From Jaminaea rosea (taxonomy: Eukaryota > Basidiomycota > Exobasidiomycetes > Microstromatales): a stretch of DNA of 64,000 nt. Below are positions 1-64,000 of the stretch, piece after piece. Each line of letters opens with the position of its first letter. The stretch's first letter is position 1. The stretch spans positions 1-64,000 of the forward strand of contig NW_020289988.1 in assembly GCF_003144245.1 (NCBI RefSeq), written 5' to 3'. The translations under genes were made by a program, and so were the position numbers. The notes beneath the pieces were generated by a model. That model saw nothing but the letters and a program-made list of their open reading frames with translations, had not been told where the DNA came from and ran no database searches.

Positions 1-375
1 CGTCGAGGACAAGCATCAAAGACATGGCAGTTAGTTCGATTGTAGTTTGGGTAAGCAGCCTACTTGAAGCCCCGACTAATCGTGACTTGTTTTCGACTTG
101 TTTTCCATTAAGAGGTGTTCCCTCTTAAAGGTGCCTTCTGGCAGGGTTAGCGCCAGTGCAGTTGTGTCTGGCCCCGACAGGGTTAGTTTGTGGTTTGGGG
201 TTTGTAGTTTGGCCGCCTCAGCTAGTGCGTCATGTGGAGGTTAGGCTCAAATCGGGGCGGACGGAAGTGGTTAAAAGTGTGCCCAGCAAATTGGCAGAGT
301 GCGGCTGGCGGGGCGGAAGGGCAGCTGGGCGGCCCAGACCAAGGCTTACTATTTGATTTGCTGCATCACTAGCCC
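1..375. other. window edge beyond the LINE, no gene seen
   Basis: This stretch follows the last codon of the minus-strand LINE reading frame. I see no convincing coding frame and no reverse-transcriptase catalytic box (YADD/FADD) that would continue the element. It may be LINE 3' sequence or host DNA. Confidence 0.4.
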
Positions 376-2553
376 TCAGCGGCTATCGAGACTAGCCAGG
401 CTAGTGGCAGCGAGTAGCCAGAGTAAGGGTTGGAGCGAGAAGACGTGGGGCAGGGTGCTTAGGGGGTCCCCCTGCCTTAGGGTTCGCCGCATCGGAATTG
501 GTCTGGTGGTGGTGCGGTTGACGAGGTAGCGGGAGGTAAGGTCTGCTTTCCTGCCACAGTCACCGTAGAGGGCGCCAATGATCGTTGCAAAGGTCGGCGC
601 GGCCCGATGGAGTAGCTCCTCCATCCATCCCCAGTCCACTCGGTCGTACGCCTTGCTCTGACCCAGCGTCTGCAGTGTCGAGCCTTTCGCCGCCACCTCC
701 AGGACCGCGCGTAAGGTGAGGCCATTGTCGGCGAGTTGCTGCCCTCTGACGAAGCCAGTTTGCGCCTGGCTGACGAAGACAGATGCAAGCGGTTGTAGCT
801 TCGCCGTAAGGGCCCTTGTGTAGATCTTGTAGTCCACATTCAGTAGCGAGATTGGCCTCCAATTGTCAATCGTGTGCAGGGATCCTTGCTTCGGGATCAG
901 CCGGACCACCGACTCCCGCCAACTGCTCGGGAGAGGGTGTGCTGGGTCTGCGGCGGCGATGCGTACAATCTCTTCGACAACTTGTAAGGCTTGAGGGAAG
1001 CGGAGGTAAAACTTGTAGGTAAGGCCGTCGGCGCCCGGCACGGACTGAGCAGCCGCCCCCTTACGGCAGGCCTGTGTCAGCTCGGCCAAGGTCGGCGTGA
1101 GCGTGGGTGTCGGCAGGGTGGGCGTCAACGCTGGCGGGAGAGGATCGAGTAGCTGGCGGCGGCTGGCTGGGCACGACTCCCCTGCTTCCGTCATCTGCTG
1201 GAAGTGCGCCGCAACTACCTCTGGGACTTCCCTGGTCTTGCAAAGGCGGCCGGAAGCGTCACGCAGATTCGGAATTGTGGTGACCGCCGTGGCCGCTCGG
1301 GCGTGGGCCAGGCGAGGCACCGCCGATGGGCCTAACACGTCTGCTAGTCGCGCTCTGATCGGGATGCCGCCGTTGCGTCGCAGTCGGTCTGCCTCCTCGT
1401 CGCCCTGCTGCCGGCGGTCGGCAGCCAGTCTCCTCGAGTGTCGCTGCGCGTGGAGGGCGATGCGCTCCTTGCACCAGTTCCACCACTTGGACGTCGACGG
1501 GAAGGAGGGGCGGCGGGCCAGCCAGGCGTCCCAGTGAGACTGACAGGATGCAACATAATCGTCGTCATCTAGCAGCTGCTCGTTCAGGCGCCACGGTGCT
1601 GTCGGGCGCAGGGCAGGGCCGTGGTAGCGTCGAGAGTTCCGTCCGCGCACCGAGCGCGCCGTGTGCCGGCGGGTGGGGGCTATCAGCTGCAGGTGGGCAT
1701 CAACAGCGTAGTGGTCGCTCTCGTTGGAGGGGGTGATGAGAAAATGAGTCGGCGTGAAGGTGCTGCTGGCGGCAAAGATGTGGTCTATGCGGCTGCGGCT
1801 CACTAGATCGCCGTCCCAGATGTGCGGGCGGGTCCAGGGGCCGGGCGAGGAAGCGGCGAGGCTGCGGACCGCATCGGTAAAGCCGGCGAGGAAGGGCGCC
1901 AAGGCATCCCAGGCGGTGTCGGCGCGGCGTGCCCGGGCCTGTGGGCGTCGGTCCTGGCAATCAATATTCCTATCCGGACAGTCTTGGAAGTCCCCGAGGA
2001 CAAGGTGGCAGGCTCGCAGCAAGATCCCACTGCGGTGGGAGAAGGCCCGCCGCCTGGACGTGGCAACCGGGGCGTAGACGATGGCGACAGTGATAGGAAG
2101 AAGCGGTAGGGCGGAACCAGGGGCACCATAGAGCTGGGCGATCAGGATGCGCCCGTCTTCGTGCACGCCGATCTGGTGCAAGCGGCCGAGGCCTGGACGG
2201 AGGAGGAGGGCCACATGTTCGGCGACCAGAGTGCAAGGGTCGTCGGCAGCCCCAACTAGAACAGCGTGAAGGGCGTCCCGGGTGGCGTGGTGTTCCTGGA
2301 GAGCGAGGAGGTCGAAGGGACCCTGGAGGAGAGAGGTGCGGCGATGGGGTTGCAGCGACGGAGGCTGGGGCTGAGGGAGGCGGCGGCAGTTCCACGTCCT
2401 CACCCTCGGGTCACGGTCGCGGCGGGCAGCGGGAGGGACCCAAGGCTGTGGCAGCCAGGTGGACCCGTACGTTGGCGGGATGGAAGAGGTCATGAGGTGC
2501 CAGTCTTCGTTCGAGGCGTTATCGGCCGCGAGCCGCCCGATGATGCCCAACAA
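376..2553 (-). mobile_element. decayed non-LTR retrotransposon (LINE): endonuclease plus partial reverse transcriptase
   Basis: One open frame of about 725 codons encodes an apurinic-type endonuclease followed by a reverse transcriptase. The first ATG in frame is at 2493; the frame is open back to 2553. Endonuclease marks are LVLGDFQ, SRIDHIF and the late ESDHYAVD. Reverse-transcriptase marks are NWRPISLLNVDYKIYTRAL, QTGFVRGQQ, SKAYDRVDW and LRQGDPLS. Two things argue that it is dead. The usual LDxxKAYDR of motif A reads LGQSKAYDR, so the first catalytic aspartate is glycine (a single base change, GAT to GGT). The frame also stops shortly after RQGDPLS, before any YADD/FADD box. LINE copies usually lose the 5' end, so loss of the 3' part of the polymerase points to rearrangement after insertion. 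The layout resembles Tad1- or L1-like fungal elements; I cannot place the clade. Confidence 0.85.
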
Positions 2554-3627
2554 TGTTGTACGGCAATGAAGCCGTGCTGCCGAGTCGACGGCGCTACAGA
2601 ATTTCCCTTACTTGCCAGCACAGTGTGGCGTCGTGTTATCGACGCTGGTTCAAGCAGTGACTACGAAACAGGTCCACCTGCCAAGCTAGCCAGGTCTGAT
2701 CCAAAATCTGGACTTGTGAGCGAGCAATGCTGTACTGTTTTTGCCGACAACGAGAACGCCTCGAAACTTTCGTACTGGTCCGGCCTCTAAATGTTCGGGC
2801 TGGTCCGATGGTATTGCGTGGCCGTGCGCAAAGTGGCCAAAGAGGTCCAGCAGGTCCTTCAGAAGTCGCATAGGCTTGGTGCTTGCCCTTACTCCACGTC
2901 GATCCGACTCGCAGCTGATGTCTGTCGAGTCGAGGGCAGTCGCGAAGACGTCGTCTCCAATCCCCGATCTTCCTGACGAGCTCGGACGGTCGCCCTCGCT
3001 TGGCTGGCGTCACTCAGGGCGCGACCGGCGGCGAGGTGCAGCGGAGCAAAGGCCAAGCGAGGCGAGCAGGGTTCCAGGGCGTGGCGCTGCCCACGGTACG
3101 GCGTTGATGCCGATGCAACATACTGAAGTCGCGTGAAGCTCGCGATGACCGCAACGAAAGGTGCATTCATTGACATGCGAGGCCTCGCGCCAGGTCAAAC
3201 TTCTCGACGTGCCCTCTGGCTACGCAGGCGTTGTCATACTACTGACATCGACGTGGACCTCCACCCCCATTCTTGCACGCACCTCGGAGCTTCTGCATGC
3301 ACCCCGCAAAACCCAATTCATGATGCGCTTCTTTGCCTCACTCGCCGGCGGCAGGAACAAATTGGATCGAGACGAGGAGCAATCAAACTCAATGCGAGTC
3401 GAACCTACGATGCAATATCGGCATCATTCTGGGAGAGCACGTTGGGGACCATCCCACCTTCGCAGTTTCGACGTGACCTACTCGTGAGTTGGAGGGAGCG
3501 TGATGAGCAACCTACGTGGGGGCCTCGCAGACTTGGGCCCAAGGACAGGCACAAGCACTGTTCGGCGGGCGCTCTTGCAAACCAGACTTGCCAGCAAGCC
3601 AACACCGCCGCCGACAAGGTGGAGAGC
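2554..3627. other. intergenic stretch between LINE and thaumatin-like gene
   Basis: Short frames exist on both strands, but none shows a recognisable domain or a supported exon structure. The first few hundred bases may be LINE 5' sequence. I call no gene here. Confidence 0.4.
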
Positions 3628-3630
3628 AGG

Positions 3631-3640
3631 GTATAAGAAG
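3631..3640 (+). promoter_or_regulatory. TATA-box-like element of thaumatin-like gene
   Basis: The sequence GTATAAGAAG lies about 90 bases upstream of the thaumatin-like ATG, followed by a pyrimidine-rich leader. A very similar GGTATAAGGA precedes the alcohol dehydrogenase gene. Confidence 0.5.
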
Positions 3641-3727
3641 GCGAGTCGAGCGTCGTTCCCACTCTTTCTGTCTCATCCAACCACCTCGCCCACTTCGGCC
3701 AGCTCTCACACACACCCACTTGCCAAC

Positions 3728-4417
3728 ATGTCCCCCAGCTTCTCCTCCCTCTTCGCATTTGCGGCGCTTGCCACCACCTCGCTGGCCTCGAGCGTTACTC
3801 TGCAGAACTCGTGCAGCTACCCCGTCTGGGTGCGCGACTCGTCTCCCGGCGCCAACGGCCGCATCGTCCGCGTCAACGCCAATTCTCCGTCGACGGACGT
3901 CACGCAGGGCGGTGCCGGCTTTGTCCTCAACCTCCTCACGGGCTGCTCCGACGACTCCGGTAATGGCTGCGCCACGGGCGACGTAGGCGGGGGTGCTCTG
4001 CCCTTTGGCCGCGTCGAAGCCACCTTCACCGACACGTACGTCAACTACGACCTCTCCCTCGAGTACGGGTGGAACGTCCCCGTTGAGATCGGCGCTCCTT
4101 CGTGCCCCTACTTTGCCTGCACTTCGCTCCCTGGTTGCCCCGTCCCTGGACCAGACGGTTCTTGTTACTCGCCCTGCTGCGCCTCGGCGGACAACTGCCA
4201 GGGAACCAACAGCTGCCCCTACGAGACGCGCGACAACGGTCCCGGTGGCAAGGGCGTCAACTCGCAGTATTACATGGACACTTGCCCTAACGCTTATGCT
4301 TGGCCGATTGAGGACAGCGACGTGCCCAGCGCCTACATTGACACCAACTGCGGTAACCAGGATCTTCAGATCAACTTCTGCCCTCCCGTTGGCAACAGCA
4401 ACATCCCCCGCTCGTAG
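3728..4417 (+). CDS. secreted thaumatin-like protein
   Basis: A single exon of 229 codons. The start is the ATG at 3728, which gives a classical signal peptide (hydrophobic FAALATTSLAS, cleavage expected near residue 21). The frame is open further upstream, but that part lacks a leader. The mature protein is cysteine-rich (14 by my count) and follows the thaumatin/osmotin layout: N-terminal VTLQNSCSYPVWV, then LPFGRVEATF, a central cysteine cluster SCYSPCCASADNCQG, and near the end MDTCPNAYAWPIED and INFCPP. Family members are extracellular, and some bind or cleave beta-glucans. Which activity applies here is not shown by the sequence. A TATA-like box lies upstream. Confidence 0.88.
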   Translation: MSPSFSSLFAFAALATTSLASSVTLQNSCSYPVWVRDSSPGANGRIVRVNANSPSTDVTQGGAGFVLNLLTGCSDDSGNGCATGDVGGGALPFGRVEATFTDTYVNYDLSLEYGWNVPVEIGAPSCPYFACTSLPGCPVPGPDGSCYSPCCASADNCQGTNSCPYETRDNGPGGKGVNSQYYMDTCPNAYAWPIEDSDVPSAYIDTNCGNQDLQINFCPPVGNSNIPRS

Positions 4418-5167
4418 AGGTGGCGGTGTTCTCGCAACGGAAGAGGCCCGACAAGAATCGCCCTGATCGCTCTTTTCTTTCCATATCTTCGTCTCCCCAG
4501 CTTCGGAATTGAATCACATTGCTCTTCTGTACTTACGCGCGACGTCGGAATGATGCCCGTTTAGCTACAGGTGTACGTGAAGGGGTAGATCTGGGCGAGG
4601 GGTTGTGAACGGCATCGGCGCTACGCGGAGGCTGTAGTGAGCGTGACAGTCGAGAATGCGCTGCTGGATCTTGAGTAGCCTCAGCGACGAGCGTAATCGA
4701 CCGGCGAGTGATGAGGTGACATCCTGATAGATCCAGCTATCCCGATGGTGATGGTGTCGATAAGAAAGAAGGGATGGCAATGCCTCGCACCTCTGTGGTG
4801 CTTCCGCCCCGCCCCGCACGGTGGGCGCGGAACTGGCGGCGCGGCGCGACCTTTGGTTTGAACCCTTGTGCCTTGTGCCGGTGCCGGTGGCCGCTCTTGT
4901 GCCTGCCGCGTGGGCGTCGAGATTGCTTGGCGCGGGACACAGCAAATTGTCGAAGGCAAGGCGTTGGCTCGTATCTTTGCTCATCACCACGACATCCTCC
5001 TCCACCGCGAATAGCAGCCGCAGCCGCATCCACGGTTGCGCACCCTCCATCACCATTCCTTTCTCGCTGCCTGCACCCATGCTCAACCGCATCGCTGCTC
5101 TCGCCGCATCATCACCTGCTTCCCCCTTGACGGAATAACACGTGCTTAACCACGCGCGCATACAAAG
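4418..5167. other. intergenic: 3' region of thaumatin-like gene and promoter of NHA1
   Basis: No supported gene. A 19-codon upstream ORF (ATG at 5079, stop ending 5138) ends 29 bases before the antiporter start. A long open frame on the minus strand (4565-5161) has no recognisable domain and is probably a GC-rich by-product. Confidence 0.4.
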
Positions 5168-7363
5168 ATGCCGCCCGCCTCAACCATCGTCGCTCCTCAG
5201 ATCGAGGACGTCTCCAAGGCCTTTGCCGTCTTAGGCTTCTTCATCGTCGTCTATGGCCAAGTCTCCTACATAGCCAAAGAGCGGCTCTACCTCTCCGAGC
5301 CACTCATTGCCATCACGCTGGGGATCATAGTCGGCCCCTACGTGTTAGGATGGGTCGATCCTTTATCATGGTCAGAGGATCCAGAAATCTACCACGAGAC
5401 GACGTACCAGTTCACACGTCTAGTCGTAGGAGTCCAAGTGCTTTTCACTGGAATCGCTCTACCCAAGGCGTACCTACGCAGGGAGATTGTATCCCTCCTC
5501 GTCCTCCTCTTTGGAATCATGACGACGGCCTGGTTTGTCACCGCCCTTCTTATCTGGGGACTGATTCGCACGCCTGGTGAATGGTCACTCACTTTCCTCG
5601 AGTCACTCTGCATCGCCGCCGCCGTCACGCCAACTGACCCGGTCTTGGCAAACTCGATCACAAAGGGACGCTACGCAGAGAAGCATGTTCCCGCCAATGT
5701 GCGCAACATCATCCTCGCAGAGTCTGGCGCCAATGACGGCCTCGGCTTCCCCTTTCTGTACATCGCCGTCTACCTCATCGACCGCGCCTCCATTGATCGC
5801 GGCGATAGCGTTGGCACAGAGGTGGGACGCTGGGTCTACGCCGTCGTCATCTACCAGATCATCCTCAGCTGCGTCTATGGATTCGTCGTCGGATTCATTG
5901 CCCGCAAGACGCTTAAGTGGGCAGAGGGTAGACAGTACATCGACAAAGACAACTTCTTTGCCTTTGGGTTGGGTCTCGCTCTCTTCACACTGGGCACGAC
6001 GGGACTCTTCGGGTCGGACGACATTCTCGCCTGCTTCGTGGCGGGAAACAGTTTCACGTGGGACGACTACTATCGCATCCGCAGCGAAGAGAGCGACGTA
6101 CAGGATATTCTCGATATGCTGCTCAACGCGGCGGTCTTCATCTACATCGGCACCATCATCCCTTGGAACTACTATCACGCCGTTGCCGATCTCGAAGGAC
6201 CCACGCTCGGCGGCATTCCCACCTGGCGCATCGTCCTGCTAGGCATCTTCGTCCTCCTACTCCGCCGCCCACCTTGGGTCATCGCTTCCACCAAGGTCAT
6301 CCCTGCCTTGACCACTTTCGGCGAATCTGCCTTTGCGGGTTGGTTCGGCCCTATCGGCGTAGGCGCTGTATTCTATATCGAGGTCGCGCTACGCTCCATC
6401 CCCGACGACGGATCGCGAGAACGCCTTCGTTCCCTCTACACGCCCGTCGTGCTCTTCACCGTCTTCAGCTCAGTCCTCACGCACGGCGTCACCATTCCCA
6501 TCTCCAAGCTCGGCCCACACGTGGTAAAGAAGACGGCAACTCTCACGCGCAGTCGTTCCATCACCTTCACCTCGCGCCCGGGGTCGAGGAGTAATACGCT
6601 CGACGTCTCGTCAACAGCGGCCGCTGCTGCAAAGGAGCAAGAACAGGACAGTGGGGCACAGCAAAGCGCAAGCTCAGGCCGACCCAAGTGGAACCCGCTC
6701 TACTCCGTCGGTAAGCGAACGCAGAGCGTCGTCCTCTTCTGGCGTCCGGACAGCTTCTGGCGGAGGGAGGCGGACCACCTTCGGCATGGCGACCAGGATG
6801 GCGAAGGCGAGGGGGCTGATGGCGAAAAGAGGCCCACGATCAGTGGGCCCAGTGATCCACGACGTCGTCATTCAATCGAGGAGGCGCGCAAGGCTGAAGA
6901 GCAAGGGGCAAGTGCCAGTAGTGCCGAGAACGTCGAGGCCGGTACGAGCGAGTCCACAGGCTCTTCTCCAAGCGCAGACGCTGGACCTCGTGGGCATCGC
7001 CCCGTCCCTTCCGCGCTCGAGCTGCCTACGACGAGCAGCGGCGATCCTGCCCCTCCCGTGCCAGCCCATCTCCGTAACGCAGGTCGAGCGAGCGAAGTGC
7101 CCGCCTCTGCCGCTTCGACCGACTCTCAGCAGCCGGCTCCGTCCTCTTCGGCGACTCACTTTAAATGGTCTGCTGCAGGGTGGAACGAGGAGCTTGCTCG
7201 TGAGCGAGCAGAGGCTCAGCGCGAGGCCAGAGAGGGGTGGCCGGAGGCTGTCAGAGCTGCCATGGGTGAACGGGGAGGCGAGGGAAGTGGTAGTCGACCT
7301 GGTACTCCGCGTGCAGGTGGGGCAAGCACGCCTGGTACGCCGAACAGGGTGAGGTTTGACTAA
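5168..7363 (+). CDS. NHA1: plasma-membrane Na+/H+ (K+/H+) antiporter, NHA1 type
   Basis: A single exon of 731 residues. The first 440 or so residues hold a dozen hydrophobic segments of the CPA1 exchanger fold. The family signature AAAVTPTDPVLANSITKG is near residue 150, and ESGANDGLGFPFLYIAVYL near 185 carries the ND pair used for ion exchange. After GVTIPISKLGPHVVKK comes a hydrophilic tail of about 280 residues rich in Ser, Pro and Glu. That is typical of fungal Nha1, whose tail is cytosolic and regulatory. The protein exports Na+, Li+ and K+ in exchange for protons at the cell surface, setting salt tolerance and pH. The N-terminus (MPPASTIVAPQIEDVSKAFAVLG) fits the family, supporting this ATG. 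Confidence 0.93.
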   Translation: MPPASTIVAPQIEDVSKAFAVLGFFIVVYGQVSYIAKERLYLSEPLIAITLGIIVGPYVLGWVDPLSWSEDPEIYHETTYQFTRLVVGVQVLFTGIALPKAYLRREIVSLLVLLFGIMTTAWFVTALLIWGLIRTPGEWSLTFLESLCIAAAVTPTDPVLANSITKGRYAEKHVPANVRNIILAESGANDGLGFPFLYIAVYLIDRASIDRGDSVGTEVGRWVYAVVIYQIILSCVYGFVVGFIARKTLKWAEGRQYIDKDNFFAFGLGLALFTLGTTGLFGSDDILACFVAGNSFTWDDYYRIRSEESDVQDILDMLLNAAVFIYIGTIIPWNYYHAVADLEGPTLGGIPTWRIVLLGIFVLLLRRPPWVIASTKVIPALTTFGESAFAGWFGPIGVGAVFYIEVALRSIPDDGSRERLRSLYTPVVLFTVFSSVLTHGVTIPISKLGPHVVKKTATLTRSRSITFTSRPGSRSNTLDVSSTAAAAAKEQEQDSGAQQSASSGRPKWNPLYSVGKRTQSVVLFWRPDSFWRREADHLRHGDQDGEGEGADGEKRPTISGPSDPRRRHSIEEARKAEEQGASASSAENVEAGTSESTGSSPSADAGPRGHRPVPSALELPTTSSGDPAPPVPAHLRNAGRASEVPASAASTDSQQPAPSSSATHFKWSAAGWNEELARERAEAQREAREGWPEAVRAAMGERGGEGSGSRPGTPRAGGASTPGTPNRVRFD

Positions 7364-7510
7364 GAGAGCGAAGGGGTGGGAGGGAATGCGAGGGACCGAC
7401 GATCACAGTCGAAGGGAGGAGCGCAAGAGCCATGCTTTCAGTCGTGTAATCATCCTGCTGTGGGCCGGTACAAATACAGTTGATTCGGAGGACAGCCTGC
7501 TCACCGCCGT

Positions 7511-8861
7511 TCATCCAAAAGCCATCTTTCTGGCCATCCTCTTCCTCTCCTCGATCATCTCCCTCGTGGCTACGATGCGTTTGCCGTTGGTCGTTGCTTT
7601 AGCATTGCCGTTAGCATGGTTGCCCGGCGCTGTTTCCGCTTGCGCCTGCTTCTTGACGGCTATGACCGCCTCACCCCCACCAGCGCGCCTCTTTTCGTCC
7701 CTCTCTCCACTCTCTTCCAACAAACCCTGCGCAATCTCTCCCTCCTTTTCCTTGTGTCGTGGCAAGTCCTCTGGTCGAGTTGGCGATGGAGCATGCTGGC
7801 TGAAGTAGGGATGACGTAGTGAATCCTGAGCGCTGGGACGCTTAGCCGGGTCATAAGCCAGCATAGCGTCTAGCAGCTGTGATGCTCCTCTCCCTGCGCC
7901 GGAGAACAAGCTAGCCGTAGGAGGGCGAGGGTGTTGCTGAGCTGGGGCCATGGATGATGCCAAAGGTAGCTCTTTCCAATGCGCCCACTCTTGCGTGGTT
8001 GGCGTTCCTCTGGCCTGGAAGATGACTGCTAGCTGAGCCGCATCACTCCCCTCCCCCGGCATGTACGGGGTACGCAACATCATTTCGGCGAAGATGGCGC
8101 CCGCTGACCAGACGTCTACAGTTGAGCTGTAGTGGCGCGCGCCGAGGAGGAGTTCTGGAGGGCGATACCAGAGGGTAATGACTTGGTTTGTCATGCGGGT
8201 CGAAGGTGGGGCGAGTTCGCGGGCGAGACCGAAGTCTGCTAACTTGAGATGACCGGTGGGTGAAATGAGTAAGTTGTTTGGTTTCAAGTCCTGCGCAAGT
8301 GAGGGAGGAGAAGGGGGGGGGGGATGAGTATATGCGCTACCCCATCGTCTTGATTGTAGTGCTCACCCTATGCAGGCATCCCATCGCATGACAATAGTCG
8401 AGCCCCTTGAGCAGCATGCCCAACCAGCTCTTGACATCTGCCGGGGTAAAGACGAGGCCTCTATCCCTGATGAGCGCCTCCATGTTAGTATCCAAGAACT
8501 CCAAGACGAGATTCAAACTCTGCCCTCCTGCCCCACCACCACCACTTGCAAAGACATCCAGCAAAGCGATGACATTCTCGCACTTCATCTCTCTCAAGAA
8601 GCCCACTTCACGGAGCGCTGTTGGGTCTAAGCCGTCAGCTCCACCTGCAGATGCGGCTGAGATCTTGATCTTCTTGATTGCGACTCGTGTATTGGTTTCA
8701 AGGTCACGAGCGAGGAAGACGGAGGCGTAGGTTCCTTCGCCGACCTTGCGCTGTTTGAGGTAGCGTTGGCGTGGCGGCATGTGGGAGGAGGAGATGGTGG
8801 CATTGCTAGTAGATGGATGAGATGATGATGATGATGATGAGGATGATGAAGGCAGCGCCAT
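7511..8861 (-). CDS. KIN28: cyclin-dependent kinase 7 / Kin28-like TFIIH kinase
   Basis: Two exons: 8861-8367 and 8290-7511, joined across a 76-base intron (GTGAGC...GCGCAG) exactly at HR|DLKPNN. Kinase marks are VGEGTYASVFLA, AIKKIKI, LHRDLKPNN, ADFGLA, activation-loop threonine in RMTNQVITLWYRPPE, and DVWSAGAIFAEMMLRTPYMPG. The last, with the DGLDPTALREV stretch, is closest to CDK7/Kin28. This kinase phosphorylates the RNA polymerase II tail within TFIIH and can act as CDK-activating kinase. WYRPPE replaces the more usual WYRAPE of CDK7, so a CDK9-like assignment is the main alternative. The start is uncertain: ATGs lie at 8948, 8861 and 8780, and 8780 (MPPRQRYLKQRKVGEG) best matches yeast Kin28. 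The longer forms add a serine run and, from 8948, a basic leader. The C-terminal 100 residues are low complexity. Confidence 0.85.
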
Positions 8862-9108
8862 CGTCGCTGTCGCTGTCAAGGGTGCAATGACGGATCGAAT
8901 GGTGCGGAGACGAGACTGTTGGCTGAGTCGGACGAGGAGCGAGCGCATGGCGGCGGGCCTGAATCCAACAGGCACGGAAGTGGAGTCGAGCCTCGTCCTG
9001 CGCCCCTCAAGTCGGACTGGGACCTGGAACTGGAACTGGTTCTGTACCTGGACCTGCAGCTAGGGGTTCGCGCAAATATTTCTTACAACTCGACGACGTT
9101 GACACGCA

Positions 9109-10162
9109 ATGACGAGCACGACGAGCGAGCCCGCCGTCGAGCAACTCGCAAAGAAGAAGGGCAAGCTCATCCGCCCGAGAGGCAAGAGAGGCGGCAAAAA
9201 GCATCAGAGCAAAGCCGCTCTAGCCGCTGCAGCTGAGGTAGTAAAGGCGGCAAAGAAGAAAGCAGCTCGCGGCCCATCGGAACATTCGATTCGCATCGCC
9301 CACTTCCATTGCCTTGAGAAAGAGAAGGCCAGACTCATCTCTGGCAAAGGCAGCGATCAGGGACAAAGCGCAGAGCTGCGTCTGGCAGAGATTGAGCGCG
9401 AGCAGGCTGAGCTTGGCGGGTTGGACGCATATCAGGATGACAGCCTGGCGGGGAGTGCAAGTCATCGTGGTGGAGAGAGCGGAAAATGGCTGGTCCAGCA
9501 GGTCATCAAGCTGAGGGGCAAAGAGACGGTGAGTGTGAGTGGAACACCTCCGAGCCTCCCTGATTGATGCTCATCTCTCGCCCTCACGCCCGCAGCTCCG
9601 CCTCTTAGACGTAGGCGCTCTCACCGGTACATCCTATTCGTCGTACTCCTTCATCAACCCTACATACATCGACATCAACCCACGTGCATCGCATGTCATT
9701 CAGAACGACTTCTTTGACTTTCCACTACCCGCGCAGAGCGAGGAAAAATACGACATCGTCTGCCTCTCCCTCGTCCTCAACTTCGTCGGCGACTTGGCCA
9801 AGCGAGGCGAGGCATTGGTCAGGGCGCATGGATATCTCAAGCCAGAGGGCATGCTTTACCTCGTATTACCGCTCGCATGCGTGGCAAACTCTCGCTACCT
9901 GGACCACGGGCGGCTGCAGGCTATCCTCGAGTCATGTGGGTGGGATGTCCTCGTCAACGATGACTCGGCGCGATTGACTAGGTGGTTGCTGAAGCGCAAA
10001 GAGGAAGTCAAGGGGGGGAGCAAGGCAAGAGGTGGACCATGTTGGGATGGGACGCAGTGGAAAAAAGAGGAGATCAAAGTCAGCAAGACGGCAAACAACT
10101 TTTGTATCAAGGTGGACCAGCCAGAGCAACCGCCAAAACGGCCGGCGAAGCGCGCCAAATAG
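9109..10162 (+). CDS. BMT2: 25S rRNA adenine-N1 methyltransferase, Bmt2-like
   Basis: Two exons, 9109-9528 and 9596-10162, with a 67-base intron (GTGAGT...CGCAG) in phase 0; 328 residues, close to yeast Bmt2. The N-terminus is lysine/arginine-rich (KKKGKLIRPRGKRGGKK), suiting a nucleolar RNA-binding protein. The joined exons give LRLLDVGALTG (SAM-binding loop), YIDINPRA, then NDFFDFPLP and the family motif DIVCLSLVLNFVGDLAKRGE, followed by YLVLPLACVANSRYL. The enzyme methylates an adenine of large-subunit rRNA during ribosome assembly. It is transcribed away from the CDK7-like gene, the two starts lying a few hundred bases apart. Confidence 0.88.
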
Positions 10163-10256
10163 AGTCGAGGAGTAGAAGTGACGATAGGAGTTGGACGGCA
10201 GCTGAGAGGGCTACACGGCAGCTTCGTAGGCCATTCGGCGCCGAGAAAGGTTCTCT

Positions 10257-10843
10257 TCACTCGAGCTCCCCCTTGACGGCGTCTCTCAGTCGAAGGGGAG
10301 GCAGACCATCGTTTGCCTAAAGAGGGATACCGCAAGCGGATCAGCAACGTCCCGGGGCTCAGCCGAAACTCGCTCTTTCGCTTCACTCACAAACCTCAAG
10401 CACTCTGTGCACGACGCAGCAGCGGTTAGACAAGCAACGTGAGCCGTCCTTGCGCGCCGACGCACTGTATTTACCCGCATGCTCGACACAGTTTCTGCTG
10501 GGCACATTGAGGTTGGTGCAGCCCGAAGAGCAGTCCTCGGCGGAACAGCCTTGGGAGACCTTATGGCTGGGCACGACACTTTGGCATGGACCAACTTTGT
10601 TGACGCCAGGGTAGTTGTTGCCGTAGATGGTCGTGTATTTGACTCCACCGCAGAGATCGTCAACGGTGAAGCAGTAGCCTGGCTGAGCGCGTGGGGAGGT
10701 CAACCAAGGCAGAAACACTGAGGCGGATCGTTGCACTCGCCTAGGTAGTAGATACCAGTCGGGCCGTTTGCGGCGAAGATTATTGTCGACAGGTGGGCGA
10801 GAACGACTACAATCGCCGTGGTGACCGGTAAGAGGGAGAGCAT
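10257..10843 (-). CDS. small secreted eight-cysteine protein, paralogue A
   Basis: My reading gives four exons: 10843-10741, 10678-10475, 10404-10391 and 10316-10257, encoding 126 residues. The signal peptide is MLSLLPVTTAIVVVLAHLS and following residues. The mature part has eight cysteines spaced C-x6-C-x21-C-x12-C-x4-C-x3-C-x9-C-x5-C. The first intron starts GCGAGT (a GC-AG intron), and only this choice keeps the YYLG|YCF frame seen in the other paralogues. The third exon is 14 bases long and carries the last cysteine (ECLRF). The tail is short (ANDGLPPLRLRDAVKGELE). I do not recognise the family. A secreted, disulfide-bonded effector or surface protein is inference. Paralogues B-E lie in the next 7 kb. 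Confidence 0.75.
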
Positions 10844-11591
10844 GCTGGGGAGGACAAGATGATGGTGAGGAGGACAAAGCAATTGGTGTTGAGGATAGCG
10901 CCTTTTATTATTCCAAGGCGCACAGCAATCGACGGCGTCACTTTGCCGCAGGGCATCGGGCAGGTCACGGACCTCGGACCTCCTCGTTATCGCCTCATTG
11001 CTGATGCAAGACGCGCGGATCTCGACGCTTTGCAGGGTCAATGACAGCGCCTACGGTCAGCAGTTGGCCCACGTATTTGCACTGCACTCAGCTTCAAGAC
11101 ACGCCGCCATCATCATCCGACTGCCGCAGATCAACGTCAGGGCATCAGTAAAAAGGATGGTCCGGCGCTGTGATAGGGCACACAAAAGTTGCTGGGAAGT
11201 CAGAGTCATCATCGCTGCGCCCTTGGAGCTGCGTAGCCGAGAGCCCCTTCCTGACTGGCGTCATCCTTTCCTCTAGCTCACGAAGGCGGCGGGATATGTC
11301 GGGCGCATTCGTCGATGATTGGAACCGAGACGGTGCAGACCGCACTGCAGCACCGTCGAGCTCAATCGCATCGCAGGGAAGGCCGCTTGTCATCATTGAC
11401 TGCAGTTACATTCCTCAGTCGCAGACGAGGGACACCACAAGCGGCTTGATGGGGCAGAGGCGGATCAGAGTTGGCATTCCGCATTCCGCATTCTCTCGTT
11501 GAAGAGAACGAAAGATCAGTCCCAGGCCAACACAAGATGTCCCAACAGCAAGCCCCACGACGACGGGTATGGCGCGGGCGTGGCCGTTCTC
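10844..11591. other. upstream region of paralogue A, downstream of paralogue B
   Basis: No supported gene. An AT-rich AATAATAAAAGG (reading toward paralogue A) about 75 bases before its ATG may be a TATA element. Short frames on both strands show no family pattern. Confidence 0.4.
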
Positions 11592-12234
11592 TTACCCCTC
11601 GTCATCAATAGCGGAGTCTTTGCCGTCGAGTCGCTTAGCCGGAGGCCCATCGTCCTCCTGTCCAGGTAGAGGACTATCAGCTGGCAGTCAAACAAGTCAG
11701 TAGAGGACGCCGCACTCACGAAAATAAGGCAACCTGGGCGCGTGTGATTGCCAGCAAGGCAAGCCGTCAACTCTCCTACGACACAGACCATCCAACTAGC
11801 TCTCCCTTCGCGCGTACTCACGATAAGCCCTTGTATTGTCAATACAGGCATGCGCCTGAACTTTCATCGTGTCGCAGTCGGCGGAGCAATCCGGTTTGAC
11901 GCAGGCTTTGGTCACTGGGTGCCCAGGCGCGACACTCTCGCAGTATCCGATCTCATTGGCCCCAGGCAGCGTACTACCGTAGAGGGTGCGAGTCTGCTCT
12001 CCGCTGCATTTCAGCTCCTTGGTCCAGCAATAGCCTGCAGGGCGAGGAGAAGAGGAGAGAGGTTAATCGGGTAGATAGAGGATGCTGGGACGGAAAGGAG
12101 CGACACTCGCCTAGGTAGTGGATCTCTCCCGCTTCTTTCGCCTCGTGCGTAGTGACCGCAGTGATCAGAAAGACGAGGCCAACGAGGAGTACGACGACGT
12201 GAGGCACGACGAGGGGTTTCAAGGCTTTGAGCAT
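11592..12234 (-). CDS. small secreted eight-cysteine protein, paralogue B
   Basis: Four exons: 12234-12111, 12034-11822, 11733-11720 and 11657-11592, encoding 138 residues. The signal peptide or anchor is hydrophobic (PHVVVLLVGLVFLITAV). The mature part begins near GEIHYLG|YCWTKELKCSG and has eight cysteines at C-x6-C-x21-C-x12-C-x4-C-x3-C-x9-C-x8-C. Intron 1 has a GC donor (GCGAGT). The third exon is 14 bases and encodes the RCLIF segment with the last cysteine. The acidic tail ends DSAIDDEG. Exon phases (1, 1, 0) are identical to paralogues A, C and D, so these copies share one ancestor gene. Function unknown. It is closest in sequence to paralogue C. Confidence 0.78.
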
Positions 12235-12965
12235 GATAAGAGCTGGAAAGAGGTGGAGATCTTGGGCAGAATTGGGAGTGGGAAAATACAGGCAATCAGC
12301 TTCCATTTGCGACGGTCTAAAGACAACCCGGCGACGCGTAGGGCTACAGCGCTTTCGAATCGCACAACGCAGCGCCCGCATCATCATGACAATGCCGCCG
12401 CCATTGGCTGCAGAGCACGCTTACCGGCAGAATCAGCGGGTGGCTAGCGCCTCAAAGGGCGAGACATGGCGGGGTAAATCGGAGGCGATGGCAGAGAACA
12501 CTGTAGTGGGCACCGCACGGCCATGACCATGCGTGGCTGCGATGTCAAAGCCGGCAAGACCAAGCTGTGCCCTCGATCCGCGAGGATTTGGTCCTGAGGA
12601 TCGTCGTCCAATGTTGCCGCCTCCGACCTCCCGACCGAGCGAGGCGGATGAGCGAGGCGAAGACGGCCCACACGAGGAGCTCCGACGGCATGATCAAAGC
12701 GCTCACTTCACGGCCGTGCTCGACATAGCCTGTTTCAGACATGATGCCATCGTAGAGGGTCACGCGCCGATCTGGACCATACCGTGTGGGCGCCAGGGCG
12801 CGGACCTCGCCGATCGTACAGGAATGGCAGTCCCTCTCATCGTGGGCAAGGGGCAACAGCTGATATAGGCAGCCCTCACTCGTCTCGCCATCTTCTCCAA
12901 CACCTCCTAACTGCCCTCGCAACCAAGCATCTACCACTACATCGACTACATCACCCCAGCGCAGT
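12235..12965. other. divergent upstream region between paralogue B and the nine-cysteine gene
   Basis: No gene supported. A minus-strand frame at about 12690-12870 contains VTLYDGIMSETGYVEHG, faintly like the second exon of the eight-cysteine family, but the cysteines are absent and no exon structure fits. Confidence 0.35.
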
Positions 12966-13712
12966 ATGGTCATGCTTCTTACCTGGACGCACACCGCCAT
13001 GGCTCTCGCCGCCACCCTCACCGTCTTTGGTGTCAACATTGCCCCTCGCGCCGGACACAACGTCGCTCTCGAAGGAGGCGCAGCGCTCGAGGCAGCCCGA
13101 GCCACACCCTTCCCCGACGAGGCCGAGCCTCAGCAGCCCCGCGACACCATCGTCATGCCGGTGGCTGATCATATCCTCGCAACGAGAAACGTAGAAATCG
13201 GCCACTGCTGCTCCAACAGCATGTGCAAGGACGAAGGCTCCTCGGTTCAAGGTGTGGCTCAGGGCAAGAACCAGGTCCCTAATTGCGTTGGCTTCAAGTT
13301 GAAGTATTCAGCCGACTCTTTCTGCTCGTCCTCCAACTGCTCCAGCGCCACGGGCAAGTGCCGCGGGGGAGGGTTTCCTGCGGGAGGATGCTTGAGCTTC
13401 AGCACGGGTGAAACGGTCGGCTGCGTGGCCATGGGCAGTGGTGCCGTCGAGTTGTTCAAAGAACGTGCCAGCCAGGGTGCTCCTCAGCCTCGGCTTCTCG
13501 CTTCCGGTCTCAACAAGGCTCGAGGCAAGCTCGACATCAACGCCGCTCGTGATACGCACACGGTGTACAAAGCTCGAGACGCTCCCGAAGTCAACTCGGC
13601 CCGTCACGCCACCATCGCGCGTAAAGCTACAGTCCGTGGCGAGCAAGAAGCCGCTCTCGCAATTGACGCTGACGGGATCATCAATGAGAAAACTGCCGCT
13701 CGCGACGAGTAG
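12966..13712 (+). CDS. secreted cysteine-rich protein, unrelated to its neighbours
   Basis: A single exon of 248 codons from the ATG at 12966. A hydrophobic leader (MALAATLTVFGVNIA) suggests secretion. The centre (residues about 80-155) holds nine cysteines: GHCCSNSMC, PNCVGF, SFCSSSNCSSATGKC, GGCLSF and VGCVAM. The C-terminal 90 residues are cysteine-free and rich in Ala, Arg and Asp, with repeated AR-D/H motifs (AARDTH, KARDAP, SARHAT, AARDE). An odd cysteine number would leave one free thiol. I recognise no family. It is the only gene of this type in the island of eight-cysteine paralogues, which makes a role at the cell exterior plausible but unproven. Confidence 0.6.
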   Translation: MVMLLTWTHTAMALAATLTVFGVNIAPRAGHNVALEGGAALEAARATPFPDEAEPQQPRDTIVMPVADHILATRNVEIGHCCSNSMCKDEGSSVQGVAQGKNQVPNCVGFKLKYSADSFCSSSNCSSATGKCRGGGFPAGGCLSFSTGETVGCVAMGSGAVELFKERASQGAPQPRLLASGLNKARGKLDINAARDTHTVYKARDAPEVNSARHATIARKATVRGEQEAALAIDADGIINEKTAARDE

Positions 13713-14198
13713 TCTCGCACATCGTCGTTGTCAGACTTCGCCAGAGCAGACCAGACACAAGCCGCTTCTCTCTCGAGCACATACTGTAGAGCCCTGTCTG
13801 TGACAATCCTCTACTCGTTCGAAATACATCCTCACTTCAATTCGACGATGTCGTCTTTCAGCCGAGCCCTGCACGCGCGTGGATGATCCATCCGCACGCA
13901 CAGCTTCGTCGCAAGCAGTGTCTGCGAGCGCCCGTGGGGTCTCTTGACTTCTCTGACGATGCGAAGGCCTCACAGCAACTAAATCCTCAAGGTGGATGTG
14001 CTCAACAGCACTGCGCAGACATGCGGATGACACGGCCGCGGCGGGTGGGGCATTTGCTCATGACACGCGCGCGTACTCTCAGGCGTCACTCTCGATGCCA
14101 AGCAAGATCGCTCCTGCCGCACAATGATGGGACACATGATCATTGATCTCAAAGGTGGGGATCAAAGAATGAGAGAGTCGTGACAAGGCCGCCGCTGA
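13713..14198. other. convergent intergenic stretch
   Basis: Lies between the 3' ends of the nine-cysteine gene and paralogue C. No coding frame or recognisable element. Confidence 0.4.
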
Positions 14199-14827
14199 TT
14201 ACTGCAGCTTGGACGTGCCAGCAGGCTCCTTGGCGCCACGGACTGCGGCGCGGTCGCTGATGGACGAGGGTGGCTTCGGGTCGGGAGCCTGAGTTGAAGA
14301 GAGCAGATAATTAGTGAAGCTCTCGAGCAGCTCGCGCCAGACAAGGCGCTCACGAATACGAGGCACTCTGTGCGCCGGCGCGCAAATCAGCAAAAGGTCT
14401 AGACGAGCAGCACTCCTCCTCCCCCTTTTGAACGACTCACTGTAAGCCCTCGTATCCTCGATGCAGGCGTGTGGCTTCACGTTCATGGCGTCGCATCCGC
14501 CTGTGCAGTCCGAGTTGATACAGCCATCGACGACTGGATGGGCGGATGCGAAGCTCTGGCAATCGCCAATGGCGTTGGCGCCTGGTAATTTGCCAGTGAC
14601 GGTGCGCGTCTTGACGCCGCTACACTTGAGTTCGCTGGGCCAGCAATAGCCTGTGGATAGGCAGCAAAGAAGAGTCACACGGGCTGCAGAGCTTAGGCTG
14701 ATGAGCGGAGGTATCACTCGCCTAGGTACGTCCCATTAGGGGCGGCGCCCTGACCAAGGACCGTCTTGATACCCAGGTGAGCAAGGCCGACGAGAACAGC
14801 GGTAAGAAGCTTGAAGTTGATGGGCAT
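14199..14827 (-). CDS. small secreted eight-cysteine protein, paralogue C
   Basis: Four exons: 14827-14722, 14650-14441, 14367-14354 and 14288-14199, encoding 139 residues. The signal peptide is MPINFKLLTAVLVGLAHLG and following residues. The mature domain reads TYLG|YCWPSELKCSGVKT and onward, with cysteine spacing C-x6-C-x20-C-x12-C-x4-C-x3-C-x9-C-x8-C. Intron 1 again starts GCGAGT. The microexon is 14 bases and encodes KCLVF. The tail APDPKPPSSISDRAAVRGAK is hydrophilic. Strong identity with paralogue B, for example LPGAN and a shared HACI-x-x-TRAY, points to a recent tandem copy. Function unknown. Confidence 0.8.
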
Positions 14828-16089
14828 GGCGTCGTGTGGTGGAGTGAGGAGGAAAGAACAGCGTGTCTCGATGAGCGCACCGCCTGTCGTGTGTAGAAGG
14901 GTCACGGGCAACGTAGCGGTAGCTCTGGAAGCAAAGGGCTTCGAGCGCGGTTCAAGATTACCCCGTCCCATCGTGGAAGGATAAGAAGAGGGTTGTCACG
15001 GTAAAACACGTGGCCGCCGCAGCCGGTGCTCGATTGCTTGCTTTGAGCAACGGTCGTCTTCAGGCTCAGCCTGCGCCATCAAGCTGGGCTGTGGTCCCGC
15101 GGAGTCATGGCGATCTCCCAATCCCGGCCGTACTTGTCGAGCGCCAGCCTTCGCAGTGCCTCATCGCCACAGCCCGTTCTAGTCATCAGTCATGCCCTCA
15201 TCGCACTCAAGTGGCGATCGCAGGCCGTTTTGCCGCCGTGAGCGGCCCGCAACCTTGCTCCGCCCAACGACGGCATTCACTCGGCAATGTGCGGCTCATT
15301 CCCCGCCGCATCTGGCCTGAGCCCGTACCATTCACGGCGGCGGCGCACCGTACGGCCCGACCCGCTTGACAGCAGGCCCGCATTCAAGGAGGCGACGTTA
15401 AGTAGCTCGGTGGGTCCCTCGGGTTTGACGCATCTTTCGTGAATTGCTCCATCTTCCTCTTGCTCACGCTCCATCTTCGCGGGTGGCACGACAGTCACCA
15501 CGGCTGGTTAGTTTGCGCCTCAAAGCGCCTGTTTATCACAAACGCGAAGTGAATGAGACCACGCCGCGCAACCTTTCCTCTCTCGCGCAGCAATGCTTCA
15601 CGTCACTCAACATCGTCAGCGTGCTCGCAATGACCATGGTCCGTGGGCTCCTCTTTCGAAGATCAGTATTGCTACGTGGGGAAGCACGGCGAATTCTGGT
15701 CCTTCCGCGTCTGAGCAGAAAGAGCGCGAAATCGAAGAGGCCCACATTTGGTGCACGCTCACGCTTGAGCAAAGTCATTGTTTGATACCGTCCCCAGATA
15801 CGACTTCCTTTCTCACCGATGAAATGAAATTCAGGCAGCAGGCCAGAGCAGGGTCAAAGGCTGGTGATTAGACGAAGGTTAGCAGACGGCTATGAAGAGG
15901 CGATCCTACAATCCACTGCCGTCGCGGTCACGTTCGCTGCTCAGATCACCTGTATCTGGTGCCTCGTCGCTATCTTTGCCAACGTCCTTCTCTCATCGTC
16001 GCACCTGCCTTCGCTGAACTCCCTCTTCACCAACGCACGCACACTTAAGCACCCTCTCTTACAGTATTGTACAGGAGATACCGATTGCC
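14828..16089. other. long divergent intergenic region, paralogues C and D
   Basis: About 1.26 kb between the starts of paralogues C (minus) and D (plus). I see no coding frame with family features. It probably holds the promoters of both genes. Confidence 0.4.
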
Positions 16090-16746
16090 ATGTTCGCCAG
16101 CGTCAAGCTGATGAGCGTGCTGCTCGTCGGTCTCGCCCTCCGGGTGACCTCTGCCCCACCTCCAGAGCGTCCTCAAAGCCGCTGGCTCGGTGAGTGTCCG
16201 TCCACCTCCAGCACACGACGATTTCCTCTGACAGCACCCACTCCATGCCAGGATACTGTTGGACCCACGATTACAAATGCGGCGGCATCAAGGTGAAAGC
16301 GATCGACGGCCCCTACCCGGGCAATATACAGGTCAGGGACTGTCTCAGCATTGCACCCCGTTATGATCTCATTGCGGCATGCCTAGATCCACGCTGCGTC
16401 AAGCGCTGCGTGCCTGTAGACACCAAGGCGGATGTCTGTCTGGAAGGCGCTGCCCTGTACCGTGAGTCAGGCTGTCAGCAGGTCCCACAGTGGTTCAGTG
16501 CTCACATCGCCCTTGCTGCTTCTTTACAGGCTGCCTCAAGTTCGTGAGTACCACCGGCTCAAATATGTCGCTGACGTTCACAGGTTCTCACACCTACTCA
16601 TCGCGCATGCACAGGTCAAGCCCTACGCCGCTGCTACTGCTCGCGATGGGCATTTCAATGTCACCACCGTTGACGCTCGAGCTTCGGACGATGTCGAAGG
16701 CCGAGCTGTGGAGTATGGTCATATGTTCATTGAGCAGGACGGATGA
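16090..16746 (+). CDS. small secreted eight-cysteine protein, paralogue D
   Basis: Four exons: 16090-16189, 16252-16461, 16530-16543 and 16615-16746, encoding 151 residues. The signal peptide is MFASVKLMSVLLVGLALRV and following residues. The domain starts RWLG|YCWTHDYKCGG, with cysteines at C-x6-C-x20-C-x12-C-x4-C-x3-C-x9-C-x8-C. Exon phases and the 14-base microexon (RCLKF) match A-C, but here intron 1 has an ordinary GTGAGT donor. It is the only copy of the four-exon type on the plus strand. The last acceptor is uncertain: an earlier CAG (exon from 16584) would give a different tail of about 30 residues. I prefer 16615, because the tail then carries a GRAV segment like the RAAVRG of paralogue C. 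Confidence 0.76.
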
Positions 16747-16815
16747 ATGACCGGCAGCGGCTGGCCCGTGACAGCGTCAACACTTGTGCTCTATCTCAAC
16801 TACATCACATGAATT

Positions 16816-17271
16816 CTACTCGATGCTGTTGGTCGCGTTGTCTTTCGGAATGCAGTATGTGAAGAAATCGCCGCCAGGTGCCGGAGCGTAGCATTGGCTC
16901 TTTGTCACGTTGATGCAGAGCTTGCAGTTGTGTTCAGCGCAGATCTCGCCAAAAGACACGGCCGATCGAAACGAGTGACAGCTGACAAGGATATTCGTGA
17001 CACCACTGGGGCCAACTTCGATGGAGTGGGGGTCCGCTCCACACTTGCGGTCGTAATAACAAGTGCCAACGAACCTGCCAGTCGGCTCGCCCTTGGCCTG
17101 CACTACAGTCAAGATCGTCAGGAGGATGCCAATGGCGACGAAGAGCTTAGTGTATAGCTGCGGCGTGCGAAGGAGAGGGTTTTCAAAGCAAGCTTGCAGG
17201 GAAGAGTAGTGCATCGTCAGCATACTCACCATGTTGAAAAGTTCGTGAATGGAGGCAAAGCGAGTGAGCAT
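16816..17271 (-). CDS. small secreted eight-cysteine protein, divergent paralogue E
   Basis: Two exons, 17271-17230 and 17157-16816, encoding 127 residues. The 72-base intron (GTGAGT...CGCAG) is a multiple of three and contains no stop, so an unspliced message would insert 24 residues. Splicing gives a hydrophobic leader (LYTKLFVAIGILLTILTVV) ahead of KGEPTGRFVGTCYYDRKCG. Cysteine spacing is C-x5-C-x20-C-x12-C-x4-C-x2-C-x7-C-x12-C, which matches paralogues A-D although little else does. The domain is in one exon, with no GC-AG intron and no microexon. It may be a retrocopy-like or anciently diverged member. An ATG at 17304 in the same frame is a less likely start. Confidence 0.65.
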   Translation of the reverse strand: MLTRFASIHELFNMVSMLTMHYSSLQACFENPLLRTPQLYTKLFVAIGILLTILTVVQAKGEPTGRFVGTCYYDRKCGADPHSIEVGPSGVTNILVSCHSFRSAVSFGEICAEHNCKLCINVTKSQCYAPAPGGDFFTYCIPKDNATNSIE

Positions 17272-17630
17272 GGTGAAGGAGGTGAAAAGATACAACGACG
17301 GCAATCGAGCGCTGACGAGCAGCTGCGCGCCCTTTGACCCAGACGATCATGAGGGACGGCAAGCCAGAGCTGCGCCGGCGCTTAATGACATGGCCAAATA
17401 CAGCGTTTCGGCTTTGCGAGCCGTCTTGCTTTCATCAGGTGGCTGCGCTTTGCTGCGAGCGGTCTGTCGGCTTCATACCTCCGCGTGTTCGCTCGTCAAG
17501 AGCGGCCCGATACCAAGCACGATCATCACACCTGCTCTTCGGCTCGCTCCGGTAAGGTCGTGGTATTGTGATCAGATAGCGTGAACAGCTCTTTGCAGTC
17601 GTGACAGAATGCTGCTCCTCTACAGATGGC
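17272..17630. other. intergenic, upstream of paralogue E
   Basis: No coding frame with support. It separates the secreted-protein island from the housekeeping genes that follow. Confidence 0.4.
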
Positions 17631-20525
17631 TCATCCAAACATCGCCCCTCCACCTCCCATCCTTCCCTTGCTCATCCCCACCCCGAGTCCAAACCTGCTC
17701 CCCGCTCCTCGCGCAGCAATGCTTCCTCCGCCCTTGACGGGCGAGAGGACGAGAGGGATCTCCAAGTTTGGGTTGAGGAGATTCTCACCATCGTCGTCAC
17801 CTCCTGGTCGCGAAGAGGAAGGGCCGTTGCTGCCGCCTGACGAGGAAGTGGCGCCCGAGCCGGGTCCAAGGAGGCGACGTTTCTTCTTGACCGCGGGCGG
17901 AGCAACCACTGCTGGGGCTGGGGCCTTCTTTGCTGCTGGGGCTGCGATCTTGCTGGTCGTCTTGCTCGTTGTCGGTACCGCGGCCCTTTTTTTCGTCGGA
18001 GCCACATCCACACTATCGTCCTCTTCTTCCTCGTCTTCGTCTGACTCGGCGGCCATCACAGGAGAGGAGGACACCTTCTGCTGAAGCGGCTTCTTTACCG
18101 CTGCAGCTACCTTGGACGGGGCAATGCGTGTCGCACTGGGCTTTGGAGGAGGAGGGGCAGCTCCCTTTCTCACTGGCGCAGGCGCAGCGTGCGCAGGGGC
18201 GGCGCGCTTTTTTGCCGGCTTGGCGACCTCCTCTTCTTCATCTTCTTCCTCATCGCTCACCTCAGCATAGACGGAGCGGGCCGGAGCGGCAGCTTTGCCT
18301 GCCGGTCGCTTGGTAGCTGCCACAGAGGGCATCGGCCGGATCGTCTCCTTAACCGCGGGCGAGGCTGAGACGGCCTTGGTGGGTGGTGCTCGTCGTGCGG
18401 TAGTGCTGCTTGCACCAGGCATGGGGCGAATCGTCTCCTTGATAGCGGGTGAAGCGGCCGGAGAGCGCGCTGCGGTGAGGCGAGACGAAGCCGTTGATGA
18501 TATTGCAGCCGCCTTGACCGGGGCCGGCTTGCTGCGAACAGGTGACGGCTCGGCCAGCTCGTCTCCGTCGTCGAATTCGCTTGGCGCACCTCGCGGGGGC
18601 GAGGAGGTAGGGGCGATATCGCTCGCCAGTTGAAGGTGGCTGCGACTTGCCGCATTGGTCGAGCTGATCTTGGAGCGACTGCTGCTGGGGAGGGCGGGGG
18701 ACTTGCTTGCACTCATCGGCACCGCTGCCCTCCTAGCCGTGCTGCTCGTCAAACTCGGCCTCGGTCGCACAGCCGCCGCCGCCGTCGTCTTGGCAGCTCC
18801 GTCGGCCTGCAGCCTCTTGACCTTCTCACCCCGCCTCTTTGCCCTCTCCTCCCTCTCCTCCCACTCCTCCTTCTTGCTCCTCTCCTGCGCCAGCTCCGCT
18901 TGCAGCAACAACGCCTCGATCCTGACTTGGGTGTGGCGCTCCTCAGCCGCCAAGTGTTGCAGTACCACATCGTCGCGCGAAAGCTTGAGTTCGTAAAACT
19001 GCGTCTTGAGGTGGTCGTATTTGCTGCGCAGTGCTTCAAGGGCGGTGGTGTCCGCGGAAACGGCAGGGACGGAGGCAGCGACGGCCAAATCTGACTGGAG
19101 CTGGACGATCTGGTCCTGCGAAGAGCGAACTTCTGATCGGGCTGCTCTGAGCTCGGCTTCGAGGGTGGCGCAGCGAGCATGCCAGTCAATGGGCGTTGAG
19201 ATGGATGGGCGGGGCTGCGTGACGATAGCAGCCGGGTCAGATGGCGGCGCATCATCCTGGGTAGATGCTGGGACGGCCTGCTCGGGTTTGACCTCAAATG
19301 AAGGCTGGGCCGCTGAGGGAGAAGCGTCGACTGAATGCAGCTTTGCACGTCCCGATGCTGCCTCGGATGAGCTGAGTGTGTGTGCTGGCTCTTCACGGCA
19401 CACGACTGGCTCTCGAAGCAGGACAGCCTTTGGTGTAGGCGGAGCAACCTCTTCCTCTTGTCGTCTTCTGTCTTCCTCCTGCCTTCTACGTTCCTCCTGC
19501 CTTCTACGCTCCTCCTCGCCTCTACGCTCCTGCTCCCTCGCTCTCTCTTCTTGCTCTATTCGCTCGCGCTCCTCCTCTTCCTCCCTCTGCATCTGCTCTT
19601 GCGCCTGCTGAATCGCCAAGCTCTTCCTGGCGACGACGACCTCTTCTTCTCGCATGGCAGCCTTCCTTGCGTCCAAGAACGGGTTCGCCCCCGCTTGCTC
19701 TTGCTCCATTGCTGCGAGGAGGCGACGCTCAAATTCGTCGTTTGCTGCTGTTGTGGCGGGAGACGGTGGAACGATAGGCTTCTTTACCGAGGGGGCAGCG
19801 CTGCGCTCTGAGGACTTGAAAGGGGAGGAAGAGGTGGATGCCTTGAGACTTGCGCTAGCTGGCTTGGGCGTGCTGATCGGGATCCGTGATGGCGACGTGG
19901 TACGCGATTGGGAGAGAGAGTTTGAAGTTGACAGGTGGTTGGTAGGAGCGGCGGCAATGGGCGTAGCATCGACATCTACGACGGCGCTGCGTGACGGCGT
20001 AGAATGACCTACTGTCTGGTTGTGACGCTGAATTTTGGCCTCCCTCACAGCTCGGGGCGTTTCGTTCCCGACCTCGTCGCGCTTTCTTTGCAGGCCATTG
20101 AGCGAGGTGCGCGGGCCCTGAGCAGCGGTTACGCTGTTGTTGACGTCGCCGCCAAGCACGACGTTACGTCCCGTCTTTGCAGCTCGATTGGCTGCCGTGT
20201 CGTATAGCGTGCCTGGGCGTGAGGGACTCGGTCGGGGAAGAGAGGCGCTGATGGCACTGGCATTGGACGATGATGTTGTTGATGCGACGTTGGCGGCGTT
20301 GGCGGCGTTGGCGGCGTTGGCGGCGCTGGTGGATGTCATGAATCTCTCATTGTGATCCCTCCGTGATGAGCCGAGCGACTCGAGTGGTTCCCAAACGTAT
20401 TGTTGAGCCTTAGACGCTGTAATTGCTGCTGGCGGCGGCGTGGTCTGGGCGGGAGTGGATGGCGTTGGCGTAATGCGTTGCTGCTGTGAAGCATCACGCT
20501 TAGGTGGTGTCCTCTCGATGAGCAT
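17631..20525 (-). CDS. large low-complexity coiled-coil protein, function unknown
   Basis: One open frame of 964 codons from the ATG at 20525 (MLIERTPPKRD). The frame is open further upstream, but only with non-ATG starts. The N-terminal third is rich in Ser, Thr, Pro and Ala and contains a short Asn-Ala-Ala repeat. Around residues 295-360 there is a highly charged Glu/Arg/Gln coiled coil (repeats of EERRRQ). A second coiled coil near 450-550 starts ATLEAELRAARSEV. The C-terminal 400 residues alternate basic-Ala/Pro tracts with acidic patches and several copies of a KETIRPMP motif, and the end reads LNPNLEIPLVLSPVKGG then GSRFGLGVG. I recognise no domain. A nuclear or cytoskeletal scaffold is possible. 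It is divergent to DOT1, with 271 bases between the starts. Confidence 0.7.
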   Translation of the reverse strand: MLIERTPPKRDASQQQRITPTPSTPAQTTPPPAAITASKAQQYVWEPLESLGSSRRDHNERFMTSTSAANAANAANAANVASTTSSSNASAISASLPRPSPSRPGTLYDTAANRAAKTGRNVVLGGDVNNSVTAAQGPRTSLNGLQRKRDEVGNETPRAVREAKIQRHNQTVGHSTPSRSAVVDVDATPIAAAPTNHLSTSNSLSQSRTTSPSRIPISTPKPASASLKASTSSSPFKSSERSAAPSVKKPIVPPSPATTAANDEFERRLLAAMEQEQAGANPFLDARKAAMREEEVVVARKSLAIQQAQEQMQREEEEERERIEQEERAREQERRGEEERRRQEERRRQEEDRRRQEEEVAPPTPKAVLLREPVVCREEPAHTLSSSEAASGRAKLHSVDASPSAAQPSFEVKPEQAVPASTQDDAPPSDPAAIVTQPRPSISTPIDWHARCATLEAELRAARSEVRSSQDQIVQLQSDLAVAASVPAVSADTTALEALRSKYDHLKTQFYELKLSRDDVVLQHLAAEERHTQVRIEALLLQAELAQERSKKEEWEEREERAKRRGEKVKRLQADGAAKTTAAAAVRPRPSLTSSTARRAAVPMSASKSPALPSSSRSKISSTNAASRSHLQLASDIAPTSSPPRGAPSEFDDGDELAEPSPVRSKPAPVKAAAISSTASSRLTAARSPAASPAIKETIRPMPGASSTTARRAPPTKAVSASPAVKETIRPMPSVAATKRPAGKAAAPARSVYAEVSDEEEDEEEEVAKPAKKRAAPAHAAPAPVRKGAAPPPPKPSATRIAPSKVAAAVKKPLQQKVSSSPVMAAESDEDEEEEDDSVDVAPTKKRAAVPTTSKTTSKIAAPAAKKAPAPAVVAPPAVKKKRRLLGPGSGATSSSGGSNGPSSSRPGGDDDGENLLNPNLEIPLVLSPVKGGGSIAARGAGSRFGLGVGMSKGRMGGGGAMFG
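20289..20324. repeat. 9-base tandem repeat, four copies
   Basis: The unit GTTGGCGGC occurs four times in a row. On the minus strand it encodes Ala-Asn-Ala repeats near the N-terminus of the coiled-coil protein, so it adds or removes whole tripeptides and can vary without breaking the frame. Confidence 0.85.
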
Positions 20526-20796
20526 GATGGAGGAGTGGATGTGCGTATATGCGGCGTCAAGATTGCTCAGTTGTGTGTTGCTCTCGCGCCTCTCGCGTTG
20601 TATGCAAGCCAAGGCTGGTCCGGATCTCAGTCGCGCTTGGATTCGCGTCACGTGATGCGGGGCAGGTCGTGTGGATGGCGGTGGCGGCGGGGTGACGATG
20701 ATCCGATGCAGCGATGCGACGCAGCTGCTGCGATTGAGCAGCAATCAATCATTCCTATCCCCTCGACTGCATATATCCATCTCATCCACCTCATCC

Positions 20797-22893
20797 ATGG
20801 ACTTCTTCAACGCCTCTGGCGCTGGCGCTCAACAGAAAAAGAAGAAGAAGTCCTCCAACGCATCTAGCAGCGTCGTAGTCTCGACGGTCAAGCGAGTTGC
20901 GCCGCCCCCATCATCCAGGCCACTAGCTACTACGCAGCCTTCTCGCCCAAAAGGCGCTGGCGCCACCAATGCTCTCCCACCACAAGTGCGCGCTCGCATA
21001 GAGGCGGCTCGAGAAGCTGAACGACAGAAGCACAACGACGCACAAGCTCAAGCCAAGGCTGCCTCTCGAGCATCGAGTAACGCTAGCAGCTCGCGATCCT
21101 CTTCAGCCAAGGCCTCAACCAAGAAGAAGGCAGCCCTCGACGACTTCATCGACTCGGATGAGGAGGACATTGGTGCCTCAAAGAAGCGCCGTAGCAAGAA
21201 GCGTGCAGCTAGCTCGCCAGAATCAGACGACTTGTTCGGCGATGCAGGCTCGTCGAATGGCAGCTCCTCGTCAAAGGCTACTCGAAAGACGTCTTCCAAA
21301 GCAGCTACACCGAACTCGCGCAGAGGCACGCCTTCATCGTCGTCGACACAGACCGCATACACGTACCTGGGCAGGTCAGGTGTGGTCCAGCCTTACCTCG
21401 TTCCGCGCCCCCCCCTGCGCCATCTGGAGGACCAGGCCGCTCCACCCTCGCCCCTCACCATCATCTCCTCCGCCTCCCTCGTCACTTCGTCCATGACTAA
21501 ACGACCTCGCGGTTGGGGCCCTTTCTTCAAGGATCTCCCATACGACACCGCCGATGGCCCTCCACGCTGCACTTTGCAGTATCCCGGCTCCAATGCAAGC
21601 GAAGAGTTCATCCTAATGGTGCCTCGCGACTCAGACGAGTACGACCCCATCTCTGACCTCTTGAGATCAGTCTACGTCACCGTCAAGTACTATCTGGATG
21701 GCACGCAGCGCGCAATGTTTGGCGAGCTCGACGAGCTTGAGATGAGCAGCGCTGCGGGACACATTTGGGCGGGGCCCATCGCCGCACCAGGACAGACAGG
21801 ATTGGCTGTACCGCCGATGTCTCCCTCGTCTGGCCCTTCGACACCCATCAGCTCGTCGCCACCTCGAGCATCGCAGGATGGCGCACCTGCCTCGTCATCC
21901 AATGACGTGGGCGCAATCTCCATTCTGCGCTCCCTCACCAAGTCGCGCAATCGTCGCTCGGGTACCCTATTCCTCGCCACAGTCCAGCGCTATAACGAGC
22001 TGCTCCTCACCCTTCGCTCTAGCGGCGCCCTCCGCACCAAAATCCACTCCCACATCACCGCACAGGGCATACCGGAGGACATCTACCTTCGCATCCAAGA
22101 CCAAGCCTACGCTCGCACGGTAGCGCCGCGCGTGGATGAGCTGGCTGGGTATCGCTCCTTCTCAGACAATGTGTACGGAGAGCTGACGCCCAAGTTTATG
22201 AGCGAAATCTCCCAGCTGTGCGGGCTTGCACCGGGCAAGAAGGTGTTGGACCTGGGCTGTGGAGTGGGTAATCTGGTGGTGCAGGCTGCCATGCAGTGCG
22301 GGTGTAGCAGTCTCGGGATAGAGGCTATGCCTGTTCCTGCTCAGCTGGGTGTAGAGCAGTTGCACGAGGCGAGACGAAGATGGGAGGGCTGCTGGGAGTT
22401 GGGCGACTTTGTGCCAGGGAACAACCAAATGACGACGCCCGCACAGGAAGCTACAACGGACGCAACCTCCTCGCCTCCCATGGCTCGCGTCTGGCAAGGT
22501 GACTTCCTCGAAGACCTCACCCTTCGCTCCCACCTCTCCTCCGCGGACCTCCTCATCGTCAACAACTACGCCTTCACCCCTCCCCTCAATCAGTCGCTCA
22601 GCCTTCTCTTCCTAGACCTCAAAGACGGGGCGCAAATCGTCTCTCTCAAGCCCTTCGTCCCGGCCGACTTCAGATTGAACGAACGCACGCTGGGTAGTAG
22701 TAGTGCGATTCTGCGCGTGGAAGAGCGCGATTATGGGCGCGGCATGGTCAGTTGGACTGAGAGGGGAGGCAAGTACTACATCGCCACAGTCGACAGGACG
22801 GCGCTGCGCTCCTTCCTCGAAGGGGGCGGAGGAGCAGGGTACGTGGCTTCGCCTGGAGGTAGAAAGAGGAGAAGGGACCTCGCTGCGGAATGA
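20797..22893 (+). CDS. DOT1: histone H3 lysine-79 methyltransferase DOT1
   Basis: A single exon of 698 residues from the ATG at 20797. The first 200 residues are basic and serine-rich (QQKKKKKSSNAS, SKKRRSKKRAASSPESDD) and suit DNA or nucleosome binding. The catalytic domain occupies the C-terminal half: DNVYGELTPKFMSEISQLCG near 455-475, the SAM loop KKVLDLGCGVGNLVVQAA near 480-497, SLGIEAMPVPA, and the DOT1 motif NNYAFTPPLN near 588, followed by DGAQIVSLKPF. It methylates H3K79 in the nucleosome core, acting in silencing and the DNA-damage checkpoint. A poly-Ser/Pro insertion (about 325-370) lies ahead of the catalytic core. The gene is intronless, as is its divergent neighbour. Confidence 0.92.
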   Translation: MDFFNASGAGAQQKKKKKSSNASSSVVVSTVKRVAPPPSSRPLATTQPSRPKGAGATNALPPQVRARIEAAREAERQKHNDAQAQAKAASRASSNASSSRSSSAKASTKKKAALDDFIDSDEEDIGASKKRRSKKRAASSPESDDLFGDAGSSNGSSSSKATRKTSSKAATPNSRRGTPSSSSTQTAYTYLGRSGVVQPYLVPRPPLRHLEDQAAPPSPLTIISSASLVTSSMTKRPRGWGPFFKDLPYDTADGPPRCTLQYPGSNASEEFILMVPRDSDEYDPISDLLRSVYVTVKYYLDGTQRAMFGELDELEMSSAAGHIWAGPIAAPGQTGLAVPPMSPSSGPSTPISSSPPRASQDGAPASSSNDVGAISILRSLTKSRNRRSGTLFLATVQRYNELLLTLRSSGALRTKIHSHITAQGIPEDIYLRIQDQAYARTVAPRVDELAGYRSFSDNVYGELTPKFMSEISQLCGLAPGKKVLDLGCGVGNLVVQAAMQCGCSSLGIEAMPVPAQLGVEQLHEARRRWEGCWELGDFVPGNNQMTTPAQEATTDATSSPPMARVWQGDFLEDLTLRSHLSSADLLIVNNYAFTPPLNQSLSLLFLDLKDGAQIVSLKPFVPADFRLNERTLGSSSAILRVEERDYGRGMVSWTERGGKYYIATVDRTALRSFLEGGGGAGYVASPGGRKRRRDLAAE

Positions 22894-23085
22894 GCAGGGG
22901 CGATAGTGGTCCGACAATCTGTGCGCATTCTGCTCTTCGCAGCTCGATGACGCACGCCCCCTCCCTGCCTTGCTAGATCTCCTGCGACGCTCTATTGACT
23001 TCCTTTATTGCCTGTTTGCTCTACACCTCGCGAATACCACTCTCTCACTCCCACCTAGTGCTACAAATTCTGCTCGGCCACACGC

Positions 23086-24687
23086 CTAAACAGCCAGCTC
23101 CGCCTTCTTGACGTCCTTCAACGCCTCCGCGTACGGCTGCAGTGCTGGCCTCACCCATTCCTCGACAAAGTCATCCACCTGCTCTGGCGCCCTTCCCACG
23201 AAGGTCGTTGGGTCCAACAGCTCGTCCAGCTTAGCATGTACAGGCGCAAAGTACTCTGACTTTCTGATGCGCTCAATCAAGTCATTGTCCCCGCCTTCCT
23301 CCTTGACGACCTTTGCTGCCTGGTGGGAGAGCACACGAATCTCCTCGTGGCACACCTGCCTGTCCCCACCTGCGCGAACCATGGCCATGATGACGTTTTC
23401 CGTCGCCATGAAGGGGAGCTCGGCGGCAATACGGCGATTGATGATGGCGGGGTACACGACGAGGCCTTCCGTGATGTTCTGCAGAGTTGTGAGAATGACG
23501 TCCGTCGTCAAGAATGCCTCGGGCAGCGTCAGGCGGCGATTCGCTGAGTCGTCGAGCGTACGCTCCATCCATTGGCTGCCAGCAGTCTCACGTGCCGAGT
23601 TGGCCATATTGCCCAGCCACCTCGCGAGACCGCAGACACGCTCTGAGCGCATGGGATTGCGCTTGTATGCCATGGCGGACGAACCGATCTGGTCCTTCTC
23701 AAAGGGCTCTTCGACCTCTTTCAGGTGACAGAGCAGGCGGATGTCTGTCGCCATCTTGAGTGCCGAGGTGCTGAAGGAGACGAGAGCGTTGAGAGCGTCG
23801 ACGTCGATTTTGCGAGAGTACGTCTGGCCGGTTACTGGGTAGGCATAGCCGAAACCGCAGAGCTGAGTCACGCGCTTGTCGAGGGCCTTGACTTTGGCAT
23901 GATCACCGTCGAAGAGGGACAGGAATGAGGCTTGCGTGCCCGTGGTACCCTTGACTCCGCGGAAGCCGAGGTCGTTGCGGGCTCGCTCGAGGTTGCGGAG
24001 GTCCCAAAGCAGTCTGTGCGAAGTCGGCACCGTAGATGAGTATATGCAGTCTCAGCACGAATTTGATGGCTCACGCGACTCACTCTTGGATCCAGAGACA
24101 AGCACGCTTGCCTACCGTCGTTAGCTGAGCGGGCTGCATGTGCGTGAAGCCGAGGGTTGGCTGAGCGCGATGTTGTTCAGCGAAGGCGGCGAGACGGGAG
24201 ATGGTGACTGCGAGCTTGGGGATGACGAGGTCGAAGGCGCGCTTGAGGAAGATGAGGTCCTGCGGCGAGAAGCGTGATGAAAATGTCAGTCCTTCTGTTG
24301 CACTGTGGTTGTCCGTCATCGTCCACGCACGGCATTATCGGTGACGTAGCATGAAGTAGCTCCCAGGTGAATGAAAGGGGCAGCCGTCGGGCACATGGTA
24401 CCGAACACGTGCACATGAGCCATGACATCGTGCCTGCGTTTCTTCTCCTCTTCGGCAGCCATCTTCATCTGCTCGTCGTCCAGCTCCAGGTTTGCCTTCA
24501 TCTCCTCGATGGCAGCATCTGGAATCGGGAGGCCGAGCTCCTTCTCAGCGATTGCGAGGTTGAGCCAGAGGGTACGCCAAGTTCCGAAGCGGGTCGCGTT
24601 GGAGAAGAGAGAGGACATTTCCTTGGAGGCATACCTCCCGGAGAGGGGAGATTGCCATGATTGCCAGGAGGGAGCGGGGGCGGACAT
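23086..24687 (-). CDS. ADE13: adenylosuccinate lyase
   Basis: Three exons: 24687-24331, 24259-24084 and 24013-23086, giving 486 residues (yeast Ade13 has 482). Introns start GTGCGT and GTGAGT, and joining restores [17 protein letters not shown] and LWIQE|LLWDLRN. The lyase signature [17 protein letters not shown] is intact, as are the substrate-binding [11 protein letters not shown] and [19 protein letters not shown]. The enzyme makes AMP from adenylosuccinate and AICAR from SAICAR in purine synthesis. The start [20 protein letters not shown] agrees with the family, so the longer upstream open frame is ignored. It is divergent to SEC22 with about 200 bases between the starts. Confidence 0.95.
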
Positions 24688-24888
24688 GCTGGGAATGAGG
24701 TCGTGGCTCGTGAGAAGGAAGGAGTCACAGGACGGAAGGCGGCGCCAAGCAAGTCGAGTGGGCCAATCTAACTTTGCAATCTCAAACCACGTGGCGCGAC
24801 CCCGGACTGACACGCGCCCAGTGGGAAGTGCGTCTGTGCGCTGCGCTGCTTCTCAACCCAACACCATCAACCACATCCTCTGCGCCAG

Positions 24889-25732
24889 ATGGTTCTCTCA
24901 ACACAGATCGTCCGCCTGTCTGACAAGCTGCCTCTCGCTCAGTCAGTAGATGATGACCCTTCAGATCGAGAGCTCAAAGAAGTCCCCGTGAAAGAGGTCA
25001 TCAAGCGACTGACGGCAACGAGCGAGAATCGATGCAGTATCGAGAGTGGCAAGTTCATGGTACAGTGCGTGGCCGGCTTCGAGGAGACGCAATGTATCCT
25101 CTTCATGGCTCATCATCCTTGACCTTTCACTCGCGCACAGCTATCTGCTCTACCCGCCACCACCGCAGCCGACGCCCTCAACATGCGTCTACCTGACCGT
25201 ATCCCAAAAGTCGTACCCTCGCAAGCTGGCATTCGCCTTCCTCGATGAGCTGGCAAAGGAATTTGACCAGTCATACGGCTCGCAAGTAGCACAGCGCAAC
25301 CTCAGACCATACGCTTTCGTTGCCTTTGGTGAGCAGGCCAGCCTCCCCTGCCTCATCGCCCGCATGTACGCTGACGTCCTCCGCTCTCGCGCAGACTCCT
25401 TCATGTCCAAATCCAAGCGAGTCTACGCAGATGCCCGCTCAGCAGAGACAGTCGCCGCTGCCAATCCACCTACAACCTCATCCAACCTCGACCAGCTCAA
25501 CAGCGACTTGCAAGACGTAACCCGCATCATGACAAAGAACATGGAAGACCTCCTCTGGCGTGGCGACTCCTTGGATCAGATGAGCCAGATGAGCTCGAGC
25601 TTGCGAGACGAGAGTATGAAGTACAGGAAGGCGGCGAGGAGGATCAATTTGGAGGCAATGCTCAGGCAGTATGCGCCTGTGGGGGCCATTGGCTTCTTGT
25701 TTCTGTTCATTATCTGGATCAAGTTCTTTTGA
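24889..25732 (+). CDS. SEC22: R-SNARE SEC22
   Basis: Three exons: 24889-25064, 25141-25328 and 25395-25732, giving 233 residues. Splice sites are GTGCGT/CACAG and GTGAGC/GCAG, and joining gives KFMVHYLLYPP and FVAFDSFMSKSKRVY as expected. The N-terminal longin domain is followed by a SNARE helix (LNSDLQDVTRIMTKNMEDLL) with the zero-layer arginine in LWRGDSL. A C-terminal anchor, GAIGFLFLFIIWIKFF, ends the protein. Sec22 drives fusion of vesicles moving between ER and Golgi. Its stop lies 64 bases from the stop of the convergent UGGT gene. A slightly long PPPPQPTPS loop sits in the longin domain. Confidence 0.94.
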
Positions 25733-25796
25733 TGGTAGCCGGAGCACGAGAGTAAATACCAGCGCAGTGCGCAGTCGTCTTCCATTCTACTCACTC

Positions 25797-28700
25797 TCAC
25801 AGCTCGTCGTGCTGCCGTGGCTCTTGATCACCATCACCCTCGCCATGCTGTCTATGCACCCCAGGTCCCGCATCAGCTGCCTCGCGCGCTCCTTCCGCCA
25901 CTCCCACCCTCCTCGCAAGCGCCTGCACCTCCTCATCCAACTCAGTCCACTCGGGAATCTGCCTCCTCGCCCTGTCCAGCTTAGCCTCGTGCGTCTTTGG
26001 GTTCGAGCACAGGTCAATCGTCTTGGCCTCATGCAACCAGTCGTGACTACACCACGTCTCGCACCACAGCCATCGCTGGTCGAGTGTATGCAGCGGCACG
26101 TTGAACATCAACGTCTGCGGCAGGTCTTGGTCAAGATTCGCCAGCGAACCAGCATCGGCGCTTAGTGCTTGGTACTGGCCTCTCAGCTTGTCGCCCGCAG
26201 CGACTTGGCGGAATCTATTGAGGTCGACGACGTAGAGCGCCGAGATGTGGTAAGGGCGGCCGCGCAGGAAGTCCTTCCAGAATCCGCGCTTCCAGAAGCG
26301 ATATCCGTCCATGTCCTCCGAGTCATCGCCCATCGGCGGGAAGCCATAGGGCGCTCCTTTGAGATCGACGTCGAGCAGCTCCTTCATGTCGGCGCGCACC
26401 ACCTGATCCGAGTCCACGAAGATGACCTTCTCCACATCGAGCGGGAAAAGCACATCGAGGAACAAGATCTTGTATCCCCAGATTGTGCGCTGCTTCTCCG
26501 TCTGAGCGCGCAACCAGTGAGGCCAGGCGTAGGTGACCAGCTCGTACTCGAAGTTGTAGGCCTGGGCCAGATGAGGGATAAAGGACTTGAAGGAGGGGGA
26601 GAGGAAGTTCTCGATGAACCAGAATTTGACAGGCAACGACTGCGTGTGTCGCAGCACCGACAGAATCATGATGTAGGTCATGCGCTCATAGAGGTGACCC
26701 GAGGCGACGGTGAAGATATGAATGCGGTCATGTTCCTTCGCAGGCGGCCGGGCGGTGACGACCGACTTGACGCTATCGGCCGCGCGGTGAAGCATCTTCG
26801 AGAGGCCAGAGGCGGCATTGCTCAAAGGTGCAGCAGCACCCTTCTCACCGTAGGGATCCTCGTCCTCATCGTCCTCGCCTTCAGCCTCGAGGTCGACGAG
26901 CAGCTCCTCCTTCTCCTTGCCCTCTCGCTTCACCACGCGCGGGTAGATCGTCAATCCATCCAAAGAGTCGAGAGTGATATCGTCGCCCGTCTCTTCCACA
27001 CCCGGGCTATCCCAGCCGAGGTTCCCCACACTCCTCATCTCATACAGCTCCTCGCTCTTGCCGCCGGGACGAATCCTCAGCCTGTAGAGGCCTGGCCTTG
27101 CCCTGAACTGGAAATATGCCAAATTGGCCATCACGATCGTATCCAGCGTCTCGCTTCCATCCGGTGTCTGAAGCTCGAGCTGCAGACCACGAGGAATGGC
27201 GTTCTTGCTCTCCTTGCCGGCCTCGCGTGCATGTCCCTCGATGAGGAGATGCTTGAGCTCGTAGACGGCTAAGACGCCCTTGCGCCTCCCGTCCTCGGGC
27301 ACATCACGCAGCCTGATGTTGTCCAAGTCGTACACGGCTTCTGACGCCATGGTGAGCCAAGCGGGCGGAGCGTCCAGCCCCATGGTGAGAACAGCGTCCT
27401 GCGGCATGTCCTGGAATGAGAGGGTAGCTGGCACCTCCTCGCCCGTTTTGGCATCAAAGCGCAGCCTGCTCGGCGCACTGTAGCGATAGAAGCGCTTGAG
27501 CGGCATCTCCTGCAGCTTTCTGACAGGATTCATGATGACCTGCAGATGAACGTCCGGCATCGTGGCCACGAGCTGGAAGAGACTCGACCACCTCTGCGCC
27601 GTCTCCGTAAGCGGATCTACAATGGCCTGAAAGCGTAGCTTTGCTTTGGCAGGGTCGCCAACTTCGAAGCGCGAGAATTCGACGCCAAGCCGGTCAAAGA
27701 TATTGGTGCGCTGCACTGAAGGAGGGGAGAAGATGCCCTCTTGCGTCTCGTCGCGGTAGTATGTGACGGCGATGGCTGAGGAGACGATGGAGATCGAGTC
27801 GGCTAGGGCACTGCGGTTGAGCGAGGCGATCTTGTCTCCAGGCAAGAGAGTGTGTAGTGCGGCCACTACTGGGTCTATGCGCCTGGCGAGCTCATTTTTG
27901 ACAAGAGAAGAGAGGTCGCTGCTGCTGATGCCGAGAGGGGAGAGGTGGGAGAGGAGGCGGCCATTGATCAGCAGGGCCGGGAAGGCAGTCGTGTCGAGAC
28001 CAAGGGTGCTGAAGAAATTGTGGCTGCCATCCCAAAGCTGAGAGCCGTCAGTATTGGCGGGAACATTCCAGCCTGCAAGCTTAGCGTCGTTGAGAGTGCT
28101 GGGCTGAAACACGACCTGTCGCCTACCTTGGATGTGAGCGTCACCATCGCTTACTTGCGAGGGCATTTCGACCTCCTTGAGCACCTCGAGCAGCTCGCTC
28201 GGCGTGATTGCGTCAAGGGCGCCGCTCTGAGCGAGATGTGCAATGAAGCCAGACAGCGATACGCCTGGCGTCGCCAGCTTTGACTGACCAGCATCTACCG
28301 TGTGGATGAAGCCGAGTCTGAAAGCAGGCGCCTTCTCTCCGACCATCGTGCTCACCGCCTCGCGCAGCAGATGGACTCCTCCTTCGGTATCAAAGTCCGC
28401 TATGACCCACATGGTCGCGTTGACCTGACTATCCCCGGTGGGGTAGAGGAAGCTGGTCTTCGCAGGCGAGGCATCTGGCAGCGCCGCAAGCGCCTTTGCC
28501 AGATCCACTGCCCTCACCTTTGGACCTTTGGCCTGCCCCGTCGCCGCATCCACAGTTGGGAACACGAGCTCGGAACGCGACGCAAATGCGAGCGGCAGAT
28601 CGTAGAACCAAGTGGAAACGTCGTCGTCGTCGGTCACCTCGTTGAAGTAGATGGGTCGCGCGATCTGCTGAAGCTGCATTGCTGCGACTTGGTGCAAGAG

Positions 28701-30749
28701 CTGAAAGAAGGAGCGCGGCTCAACGAGGGGAAAGTGCTGGCCATTGACAAGGACATGGCCGCGAGGCTCTTCGGCGATGGTGAGGCGGAGCCGACGTACG
28801 TAGGATTTGGTGACCTCCTCGCGTGATGAGGGGACTGAGGTCACCTCTTTTGCGAGGGAGGAGTGGTCTCCCGAGGGGTCGAGACGGGCGAGCAGCTTGG
28901 TGAACGTTTTCTGAGCTGTGCGGGCGTCAACTCTGCGACTCGGCGGGCCGCTCGCTGCGAGAGCGTGCAAGAATGTGACGCCGCCCTCGAGGCCGTGGTT
29001 CTCCCAGAGGTGCCAGTACAATCGGGCAACGACGGTCGAATCCGCCTCTTCTCCCTTCTCCAGCCCAGCAGGTACCAAGCCCCAGCGCACTGTAATGCGT
29101 TCGAGGAGCGGTGCGACGTGCTCAGCAAGGAAGGAGCAAGCTTTCCTATCTGCGAGATCGAGCGTGAGCACCACATTGAAGAGATTCTTGGCCGCCTGCG
29201 GGAACTGGCTAGGGTGCATGGGCCGAAGCAGGGAGCGCAAGGAGGACATCTGGCGCAGGTCGGCAAAGGCTTCGTCTTGCTCGATGTCGTTCCACCAGGT
29301 GATTGGGCTAGCAAAATTCGTCTCGTCTGCTGTAGCGCTTCGCTCGATGCGGTCGCTAGCGTCGAGGAAAACGACTTGCTCCGCTTCGGGCGTTTGCGGT
29401 CTTCCAACTGAGGGTTGCGAGAGAAGGTCGATCGCCTGGCTTGCGTTTAGACCGAGAGTCGAAGATGCAGCAAGGATGGAATCAACGAGCGCTCGCTCTT
29501 TGCGCAACACTTTGAGCAGCCCCAAGGGGACCTGCTCGTTTTTGGACAGTGGCTTGCCGTTCAACCATACGTCGCCCATCCCTGGTCTGATCTTGGTCAT
29601 CTGCAAGGCATGCAGCTCATTGTCCAAGTCGATGGATGGCGTCACAGGTCCTCTTGCTAGACTAGGCGCGTGCAAGGGGAAGTCCTGCGTGAGTTGAGCA
29701 AAGGCGCGGAGAGGATCTTGCGAGTCGATAATGGTCTGTACGGCTTGAAGGCCCAGTCTGCTAATCTCGGCTTCTTCGAGGGGCTGGCTCATGTTGGTTG
29801 GCTTTCCATTGCCCAGAAGCTGATCGTCGAGCCATTGCCTGTCGCGCAGCTGGCTGTAAATGGAGTCGTCGACGCCGCCTTCACTCGCAGACAGGGAGGG
29901 CGCGTCGGCTGCGTGAGTAAGCTTGCGGTCATCGATCACCAGGTAGTCGACCTTCTTCAGGTCGAGAGCAGCACCGTAGCCTGCCAGGAATCCGCTAGTT
30001 GCGTTTGAAGTTGAATCTGGCCTCCATCGCAGGACGTATCTTAGCGGCTGCTCGCTGTATGCTGATGCTCGTCGAAAGAGAGTCGTGTGCAAGGAGTGAA
30101 AGTTGGGCGAGAGTGGGCGACCATATAGGACGGCGGTCGGTATTGCGCTAGCAGAAGGTTGTGATGGATGAACGTGGTCGAATGGGTAGGTAGCTACCTT
30201 GTCTTGCTGCCTCGCCTCTTCAGAGAGGACGACTTGTAGTTCCGTCTCGCTGCAAACGACGCGACCATACCAGTCGACCCAGCTCTCGCACTCGCCCGCA
30301 GCAAGGCCATTCTCCTGCACATGCTTTGCCCACCTCTCCTCAGCTCCCGTCGTCCTTGCCACCTGCCAGAATGCTGCGACCTTGGGCGACTGGCTGTGCA
30401 ATGCCAAGGCCATTTCCCAGTTGTCTCTGCTCCCCCGTTCGCTGAGCACGCCCACGTCGTCGAGGGCCTTCTTGACGACATCGTAGACTTGTGCTGGTGG
30501 GGCCGTCGATTCTGGAGATTGAGATGGCTGGCTTACATGTGAGAGCAACGGCCAGAATGCGTCGCTGTCCTCATCGTATGCAGCCTCCAATGCCTCGAGG
30601 AGCAGGGGAGATGAATCCCAAGGCGACTGAAGGCGAACATTGACCGGCGGTGATGATGGCGAGCGATCAGCGGTCGCGCAGACGATGCTGATGAGCGACT
30701 GGGTCGCAGCAATGAGCAAGAATAAGCTGCATGGCCGCCAACTCGTCAT
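25797..30749 (-). CDS. UDP-glucose:glycoprotein glucosyltransferase (ER folding sensor)
   Basis: An uninterrupted frame of 1650 codons. The ATG at 30749 gives a signal peptide (RPCSLFLLIAATQSLISIVC). The long N-terminal part carries the diverged thioredoxin-like sensor modules. The C-terminal 300 residues are the GT24 catalytic domain: HIFTVASGHLYERMTYIMIL, VKFWFIENFLSPSFK, IWGYKILFLDVLFPLDVEKV, the metal-binding DSDQVVRAD near residue 1444, and FNVPLHTLDQRWLWCETWC. The protein ends in HDEL, the ER-retrieval signal. It re-glucosylates misfolded N-glycoproteins so that calnexin can hold them. Fission-yeast gpt1 is a functional model, and the Kre5 branch is the alternative. It is divergent to GPI10 (175 bases between starts). 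Confidence 0.95.
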   Translation of the reverse strand: MTSWRPCSLFLLIAATQSLISIVCATADRSPSSPPVNVRLQSPWDSSPLLLEALEAAYDEDSDAFWPLLSHVSQPSQSPESTAPPAQVYDVVKKALDDVGVLSERGSRDNWEMALALHSQSPKVAAFWQVARTTGAEERWAKHVQENGLAAGECESWVDWYGRVVCSETELQVVLSEEARQQDKVATYPFDHVHPSQPSASAIPTAVLYGRPLSPNFHSLHTTLFRRASAYSEQPLRYVLRWRPDSTSNATSGFLAGYGAALDLKKVDYLVIDDRKLTHAADAPSLSASEGGVDDSIYSQLRDRQWLDDQLLGNGKPTNMSQPLEEAEISRLGLQAVQTIIDSQDPLRAFAQLTQDFPLHAPSLARGPVTPSIDLDNELHALQMTKIRPGMGDVWLNGKPLSKNEQVPLGLLKVLRKERALVDSILAASSTLGLNASQAIDLLSQPSVGRPQTPEAEQVVFLDASDRIERSATADETNFASPITWWNDIEQDEAFADLRQMSSLRSLLRPMHPSQFPQAAKNLFNVVLTLDLADRKACSFLAEHVAPLLERITVRWGLVPAGLEKGEEADSTVVARLYWHLWENHGLEGGVTFLHALAASGPPSRRVDARTAQKTFTKLLARLDPSGDHSSLAKEVTSVPSSREEVTKSYVRRLRLTIAEEPRGHVLVNGQHFPLVEPRSFFQLLHQVAAMQLQQIARPIYFNEVTDDDDVSTWFYDLPLAFASRSELVFPTVDAATGQAKGPKVRAVDLAKALAALPDASPAKTSFLYPTGDSQVNATMWVIADFDTEGGVHLLREAVSTMVGEKAPAFRLGFIHTVDAGQSKLATPGVSLSGFIAHLAQSGALDAITPSELLEVLKEVEMPSQVSDGDAHIQGRRQVVFQPSTLNDAKLAGWNVPANTDGSQLWDGSHNFFSTLGLDTTAFPALLINGRLLSHLSPLGISSSDLSSLVKNELARRIDPVVAALHTLLPGDKIASLNRSALADSISIVSSAIAVTYYRDETQEGIFSPPSVQRTNIFDRLGVEFSRFEVGDPAKAKLRFQAIVDPLTETAQRWSSLFQLVATMPDVHLQVIMNPVRKLQEMPLKRFYRYSAPSRLRFDAKTGEEVPATLSFQDMPQDAVLTMGLDAPPAWLTMASEAVYDLDNIRLRDVPEDGRRKGVLAVYELKHLLIEGHAREAGKESKNAIPRGLQLELQTPDGSETLDTIVMANLAYFQFRARPGLYRLRIRPGGKSEELYEMRSVGNLGWDSPGVEETGDDITLDSLDGLTIYPRVVKREGKEKEELLVDLEAEGEDDEDEDPYGEKGAAAPLSNAASGLSKMLHRAADSVKSVVTARPPAKEHDRIHIFTVASGHLYERMTYIMILSVLRHTQSLPVKFWFIENFLSPSFKSFIPHLAQAYNFEYELVTYAWPHWLRAQTEKQRTIWGYKILFLDVLFPLDVEKVIFVDSDQVVRADMKELLDVDLKGAPYGFPPMGDDSEDMDGYRFWKRGFWKDFLRGRPYHISALYVVDLNRFRQVAAGDKLRGQYQALSADAGSLANLDQDLPQTLMFNVPLHTLDQRWLWCETWCSHDWLHEAKTIDLCSNPKTHEAKLDRARRQIPEWTELDEEVQALARRVGVAEGAREAADAGPGVHRQHGEGDGDQEPRQHDEL

Positions 30750-30924
30750 AGCTTCCGGGGGTGTGGCAGGAGATGATGTGGAAGTTTGATTGGCAAGAAG
30801 CGCAATCCCCGCCTGCGCCTCTTCTTCGCAGCCAGACGATTTCAGCACGAGCCATCGCCTTTTCTCGTTTGGCTCCAACTTCACTTCATCTTGGCGTCAA
30901 GCCATCGATGAGGGGCTGAGAAGG

Positions 30925-32918
30925 ATGCAACAAGGAGTCAGACTGCGCAAAACAACCCCGCACGACAGCAAAGAAGCAGGGGTCAGCAACACAGGTAGTA
31001 GACATGATGGCATACAGCCAGAGAAACGGCGTCTCCGCTCTCCCTCTCCTCTTCCCCTCCTCCTCGCCTTTCACCTCTTCCTCGCCCTCGTATCTCGCGG
31101 CTTCTTTCAACCTGACGAGTACTGGCAGTCATTGGAGGTTGCGCATCGCATCGCTTACGGATACGGCTACACGACGTGGGAGTGGAAAGCGCAGGGCGAC
31201 ACCGCGAGTGGGCTCCCACCGAGCAGGATATGGGAACAGCTGGCGCAAGGGCCGATCAGGAGCGTGATCCATCCAGCATTCTTTGTACCTGTGTATTGGC
31301 TGCTTCAGCTTACAGGTCTGGAAGACACTTCTCTGCGGGTAAGCATTGCCCGAACGAATGCGCACCAAGTCGCATCCGCGAAAGCTGAACTCCCCACCCT
31401 GCGCAGACAACGGCTCCACGCCTTCTCCAGGCAGTCCTCTCAGCACTCGCGTCCAACGAGCTCTTCCATCTCGCTCGCGACCTGGGCGATGAGCACATAG
31501 CCTGTTCAACGCTGCTCAGCCTCCTGACATCGCCCTACTACCTCTACACGGCAGCGAGGACTTTTGCCAACACCGCAGAGGCGTCATTGACCGTCTTTGC
31601 ACTACGCAGAGCGCTCAACAATCCCGACAAGCCTGGAGCCACGACAACTTCGCTGGCCTTTGCTGCTGCTGCTTGCCTCATCAGGCCAACAAATGCGGTC
31701 CTTTGGGTCTTCGTCTACGGCTGCATGTCGTGCGAGATGATCAGAAGAAGTCGATATGCTCAGCTGGCGAGTCTCTGGGGCAAGGCTCTCGTCATTGGGT
31801 GAGAAGATGATGCGCCGGCGATCGGACTCGGCTGTCGCTGATCATAATCCACTCGTTACACGTACAGCCTCCTTGCGATTGCTGTCTCAATCATCATCGA
31901 CTCGACTTTCCACGGCCGGTTCTCCTTGCCCATGATCCCCTTTCTCCTCACAAACGTCTACCACTCGCTTTCACTCTTCTATGGCTCGCATCCTTGGCAC
32001 TGGTACTTTACGCAAGGTCTGCCTGTCGTTGGCATGATGGCGCTTCCCTTCGCGGGAATGGGCGTCTTGCAATGGTCGAGGAAAGGGGCGACGTTCCCGC
32101 AGCGGATGGTCGTAGGGACAGTGATTTGGACGGTGGCGGCCTTTTCGCTGCTGGGACACAAGGAGTGGAGATTTTTGCAGCCAGTGGTGCCGCTACTACA
32201 TCTTCTAGCGGGCGTGGGGTTGGCGTCATCACGTAGCAACACGCCGTTGTCTTCCTCCTGGTCCGCTTCCTCCCACATCTGGCACTCCACCACGCCGCGA
32301 CGTCGGCTGCTCCTCCTCTCTACTCTCCCCCTGGCCATCTACCTCCTCTTGTTTCACTGCATAGCGCAAGGCTCTATAGTTCCCTCCTACCTGCGCCAAG
32401 AACACGCCCAGGGCAGATTGCAGAGCGTGGGCTTCTTGATGCCCTGCCACTCTACACCATGGCAAAGCCACTTGCATCTGCGCGAGATGGACAAAGATGA
32501 TCGCATGTGGTTCGTCAGCTGCGATCCGCCCAGAGCGGGCGAGGACGTGGAGGGGTACATGGACGAGAGTGACTTCTTTTACGAAGATCCGGTGAGGTGG
32601 TTGCGCATTTACCTGCCGGGCGAGGCCAGCATCGATTCGGCGGGATCCACAGCAACCAGGTGGGATCGCGACGTCCATCCTGCCCTTTGGCAGTCTCCCA
32701 TCCACGCTCAAGTTCCCGCCCATCACTGGCCTTCACACATCGCCCTCTTCGACGCCCTCCTTCAGCATCCCAAGTACGGTAGAGAGGTGCAGATCCTCCT
32801 AGCACGGAAGGGTTATGTAGAGAGAACGCGACTGTGGAATAGTCTCGTCCACGATGACGAGCGTAGAAGGGGATATATTGTTGTATTGAGGCACGAGAGC
32901 GTGGGACGAGGCGACTAG
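30925..32918 (+). CDS. GPI10: GPI mannosyltransferase 3 (PIG-B/Gpi10)
   Basis: Three exons: 30925-31338, 31407-31798 and 31868-32918, giving 618 residues; yeast Gpi10 has 616. Introns start GTAAGC and GTGAGA. The GT22 family marks are the luminal FFQPDEYWQSLEVAH with its Asp-Glu pair, YTTWEWK, and HKEWRFLQPVVPLLHLLAG. Many hydrophobic segments lie between. The enzyme adds the third mannose to the GPI core in the ER. An in-frame ATG at 30790 would add 45 residues, but it lies only 41 bases from the UGGT start, so I prefer 30925. The stop codon overlaps the stop of the convergent PRKRIP1-like gene. Confidence 0.9.
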
Positions 32919-33607
32919 GCGTCCTCTTCGTCGTTGTCTTCTTCGTCGTCATCATCGTCGTCCTTGGCCTTGAATGCTATGCTCTCCGTACCCGGCGCGG
33001 CTCTGCGGGCATTCACGGAGGTGAAGAATTCAGTTTCCGTTTCACGTAACCTTCAAAGTCGTGCATCTCGCTGAGGAACGCACCTCATCCTCTTCTCTCC
33101 CGCAGCAATCTTCTCGCCATTCGTCGTGGCGCTCGCACCCTGATCGCTTCTCTTGCGCTTTTCGCCAGGCGTCGCTGCCCCGCTGCTATTGCCAGTCGCT
33201 GCGCTCTTGGCTGCTTTTGCCCTCTCCCTAGCTGCCTTCTTCTTCTCCCTCTTGCCCCGATTCTTGCCCGTCTTGGCCTCGTCCCTGGCCTGCAACTCAG
33301 CTTGTTCAATCAAGAAGCGCGACTCCTCCTTGTCTCTAACATCCTTCTCCTCCATGAGCTTGATCCTCTCGTACTCTCTACGTCGAGCATGCTTGTAGAC
33401 GTGGAATTCACCAGAACCAGCGCCTGCCGAGGAGCCAGTGACATTCTTGATTGTTTCGCGAGGCGCACGCAGCGTCTTTTCGCGCGGGGCAGAGGGGAGC
33501 TTCACTTCTCGCTCTGGGTGTGCGAGAAGCTGAGACAAGACGGCAGCCTGCTGCTCCGCGGGCGTTGTTGGGTGATGGCGAGGGCGAGAGGGGCCTGCTT
33601 CCGACAT
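32915..33607 (-). CDS. PRKRIP1-like spliceosome-associated protein (DUF1168)
   Basis: Two exons, 33607-33084 and 33002-32915, giving 203 residues. The intron starts GTGCGT and ends GCAG. The core reads ETIKNVTGSSAGAGSGEFHV then YKHARRREYERIKLMEE, which is the hallmark of PRKRIP1/DUF1168. It is followed by a lysine/arginine-rich helix (KNRGKREKKKAARERAKAAK). The second exon encodes an acidic tail of alternating Asp and Glu. The human protein is a long helix in the catalytic spliceosome, so a splicing role is likely here. The second exon is easy to miss because the first-exon frame stays open past the donor. The final TAG overlaps the GPI10 stop on the other strand. Confidence 0.87.
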
Positions 33608-33873
33608 GGTTGCGCAAGTCAGAGGTGGGATGCGGTGGTAGCGAAGGCTGAGTGAGAGAGTGAGTGAATGTATGCCGCCTCCGCGTTCAGTCCGCCTTGA
33701 CGTCCAGTTCCGCCCCGCCTCGCCATCTCCTTCCGATCCGGTCGCGAGGAGTCAGCCTTGAGTCGCCTTCGGTCGATTGGACGCTCGGGCAGGCGGCATT
33801 TTGAGTGTAAGTTGGACTTGAGGGAACGAATGTCTTCGCCCTTCGCTTCGTACCATCATTTCGCTGCGCAAGC

Positions 33874-36800
33874 ATGACAGGTGCTAATGGCGTAGACCCG
33901 GCTACGGTCTTCCCGCCGCACGATGCAACGAGCGCATTCTCCTTCCCTCAGGAGGAGCAAAAGGTCCTAGCATACTGGCGCAGCATCGACGCCTTCAAGA
34001 CGTCGCTTGCTCAGTCAAAGGAGCAAGGACGCAAGCCATTCTCATTCTACGATGGCCCGCCCTTTGCAACTGGTCTCCCTCACTACGGTCACCTCCTCGC
34101 AGGCACTATCAAGGACGTCGTTACTCGCCACGCCCACTCTACAGGCCACTACGTCGACCGCCGCTTCGGTTGGGACTGCCATGGTCTCCCAGTCGAGCAC
34201 GAGATTGACAAGAAGCTGGGAATCACAGGCAAGGACGATGTCATGAAGATGGGCATCAAGGCATACAACGCAGAGTGCCGAGCCATTGTGATGCGATATT
34301 CAGAGGAATGGAAGGCGACGGTCGAGCGCATGGGAAGGTGGATCGACTTTGATGGAGGTTACAAGACGATGGACACTTCCTTCATGGAGACCGTCTGGTG
34401 GATCTTTGCTCAGCTCCACAAGAAGGGGCTCGTGTACCGCGGCATGAGGGTCATGCCGTACTCGACTGGTTGCACAACGCCGCTGTCCAACTTCGAGGCT
34501 TCCAGCGACTACCGCGAAGTGCCAGACCCCGCGGTCACTGTCAGCTTCCCCATTGCTGAGCCTGCGGAGGAGAAGGGTGCATCTCTGCTCGCGTGGACGA
34601 CGACACCGTGGACCCTGCCCTCCAATTTGGGTCTGTGTGTCCATCCTGAATTCACGTATCTCAAAATCAAGGATGATGCAAGCGGCAACCTCTACTGGAT
34701 CCACGAGTCGCTGCTCACTACGCTCTACAAGGACCCCAAGAAGGCCAAGTGGAGCAAAGTCGACTCAAAGAAGGGAAGCGAGCTCAAGGGCTGGCGCTAC
34801 GAGCCACTGTTCCCATACTTTGTCAAACAGTACGGCGAGCGGGCTTTCCGCGTCCTCAACGACACGTACGTCACTTCGGACTCCGGTACAGGTATTGTCC
34901 ACCAGGCCCCCGCCTTTGGTGACGACGACCACCGTGTTGCCATTGCGCATGGCGTCATTGATAAGGATGAGGCTCCACCCTGCCCCATTGACGAGTCTGG
35001 CCGATACACGGACGAAGTGCCTGACTACGTTGGCCAGTACGTCAAGGCAGCGGACAAGCCCATTCAGAAGGACCTCAAGGAGCGCGGACGTCTCGTCGTG
35101 CAGAGCGTCATCCACCATCAGTACCCCTTCTGCTGGAGGTCGGGTACGCCGCTCATCTACAAGACGATCCCGTCGATCTTTGTCAAGGTCGAGCAGGTGC
35201 AGAAGCAATTGAGCAAGAACAATGAGACGACAAGATGGGTGCCGCAGACGATTGGAGACGGGCGATTCGGTAACTGGATTGCGAACGCGCGTGACTGGTG
35301 AGTAGGCTACGAGTGAGCTGTATAGCGTTGGGTATGCACTGACGCCGTCCATTCTTTTGTACTCACGCGCGCTCGCAGGAACGTCTCACGCAACCGCTAC
35401 TGGGGCACACCCATCCCGCTTTGGGTCAGCGAAGACTGGGAGGAAGTGGTCTGCATCTCGTCCGTCGCCGAGCTTGAGGAGCTCTCTGGCGTCAAGGGCC
35501 TCACCGACCTGCATCGCGAGTCCATCGACCACATCACCATCCCGTCCAAGCAGGGTAAGGGCCAGCTCAAGCGTGTCGAAGAGGTCTTTGACTGCTGGTT
35601 CGAGTCGGGAAGCATGCCGTACGCTCAGGCTCACTACCCCTTCGAGCCAGAAAAGAAGGCCGCCTTCGAGGCTTCCTTCCCCGCCGACTTTGTCTCCGAG
35701 GGTATTGACCAGACGCGTGGCTGGTTCTACACGCTGCTCATCCTCGCCACGCACCTCTTCGACACGGCGCCGTGGAAGAACCTGATCGTCTCGGGCTTGA
35801 TCCTCGCGGCTGACGGCAAGAAGATGAGCAAGTCGCTGAAGAACTATCCGGACCCCAACCTCGTCTTCGAAAAGTACGGCGCTGATGCTGTGCGCATGTA
35901 CCTTGTCAACTCGCCGGTCGTGCGTGCGGATACTCTGCGCTTCAAGGAGGAGGGTGTAAAGGACACGCTCGCTCAGGTCTTTATCCCTTGGCTCAACTCA
36001 TTCCGCTTCTTCCTCGGCTCGGTGAAGCTACTGGAGAAGGACCACGGCGTCAAGTTCCAGTACCAAGAGCACGCCAAGAAGAGCGACAACGTCATGGACC
36101 GCTGGGTGCTTGCGCGCTGCCAGGGACTGATCCAATTCGTTCGCCAGGAGATGGACGCGTACCGCCTCTATACAGTGACGTCACGACTGACGGGTCTTGT
36201 CGACGAGCTCACCAACTGGTACATTCGCTTCAACCGTCGACGTCTCAAGGGTGATGGTGGGGTGGAGGATACGGTATCCGCGCTCAATTCGCTGTTCGAG
36301 GCGCTCCTCACCCTGTGTCGCACCATGTCGTCATTTACGCCCTTCATCACTGAGAATCTCTACCAAGGGCTGAAGGTCTTCATCCCGCCCAACGCCGAGG
36401 CGTCCAAGCAGGAAGACACGCGCTCGGTGCACTTCCTCTCCTTCCCCGAAGTCAAGGAGGAGTACCTGGACCCTGTCATCCAGCGTCGCTTTGCCGCATT
36501 GCAAGCGGTCATCGATCTCACGCGCACAGTACGCGAGCGCAACAGCCTCCCCATCCGCGTGCCGCTCAAGGAGCTCGTCGTCTTCCACTCCGACCCGCAA
36601 TTCCTCGACGACGTTTCTCACCTGGCCTCATATGTCACCGAAGAGCTCAATGTGCGCGACTTGACCCTTACGCATGACGAGGAACTGTGTGGCGTCAACT
36701 TTGTGCTGCAGGCCGACTGGCCGGTGCTGGGCAAGAAGCTGCGCAAGGACATGGGCAAAGTGAGGAAGGGGCTGGGCAATGTGACGAGCGCGCAGGCGAA

Positions 36801-37299
36801 AGAGTACGCTCGCACTGGCAAGATCATGGTGGAGGGCATCGAGTTGAGCGAGGGTGACTTGCGCGTTGTACGCCAGGTGGATGCAGAGGCGGCGAGCAAG
36901 AGGCGGGCTGAGCTGGATGGAGCTGAGCAGGGTGTGACGTGGGCGTCGAACACGGATGGCAATGCGGTCATCCTGCTGGACACGCTGGTGCGTCCGCATC
37001 TCCAAGAGGAGGGATCAGCGCGCGAGCTCGTAAACCGCATCAACCGGGCGAGGAAGCGCGCGGGCTTCGTAGCTACGGATGCTGTGGATGCTGTCTACAC
37101 GTTTGGCGAAAAGGGAGAGGCGGGAGATGTCGATGCCCTGCGCAAGGCCTTTGGCGAGTACAGCGACTACTTCCAGAAGCAGCTGCGAGGCAGAGTGCCG
37201 CGTGAGGAGGGAGAGGGGGACAAGGAGCTAAAGGCTACGTTGGAGGAGGAGACGGAGATCAACGATGTGGCGATGCGCATCCGTTTGATCAAGTTGTAG
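33874..37299 (+). CDS. ILS1: isoleucyl-tRNA synthetase, cytosolic
   Basis: Two exons, 33874-35297 and 35379-37299, giving 1114 residues (yeast Ils1 has 1072). The intron starts GTGAGT and ends CGCAG and restores NARDW|NVSRNRYWGTPIP. Class I marks are HYGH near residue 70 within GLPHYGHLLAGTIKD and KMSKS near 622 within DGKKMSKSLKNYPDP. The editing domain lies between (LLAWTTTPWTLPSNL, DSGTGIVHQAPAFGDDD). The anticodon-binding region follows (RWVLARCQGLIQFV). It charges tRNA-Ile in the cytosol. The N-terminus PHDATSAFSFPQEEQKVLAYW has no targeting leader. Confidence 0.96.
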
Positions 37300-37489
37300 A
37301 GGCGACGAGAGATGTGTGGAGCCTAGAATAGCATGTCTCGTTGCGGTGCTCTTGAGAATGCGGTGGCTGGCCGCGCCAATGAACGCGTGTCGTGTCGCGT
37401 GTGCAGGCGGACTGAGAGCCAGAGTGTTGGAGTCGATTTGCAACGTTTTGTCAGCGGATTCCTTTCTCGTCTCCCAACCACGAGCAGCA

Positions 37490-39566
37490 ATGCCCGCGAG
37501 AGCAGCAAAGGTAGCAGCCGCACAGAGCAGAGTATGTTCCTCTTCTTCTTCATCCTCATCAAGACTAGTCTCAGGTGAAAGTTCAGCGACCCGCATTCCC
37601 ACGGCCGCGCTGCCTCTTCGCGCTCATACACGCGCATATCATGAGCCGCTCCTCCTCGTTGAGCCCTCCAACGATGACCAAGTCGGGGGCTCCCTGCTCA
37701 GCTGGTTCGAGGGCATCGCAAAGGAGCGTGGCATGCCCTGGCGCAAGGACTGGATTGACCCGGCGGCAGAAGAGTGGCAAGGGGAGGAAGGCGCCGCGTT
37801 GCTGCGAAGCGCGTTCGAGAAGCGGGCGTACGAGGTTTGGATCAGCGAGATTAGTGCGTATATGCGGGCGGGGGCATCAGCCACTCAAGCAGCTACTGAT
37901 CGACTGTCAATGTCCCTCGCTCGCAGTGCTCCAACAAACGCGTGTAGCGACGGTAATCGACTACTGGACCTGCTGGACAACTCGCTGGCCCACAATCCAG
38001 GACCTGGCCGCTGCTCAACCGGATGAGGTCCTGTCTGCATGGCGAGGGCTTGGTTACTACTCTCGAGCTACGCGCATTCACCAGGCTGCACAGAAAGTGG
38101 TCGCTGACGCTGAGCTCCGAGGTCTACTCCCAGAGACGGCGTTCGAGCTGGAGAAGCAGGTTCCCGGCGTGGGGCGATACACGGCGGGCGCAATCAGTAG
38201 CATCGTCTTTGGGCGGGCCGAAGCGATCCTCGATGGTAATGTCGCGCGAGTGTTGAGCAGGCAGCTAGCCCATCGTGCAAATCCCAAGGCGAAGGCGACG
38301 ACCGACTTTCTGTGGGGGACAGCGCAGCGGCTCGTCGAGGCGGTCGCCCGGCACACGAGCGCAGAGGGTAGGAGCGATAGGCCGAGCAAGTGGAACCAGG
38401 CCCTCATGGAGCTCGGATCGACGCTTTGCACTCCGCAGCAGCCGCGATGTCATGAGTGTCCCATCAGGGGAACGTGTAGGGCGTATGCAGAGGGGGAGGC
38501 GCTGGCGGTGAGGAGGGCGGAGATGCACGAGTCGCTTGCTGTCCATCCGCAGCAGTTGAGCGAAGAGGTGGCGGACATTGAGGACCTATGCCAAGAGTGC
38601 GAGCCGCTCGATGAGATGAGCGGGGGCGAAGCGGTGGCCGCAGCCAGTGCCGAAGGATCGAGGAAGCGCAAGAATGGCGAGAAACAAGCGACGTCCGCCC
38701 AGCCTGTGAAGAAGGCAGCCAAGCAAGGTTCGCTGCTCAGTCACTTCAGCAAGAAGGGCAACGGCAGTACGGCTGCATCATCACCATTCACTTCTAGCAA
38801 CGGTCAGTCGGTAGACGAAGCGGCGGTCTCGCCTTCCTGCCTTTCTACCCCTCGCCAGCTTCCACCAGCCGCTCTCCTCACCATCCAGACGCACGTCAAG
38901 CAGTACCCACTCAAGGCGGTCAAGACCAAAGTGCGCGAGCAAGACGGCATCGTATGCGTCGTTCAGCACAGCACCGACTCCAAGCGGCAGTGGCTGCTCG
39001 AGCAGAGGCCCGACACAGGGCTCCTCGCCAGCTTGTGGGAGTTTCCAACACTTTTGCTTCCTGCGGCAGGAGAGGCTGCGAATGGCAAAGCGAAGAAGAA
39101 GCGCGGCAAGACGACGGAGGATGACGATGACGATGATTATGAGGAAGAGGATGAAGGGCCGTCGAAGACCTCAGGGAGCGCCTTTATGCCAGACGACGCC
39201 TCCACGATCGAGGCAGCTCGTATGTTCCTGCTCCAGCGCATTCATAACGAGCCGCCTTCACTCGGCCACTCCAACGTCATATCGCAAGGCTATCACTCCA
39301 CGATCACGCACGTCTTTTCTCACCTCAAGCTCCACATGCACGTACACTGCTTCGCCGTCGTCGAAGAGGGAACCAGCAATGGGGACCGCAAGCAATCCGC
39401 CTCACAGCTCAAGAGAAGCAAGCGGGAGGAGCGCATAGGCCCGCTCAAGTGGCGGAGCAACGACGAGGTCGAGGCCGAAAGCATGGGTACGGGAATGCGC
39501 AATGTCTGGGCGTTGATCAAGGACTCAGGGGGCGGTGCTGCCAAGCAGAAGAAGCTCAAGCGCTGA
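37490..39566 (+). CDS. MYH1: adenine DNA glycosylase (MutY homologue)
   Basis: Two exons, 37490-37853 and 37927-39566, giving 667 residues. The intron (GTGCGT...CGCAG) restores SEI|MLQQTRVATVIDYW, which contains the catalytic glutamate. Other marks are AWRGLGYYSRATR, the helix-hairpin-helix VPGVGRYTAGAISSIVFG with catalytic Asp in AILDGNVARV, and the iron-sulfur cluster cysteines C-x6-C-x2-C-x5-C (near residue 290). A NUDIX-like C-terminal domain (LLEQRPDTGLLASLWEFP) recognises 8-oxoguanine. The enzyme removes adenine opposite 8-oxoG. An interdomain insert carries basic KKAAKQ and a PCNA-binding-like QGSLLSHF, and an acidic insert interrupts the C-terminal domain. The start MPARAAKVAAAQ could double as a mitochondrial leader. 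Confidence 0.92.
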
Positions 39567-39713
39567 TGCGGAGCGTGATGGGCGCATGTTTGATTACATG
39601 GTGTGGGCAGATGTTAAATGTCTGGTGCTTACAGCGCATCGTTGTAGATGCTTGGGGCCGATCGAGAATGCCATCCAATGATACCCACTCTAAATGCTGC
39701 GGTCTCGTTCCTC

Positions 39714-41961
39714 TCAATCTACCCTCCGCACCCTCTTCCTGACCTCATCGCCGACGTCAGCTGCCACTCTCGCCTTCTCCTGCCCCGTGAGCTTCTCTAC
39801 ACCCCACCTCTTCGCAAACAAGCACATTTCGGCACAGAGCAGCGCCTGCGCTGTAGCCACCTTCGCCTCGCGTGCGTCGTCGGTAGCGCCTGTCATGTGC
39901 TCATCTTTGCCAAACGCCTTGACCATCAATCGCTCCACCCTCTCGGAGTCAAGCCAGCCAACCGCCTGCACACCTTCACGAGTGAGCAGCCGCTGCAACA
40001 GACGGTGCATTGGCCCGCCGCGAGGGTAGCGACGAGGGGCAGCAACAAAGGGCTGCTTGACTCGCTCATACACCTCCGGGGTTATGAAGGGGCGGGCAGC
40101 TTCGTAGAGGATCCACTTCTCGCGAAGAGCCTTCGTGCGCGGATCGAAGCGGAGCTTGAGAGAAGGCGGGAGAGAGTCGATCTGTGAAGCCAGAGTGAGA
40201 TCAAGGTCAGCTTGCGAAACAGCAAAGTTCTCGAGGCTGTGGCGACTCACAAATTGCGTAAGATGGTGGTCGAGAAACGGCGTCCTCGCCTCCAGCGCGT
40301 GAGCCATCTCTACTCGGTCACCCAAGTGAGTGAGCTGCTGGGTCACGAAAGTCGACCGCTGGTAAACGAGGAGAGCGGTGTGGAGAGGGTGGTACTTGTC
40401 CTCGCGGATAGCTTCCTGCGACTTGCGAGGCAGGCTGTCCAGCAGGGAGTCGAGTGCAGCATCACCTCCGCTTGGGTCGATGAATGACTCTGCCCATTCT
40501 TGCAGCCCTTCGTGGTGATGAGACGTGGAGAGCATGCCATGCATTGCCAAATGGGCGAGCGGTGGCCTCGCTGAGGTTGAGCAGCGCGGCTTGTTCGCGG
40601 GCAAACCATAGAAAGAGGGCAACGGCTGGAGGAGCTCCTTTGCCGGCTTGGCATCCTCGCATTGTCCCATTGCAGCGTCTCTCTCAGCAAATCTGTCCCC
40701 TCTGAAGATTGGGTAGCCTGCCAAATGCTCGTCCGATCCCTCGCCCGTCAAGACCACTTTGACGCCCTGCTGCTTGGCGAAACGCGCGAGCAGGTACTTG
40801 GCTACGCATCCCAGGTCCGCATACGGCAGCTCGCACTGCGCGATGACCTCCTCGAAGTATTGGCAGAGCATCTCCTCGTCTACTTTCAAAGGGCAGTATT
40901 GCGCCCCCACCCATTCTGCCGTGCGCTGTGCAATGCCCGCCTCGGACCACTCGTGGTCAAAGTCGATGGTGAAGCAGCGAAAGGTGCAAGGTGGGACACT
41001 CGGATCCAATGCGGGCGCTGCCTTGGCCTTGAGGAGGTGAGCTACAATGCCTGCTACGGCGGACGAATCGACGCCTCCGCTGAGGAAGACACCTACGGGG
41101 ACGTCAGAGCGTAGGCGGACGCGGATGGCATCGATAAGGCGGCTGCGAACGCCTGCCACGAGGGCGTCTATTGGTCGAGCATCGTCGATGGACTTCAAAG
41201 GAAATTGGCGGACAAAGTAGGACTGTTCGGTGATGCTATTTGTGTGCAGGTCGACCTCGAGGAGAGAACCGGGCTTCACCCATCGAATGCCGGAAAGTAG
41301 TGTACTGTTGCCTGTTCGCCAGCCCTCATTCAAAGCGGCAGAAAGGTCCCAGCGGGGTGCGCTGGGGAGCATGGCTAGAAGGCCCTTGATTTCGGAGCAA
41401 AAGGCGAGTTGCTGATCCTCTACGGTGTAGTAGAGCGGCTTGATGCCGTAGCGGTCGCGCACTGCGTAGAGCTTGGCGCGTGCTGGGTCGTGGAGGACAA
41501 ATGCGAATTCGCCTCGCAGGTGGGGCAACACAGCATGAATGTCGCCATCGAAGCGGTCATAGAGGGCGAGAAGGAGCTCGGAGTCACTGGAGGACGCGCA
41601 ACTGTAATTGGGGCAGAGTCGGTTGAGTAGCTGTTCCCACTCGTAGAATTCGCCGTTAACAATTGCGCGTGCAGAGGATGAGGTCGAGGCCATTGGCTGG
41701 CAACCACGAGCGTCGGGCCCCATGATAGCCAGACGAGCGTGACCGAGGGCTGCGAAACGGGATCGTTCAGGGTTCAGCAATGTCGCGTTACCGCGTTCTG
41801 CGCTAGTACGTACCGACTCTAGCGTCGTTGCTGACCCACGTTCCGCCACCATCCGGTCCGCGGTGGGCAATGGCGTCAAGCCCGCGCTCTAAACGCTCCT
41901 TGACATGCTGACTATCTTGCGCCCGACCACTCAGATCTAGCAAGCAGTCGATGCCGCACAT
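39714..41961 (-). CDS. glutamine-hydrolysing asparagine synthase, AsnB/AsnO type
   Basis: Two exons, 41961-41814 and 41749-39714, giving 727 residues. The intron (GTACGT...CGCAG) restores DARVALGHARLAI. The N-terminal class II glutaminase begins MCGIDCLLDLSG, so Cys2 is the expected nucleophile. It continues AIAHRGPDGGG, VNGEFYEWEQL and RDRYGIKPLYY. The synthase domain has the pyrophosphate loop FLSGGVDSSAVAG and VVLTGEGSDEHLAGYP, and ends with ALEARTPFLDHHLTQFVSRH. At over 700 residues it is longer than the cytosolic Asn1/Asn2 of yeast (about 570) and looks like the AsnB/AsnO class found in bacteria and many filamentous fungi. It either makes asparagine or amidates another acid; the substrate cannot be told from sequence. 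Confidence 0.88.
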
Positions 41962-42695
41962 CGTTGAGGATGGCGGCGTTGGATGCGAAGGAGGAGCGAG
42001 CGCAACGTCCTGACAGCAAAGTCGGGTGCGACGGCCGCCCGCCAGGCCCGAGAAAAAGTCGCCGATTCGCCAAGACCCCCCCGCACCCCGGCGCTCACCA
42101 GATTGCCGTGTTTTCCATCTCAGCGGGGCGCTGCAGGGTGAGAAAGTAGGGTCTGACCGCGGCGACCTTTTTCCCGTACACGCTTCTCCAGCCTTGCCTG
42201 CCCTACTTTGCGTCTCGAGCAAAGCGCGCATGTCCACGACAGGAGAGAGGTAGTTTGCTGATCACGCTGACTTCGATGTCCTCTTGTACGGCAGGTCAGA
42301 CTTCTCGCCGCTGCTTTCGCCGAGAATCGACCGAGGGGACCCCTTGCTCTTGCGCACCTGGCAAGACGAGTTGCGCAAGATATGAAGGTGGGGCGGCGAG
42401 CGAAGAGACGAGCTGAAGGGGCAAATGCGGGTCGCGAGGGGGAAATCTGAAAGGGCGATGGTATCATGGACAGAGTGGCGCGTCGACTAGCTAGGCGCTG
42501 CTCAGGCTCCTTTCGGAGAATTCGGAAGTCCACGACGGCCTGGCTCACACGATCGCGCCACTCAGGCACGCACGCGTCGAGGGACGGAAGTAGAAAGTGG
42601 CGGGCGGGCAGGCGGCGGCTGGTTGAACCAACACTCTTAGTTTGCTCGCAAGCTTGCCTCTCGATCCATCACTCCAATGTTCTACGACCATACCA
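41962..42695. other. divergent region between asparagine synthase and SNM1-type nuclease
   Basis: No confident gene. A minus-strand frame of 115 codons (ATG at 42467, stop ending 42120) starts with a basic, serine/alanine-rich leader resembling a mitochondrial presequence and ends in a basic segment, RRKVGQARLEKRVREKGRRG. I match it to no family and see no clear splice structure, so I leave it uncalled. Confidence 0.3.
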
Positions 42696-45600
42696 ATGTC
42701 GCGCAAAGCTCACTCGTTCCTGCACGAGTATCCGCGCATTCGCGTTGATAGATTCACAGAATCGAGGGAGCGCGTGCCCGACTTTCTGCTGCCTCCTCGA
42801 TGCCGTGCAGGTGCTGCTAAGCGTCAAGACGAAGACGAAGACGACGACGAGCCCGGTCCGTGGGATGACCTCGACCAAGACGACGAGAGCACCTTGAAGG
42901 CCAACGGTGGCGTTCGCTTCTTTCCGGCCCCGACTATACAGCTCCTCTCCCACATCCATGCCGACCACATCGAAGGCCTCTCCGCCCCCCTGCGAAGCTC
43001 TGCCCCAATCTACTGCTCCGCCGCCACAAAGGAGATGCTCATGCGACTCGAGTCCCAGAAGTCGCGAGAGAAAGGAGCTTGTCGGGTTCCCATGGGTGAG
43101 GGAGCTCGCAAGCGGCCCTATGAGTGGCTGCGCGTTACAGCCAAGCATGCCAAGGCGAAGAAGAAGTTTACTGGGTTGGCGCCTGCGCCAAGGGATCTGC
43201 TCCACGCGCTGCCATTCAACACGCCGACCGAGCTCCGATACTCTCCTGGCGTAAATATACGCATCACTCTGCTCGATGCCAATCACATGTCGGGGAGCAC
43301 GATGTTCCTGATTGAAGGACATAGAGGAGCGGTGCTCCACATGGGCGATTGTCGTGCGGAGACGTGGTGGATCGAGGCGTGAGTGCGTGGCGCAATGGAC
43401 ATGCGAGAAAGCTGATACTGACGACTGACTCGTGTCCGCACGCAGTCTGGTGCGTCACCCTTCCATGCAGAAGTATGCCTCTTGGCAAGACGGCCAGCAG
43501 CAACAGCAAGCAGAGACATCGTCACTCCCTTCTCGACTTGGCGTCACGCAGAGCGGGCTCGCGCAACAGTACTCTCCGCCGCGTAGCGAGACTCAAATTA
43601 CTTCGACGTCTTCGTCCAGCAGCCGCAAGACGCCAACAACTCCATCGCAGCGCAAGCCCAGCAGCGTCCAGATGGCCACTGGTCGAGATCTCCGCCTGCA
43701 GAACATCTACGTTGACGACGAATGGTTGTCGAATGCGGGCTGGCCCCCTTCCAAGATGGACGCCGCGCAGGACGTCGTCGACTTGATGAAGCGCTATCCG
43801 GAGGACACGAGCTTCTTTATCGACTGTTGGACTTGGGTGGGTGCCGTGCGAGCGCGCGATAATTATGATGACGACCAGCTGCTGACTGTGCCCCTCTACC
43901 TGCTTGCCAGGGGTTTGAGGAAGTCTTTCTCGCAATCGGGAAGACGCTGCGGGACGCCACAGGCCAAGGAGCGCGCGTACATGTCGACCCCTATAAATGG
44001 TCGATGTACACCCTCGCCGGCGATCGCTCCCTCCCCTTCCTCACCAAGACCGCCTCTGCAACTCGTTTCCACGCCTGCGAGCGCACTCAGGAATGCGACC
44101 ACATGTGGGAAGATGCGAGCTTGACGATTGGCGAAAGCGAAGCCGCGTGCCATCTGGTCGACCACTGGACAGGACCAGTCCATTCTGTTCCCTTGTCGCG
44201 ACAAGAGCAGGAGTACTACGAGACGCAGGTGAGGGAGAGTGCGGCCCAATCTTCTGCAGCGGCAGGCAGCTCCGCAGTATCGCCTCTGACCGTGTACGTC
44301 AAGGTCTTGGGCACATCGATCGAGGAGTGGGCAACGCTGCGCGCTCAGTCACACGCGGAGATCGACAAGGCCCAGCGTGGCGAGGCCTCCTACCCCGCAT
44401 GGCTCGCATGCCCGCTTCAACGCCACTCGTGCCTTCCAGAGCTGCAGCGCCTCGTGCGCTCCTTTAGGCCCTGCACCGTCACTCCTACTTCGAGTCAAGA
44501 GGACCATTACTTTCTTGCCTCGAGGCTGTTGGGGCCGTATTTGGGGCCGGGCGGGCAGCAGAGGATCGAGAGAGAGGCGAGGGAGGCGACTCCTAGCGAC
44601 GTGTGGCGGGTGTGCGAGGAGAGAATGCCAAGCGGGGGACTCGGCGATGCTGAGGACTGGAACGAGGTGCTGAAGAAGTATCACGAGGCGAGGCAGCCGC
44701 CGCTCGATCTTAGCCAGAGTGGTGCGGTGAGCAAGGGGAGGGCGAGGGACGAGGAGCACGAAGACGCCGACGTCAGCAACAGCCGCGTGTCTGCATCGCT
44801 CCCTGCACCGGTAGCAAGCGCGCCCATCACCAGCAACCCGCAAGTCGCCGTCGCCGCTCCATCATCATCCGCCGCAGGACCACCAAGCATTACTTCCCCG
44901 TCCGCCTCTGGCGCCAGAATCTTGGACGACGACCTCGCCCGCCGCTTCTTTGTCGTGCTGCGTATGTGCGTCGTTCCGCACCTCAAGCTCCTCAACGTTC
45001 CTGGCGGGACGGAGGGCTCCGAGGCTTGGAGGGCGGTGAGGAAGCTCAAACCAGGCTGGGCGGCCACTGCCGAGAGGATCATGTACAAATACACCGAGGT
45101 GTTGGGCGATGACTGGGCGTGCAGCGCGTACGTGAGGGACGAGGTTGGGCAGACGAGGAAGAGAGTTAAGAAGGAGTCGGGTGCGAATGCGCTAGCAGGG
45201 CCGTCGCGGCTCGCCGTCGCGGGAGGCACAAGCCGAGGAGTGGGTAGGCAAGATGATACGGTCACCTGCGCTGAGCTGCGCGAGGCAGACGAGGACTGGC
45301 TGCCCCTTCTCCTCTCACAGCTGGACACTCAACCCTCTGCTCCGCTCCGACTTGTCGAAGACCTCTGCAGCGCGAGCGCGACACATCTCGCCGCCATCCA
45401 TGCCGAGCTGGAGCTGCAGGCGGGCGTGTACGGGCGAGTGCGAACAGAAGCGATGCAGCGCGTCAACGGGTCGGCCGTGCTTGCAAGACAGGCTGGATTC
45501 ATTGTAGAAGGGCTAGCGAGGTCAATCGCGCTCGTGGGGCAGGGCGAAGGTGACGATGGGGTGGGCATGCGCCGAGAGACCTTTCTCCGGCTCGTTGCGC

Positions 45601-45836
45601 TGACAGACGTGGCGTTGCAGATTGCTGCGCTGCTTCTAGGGAGTGGTGGGGTCGAGGAAGACATCGTGGATCAACTACGCCCCGCTCTTGTGTCCTGCGG
45701 TGAGGGATTGAAGAGGATGCTTAGCTCTTTGGAGGGCGGAGGACTAGCATGGGCGCAGCAGGAGCGAGAGGATGGGCTGGTGTTGCTCCGCAGGCTGGAG
45801 AAGACGATGCGCATGGCAGAGGAGGAGGCGGCCTAG
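42696..45836 (+). CDS. SNM1/PSO2/Artemis-family metallo-beta-lactamase nuclease
   Basis: Three exons: 42696-43378, 43446-43836 and 43911-45836, giving 999 residues. Introns are GTGAGT...CGCAG and GTGGGT...CCAG, restoring WWIEALVRHPSMQKY and CWTW|GFEEVFLAIGKTLR. The nuclease core has HIHADHIEGL (residue 85 onward), LDANHMSGSTMFLIEG (about 192), HMGDCRAE (about 214) and, in the beta-CASP part, VHVDPYKWSMY. The N-terminus (HEYPRIRVDRF) fits the Artemis/Snm1 group. An acidic run sits at residues 47-68. The C-terminal 450 residues form a poorly conserved extension. Relatives cut DNA ends and hairpins or unhook interstrand crosslinks. Whether this is the Pso2 or the Artemis-like member is not settled. 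Confidence 0.87.
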
Positions 45837-45947
45837 ACGCGGGGGCCCTGCGCGCTTGGCAGGGGGTATTGCTTTGCTCATTTTATATCCACACACAATC
45901 ATCATATCCCGCTCCCAATTCTCCAGTCGTTCTCGCGCTTGCTTGTC

Positions 45948-47410
45948 TCAGGCCTCCGGCCGCTGCCGCTGCATCGCCCACTCGTAGAAGCTCGCGGGAA
46001 GGAAGCCGACGCGTTCGATATCTCCCTCTCCTTTTCCTACAACTTCGTTGCTGACTTGCTGCGGTGTGAGGCGGGTGACGCTGAGCGTGTGTGTGGTGGG
46101 CGAGAAGGAGAGGCGGTACACGGGTGGTGTGGCGTTCCGCTCCGCAGTATCGCTGTCATCGCCGCCGCCGTCGCCTCGTTTGGCCTCCTCATCTTGTAGG
46201 ATTGTCTCGCGTGCGAAGTTGAGCATCGCGTCTGCGAGGTTGAGCCCGGCCTGTGGATCCCATGCGTGCGGCTTGCCGCGGACAAGCTTCGGTATCTCGA
46301 GCGTTGAGAAGTCGTGCGTCCTGCGCGCGTGGGCACGGTGATCAGCTTGGACGGCAGCTTCGCTCGCTCGCTCGCTAGCTCGCGCACTCACGCCTGTAAC
46401 CTCCCACTCTTTGCGTCCCTGAAGCCGACGAGCACCCTCCCCACGCCCAGCAAGAAGCTCTGCATGTAGAAGCGCAGCATTTTCTCTTCAAAGCGCATCG
46501 TGTCGCGCTCGTTGCGTATCACCATGCTCGTCTTTAGTTCCACCTTTTGCCCTCGCTCGTCTACGCAGTCCACTTCCCCGCCCAGGATCAGGCGCGATGA
46601 GCCGAGCCGAGTCTTGACGACTGAGCACCATTGCGTATTCGTGTTCGGAATGCCCGACCATGGATCGTCCCGCGCGTAGTCGAAGGGCCGTGAGCTGGGC
46701 GTGTGAGTGGACCAGGACTCAAAGGAGGAGCCATGGTATGTGAGACGGGCAAGTCCCTCTTCTCGTGATGAGGTTGCCGGCCCTTGGCGGCGCTGCGCCT
46801 TCTCCACGAGCATCTGCGGCGACAAGTGCTCCTCAATGTACATCGTCCCCTGCACCAGCATAGCATTCATCTCCCACCCATCGCGCTGCTCGTACAACGC
46901 CGTGCACATCCTCGTCGCCATCCCGCGCCACGTAACCACATCAGCGCGTCGCCTTGCTCGATCGAGCGCTTCGTCTCTTCCAAGCTCCATGAGCGAGTAG
47001 CACAGTGCGTCGAGATGTTCGTTGCGCGTATCATCTTTGCTGATGTGCTGCCCGTAACCGCGGTTGAGGTCGGCGTTCGGCGGAGGCAGGTGGAAATGCA
47101 TCAGAGAGCGGTCATCGTGATGAAGGCGACGATCCCCATCGTAGGAGAAGGTGGTGATCTATTCGGGCTGCTGGAAGAGAGCGTGACTTTTGCTCCAGTG
47201 TAGCGCATGACGAGGGGCAAGGGACAAGTGCCATGTTGAGGGCGAAGGATCTAAAGGGAGCGAAGGCGCAGATGGGTCTTGTCCTTCTGCAGCGCGAACA
47301 GCAGCGGGTCGAGGTGGGAGGCTAGCGAATCCGTTCTTGGTCGAAAGTGCTTCTGCTGGAGGCGATTCTGATGCTGCACGCTTGATTCCGCGCGCTGAGG
47401 AAGATGGCAT
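45948..47410 (-). CDS. RAI1: RAI1/DXO-family decapping nuclease with an in-frame TAG
   Basis: Exons 47410-46392 and 46320-45948, with a GTGAGT...GCAG intron restoring LQA|THDFSTLEIPKLV. Family marks: GYGQHISKDD, WRGMATRMCTALYE, GWEMNAMLVQGTMYIEEH, GGEVDCVD and VELKTSMVI (metal-binding acidic residues), and LRFYMQSFLLGVGRVLVGFRD. RAI1 partners the exonuclease Rat1 and removes pyrophosphate or defective caps from RNA in the nucleus. The oddity is codon 84: FQQPE, then TAG, then ITTFSYDGDRRL, all in one frame. The family pattern expects an unbroken QP-x-E-I-T-x-F-S-Y-D, so the stop seems to replace one residue, probably Glu. No intron with a plausible donor would remove it. It could be a real nonsense allele, a sequence error, or readthrough. 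An internal ATG at 47101 would give a shorter protein with the catalytic residues. Confidence 0.82.
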
Positions 47411-47892
47411 CGAGGTTTGGCAGCGATGAAAGCAAGTGAAGGAGCATATATCGAGGCAAGGTAGAAGTGAAGGATGAGCAACCCGGAGACACGGAAGGCG
47501 GAGAGGCGGGCCAGTCTCGCATGAGGTCGGCGCGGGTCGAGCGGAGCATTTCCACCGGCGCTCGCCGTCCAACACTTCCCGTGCTTTCATGTCTCCTTCA
47601 CCAATTCATTCGATCTCGCTAGTGGCTCATTGCACAGCAAGCGCCTTGCAAGCTGTAGGCATCAATCTCCTCATACAGCAGTCTAGACCAGACATTGCCC
47701 TGCACATGCATTCTTTGGCCGTCACCCGTCTTTTCTCTCCTCTGTTGCGTCACGCGCGCCAATCGTTCATGATTTCCATGTACACTGTATCTCGGATTGA
47801 AAGTCATATCATGCCCATCTACGGCTACCGGCGTACAGGCAAGGTCTCTGCAGGTCTCTCTCTGCCATGCCTGTCCAGTGTGGCAGCTCAAT
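47411..47892. other. region upstream of RAI1 and downstream of methylcitrate dehydratase
   Basis: No gene supported. It holds the RAI1 promoter and the 3' end of the PrpD-type gene. Confidence 0.4.
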
Positions 47893-49802
47893 TTAAGCCT
47901 GAACGAGCTTCGATGGCTTCCAGAGGTCGACGAAGTCGTTGACGGCCATCTTGGACACCTTGTCGTGCTCGTTGAGGAGGCTGACAATCTTCTGGGCGTC
48001 GGCATCGTTGGCGAACTGGCCCTTGAGGTGCTTCTCGAGCTTGGCCTTGATGAGAGGCTTGGCCTCTTCACGCCTACGAGCATGGCCGACGGGGTATTCT
48101 ACGGCGTTGCGGATCTTGGAGCCGTCGTTGAACTCGATCTCGACGTCGTTGGCGATGGAGCGGCGCTCGGGGTCGAGGTAGCCGGCGGAGTATTCCTCGT
48201 TCTCCTCGACGTACGTCTTGGCTCGGAGCTCGTCGATCTTTGGGTTCGCAGCGGCGTACTCATCGGTGTAGTGCTGGGGGTCGAGGTAGCCTTCAATGAG
48301 TGGCACGGCCGTCCTGCGTCGGCGAAGAGAATTAGGGTGTCAGTTTCCAGTTCGACCAGCCTGACCGTCGCCCCAGGGGAAACACACATGTATTGAATGC
48401 AGCTGGGAGAGCGAGGCGAGCGCGAGAGGAAGGAAGGGAGGTCGTCAGTGCTTCTCGCCTTAATCAGCTACGATGCGGGCGCGCCACTCACTGGTCACGG
48501 TCGGCGAAGTTGTTCAGTTTGCCCTGCTTGCTGATGATTCGGATGGTAGCCTCCGTCGAGCGAATTGTGATCTTCTTGATGTCATCCACGGTCTTTCCGG
48601 CGGCCTTCATCTCTTTGTGCAGCGTCATGGCGGCTTCCACGCCTGGAGAGGAAAGCACGGGGGAGGCCATTGCGGTCAGCCTGACGTCAACATCACACTC
48701 TCAACGCTGAAAATGAAACGCAACTTGTCTGTGAATGATACTCAGCGCTGGCCAGTTTGAAAAGGACGTGTTCCATGACGTAAGAGCCGTATTCGCGAGT
48801 GAACTTGAAGGGCTTGCCCTTGAAGAGGACGTCGTAGAAGCCCCAAGTCTTGGCGGTGAGGACAGATGGGTAGCCACCCTCTCCACGCTGGACAAGCAAA
48901 GCGAGGTTGACAGCACGAGAGCAGGCGTCTCCAGCGGCCCAAGACTTGCGAGAACCTGCGTTGGGGGCATGGCGGTAGGTACGGAGAGACTGACCGTCGA
49001 CGAGGGCCTGGGTGATGGTGTCGACGGTCTGGTCGCGGGTGTTGCCGATCATCTGGGATACGACGGCGGCCGAGGCGAGCTTGACGAGGAGGACGTGGTC
49101 GAGACCGACGCGGTTGAAGGAGTTCTCGAGGGCAATGACACCCTGAATCTCGTGAGCCTTGATCATGCCCGTGAGGACGTCGTGGACGGTCAGGGGAGCC
49201 TTGCCCTTGGCGATGTTGGTGCGCGAGAGCCAGTCGGCGACGGAGAGAATGGCACCGAGGTTGTCAGAGGGGTGGCCCCACTCGGCAGCGAGCCAAGTGT
49301 CGTTGAAGTCGAGCCAGCGAATCATGGCACCCGTGTTGAAGGCGGCACGGATCGGGTCGAGGACGTACGGCGTTCCGGGGACGTGGGCGCCGTTGGGGAC
49401 CTCGGTGCCAGGGACAACGGGACCAAGGACGCTACGGGCCTGGGGGAAGCGCAGAGCCTCCATGCCGCATCCGAGCGTGTCGAACAGGTCGAGACGGGCG
49501 GTGTCGTAGGCGACGTCGCTCTTGATCTGGTAGTTGTGGACGTAGTCGGCGATTTGCTGAACGACCTGGTCAGGGTCAGGACGAGCATTGTCTTCACCGA
49601 GACCTACACCTCCTGCCATCTTTGCTGCAGAAGTCGAGAATGCGGCGGTGCGGGAAGAAGGAGTGAAGGTGCGCGTTGATGCTGCGAGGACGCGAGAAGA
49701 GCTTCGGAGCGTGGAGAAAGCCCGAGGCGCGGCGGCGAAGTTGCTCTTGGAGGAAGATCGGAGAGCGGCAGACAGAGGGGTCGTCGAAGGAAGGCGGGGC
49801 AT
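47893..49802 (-). CDS. PDH1: 2-methylcitrate dehydratase, mitochondrial (PrpD family)
   Basis: Four exons: 49802-48725, 48642-48492, 48402-48388 and 48313-47893, giving 554 residues. The third exon is 15 bases long and its inclusion yields [20 protein letters not shown], the conserved PrpD stretch. Introns start GTTGCG, GTGAGT and GTGTGT. The leader ([20 protein letters not shown] onward) is rich in Ser, Ala and Arg and suits mitochondrial import. The core includes [28 protein letters not shown] and EYHSQTSVEAAM. The enzyme dehydrates 2-methylcitrate to 2-methyl-cis-aconitate in propionyl-CoA breakdown. Its partner genes (methylcitrate synthase and lyase) are not in the window. Confidence 0.93.
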
Positions 49803-50940
49803 CGCGTGCGCGAGGGAGGTGTGTGAGGTTGAGAGGAAGGGATGTCGTAGACGTCGACGTGCGATGCTGCGATGTGGCTTCTTCTTTAACGGACGGCCGA
49901 GATGGTTGATTGCCTTTCCGGTCCCACCCTTCCCTTCGCCCCGCCGCCGCTGCCCACCCCACGTCAATCCGACCGGCGTTATGCGCCGCTGAGCTGTCCA
50001 TTGACCTCGTCTGAGCTGGGCGCGTGAGACTACCGGTCTCTCCAAGCCATGTCCGCTCTCGCCCGGTCGAGCCTGTTGGACCGGCAGCGGTCCGTTGGCC
50101 GGCGACGCGACACGTGGAAAGCGAATGAGCTGAACCAACATGAGCACCACCTTCCTGCGGTGCTCGTTTCGCCCATTGGACGAAGAGTGATTGGACCTTT
50201 GATTGCCCTGCGCGGCAGTCGAAGAGAAGCTTCGGGTGGTACTGCGTGCGGCAAGAAGACAGATATGTAGGGGCGGGCGGATCTAGGCGTTCCCTGACTG
50301 CTTCGCACCGTGGACGGAATCGATCAAGACATCTATCATTCGGGGACTATGACTATTACTCGAGAGTGCATTTGCTGCGCCGGAGGGGGAGGGGGGGGGG
50401 GGGGGGGGAGAGGATCAGGGGATGGCAGCACATTGCTCCTCTCTGATCGTTACGAGCTGCCTTCGGTGGCAAAGAAGGGCACGCCGCCTGCCTGCCGTGC
50501 TTGAGGGCCATGGTGATGGCCCCGCGCGCTACGAGGAGAAAGGGCAGAGGAGAAGGTGTGCAGCAAGGAGAGAGAAGCAAGTCGGTGTGGGCACCAGTTC
50601 ACGTCGTCGATCAAGAAGTCTCATCTATTTGGGGGATCATATGTGTCGAGCGCGAACTTGACACATTCGATGAGGTGAGCTCGAGGACGGCTGCTCCACC
50701 TCTTTGCCCAACTTCCTTTGAGCTGCCGCAACGGCTTGCTTTTTGCAGGCGAGGGTCGAGGACAATGACGCCACTGTCCTTCGTCGAGCTGCTGATGTCT
50801 CGAGCGTTGGGCTCTGCCGATTCCGTTGGCGGAAGCCCTGGTCATCTGGCACATCGCTGCGACTTGTCCTGACTGGACCACGCGTCGCGACTGTCGATAT
50901 CGCGCGCCGTCTCGTTGGACCATTTGGCGGCCTTATGTCG
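49803..50940. other. gene-free stretch upstream of methylcitrate dehydratase
   Basis: No coding region that I can support. It contains an 18-base G run. The rest is unremarkable GC-rich sequence with short open frames on both strands. Confidence 0.4.
50391..50408. repeat. G homopolymer, 18 bases
   Basis: An unbroken run of 18 G follows GGAGGGGGA. Such a tract can fold into a G-quadruplex and is prone to replication slippage and sequencing-length errors. It lies in a gene-free stretch. Confidence 0.9.
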
Positions 50941-51576
50941 CTAAGTGGAGCTCATTGGCGTGGGCGACTTGGCCATCGCTACGTCCAGCAGCTGTTCTCC
51001 ATTGAGTCGATAGTCGACTTGCTGAATGGATGCGCGAATGTGCTGTACGAATGTGCTCGCCTCTGCGTCGGTGAATGCCACCTTGACGGCGTTGCATGTT
51101 CTGCAGAGCTGGGTTGAGAAGGCGAGGGGAAGAGCGCGACACCGCATTAGCAAGGGATAGGCTTCGCGAGCCTGTCCTGGCCAGCGACTCACAATCTGTT
51201 CATCGTGCTCGTTGTTCTCACCCCCACGCGACAGCGCGACGACATGGCCCCAGCTGGCATTGTGAGGGTGGAAGTCCTTCTCCCCGGCGCCCCCCTGTGC
51301 GACCTTTGACACGGCGAAGAACGTCAACTTGTGCCCGCACGTAGGGCAGTCGACGATCATCTCCATCGCCTGGGCCCAAATTCGTCTGTAGCGTTGAAGG
51401 AGACGGTGTCAGCCGTGATGAGCGAGATAGCAATGGAGGTGTTGAGGAGACGGCTGGGCGCAGACTCACTTCTCCTCCTCCAGCGTCAGGGTCACTCGTT
51501 TGCCCTTGCATGCCCCGTAGACCATTCTTTTCACGCAACGGGCGATCGGAAACTCCAAAGTGTCATTGGACGCCAT
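50941..51576 (-). CDS. small HNH-nuclease-like zinc protein
   Basis: Three exons: 51576-51470, 51385-51193 and 51108-50941, giving 155 residues. Both introns have GTGAGT donors and CAG acceptors and restore a continuous frame: TLTLEEEKRIWAQAMEMI and HDEQILCRTCNAVK. The protein begins MASNDTLEFPIARCVKRMVY. Two CxxC pairs (CPTCGHKL and LCRTCNAVK) flank SWGHVVALSRGGENNEHDE. That is the layout of an HNH fold: zinc knuckles around a histidine-rich beta-beta-alpha core. I see no extra domain and no mobile-element partner, such as a group I intron or intein, next to it. It could be a domesticated HNH nuclease or a zinc-binding relative without nuclease activity. Confidence 0.72.
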
Positions 51577-52841
51577 GAGACGGCGGCCAGCGTCCGTTTG
51601 CGCGGCGGATCGACGCTGCTAGCGACGACGATTCAGACGATCAGAGAAAGAATATCATTCGATTGGCATGTTACGGACTGTATGAGAGACGACAGACTGT
51701 GTGGCCTCGAGGCTCAACGGCGCCCCGTTCACCTCGATGAGCTCGACGGGTCCTGCGGGCGAAGGAGGCAGGAGGTGAGAGTATCGATACGGTACGCCTC
51801 GGGACATTGCTCATGATCTACGACGACGACAAGGGAAGGGAACCATCAGAGTTTTGTCCCGCCCTCTTCTACGAGTGAGGAGACGTATCATCGCTTGACT
51901 TCCCCACCCTTGTCATCTAGCTTCGCCCCCTGACACCACGTCCGAGCAGGTGTCTGGGCCGACGGCGGTTACACGCTCAACAACTGCGACCCAACGAGCC
52001 GGTCGTCCAGTCACGCACTGTACTAGGCCCACTCTGCGTTCGTACCTCGTCAGGACGTCCGCGTCATCGAAAGGCTGTGACCTGCGTCTGTGACGGCTGC
52101 CTCGAGGTGAGCAGCAGAGGTGATGTCGAGGCCGTTTCGAAGGCAGACTGCGAAGAGCCACCGTCTTAGAGCTGACCAATATTCGACTGGCTTGCTGATG
52201 TCAGGCCCACTCAATCTGGTTGAAGAGTGCAAAATCCCGCGCCAAGACGAGGTAGACGGCTACCTGACGAAGGCAACTCATCCACTGCTCGCCAAGGCGC
52301 AGAGACTGCGGCCGCTTTCTTCGGCATCCAGATTGAATCCACTAGCCCTTCGCTGTAGCAGCGCGCCCGTGCTGGTAGGTCCCCCGCAGCGCTCAACATG
52401 AGGTCCTCGATGTGCTTCCTGCTACGCTGCCGAGACTCGTCTACTCACCCAGCGTCTGGTGGCTCGCCATCAAAGAGTGTTGATCCCGTTGTGCCCGCCG
52501 GTATTTGTTTCATCTACCTGCTGCGTGAGCCGGTCACCCTTCGCAGCGACAGTAGCGTGGCTCTTCGCAGAGCAGTAACAGTATTTGAGGTGCAATTGCG
52601 TGAGTTCTGCGTCAGATCCTTGCGGATGCGTGTAGTCATGGACATTGTGCAGAATAGCGGTTCGTTGTGCGTTGTGCGTGGTTTGTGGATGTGAGCGAGC
52701 CTCACGGGCACCGTAACTTGCCAGGCTGAGACGGTGGCGTCCTTGCTGCAGCACCACGCTTGGCCCGCATTAATGTGTGCGAGATTCGCCGCAGCTCAAC
52801 CAGATCCAGGGCGAGCGTTGCTTGACTGCTGAATGGGAGCC

Positions 52842-52887
52842 GTGCTCGACCACAAGCAGGAGCGGTGCTCAACCACAAGAGCTGGAG
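52842..52887. repeat. imperfect 23-base tandem duplication
   Basis: Two adjacent copies, each starting GTGCTC and sharing the block ACCACAAG, differ at several positions. They sit just before a second, better-preserved duplication. Confidence 0.6.
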
Positions 52888-52909
52888 TGCTGGGCTTTGA
52901 CGTTCAAAG

Positions 52910-52959
52910 GTAGTCAGGATCACGAGGACCCAAAGTAGTCAGGATCGCGAGGACCCGAA
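52910..52959. repeat. 25-base tandem duplication
   Basis: Two adjacent copies at 52910-52934 and 52935-52959 share GTAGTCAGGATC and GAGGACCC and differ at only two bases. The close match suggests a recent duplication. No function is evident. Confidence 0.8.
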
Positions 52960-53630
52960 GAAAAGTGCGGCATGCCGCAAAAAGGATGAAGGAGAGGAGG
53001 AAAGGAGCGGGCGATGAGGTTGATGTACATAAGGCATGCCAGCGGACGCTCAGCGCCGATCCAGAGCTCATCGCGGCGGGGATGGAGCCGGCATCGCAGG
53101 CCAATCACTTGCGGGCCGCGATGACGCTCGGGCCTCTGACGCTTGGGCCTGTGGGTCACTCTTTGTTCATCGCCTTTGTTCATCGCTTGCAGCAGGACAG
53201 AGCGACGAAGCTCCCCCCGTTTGTGGGCCGTCACTGTCTGCCACCGCAGCAGCGTGCGACACCAGCATCTCTCACATACCACGCCACGCGGCACGAAAGG
53301 GAATCAATCGCCTGGCGCACCGTCGAGCTCACGGACGACGAATTCACGTCGAAACCTTGCTTTGTGGCTCCCTGACCCGAGCTGAGCTGCCTCGTGCACG
53401 CACGCTCGCTTGCCAAGTGGAGAAGAAACTCGCCTTCTCGCGGTCCGCGCCAGTGGCGCCACCCAGGTGGGACCGCTGGACCCTTGAATCTCGTGCATCT
53501 TTGGCCAGGGTCTCGAGTGTCGTGTGCAGCCCCGTCGAAACTGGGCGCTATCGAAATCTGACCTGACGTCGCCGTGCGTGAGAGTCTCCACTCCAACAGA
53601 CTTGCACCTGGCTGTCGTGTGTGGCCAAGA

Positions 53631-53640
53631 GGTATAAGGA
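53631..53640 (+). promoter_or_regulatory. TATA-box-like element of alcohol dehydrogenase
   Basis: GGTATAAGGA lies about 60 bases before the ADH start. With the similar box before the thaumatin-like gene, this suggests strong, regulated promoters for these two intronless genes. Confidence 0.5.
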
Positions 53641-53698
53641 TGGGCGTCTGTAAAGCCAGGAACCTTACCCTCGCCACAAAATCTCTCTTTCTCCAACC

Positions 53699-54829
53699 AT
53701 GTCATCCACTCAGACGTTCCCCAAGACGATGAAGGCAGGCGTGCTCGAGAGCTACGAAAAGGGCTTCCAGTACGTCGCCGATCACAACGTCCCCGAAGTT
53801 GGCCCCGACGATGTCCTCGTCCAGGTCAAGGCTGCAGGCTATTGCCACACCGATCTCCAAGTATCTGAGGGCGTATACTCCGGTGCTGGAGCCAAGCCTG
53901 GCATGATCGGTAGCCACGAGCCTGCGGGCATCGTCGCAAAGCTCGGTGCCAATGCCGAGAAGCGAGGCCTCCTCAAGGTCGGTGACCGAGTCGGGTCCAT
54001 CAACACATACCATCCGTGCTTCAAGTGCCAACCATGCCGCAACCAGGGACAACAATTGTGCGAGAACGTCGGCGGTATGCTCGGTGTCTCGGGTGGGAAG
54101 GACGCCCCAAAGGGCAAGGACGGTGGATTCTCAGAGTACATGATTGCAGACGATCAGGTTCTCAAGAAGGTGCCAGACAACATTCCATTCGCCGAGGCGG
54201 CCCCGCTCTTCTGCGCTGGCGCCACGACCTACGGTGCCATTCTGGCCTCTGGCGCCAAGTCAGGCGAGTGGGTTGCGCACATTGGTCTGGGCGGGTTGGG
54301 CCTGCTGGGCATTCAGTACTCAAAGGCGCTCGGCCACAAGGTCGTAGCTATCGACAACCGCAAGGAAGCAATTCAGATGGCAAAGGAGCAGATCCCGAAC
54401 CATCTTCAAGCAGACGAGTACGTCCTCATCGACTCGGAAGACGCGCAAAAGAAGTGCACAGAGGAGCTCGGTGGCAAGTTCTACGACTCCAACCCGGGCG
54501 TGGACAAGGTCGTCATCAACGCGGAAGCGCGCCACCTCGTTGCTTTTGCGCAAGACTTTCTGCGAATCGGCGGCGTCCTCGTCGACGTTGGACTGCCGTC
54601 GGACGGTCCGCTTGAGGTCTCGCCATTCCCTCTCTCGTTCAAGGAGCAGACGGTCAAGGGCCGCCTGATCTGCACGCCCGACCAGAGCCAGGACATGGTG
54701 AACCTGCACTCCAAGAACGGCTGCAGGACGCCCATCGAGCAGACGTTCAACATCAAGGACATCCACGAGTGCCAGAAGCGATACAAGGCCAAGGACCTCA
54801 AGGGGCGTCTTGTCGTGGTGTTCGAGTAG
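53699..54829 (+). CDS. zinc-dependent alcohol dehydrogenase (MDR family)
   Basis: A single exon of 376 residues. Catalytic zinc ligands are in GYCHTDLQ, SHEPAGIV and LFCAGATTYGA. The structural zinc site is the four-cysteine stretch CFKCQPCRNQGQQLC. The nucleotide fold carries GLGGLGLLGIQYSKA, and the acidic residue in VVAIDNRKEA favours NAD over NADP. The protein is probably cytosolic (no leader beyond MSSTQTFPKTMKAGV). It oxidises or reduces a small alcohol or aldehyde; whether ethanol is the substrate cannot be read from sequence. A TATA-like box lies upstream. The stop is 59 bases from the stop of the convergent capping-protein gene. Confidence 0.93.
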   Translation: MSSTQTFPKTMKAGVLESYEKGFQYVADHNVPEVGPDDVLVQVKAAGYCHTDLQVSEGVYSGAGAKPGMIGSHEPAGIVAKLGANAEKRGLLKVGDRVGSINTYHPCFKCQPCRNQGQQLCENVGGMLGVSGGKDAPKGKDGGFSEYMIADDQVLKKVPDNIPFAEAAPLFCAGATTYGAILASGAKSGEWVAHIGLGGLGLLGIQYSKALGHKVVAIDNRKEAIQMAKEQIPNHLQADEYVLIDSEDAQKKCTEELGGKFYDSNPGVDKVVINAEARHLVAFAQDFLRIGGVLVDVGLPSDGPLEVSPFPLSFKEQTVKGRLICTPDQSQDMVNLHSKNGCRTPIEQTFNIKDIHECQKRYKAKDLKGRLVVVFE

Positions 54830-54888
54830 GGGCCGATTTGCAATGTAGCATGTATTGTCGCCGTGCGTGCCCCGCTTGTCTCCGTGCC

Positions 54889-55848
54889 TTAATTCGATTC
54901 TACAACGTCACCACTCCCCGCACTGCCCTTGCGCGCCCACATTCCTCTCATCTCGTCCCTCAACTGCTGTTCTCTCCTCTGCACCTCCAAGCTCTCCTTA
55001 CTCCTCAACATTCCCAGCACGTCCTTTGTCTTTCCAAAGTAGACGTCTACGATTTGGTTGCGCATCTTTGACTCGACATCCTCGATGAGCCGACCCAGGT
55101 TGGCAATATGGGAGAGGGAGTAGCGTGAAGGGGCTGAGGCTGATGGAGGTTGGATGGGAGCATCGCTCTCTGCTTGGCGGGTGAGGGAGCCGGCTAGCTC
55201 GAATTGCTGTTGGAGGGGAGCGTCTGAAGATCCTTCTGGCATCGCAGCCTTGTTACGTTTCGCGAGCGTGAGCATGACGGTGCTTGTCAGCTTGTAGGAT
55301 GCTGTGCGGTTGCTTCGATCCGGCGTCGTCTCGAAGACGTGGAGAGAATCCCACGAGCCTTGAGTCCCCATCGCAGGCGTGGCGCTGCCGCTGGCCCCTT
55401 CGCTCCCAGCCTCGAGCGCCTTCTTGAACAGAACCACGCCGGCAAAGGCCCCGTCATCCAGGTCCCAAAGATAGACGGAAGCCAGCCCCGTGTCGTAGTA
55501 GAGCTGACGATAGACGTCCATTGCCCCACCCATCGCTACCTCGAGTTCCCTCAGCTCGCGGCTAGGCCTCGTTCCATCACTGAGCGGCGGGTCGTACTCA
55601 TTGCTCCAAGGGCTGCGCCAGCTATCTCCGTCGCGATTGTAATCGCAGGCCAGATACTCGCGACCTTTGCCTGCTGCTGAGCGGTCCACTCGTACACGCA
55701 GGGGCTGATCCACGCTCGAGTAGAGGTCGTCTGCTAGTTGCGGGCAGAGGGAAACGAGACGATCGAGGTTTGCTGAGATGTTGCTAGGTGGGAGGCGACG
55801 TAGGAGGTCGAGGGAGAGGGAGAGCGGGTCGGACGAGCTAGAAGCCAT
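54889..55848 (-). CDS. CAP2: F-actin capping protein, beta subunit
   Basis: A single exon of 319 residues from the ATG at 55848 ([20 protein letters not shown]). The frame is open for about 100 codons upstream, but the family starts here. Family marks: [96 protein letters not shown] and [20 protein letters not shown]. With the alpha subunit it caps barbed ends of actin filaments at cortical patches. It is somewhat longer than the usual 270-290 residues because of Gly/Ser/Ala-rich loops. Divergent to the ARPC4 gene, with 248 bases between. Confidence 0.95.
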
Positions 55849-56096
55849 GTTGAAAGCCGCCTGTATGCTATCGAGGCTTGCGATGGTAGTGACGAGGAAA
55901 GGAGTGCGCCTCGTGCTGGCGCTCGCGCTGCTCCCGCTTCTCCACGTCGCAGCGGAACGGCAGCCGCGAGTCGAGAGGCGCTCAACCTCCCCGCACGGAC
56001 GCCGAGACGAGTTGGACTGGACGGGAGGCGAAGCCGGCGTTGGTTTCTTGTCAACCTCGACATCGATACCAGCAGAACCGTTTGTCATGGTGAGCA

Positions 56097-56910
56097 GGCG
56101 CGGGGCAGGCGCAGGCGCGGCCCACACTGACCCGTCTTCATCTTTTGCGCAGTCAAACACCCTCCGCCCTTACCTCTCATGCGTCCGTGCTACGCTCACG
56201 GCGGCCATGACGTTGGAGGACTTTGCTTCGCAGGTTGTTGAAAGGCATAACAGTGGGTGCACGAGATGCTGGCATATAGGCGGTAGACCGCGGGTGAGAA
56301 TGCTCACCGCCATCATGAACCTCGCCATCTCACCCTCGCAGAGCCTGAAGTGGAAGTTGGAACCAGCCCGGAAGTCCTCCTCACGCCTCTGACCATTTCG
56401 AGGAATGAGAACGAGCGAGTTCTCATCGAGGTGAGTGCGATGAGACGAAGCAGAATAAGCTCTGATGCTCATCCAGCAATCAACCTCGCCTCCTCGCCTC
56501 GCACCCACAGCCATCAATCAACTCCATCCGCCTCTCAATCCGCATCAAGCAATCTGACGACATCGAGCGCCAACTCTCCCACAAGTTCACCCGCTTCATG
56601 ACCCAACGAGCCGACTCATTCGTCATCCTTCGCCGCAAGCCAGTACCTGGATACGACATCTCGTTCCTCATCACAAACGCACACGCAGAGACGATGTTGA
56701 AGCACAAGCTTGTAGACTTCATCATCCAATTCATGGAGGATGTGGACAAGGAGATTAGCGAGATGAAGTTGAGCTTGAATGCGAGGGCGAGAATTGTCGC
56801 AGAGAGCTATCTGGGGACGGTGAGCCAATTGAGAGGACGTGACGAGACGCTGTGTATGCTAGTGCTGACTTGCTCCGTCCTCTTGCTCCCCACCGTGACA
56901 GTTTGCATGA
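56097..56910 (+). CDS. ARC19: ARP2/3 complex 20 kDa subunit (ARPC4)
   Basis: Five exons: 56097-56099, 56153-56252, 56342-56430, 56511-56819 and 56902-56910, giving 169 residues (human ARPC4 has 168). The first coding exon is the ATG alone, followed at once by GTGAGC. The last is nine bases: Phe, Ala, stop. The joined protein begins [20 protein letters not shown] and continues [71 protein letters not shown] and [12 protein letters not shown], matching the family along its whole length. The subunit sits in the core of the ARP2/3 complex, which nucleates branched actin. It shares its upstream region with CAP2. Confidence 0.95.
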
Positions 56911-57009
56911 GCAAGCGGGCGCCGTCGCGCGATGAGAATGGTCACTCTTGTATTCATAACCGCGCGCGATGAGAATGGTCCACGCTTGTATTCGTCAACG
57001 CACCTCTCA

Positions 57010-60000
57010 TCATCCACCCCGCTTCTTCCCTCCAGCGCCAGCACCACCCCTCCCTCTTCCCCGACCCCGACCCGCACCTTCTGCCCCGCCGGCCTCGCCC
57101 TCGCCACTAGCACTCGCTGAGCTGTTGCGCCTCTTCCTGCCACCGCCTGCAGCACTCGACGTCGAATTCTTTCGCTTCCTGGCAGGCGCTGCGACTTTGC
57201 TTCCATCCCCTTCATTCGCTGCATCGCCCTTGCCACCTCGTCCGCCTCCCGCTGACGATGCATTGCTCGCTGTACTGCCCGCTCGAGCTCGTTTCTTGGT
57301 CGTCCCAGCAGCGGGCGCCGTAGTCGTCGCCGCCGCGGCCGAGCTTCCGCCACTCGATGACGCTGCTCCTTGATTTGCGCCGCTCGAAGCCATACGCTGC
57401 CTTTGTGCGGTGAGAAAGGCATCCAGTGTCCTCACTGGGCCATTGGGTAGACCGACAAAGCGAGAGAGGCTGGCCATCCTACTCTCTTCCTCCGTCCTCG
57501 CATCAGCGTCGGGCGTGTCGCCCTTTTCTTCCTCATCCGCACGGCGCAACCGCTCATCCAAATCTCCATACTCCTCGCGCCAGTCCTCCTCCCCCCTCTC
57601 ACTCCGCAATGCCCTCCATCCCTCATCGGCCTCATCGCCTGCACTCGTCACCCCGCGCCGCACGGCGTCAAGCGTACGATGATCGGCAGCGGGGTCGCTG
57701 GGCGTGTCGGTCGTGCGGCGAGGTTGGAACAGAGAGAGGGGGAGGGACAGGTGATTAGCCAATGGCGGCAAGGTGAGAGGGTGTGAATACTTGGCGTGGA
57801 CGGATGCGTAGGGCCCGAGGACGGCGGGCGTGGATGTCGATGTTTGCAGAGGAAGAACGCCCGGACGAGAAATGGGGCTGGCCGCAGAGCCTGACTCTGT
57901 AGCAACGCTTTCCAGCGGCATCGTCCAGCTCCAAGGCTTATCGGGAGCCGGACTCCACTCGCCGCGCTCCAGCGCAGCCTGCAGCGACGGAGCGACGATC
58001 AAGTCGGCCGTGGCGCTTGACTTGCTTGCAGGTGAAGAGGGGAGTAAGCGACGCATCTGCTCAACGCGGCTCGACCACAATGAGTTGCGAGCCTCGGCCT
58101 CTGACGCAAGGTTGAATCGATCCGCAAAGCTAGGGCCGGGTGGCTCAGCTGCTTGTTGTTGCATGAGAGCCGAGACCGAGCCCAGCATATCGGCGGGCAT
58201 CTCGACTTGTAGGTAGACGACAACGTCCCGCAGCTGAAGATACTCGTCTTCTTCTGCGGTTCCAGGCTGGGCAGTGAGGGCGAGCGAGTAGAGACGTTGT
58301 TGCGTGAGGGTAATGGCGATGAGGTGGGGCAGCTTGGACCTGATCTTGCTGCTGGACCAGAAGGCTGAGGAGCGACTGGCAAGGACGAGGAGCTGCAAGA
58401 GGGTAGTGATGGGGGCTGACTCGGTCCACGACTTCTTGTTGAGCGGTGCACTGATGCTGCCGAGCCCGAAACACACACGGTCAAAGAGATCCTCCGCCGA
58501 TTCTGCGCTAGTAGCCGGCAATCTCTGTCCCTCGCAGGCGTCGAGCAGGAGCATCTTGAACATGGCCAGGATGGCTTGCAGAGACAGGACCGCTCGCGTC
58601 TCTCCATGATCATCAGCAGCAGCAGCGCCCTTGCTGCCATTGCTGAGACTGGCCGCAGCCGCTCGCAGCCCCATGTCCACAATAGCTGTTTGGAGCCGGT
58701 TACCTCCGATTTGCCAGAGTCGCAGGCCGTGGGGCAAGCTCGCAGCGCCATCTACGAGGAACAGGGGCTGCAACAGAGCTGAAGCAAGCTCTTGAACCTT
58801 ATCGTCCACTTCACGCTCTTTGCTCGTGTCGCTGTCAATCTGTGAAGTCAAACGAGCAAGGACAATGCCAAGCTCTTCGACCAGGAAGGCGATGTCTAGA
58901 GGCTGCGATGTCGCTGCGGCGGTGAGAGAAGAAACTTCCACCTTGAGGGGGTCTTGACCGAGGAGAGAAGAAGGCATTGCCTCATCGCGTACGGTGCGAA
59001 GGAGTAGAGACAGGGCCTCAAGTCGCTGCTCGAAGGGCAATGTCGCATGGACTTGGTCTCGCAGCACAGATGGCTGGGCGATGATGAGGTCTCGCAGACT
59101 GTCTTGCGAGCAGACGGCCGTAAGGATAGCTGTGGCGTCGTCTGCAGATACTGCGGGCGAGATTGCCGTACTCGAAAAGCTGGCAAGGCCGGCTACGTAG
59201 ACGGCGACACGAAGCAAGCTAGCCGGCTCAGTTTGGCAAAGCACTGCGCGTAGGAGGATATCTTGGCTGAGAGTACGACTTGAAGGGCTTGCCTCATCTC
59301 TGGAGTAGAGGAAGCGTAGCAACGATATGCCAAGAGCAAGTCTTATTGTCGCATCGTCGTCCTGTGCCCGCTCATCCAGGTCTCTGACCGCCGCAACCGC
59401 GAAACCTGGTAGCACGAGCGTATCGACGAGTTCTTGCGTCGAGAGGCAGCCTCGTGTGCAGAGCTGCGAGAGCGTCGACGCCACCAAGTCGACGTTCGGC
59501 TGAGCTATCGGCGAGGTCCATCCTCGCAAACTTGCATCGAGCCTAGTCCGCGATGCTGAGCTGAACGTCGACCGCAAGAGCCTGTCTTTGGCCTCAAGTA
59601 GTGTTGCCTCGGCGTTGCTCTCCACGGCGCAGCGAAGAAAGGCTTCGAACGCGGCGATCGCGTCAGGCGCCGCTGGACTGCCTGCGTCGTGCTGCACGGC
59701 CTGCCCTTCGATCCGCTCGATGATCAGCTGCAACACCGTCAAGTCTCCCGTGCTGGTGAACGCCTGCAATGCCGCGGCAGGCAGCGGTGCTCTCTCTTCT
59801 GACTTGGAGAGCGTGCTATCCAGAGCTGCCAACCTCGTCGCCAAGCCGGCGTACGGTCGTCGGGTCGCCCAGATCTTTGCGTGACAATCAAGCATCGCTC
59901 GTACGAGCTTGATTTGAGCGACGACGGTCAGGATGGTCTGCGATCCATCCGTCAATCGCTGCAGGACGGCGCTCATCAGCTCCACCACATGACCCCAATG

Positions 60001-62415
60001 CTGTGCCTCTTCCATCACAGAGAGGAGCAAGGCCGTCTGCTCAATATCGAGCACTGATGCGCTGCTGACCCACTGTAGAGCCGAAGGCAGGAGATGGACT
60101 CCAAGCAGATTGCTCAGAGTAAAGCGGTTCGCCTGCCAGAGATGCGGCAGAGCGGACAGCATCTCTGCCCTCGTCATCCTGCCACCGTCTCGAGCGCCAC
60201 TTCCATCAGAGAGGAACGCGAATACGCTCCCCAACTCGCGCAAAGCCCTGCGATGCGTAGCCTCCTCACGCGTTTCCTTTGCTCTAGCGCCGTAGATTGC
60301 CAAGCGCCTCTGATGAACTAGGCTGACGGATCCCGACGGCACCGGGATGGCTCGAAGGAGCCTCACCTGCAAGCTGGAGGCAGCGCGCGAACCAAGGGCG
60401 GGGGCCGGCGAGACGTCGTTGGGAGTCGTGGTCGAGCTGAACGCCAGCCCTCTAGCTGTAAGTCTATGTAAGAACCTCGGATAGGAGAACAATCCCAGCT
60501 CAGTCAGCTGCGAGAAGAGGGCGACTATCTCCTCGAAGTGAACAGGACGGGCGGATTCGTCCAGCTCGTCAAGATCTTCCAGCCAGGCGATGAGACATTG
60601 CGTCAGGTCGAAGCTTGAGGCGCTGCTAGCAGTTGACGTGGTCGCGGTGGATCCGTCACTGCGTCTCGCTTTCTTACGTGCACGCTTCTCTTTTTCTTGG
60701 CGGTTAGAGAGGAGTTGGAGGAGGCGGGCGATCAAGGCAGGTCGCCAGGGGCTGGGCGGACGGGAAGTGGCGGTCGCCCAGTTGAGTAGGGCGTGGATTG
60801 TTGAACGCGGGCGAACGACGGCTTCGACGCTGATCATGACTTGACGAAAGAGCATTTCGATTGCTGATGGGTCGCCATTGAATTCGTCGAGGTGCCGCAT
60901 GAGGAGGTGAAGGGGTGCCGGCGGCGGCGGCGAGGAGGGGCTGTGGTCGAAGAAGAGGGCGGCGCTGCGCTCCTGAGCAATGTCAAGTGTGCGCCGCATC
61001 GACAGGTCTGCGCCAAGCTCGCTGAGGAGAAGCGCACGGTGTCGATGCCACAAGTTGAAAGAGACGAAGCTCTCTGGCGAATGGCGAGCAGTCTTGCTTA
61101 GGATAGAGCTGAGCGAGTCGACGAGATGGCGGGCAAAGGCATCGTCTGCGCGGCGGCGCGCTATCGCTCTGATTGAGGCAAGATGATTGCAAGCTGCAGC
61201 GACGACCACTGCAGATAGGTGCGCACTCTCGAATGCATCATCCAGCCAATCCTCGACGAGAGTCAAGACGATTGCGAGCTGGGCAAGCGTCGCAGAGGAG
61301 AAGGCATCGACGATGAAGGCAACCCACTGTCGTCTGTCGAGTAGATTGTTCGCCAGCAGAGTACTCATCAGAAGCACAGAGTACCTCCATTTTGCAGCCC
61401 AACGAGCGCGAGTTTGCTCGTCGGCGAGTGCGGAGGACGGAGGGCGGGTAGCGTTAGCGCTCGTCGGAGGCTTAGCCGTCGGCGTCGCTGCCGGCGTTGA
61501 AGGGGCAGTCGTCGCCACCGCCCCTGCTTCGCCGTTCTCCACTGGATCCGTTAGCTCAGCTAGCTGCTTTTTGAGCCACGAAGTGCAACTATTGGTGAAA
61601 TCGACCGAGTACGAGGAGGACGACGCAGTTGCTGCGCTTCGACTACGGGCTAGAATGTCACTTGCTCCGACGCATTGAATGAACCAGAGAGCGCGAGAAA
61701 TCTCGACACTGTGTGGCTGAGGCGTCATGGTAGGTGACGCTGGTTGACGAGCGGCGCTGGACCCTTGCGAAGAAGTAGGCTGCGATGGATTGACGCCTAG
61801 CCAGAGCATCTCCAATATCCTCTCTCCTCGAAAGCCATGAGGGATGTTCTTGGCCAGGCGCGAAAGAGGTACGCTCGAGTCTGCAAGATCTCTCACGTAA
61901 GCATTTAGCTTAGCTTCGTTGAGCGTGACGCGAGGCGGTGGGCGAAAGGTGTGATGCTTGACCGAAGGCAGGGAGGCAAAGTAGTCCCGGCGCTGAAGCG
62001 TTTCGCCAAAGACGGTGTTCAGGGCTGGAATGAGGGTGGGCAGGAGGCCGAGGATGAGGCCGTGTGCGCTGCCGGGAGGGATACAATATCAGCTGGATCG
62101 AAGTCGACTGCCATTCTCGTCAGCATATACGCACGAAAAGCCCTCATTGCTGACTGCTTGCTTTGCTTGTATGCCGTGCTTGACGTGGACCTCGCTCATG
62201 TCTTCCTCGATCTGGCCGGCTTTGGGCGGGTAGAAATCTGGAACAGACAGAGCCTGAGATCCTGGATGCATGAGTGGTCTCCATGATGGTGGTAGAGGTT
62301 GATATGCTACGGCTGGCAGGTTGAGAGCAGCTGGCGAGTCCTGGCGAGAGGACGACGACTGTGTCGAAGGCGACGCCGCTGCCTCAGCGGGTGTACCAGC
62401 CGATCGAGTTGCCAT
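57010..62415 (-). CDS. SRB8: Mediator complex subunit 12 (Srb8)
   Basis: Two exons, 62415-62135 and 62068-57010, giving 1779 residues. The intron starts GTGCGT and ends CGGCAG, and joining gives VSNEGFSAHGLILGLLPTL, which bridges the two frames cleanly. The N-terminus has the Med12 pattern (FYPPKAGQIEEDMSEVHVK). It continues YVRDLADSSVPLSRLAKNIP then HGFRGERILEMLW and ISRALWFIQCVGASDI. The long middle is helical and poorly conserved. The last 130 residues are low complexity, with basic patches and a Gly/Arg tail (GRGRGRGRGG). Med12 belongs to the Cdk8 kinase module, which represses or tunes RNA polymerase II initiation. The assignment rests mainly on the N-terminal 250 residues. Confidence 0.85.
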
Positions 62416-62947
62416 GACACGACTGCCTGTCTTCTGTGGTCCAGTGTGAGATGCTGATGGTGCTGCTGCTGCTGCTGCTGCTCATGACATCGTGAGGCGT
62501 CGAGGAGACAAACGAGGCTTGGAAGCAAAGCAACGGCAGAGCTGCAACGCTCACCTCAACGACGACGCACAGACGCGGACTGAGCGCTCTCGCAATGGCC
62601 TCGATTGCCGTCCGTCGGTCCGCCAAAGGTTCCGCCAAAGGTTCCGCGCTCCTTTCATCTCGACCAGAACTTCCCAACTCGCAGCAATCGCCACTACGCC
62701 TCATAGATACCACTGCGCTAGGGCAAGAAGACGCTCTCTCCTCCCCTTCGCATCTACCAACGTCAAAACAATTGCGCAGGTTGAGCAGCATAGATCAATC
62801 TTGCTTGCGTGCTCTCGACAGGCCCGGACGCCACTTGCCGCCAACGCCTCCGACCTCATCGATACCCGGCGAATCGAGCGACCCGACCTCTTCAGCATCT
62901 TTCCCCCTCTTCTCCCATAGCATCGTCACCCACACTCTCTCGCTACA
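62416..62947. other. divergent region between MED12 and PPG1
   Basis: No gene supported. It holds a TGC trinucleotide run (seven copies at 62461-62481) and an exact 12-base tandem duplication, CCGCCAAAGGTT, at 62620-62643. Both probably lie in leader or promoter DNA. Confidence 0.45.
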
Positions 62948-64000
62948 ATGGCCTTCGATCTTGATGCATGCATCGCCACCCTCTTGCGCAAGCAGCTCCT
63001 CGGCGAGGCCCTCCTCAAAGAGATCTGCGAAAAGACGAAAGAGCTCCTCATGCGTGAGGGCAACGTAGTCCACATTTCTGCACCCGTTACCGTAGTGGGA
63101 GACATCCACGGGCAATTCTACGACTTGATAGAGATCTTCAGAATAGGAGGCTACTCCCCGCATACAAACTACCTCTTCCTAGGAGACTATGTGGATCGCG
63201 GCCTCTTCTCGGTCGAGACGATCAGCCTGTTGACTTGTTTGAAGCTGCGATATCCGGATAGGGTGCAGCTGATTAGGGGCAACCACGAGAGTCGAGCGGT
63301 CACGCAGGTGAGCAGGCAAAGAGGCGTCAGGCAGGAAGGAGCATCGGAGGCGTCGAGCTGACCCTTTCACGCTTGCGTAGACGTACGGCTTCTATACGGA
63401 GTGCACACGCAAGTACGGCGGATCAACAAAGGTCTGGCAGCACTTCACGGACATGTTTGACTTTCTGACCCTGTCCGTGGTCATTGACGACCAGGTGAGC
63501 GCGTGCTGGCGACTCCAATCTCCGCGTACACCCTTCTCACCCCCCACCCCCTCTCCATCCTCACTCCAGATCTTCTGTGTCCACGGCGGTCTCTCCCCTT
63601 CCGTCCACTACATCGACCAGATCAAAGTTATCGATCGTTTCCGCGAGATCCCGCACGAAGGGCCCATGGCTGACCTCGTTTGGTCAGATCCAGACCCGGA
63701 CAAGGAGGAATTTGCCATCTCACCGCGAGGGGCCGGATACACCTTTGGGAGCACCATTGTCTCGCACTTCCTGGAAAGGAACGGGATGAATCATATTCTC
63801 AGAGCTCATCAGCTTTGCATGGAGTGCGTTCAGCGGCGTGTTGTTAGTAGTGGTGCGCATGCGCTGACATCGACGTATTTTCTGCTTTGCGCACGCGCAG
63901 AGGCTTCTCGGTCCTGTACGACGACAAGCTCAGCACGGTGTGGAGTGCGCCAAACTACTGCTATCGATGCGGCAACATGGCTTCAATCCTTGAGGTTGGG
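62948..64000 (+). CDS. PPG1: PP2A-like serine/threonine phosphatase PPG1 (3' end outside window)
   Basis: Exons visible: 62948-63307, 63381-63494, 63570-63823 and 63901 to the window edge. Introns start GTGAGC, GTGAGC and GTGCGT. Metal and catalytic motifs are [22 protein letters not shown] and HGGLSP, with later residues in [20 protein letters not shown] and [12 protein letters not shown]. The stretches [14 protein letters not shown]-type (here [14 protein letters not shown]) and [11 protein letters not shown] match yeast Ppg1 best, with PP4/PP6 next. In yeast Ppg1 works with the Far complex at the ER and mitochondria and has a role in glycogen. About 240 residues are present; the C-terminus is cut by the window. 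Confidence 0.9.

Follow-up and report, generated by a model that had tools for sequence, protein, structure and literature searches.

Gene content of the tandem cluster

The window analysed here is a stretch of 64,000 nucleotides, which corresponds to positions 1–64000 of contig C14 (534 kb) of Jaminaea rosea (Microstromatales, Ustilaginomycotina). The genome of this fungus comprises 16.6 Mb on 21 contigs. The window contains a cluster of six related genes. Five of them had been claimed in the original prediction, and all five were found at 10257–17271. The sixth member, located at 12966–13712 on the plus strand, had been overlooked. The genes are as follows:

Gene 1, 10257–10843, minus strand: 129 aa; exons 10741–10843, 10466–10678, 10391–10404 and 10257–10316; eight-cysteine domain
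Gene 2, 11592–12234, minus strand: 138 aa; exons 12111–12234, 11822–12034, 11720–11733 and 11592–11657; eight-cysteine domain
Gene 3, 14199–14827, minus strand: 139 aa; exons 14722–14827, 14441–14650, 14354–14367 and 14199–14288; eight-cysteine domain
Gene 4, 16090–16746, plus strand: 151 aa; exons 16090–16189, 16252–16461, 16530–16543 and 16615–16746; eight-cysteine domain
Gene 5, 16816–17271, minus strand: one exon, or exons 17230–17271 and 16816–17157; whole eight-cysteine domain in a single exon
Gene 6, 12966–13712, plus strand: 248 aa; single-exon open frame with a long C-terminal tail

The genes 1–4 consist of four exons and three introns each, which are placed alike: the first immediately ahead of the domain's first cysteine, the second between cysteines 7 and 8, and the third three residues past cysteine 8. 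Introns 2 and 3 match the deposited J. rosea models of gene 1 (P0001, BDZ90DRAFT_262109), gene 2 (P0005, BDZ90DRAFT_262110) and gene 3 (P0007, BDZ90DRAFT_228233). Each of the three models differs from ours only at the end of exon 1. A deposited model of gene 4 was not found among the protein-search matches. The protein-search match P0002 is the window's own gene 5 frame and lends this gene no independent support.

The first intron appears to start with GCGAGT after CTAG in genes 1–3 and starts with GTGAGT in gene 4. Reading of the GC donor leads to the sequence Y-L-G-Y-C in genes 1, 2 and 3 alike, and the aligned relatives commonly have G-x-C after a hydrophobic residue. The deposited models place this intron at three differing GT donors, GTATCT, GTCGCT and GTCAGG. 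The deposited models of genes 1–3 may be wrong at their exon-1 ends (window positions 10741, 12111 and 14722).

The left side of the cluster is occupied by a gene encoding a Bmt2 rRNA methyltransferase (Pfam E 1.1e-46), and a kinase gene is also located just left. On the right side lies a long open frame, 17634–20603, which has no Pfam match. The location of the cluster in a subtelomeric island was rejected, since no telomere repeat array occurs within the contig's first 600 bases and the kinase and Bmt2 genes lie just left of the cluster.

Cysteine signature and divergence

The spacing of the eight cysteines is 6-21-12-4-3-9-8 in genes 1 and 2, 6-20-12-4-3-9-8 in genes 3 and 4, and 5-20-12-4-2-7-12 in gene 5. 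In gene 6, counted from the first cysteine of a CC pair, it is x5-x19-x12-x4-x6-x9-x10, and the x19, x12, x4 ladder is kept. The eight-cysteine spacing described in the original prediction is thus present in all five genes claimed there, except for a last spacer of 5, which resulted from the use of another intron-2 donor in gene 1. With the donor of P0001, the last spacer is 8 in all of genes 1–4. The most hydrophobic 11-residue stretch lies near the N-terminus in all six proteins (mean hydropathy 2.04–3.54); the contrast is weakest in gene 6, with 2.04 versus 1.69 elsewhere. Judged by hydropathy, this stretch is a putative signal peptide, and the proteins are probably secreted. The cysteine ladders and the N-terminal hydrophobic stretches agree with the earlier description of tandem paralogs that are short, carry eight cysteines and are probably secreted.

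A regular expression for the seven-cysteine core, drawn up from the cluster genes themselves, matched five times in the window, always within 10–17.4 kb, and had no match in 60 windows generated by a second-order Markov model. The window, divided into 1273 six-frame segments, was searched with a profile of 18 relatives that lie outside it. This profile recovered the six genes at E values of 6.4e-16 to 1.2e-9 (gene 1, 1.2e-9; gene 2, 5.3e-12; gene 3, 6.4e-13; gene 4, 6.7e-11; gene 5, 6.4e-16; gene 6, 9e-12), and the next match had an E value of 0.67. Among the control segments, the best E value was 0.27 for reversed and 0.7 for shuffled ones. The 18 relatives had been recruited by likeness to the window or related domains, partly through the cysteine regular expression, and the profile is therefore not blind. 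A cleaner and stronger control is the shuffling of all other residues with the cysteines fixed. None of the 200 shuffles per gene reached the real score in any of the six genes; the real scores were 37–50 bits and the best shuffle 26. This shows that the family members are alike in more than their cysteine spacing. Chance cysteine spacing was rejected on the basis of the profile and the cysteine-fixed shuffles.

The pairwise core identity among the six genes is 21–59%. In exon 2 of genes 1–4, the proportion of synonymous differences in the six pairs (pS 0.56–0.88) exceeds that of replacement differences (pN 0.21–0.46). The dS values are 1.0 and 2.3 in two pairs and lie beyond the formula in the other four of six; synonymous change in this exon is too extensive to allow an exact ratio. 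Protein searches over 5.8 billion sequences, which need shared five-residue words and may miss distant relatives in other smuts, returned only gene 5 itself, proteins of J. rosea and three unnamed sequences that are nearly identical copies, namely P0003, P0004 and P0008 (matches per candidates 3/7578, 4/2608 and 2/8). P0003, a near-identical copy of gene 6 from another dataset, is the same over 122 of 122 residues (49–170). This segment holds the domain, with cysteines 81–153, and the changes lie before and after it. Across the 69 residues encoded by exon 2, P0008 and gene 3 are the same. Three of 101 residues distinguish P0004 from its counterpart on contig C8, one of them inside the domain. 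The divergence therefore looks old and constrained, as judged from exon 2 of genes 1–4 and the near-identical copies, and the description of the proteins as fast-evolving found no support. Positive selection as the cause of the divergence was rejected, since pN is lower than pS in this exon and the domains are nearly unchanged in the copies.

Genome-wide family and search for named domains

Seven single domains were searched against the whole J. rosea genome, and a profile was then run on about 230 kb of selected sequence. This revealed 40 domain places at iE ≤5e-4 on seven contigs. The profile itself was built from 24 of the 40 domains and covered these 230 kb, and 40 is a floor, not a census. 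The complete list holds 44 rows up to iE 0.1, including one duplicate and three weaker matches; the best reversed match had an iE of 0.41. By sequence homology, the family is expanded to at least 40 domains in J. rosea, and the six cluster genes are one tandem group among them. This wider family had escaped the original prediction. Among the titles listed by the literature searches, none dealt with the eight-cysteine family.

Several members outside the cluster are distinct in their arrangement. A second array at C14:130234–140137 (L046, L011) contains eight domain places, six on the plus and two on the minus strand. On contig C1, a single gene (L010, C1:1872799–1874064) encodes three family domains in tandem, with a hydrophobic start and long linkers. 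Its domains are followed by a GCVVLGS-like stretch similar to the one around cysteine 8 of gene 6. In a C1 member, too, cysteines 7 and 8 are separated by an intron, as follows from the comparison of P0006 with its genomic frame. On contig C8, the domain L049 (C8:435760–435993) ends an 851-residue open frame and is immediately preceded by a low-complexity stretch. Contig C3 carries a divergent subfamily whose cysteine ladder is altered to CxxCPC (L057/L058, C3:1368701 and 1390912–1391549), including a weak opposite-strand member at 1391349 (iE 2e-3).

The C8 and C1 genes bring up the question whether the proteins have a structural role at the surface or in the sheath of the yeast, where they would serve in adhesion or in wall or capsule binding and would have no antagonistic or host role. 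A terminal domain after a low-complexity stretch and three domains within one gene are both features that wall proteins often have. However, the remaining members were seen mostly as single short domains, and a structural role leaves the many strongly diverged paralogs unexplained. We consider it unlikely.

Searches of Pfam, NCBIfam and PDB sequences gave no match at the cut-off or with E <0.002, in agreement with the earlier statement that the pattern corresponds to no named family. Both a named Pfam or NCBIfam domain and a solved relative detectable by sequence were thus rejected. The best Pfam matches below the cut-off were SLR1-BP (E 0.0023) and DUF3586 (E 0.0028); the others were scattered, a crystallin model (E 0.085) among them. 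The crystallin model PF09076 scored 13.1 bits, against a gathering score of 25, in one of the 24 domains, and PF00030 was not listed. The family is therefore not filed as a betagamma-crystallin sequence member. The motif of calcium-binding betagamma-crystallins, [DN][DN]xx[ST]S, was found in none of the 24 domain rows.

Some of these weak matches hint at defensin-like peptides with a cysteine-stabilised alpha-beta structure. SLR1-BP was matched by three of the 24 domains, gamma-thionin reached E 0.066 and Defensin-like E 0.064, and scorpion potassium-channel toxins among the PDB sequences gave E values of 0.26 and 0.46. All these matches are below the cut-off, and those to SLR1-BP and gamma-thionin are confined to the part between cysteines C3 and C8. 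The defensins of this type are defined by a C-x3-C helix motif and a C-x-C strand motif. C-x-C occurs in none of the 24 rows, although two relatives on contig C3 outside this set have one, and the AlphaFold models consist mostly of strand and loop. Membership in the CS-alpha-beta defensins was rejected on these two grounds, and a defensin-like nature is very improbable.

Predicted fold and candidate function

The original prediction had offered no fold. The AlphaFold models of P0007, which corresponds to gene 3, and of gene 5 contain mostly strand and loop. The domain of the cluster proteins is predicted to adopt the betagamma-crystallin (double Greek key) fold, as in WmKT, although both models rest on one shared sequence set and the Foldseek list is mixed. 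Domains of this fold class have about 80–90 residues and two four-strand Greek keys. WmKT, the killer toxin of Williopsis mrakii (PDB 1wkt), shares 12% identity with the family. Toxins of the WmKT type are secreted single double-Greek-key domains with several disulfides and kill sensitive yeasts by inhibiting beta-glucan synthesis; the family described here has eight cysteines, an N-terminal hydrophobic stretch and the predicted fold. WmKT itself contains ten cysteines and comes from a different phylum. The betagamma-crystallin domain of the Abundant Perithecial Protein of Neurospora crassa (PDB 5z6e) shares 11–12% identity. The title of this entry names calcium, whereas the calcium motif is absent from the J. 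rosea family. The small antifungal protein AFP1 of Streptomyces tendae (PDB 1g6e) was at Foldseek rank 6 (E 1.7, TM-score 0.41 by target) and was absent from the best 50 rows of the VIA structure comparison, in which rows 1 and 5 were the C-terminal domain of a GH29 fucosidase. Nothing in the viral structure library matched at E 0.001, and the top entry was an ascovirus 25.4 kDa protein (E 0.052, probability 0.97). Ecp4 and Ecp7 of Cladosporium fulvum and MiAMP1 are crystallin-like.

PMC10462633 places the betagamma-crystallin/WmKT class among the orphan secreted folds that are widespread in other fungi, with orphan candidate effectors of Pezizomycotina that are short, carry a secretion signal, have no Pfam domain and form a double Greek key. 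These proteins belong to another subphylum and are likened to ours by the description of the fold. The J. rosea family is a single set of expanded paralogs and has a cysteine signature of its own. The family has no named sequence domain, yet the predicted fold places it in the class of killer toxins and orphan effector candidates.

We propose that each cluster gene encodes a small, probably secreted protein with one disulfide-stabilised betagamma-crystallin-fold domain of about 75–85 residues. J. rosea is listed as a phylloplane (leaf-surface) fungus (PMC7766764), and the proteins may act as stable extracellular recognition modules on the leaf surface. Their likeliest targets would be competing microbes, against which they may serve as killer or antimicrobial proteins, and the paralogs would have diversified for different targets. 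The mixed charges of the proteins do not favour simple membrane lysis. The combined reading, a betagamma-crystallin-fold secreted family of at least 40 domains including a tandem group, extracellular and likely antimicrobial, is given a probability of roughly 0.55.

Proteins of the same fold might instead be directed at a plant and act as effectors in the apoplast, during a plant-associated stage that has escaped notice; the original prediction had pointed to effector-like proteins. J. rosea belongs to a smut-relative lineage with a leaf-surface habitat (PMC7766764), the small cysteine-rich proteins are encoded in tandem, and orphan candidate effectors include this fold class (PMC10462633). 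On the other hand, the passages of PMC7766764 considered here mention no parasitic stage of this fungus, exon 2 of genes 1–4 bears no sign of positive selection, and the domain is almost unchanged in the copies from other datasets. Structural similarity among sequence-unrelated secreted proteins is, moreover, not necessarily unique to phytopathogens (PMC9816061). Ancient antimicrobial roles have been described for some effector candidates (PMC13127573). A plant target is possible but has the lesser likelihood. We infer that antagonism of other microbes is favoured over plant manipulation by about two to one, with surface structure third. We know of no parasitic stage of J. rosea.

A bolder form of the antimicrobial reading, which we hold to be doubtful, is that J. 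rosea is armed with about 40 secreted proteins of the killer-toxin fold, which are restricted to its lineage and share a new eight-cysteine scaffold, the paralogs being tuned to different competing microbes on the leaf. If true, such an arsenal would be to a fungus what a large repertoire of bacteriocins is to a bacterium. Such an expansion in a leaf-surface yeast would part the notion of a small cysteine-rich secreted protein from that of a plant effector. The paralogs form a tractable set for asking what such folds recognise.
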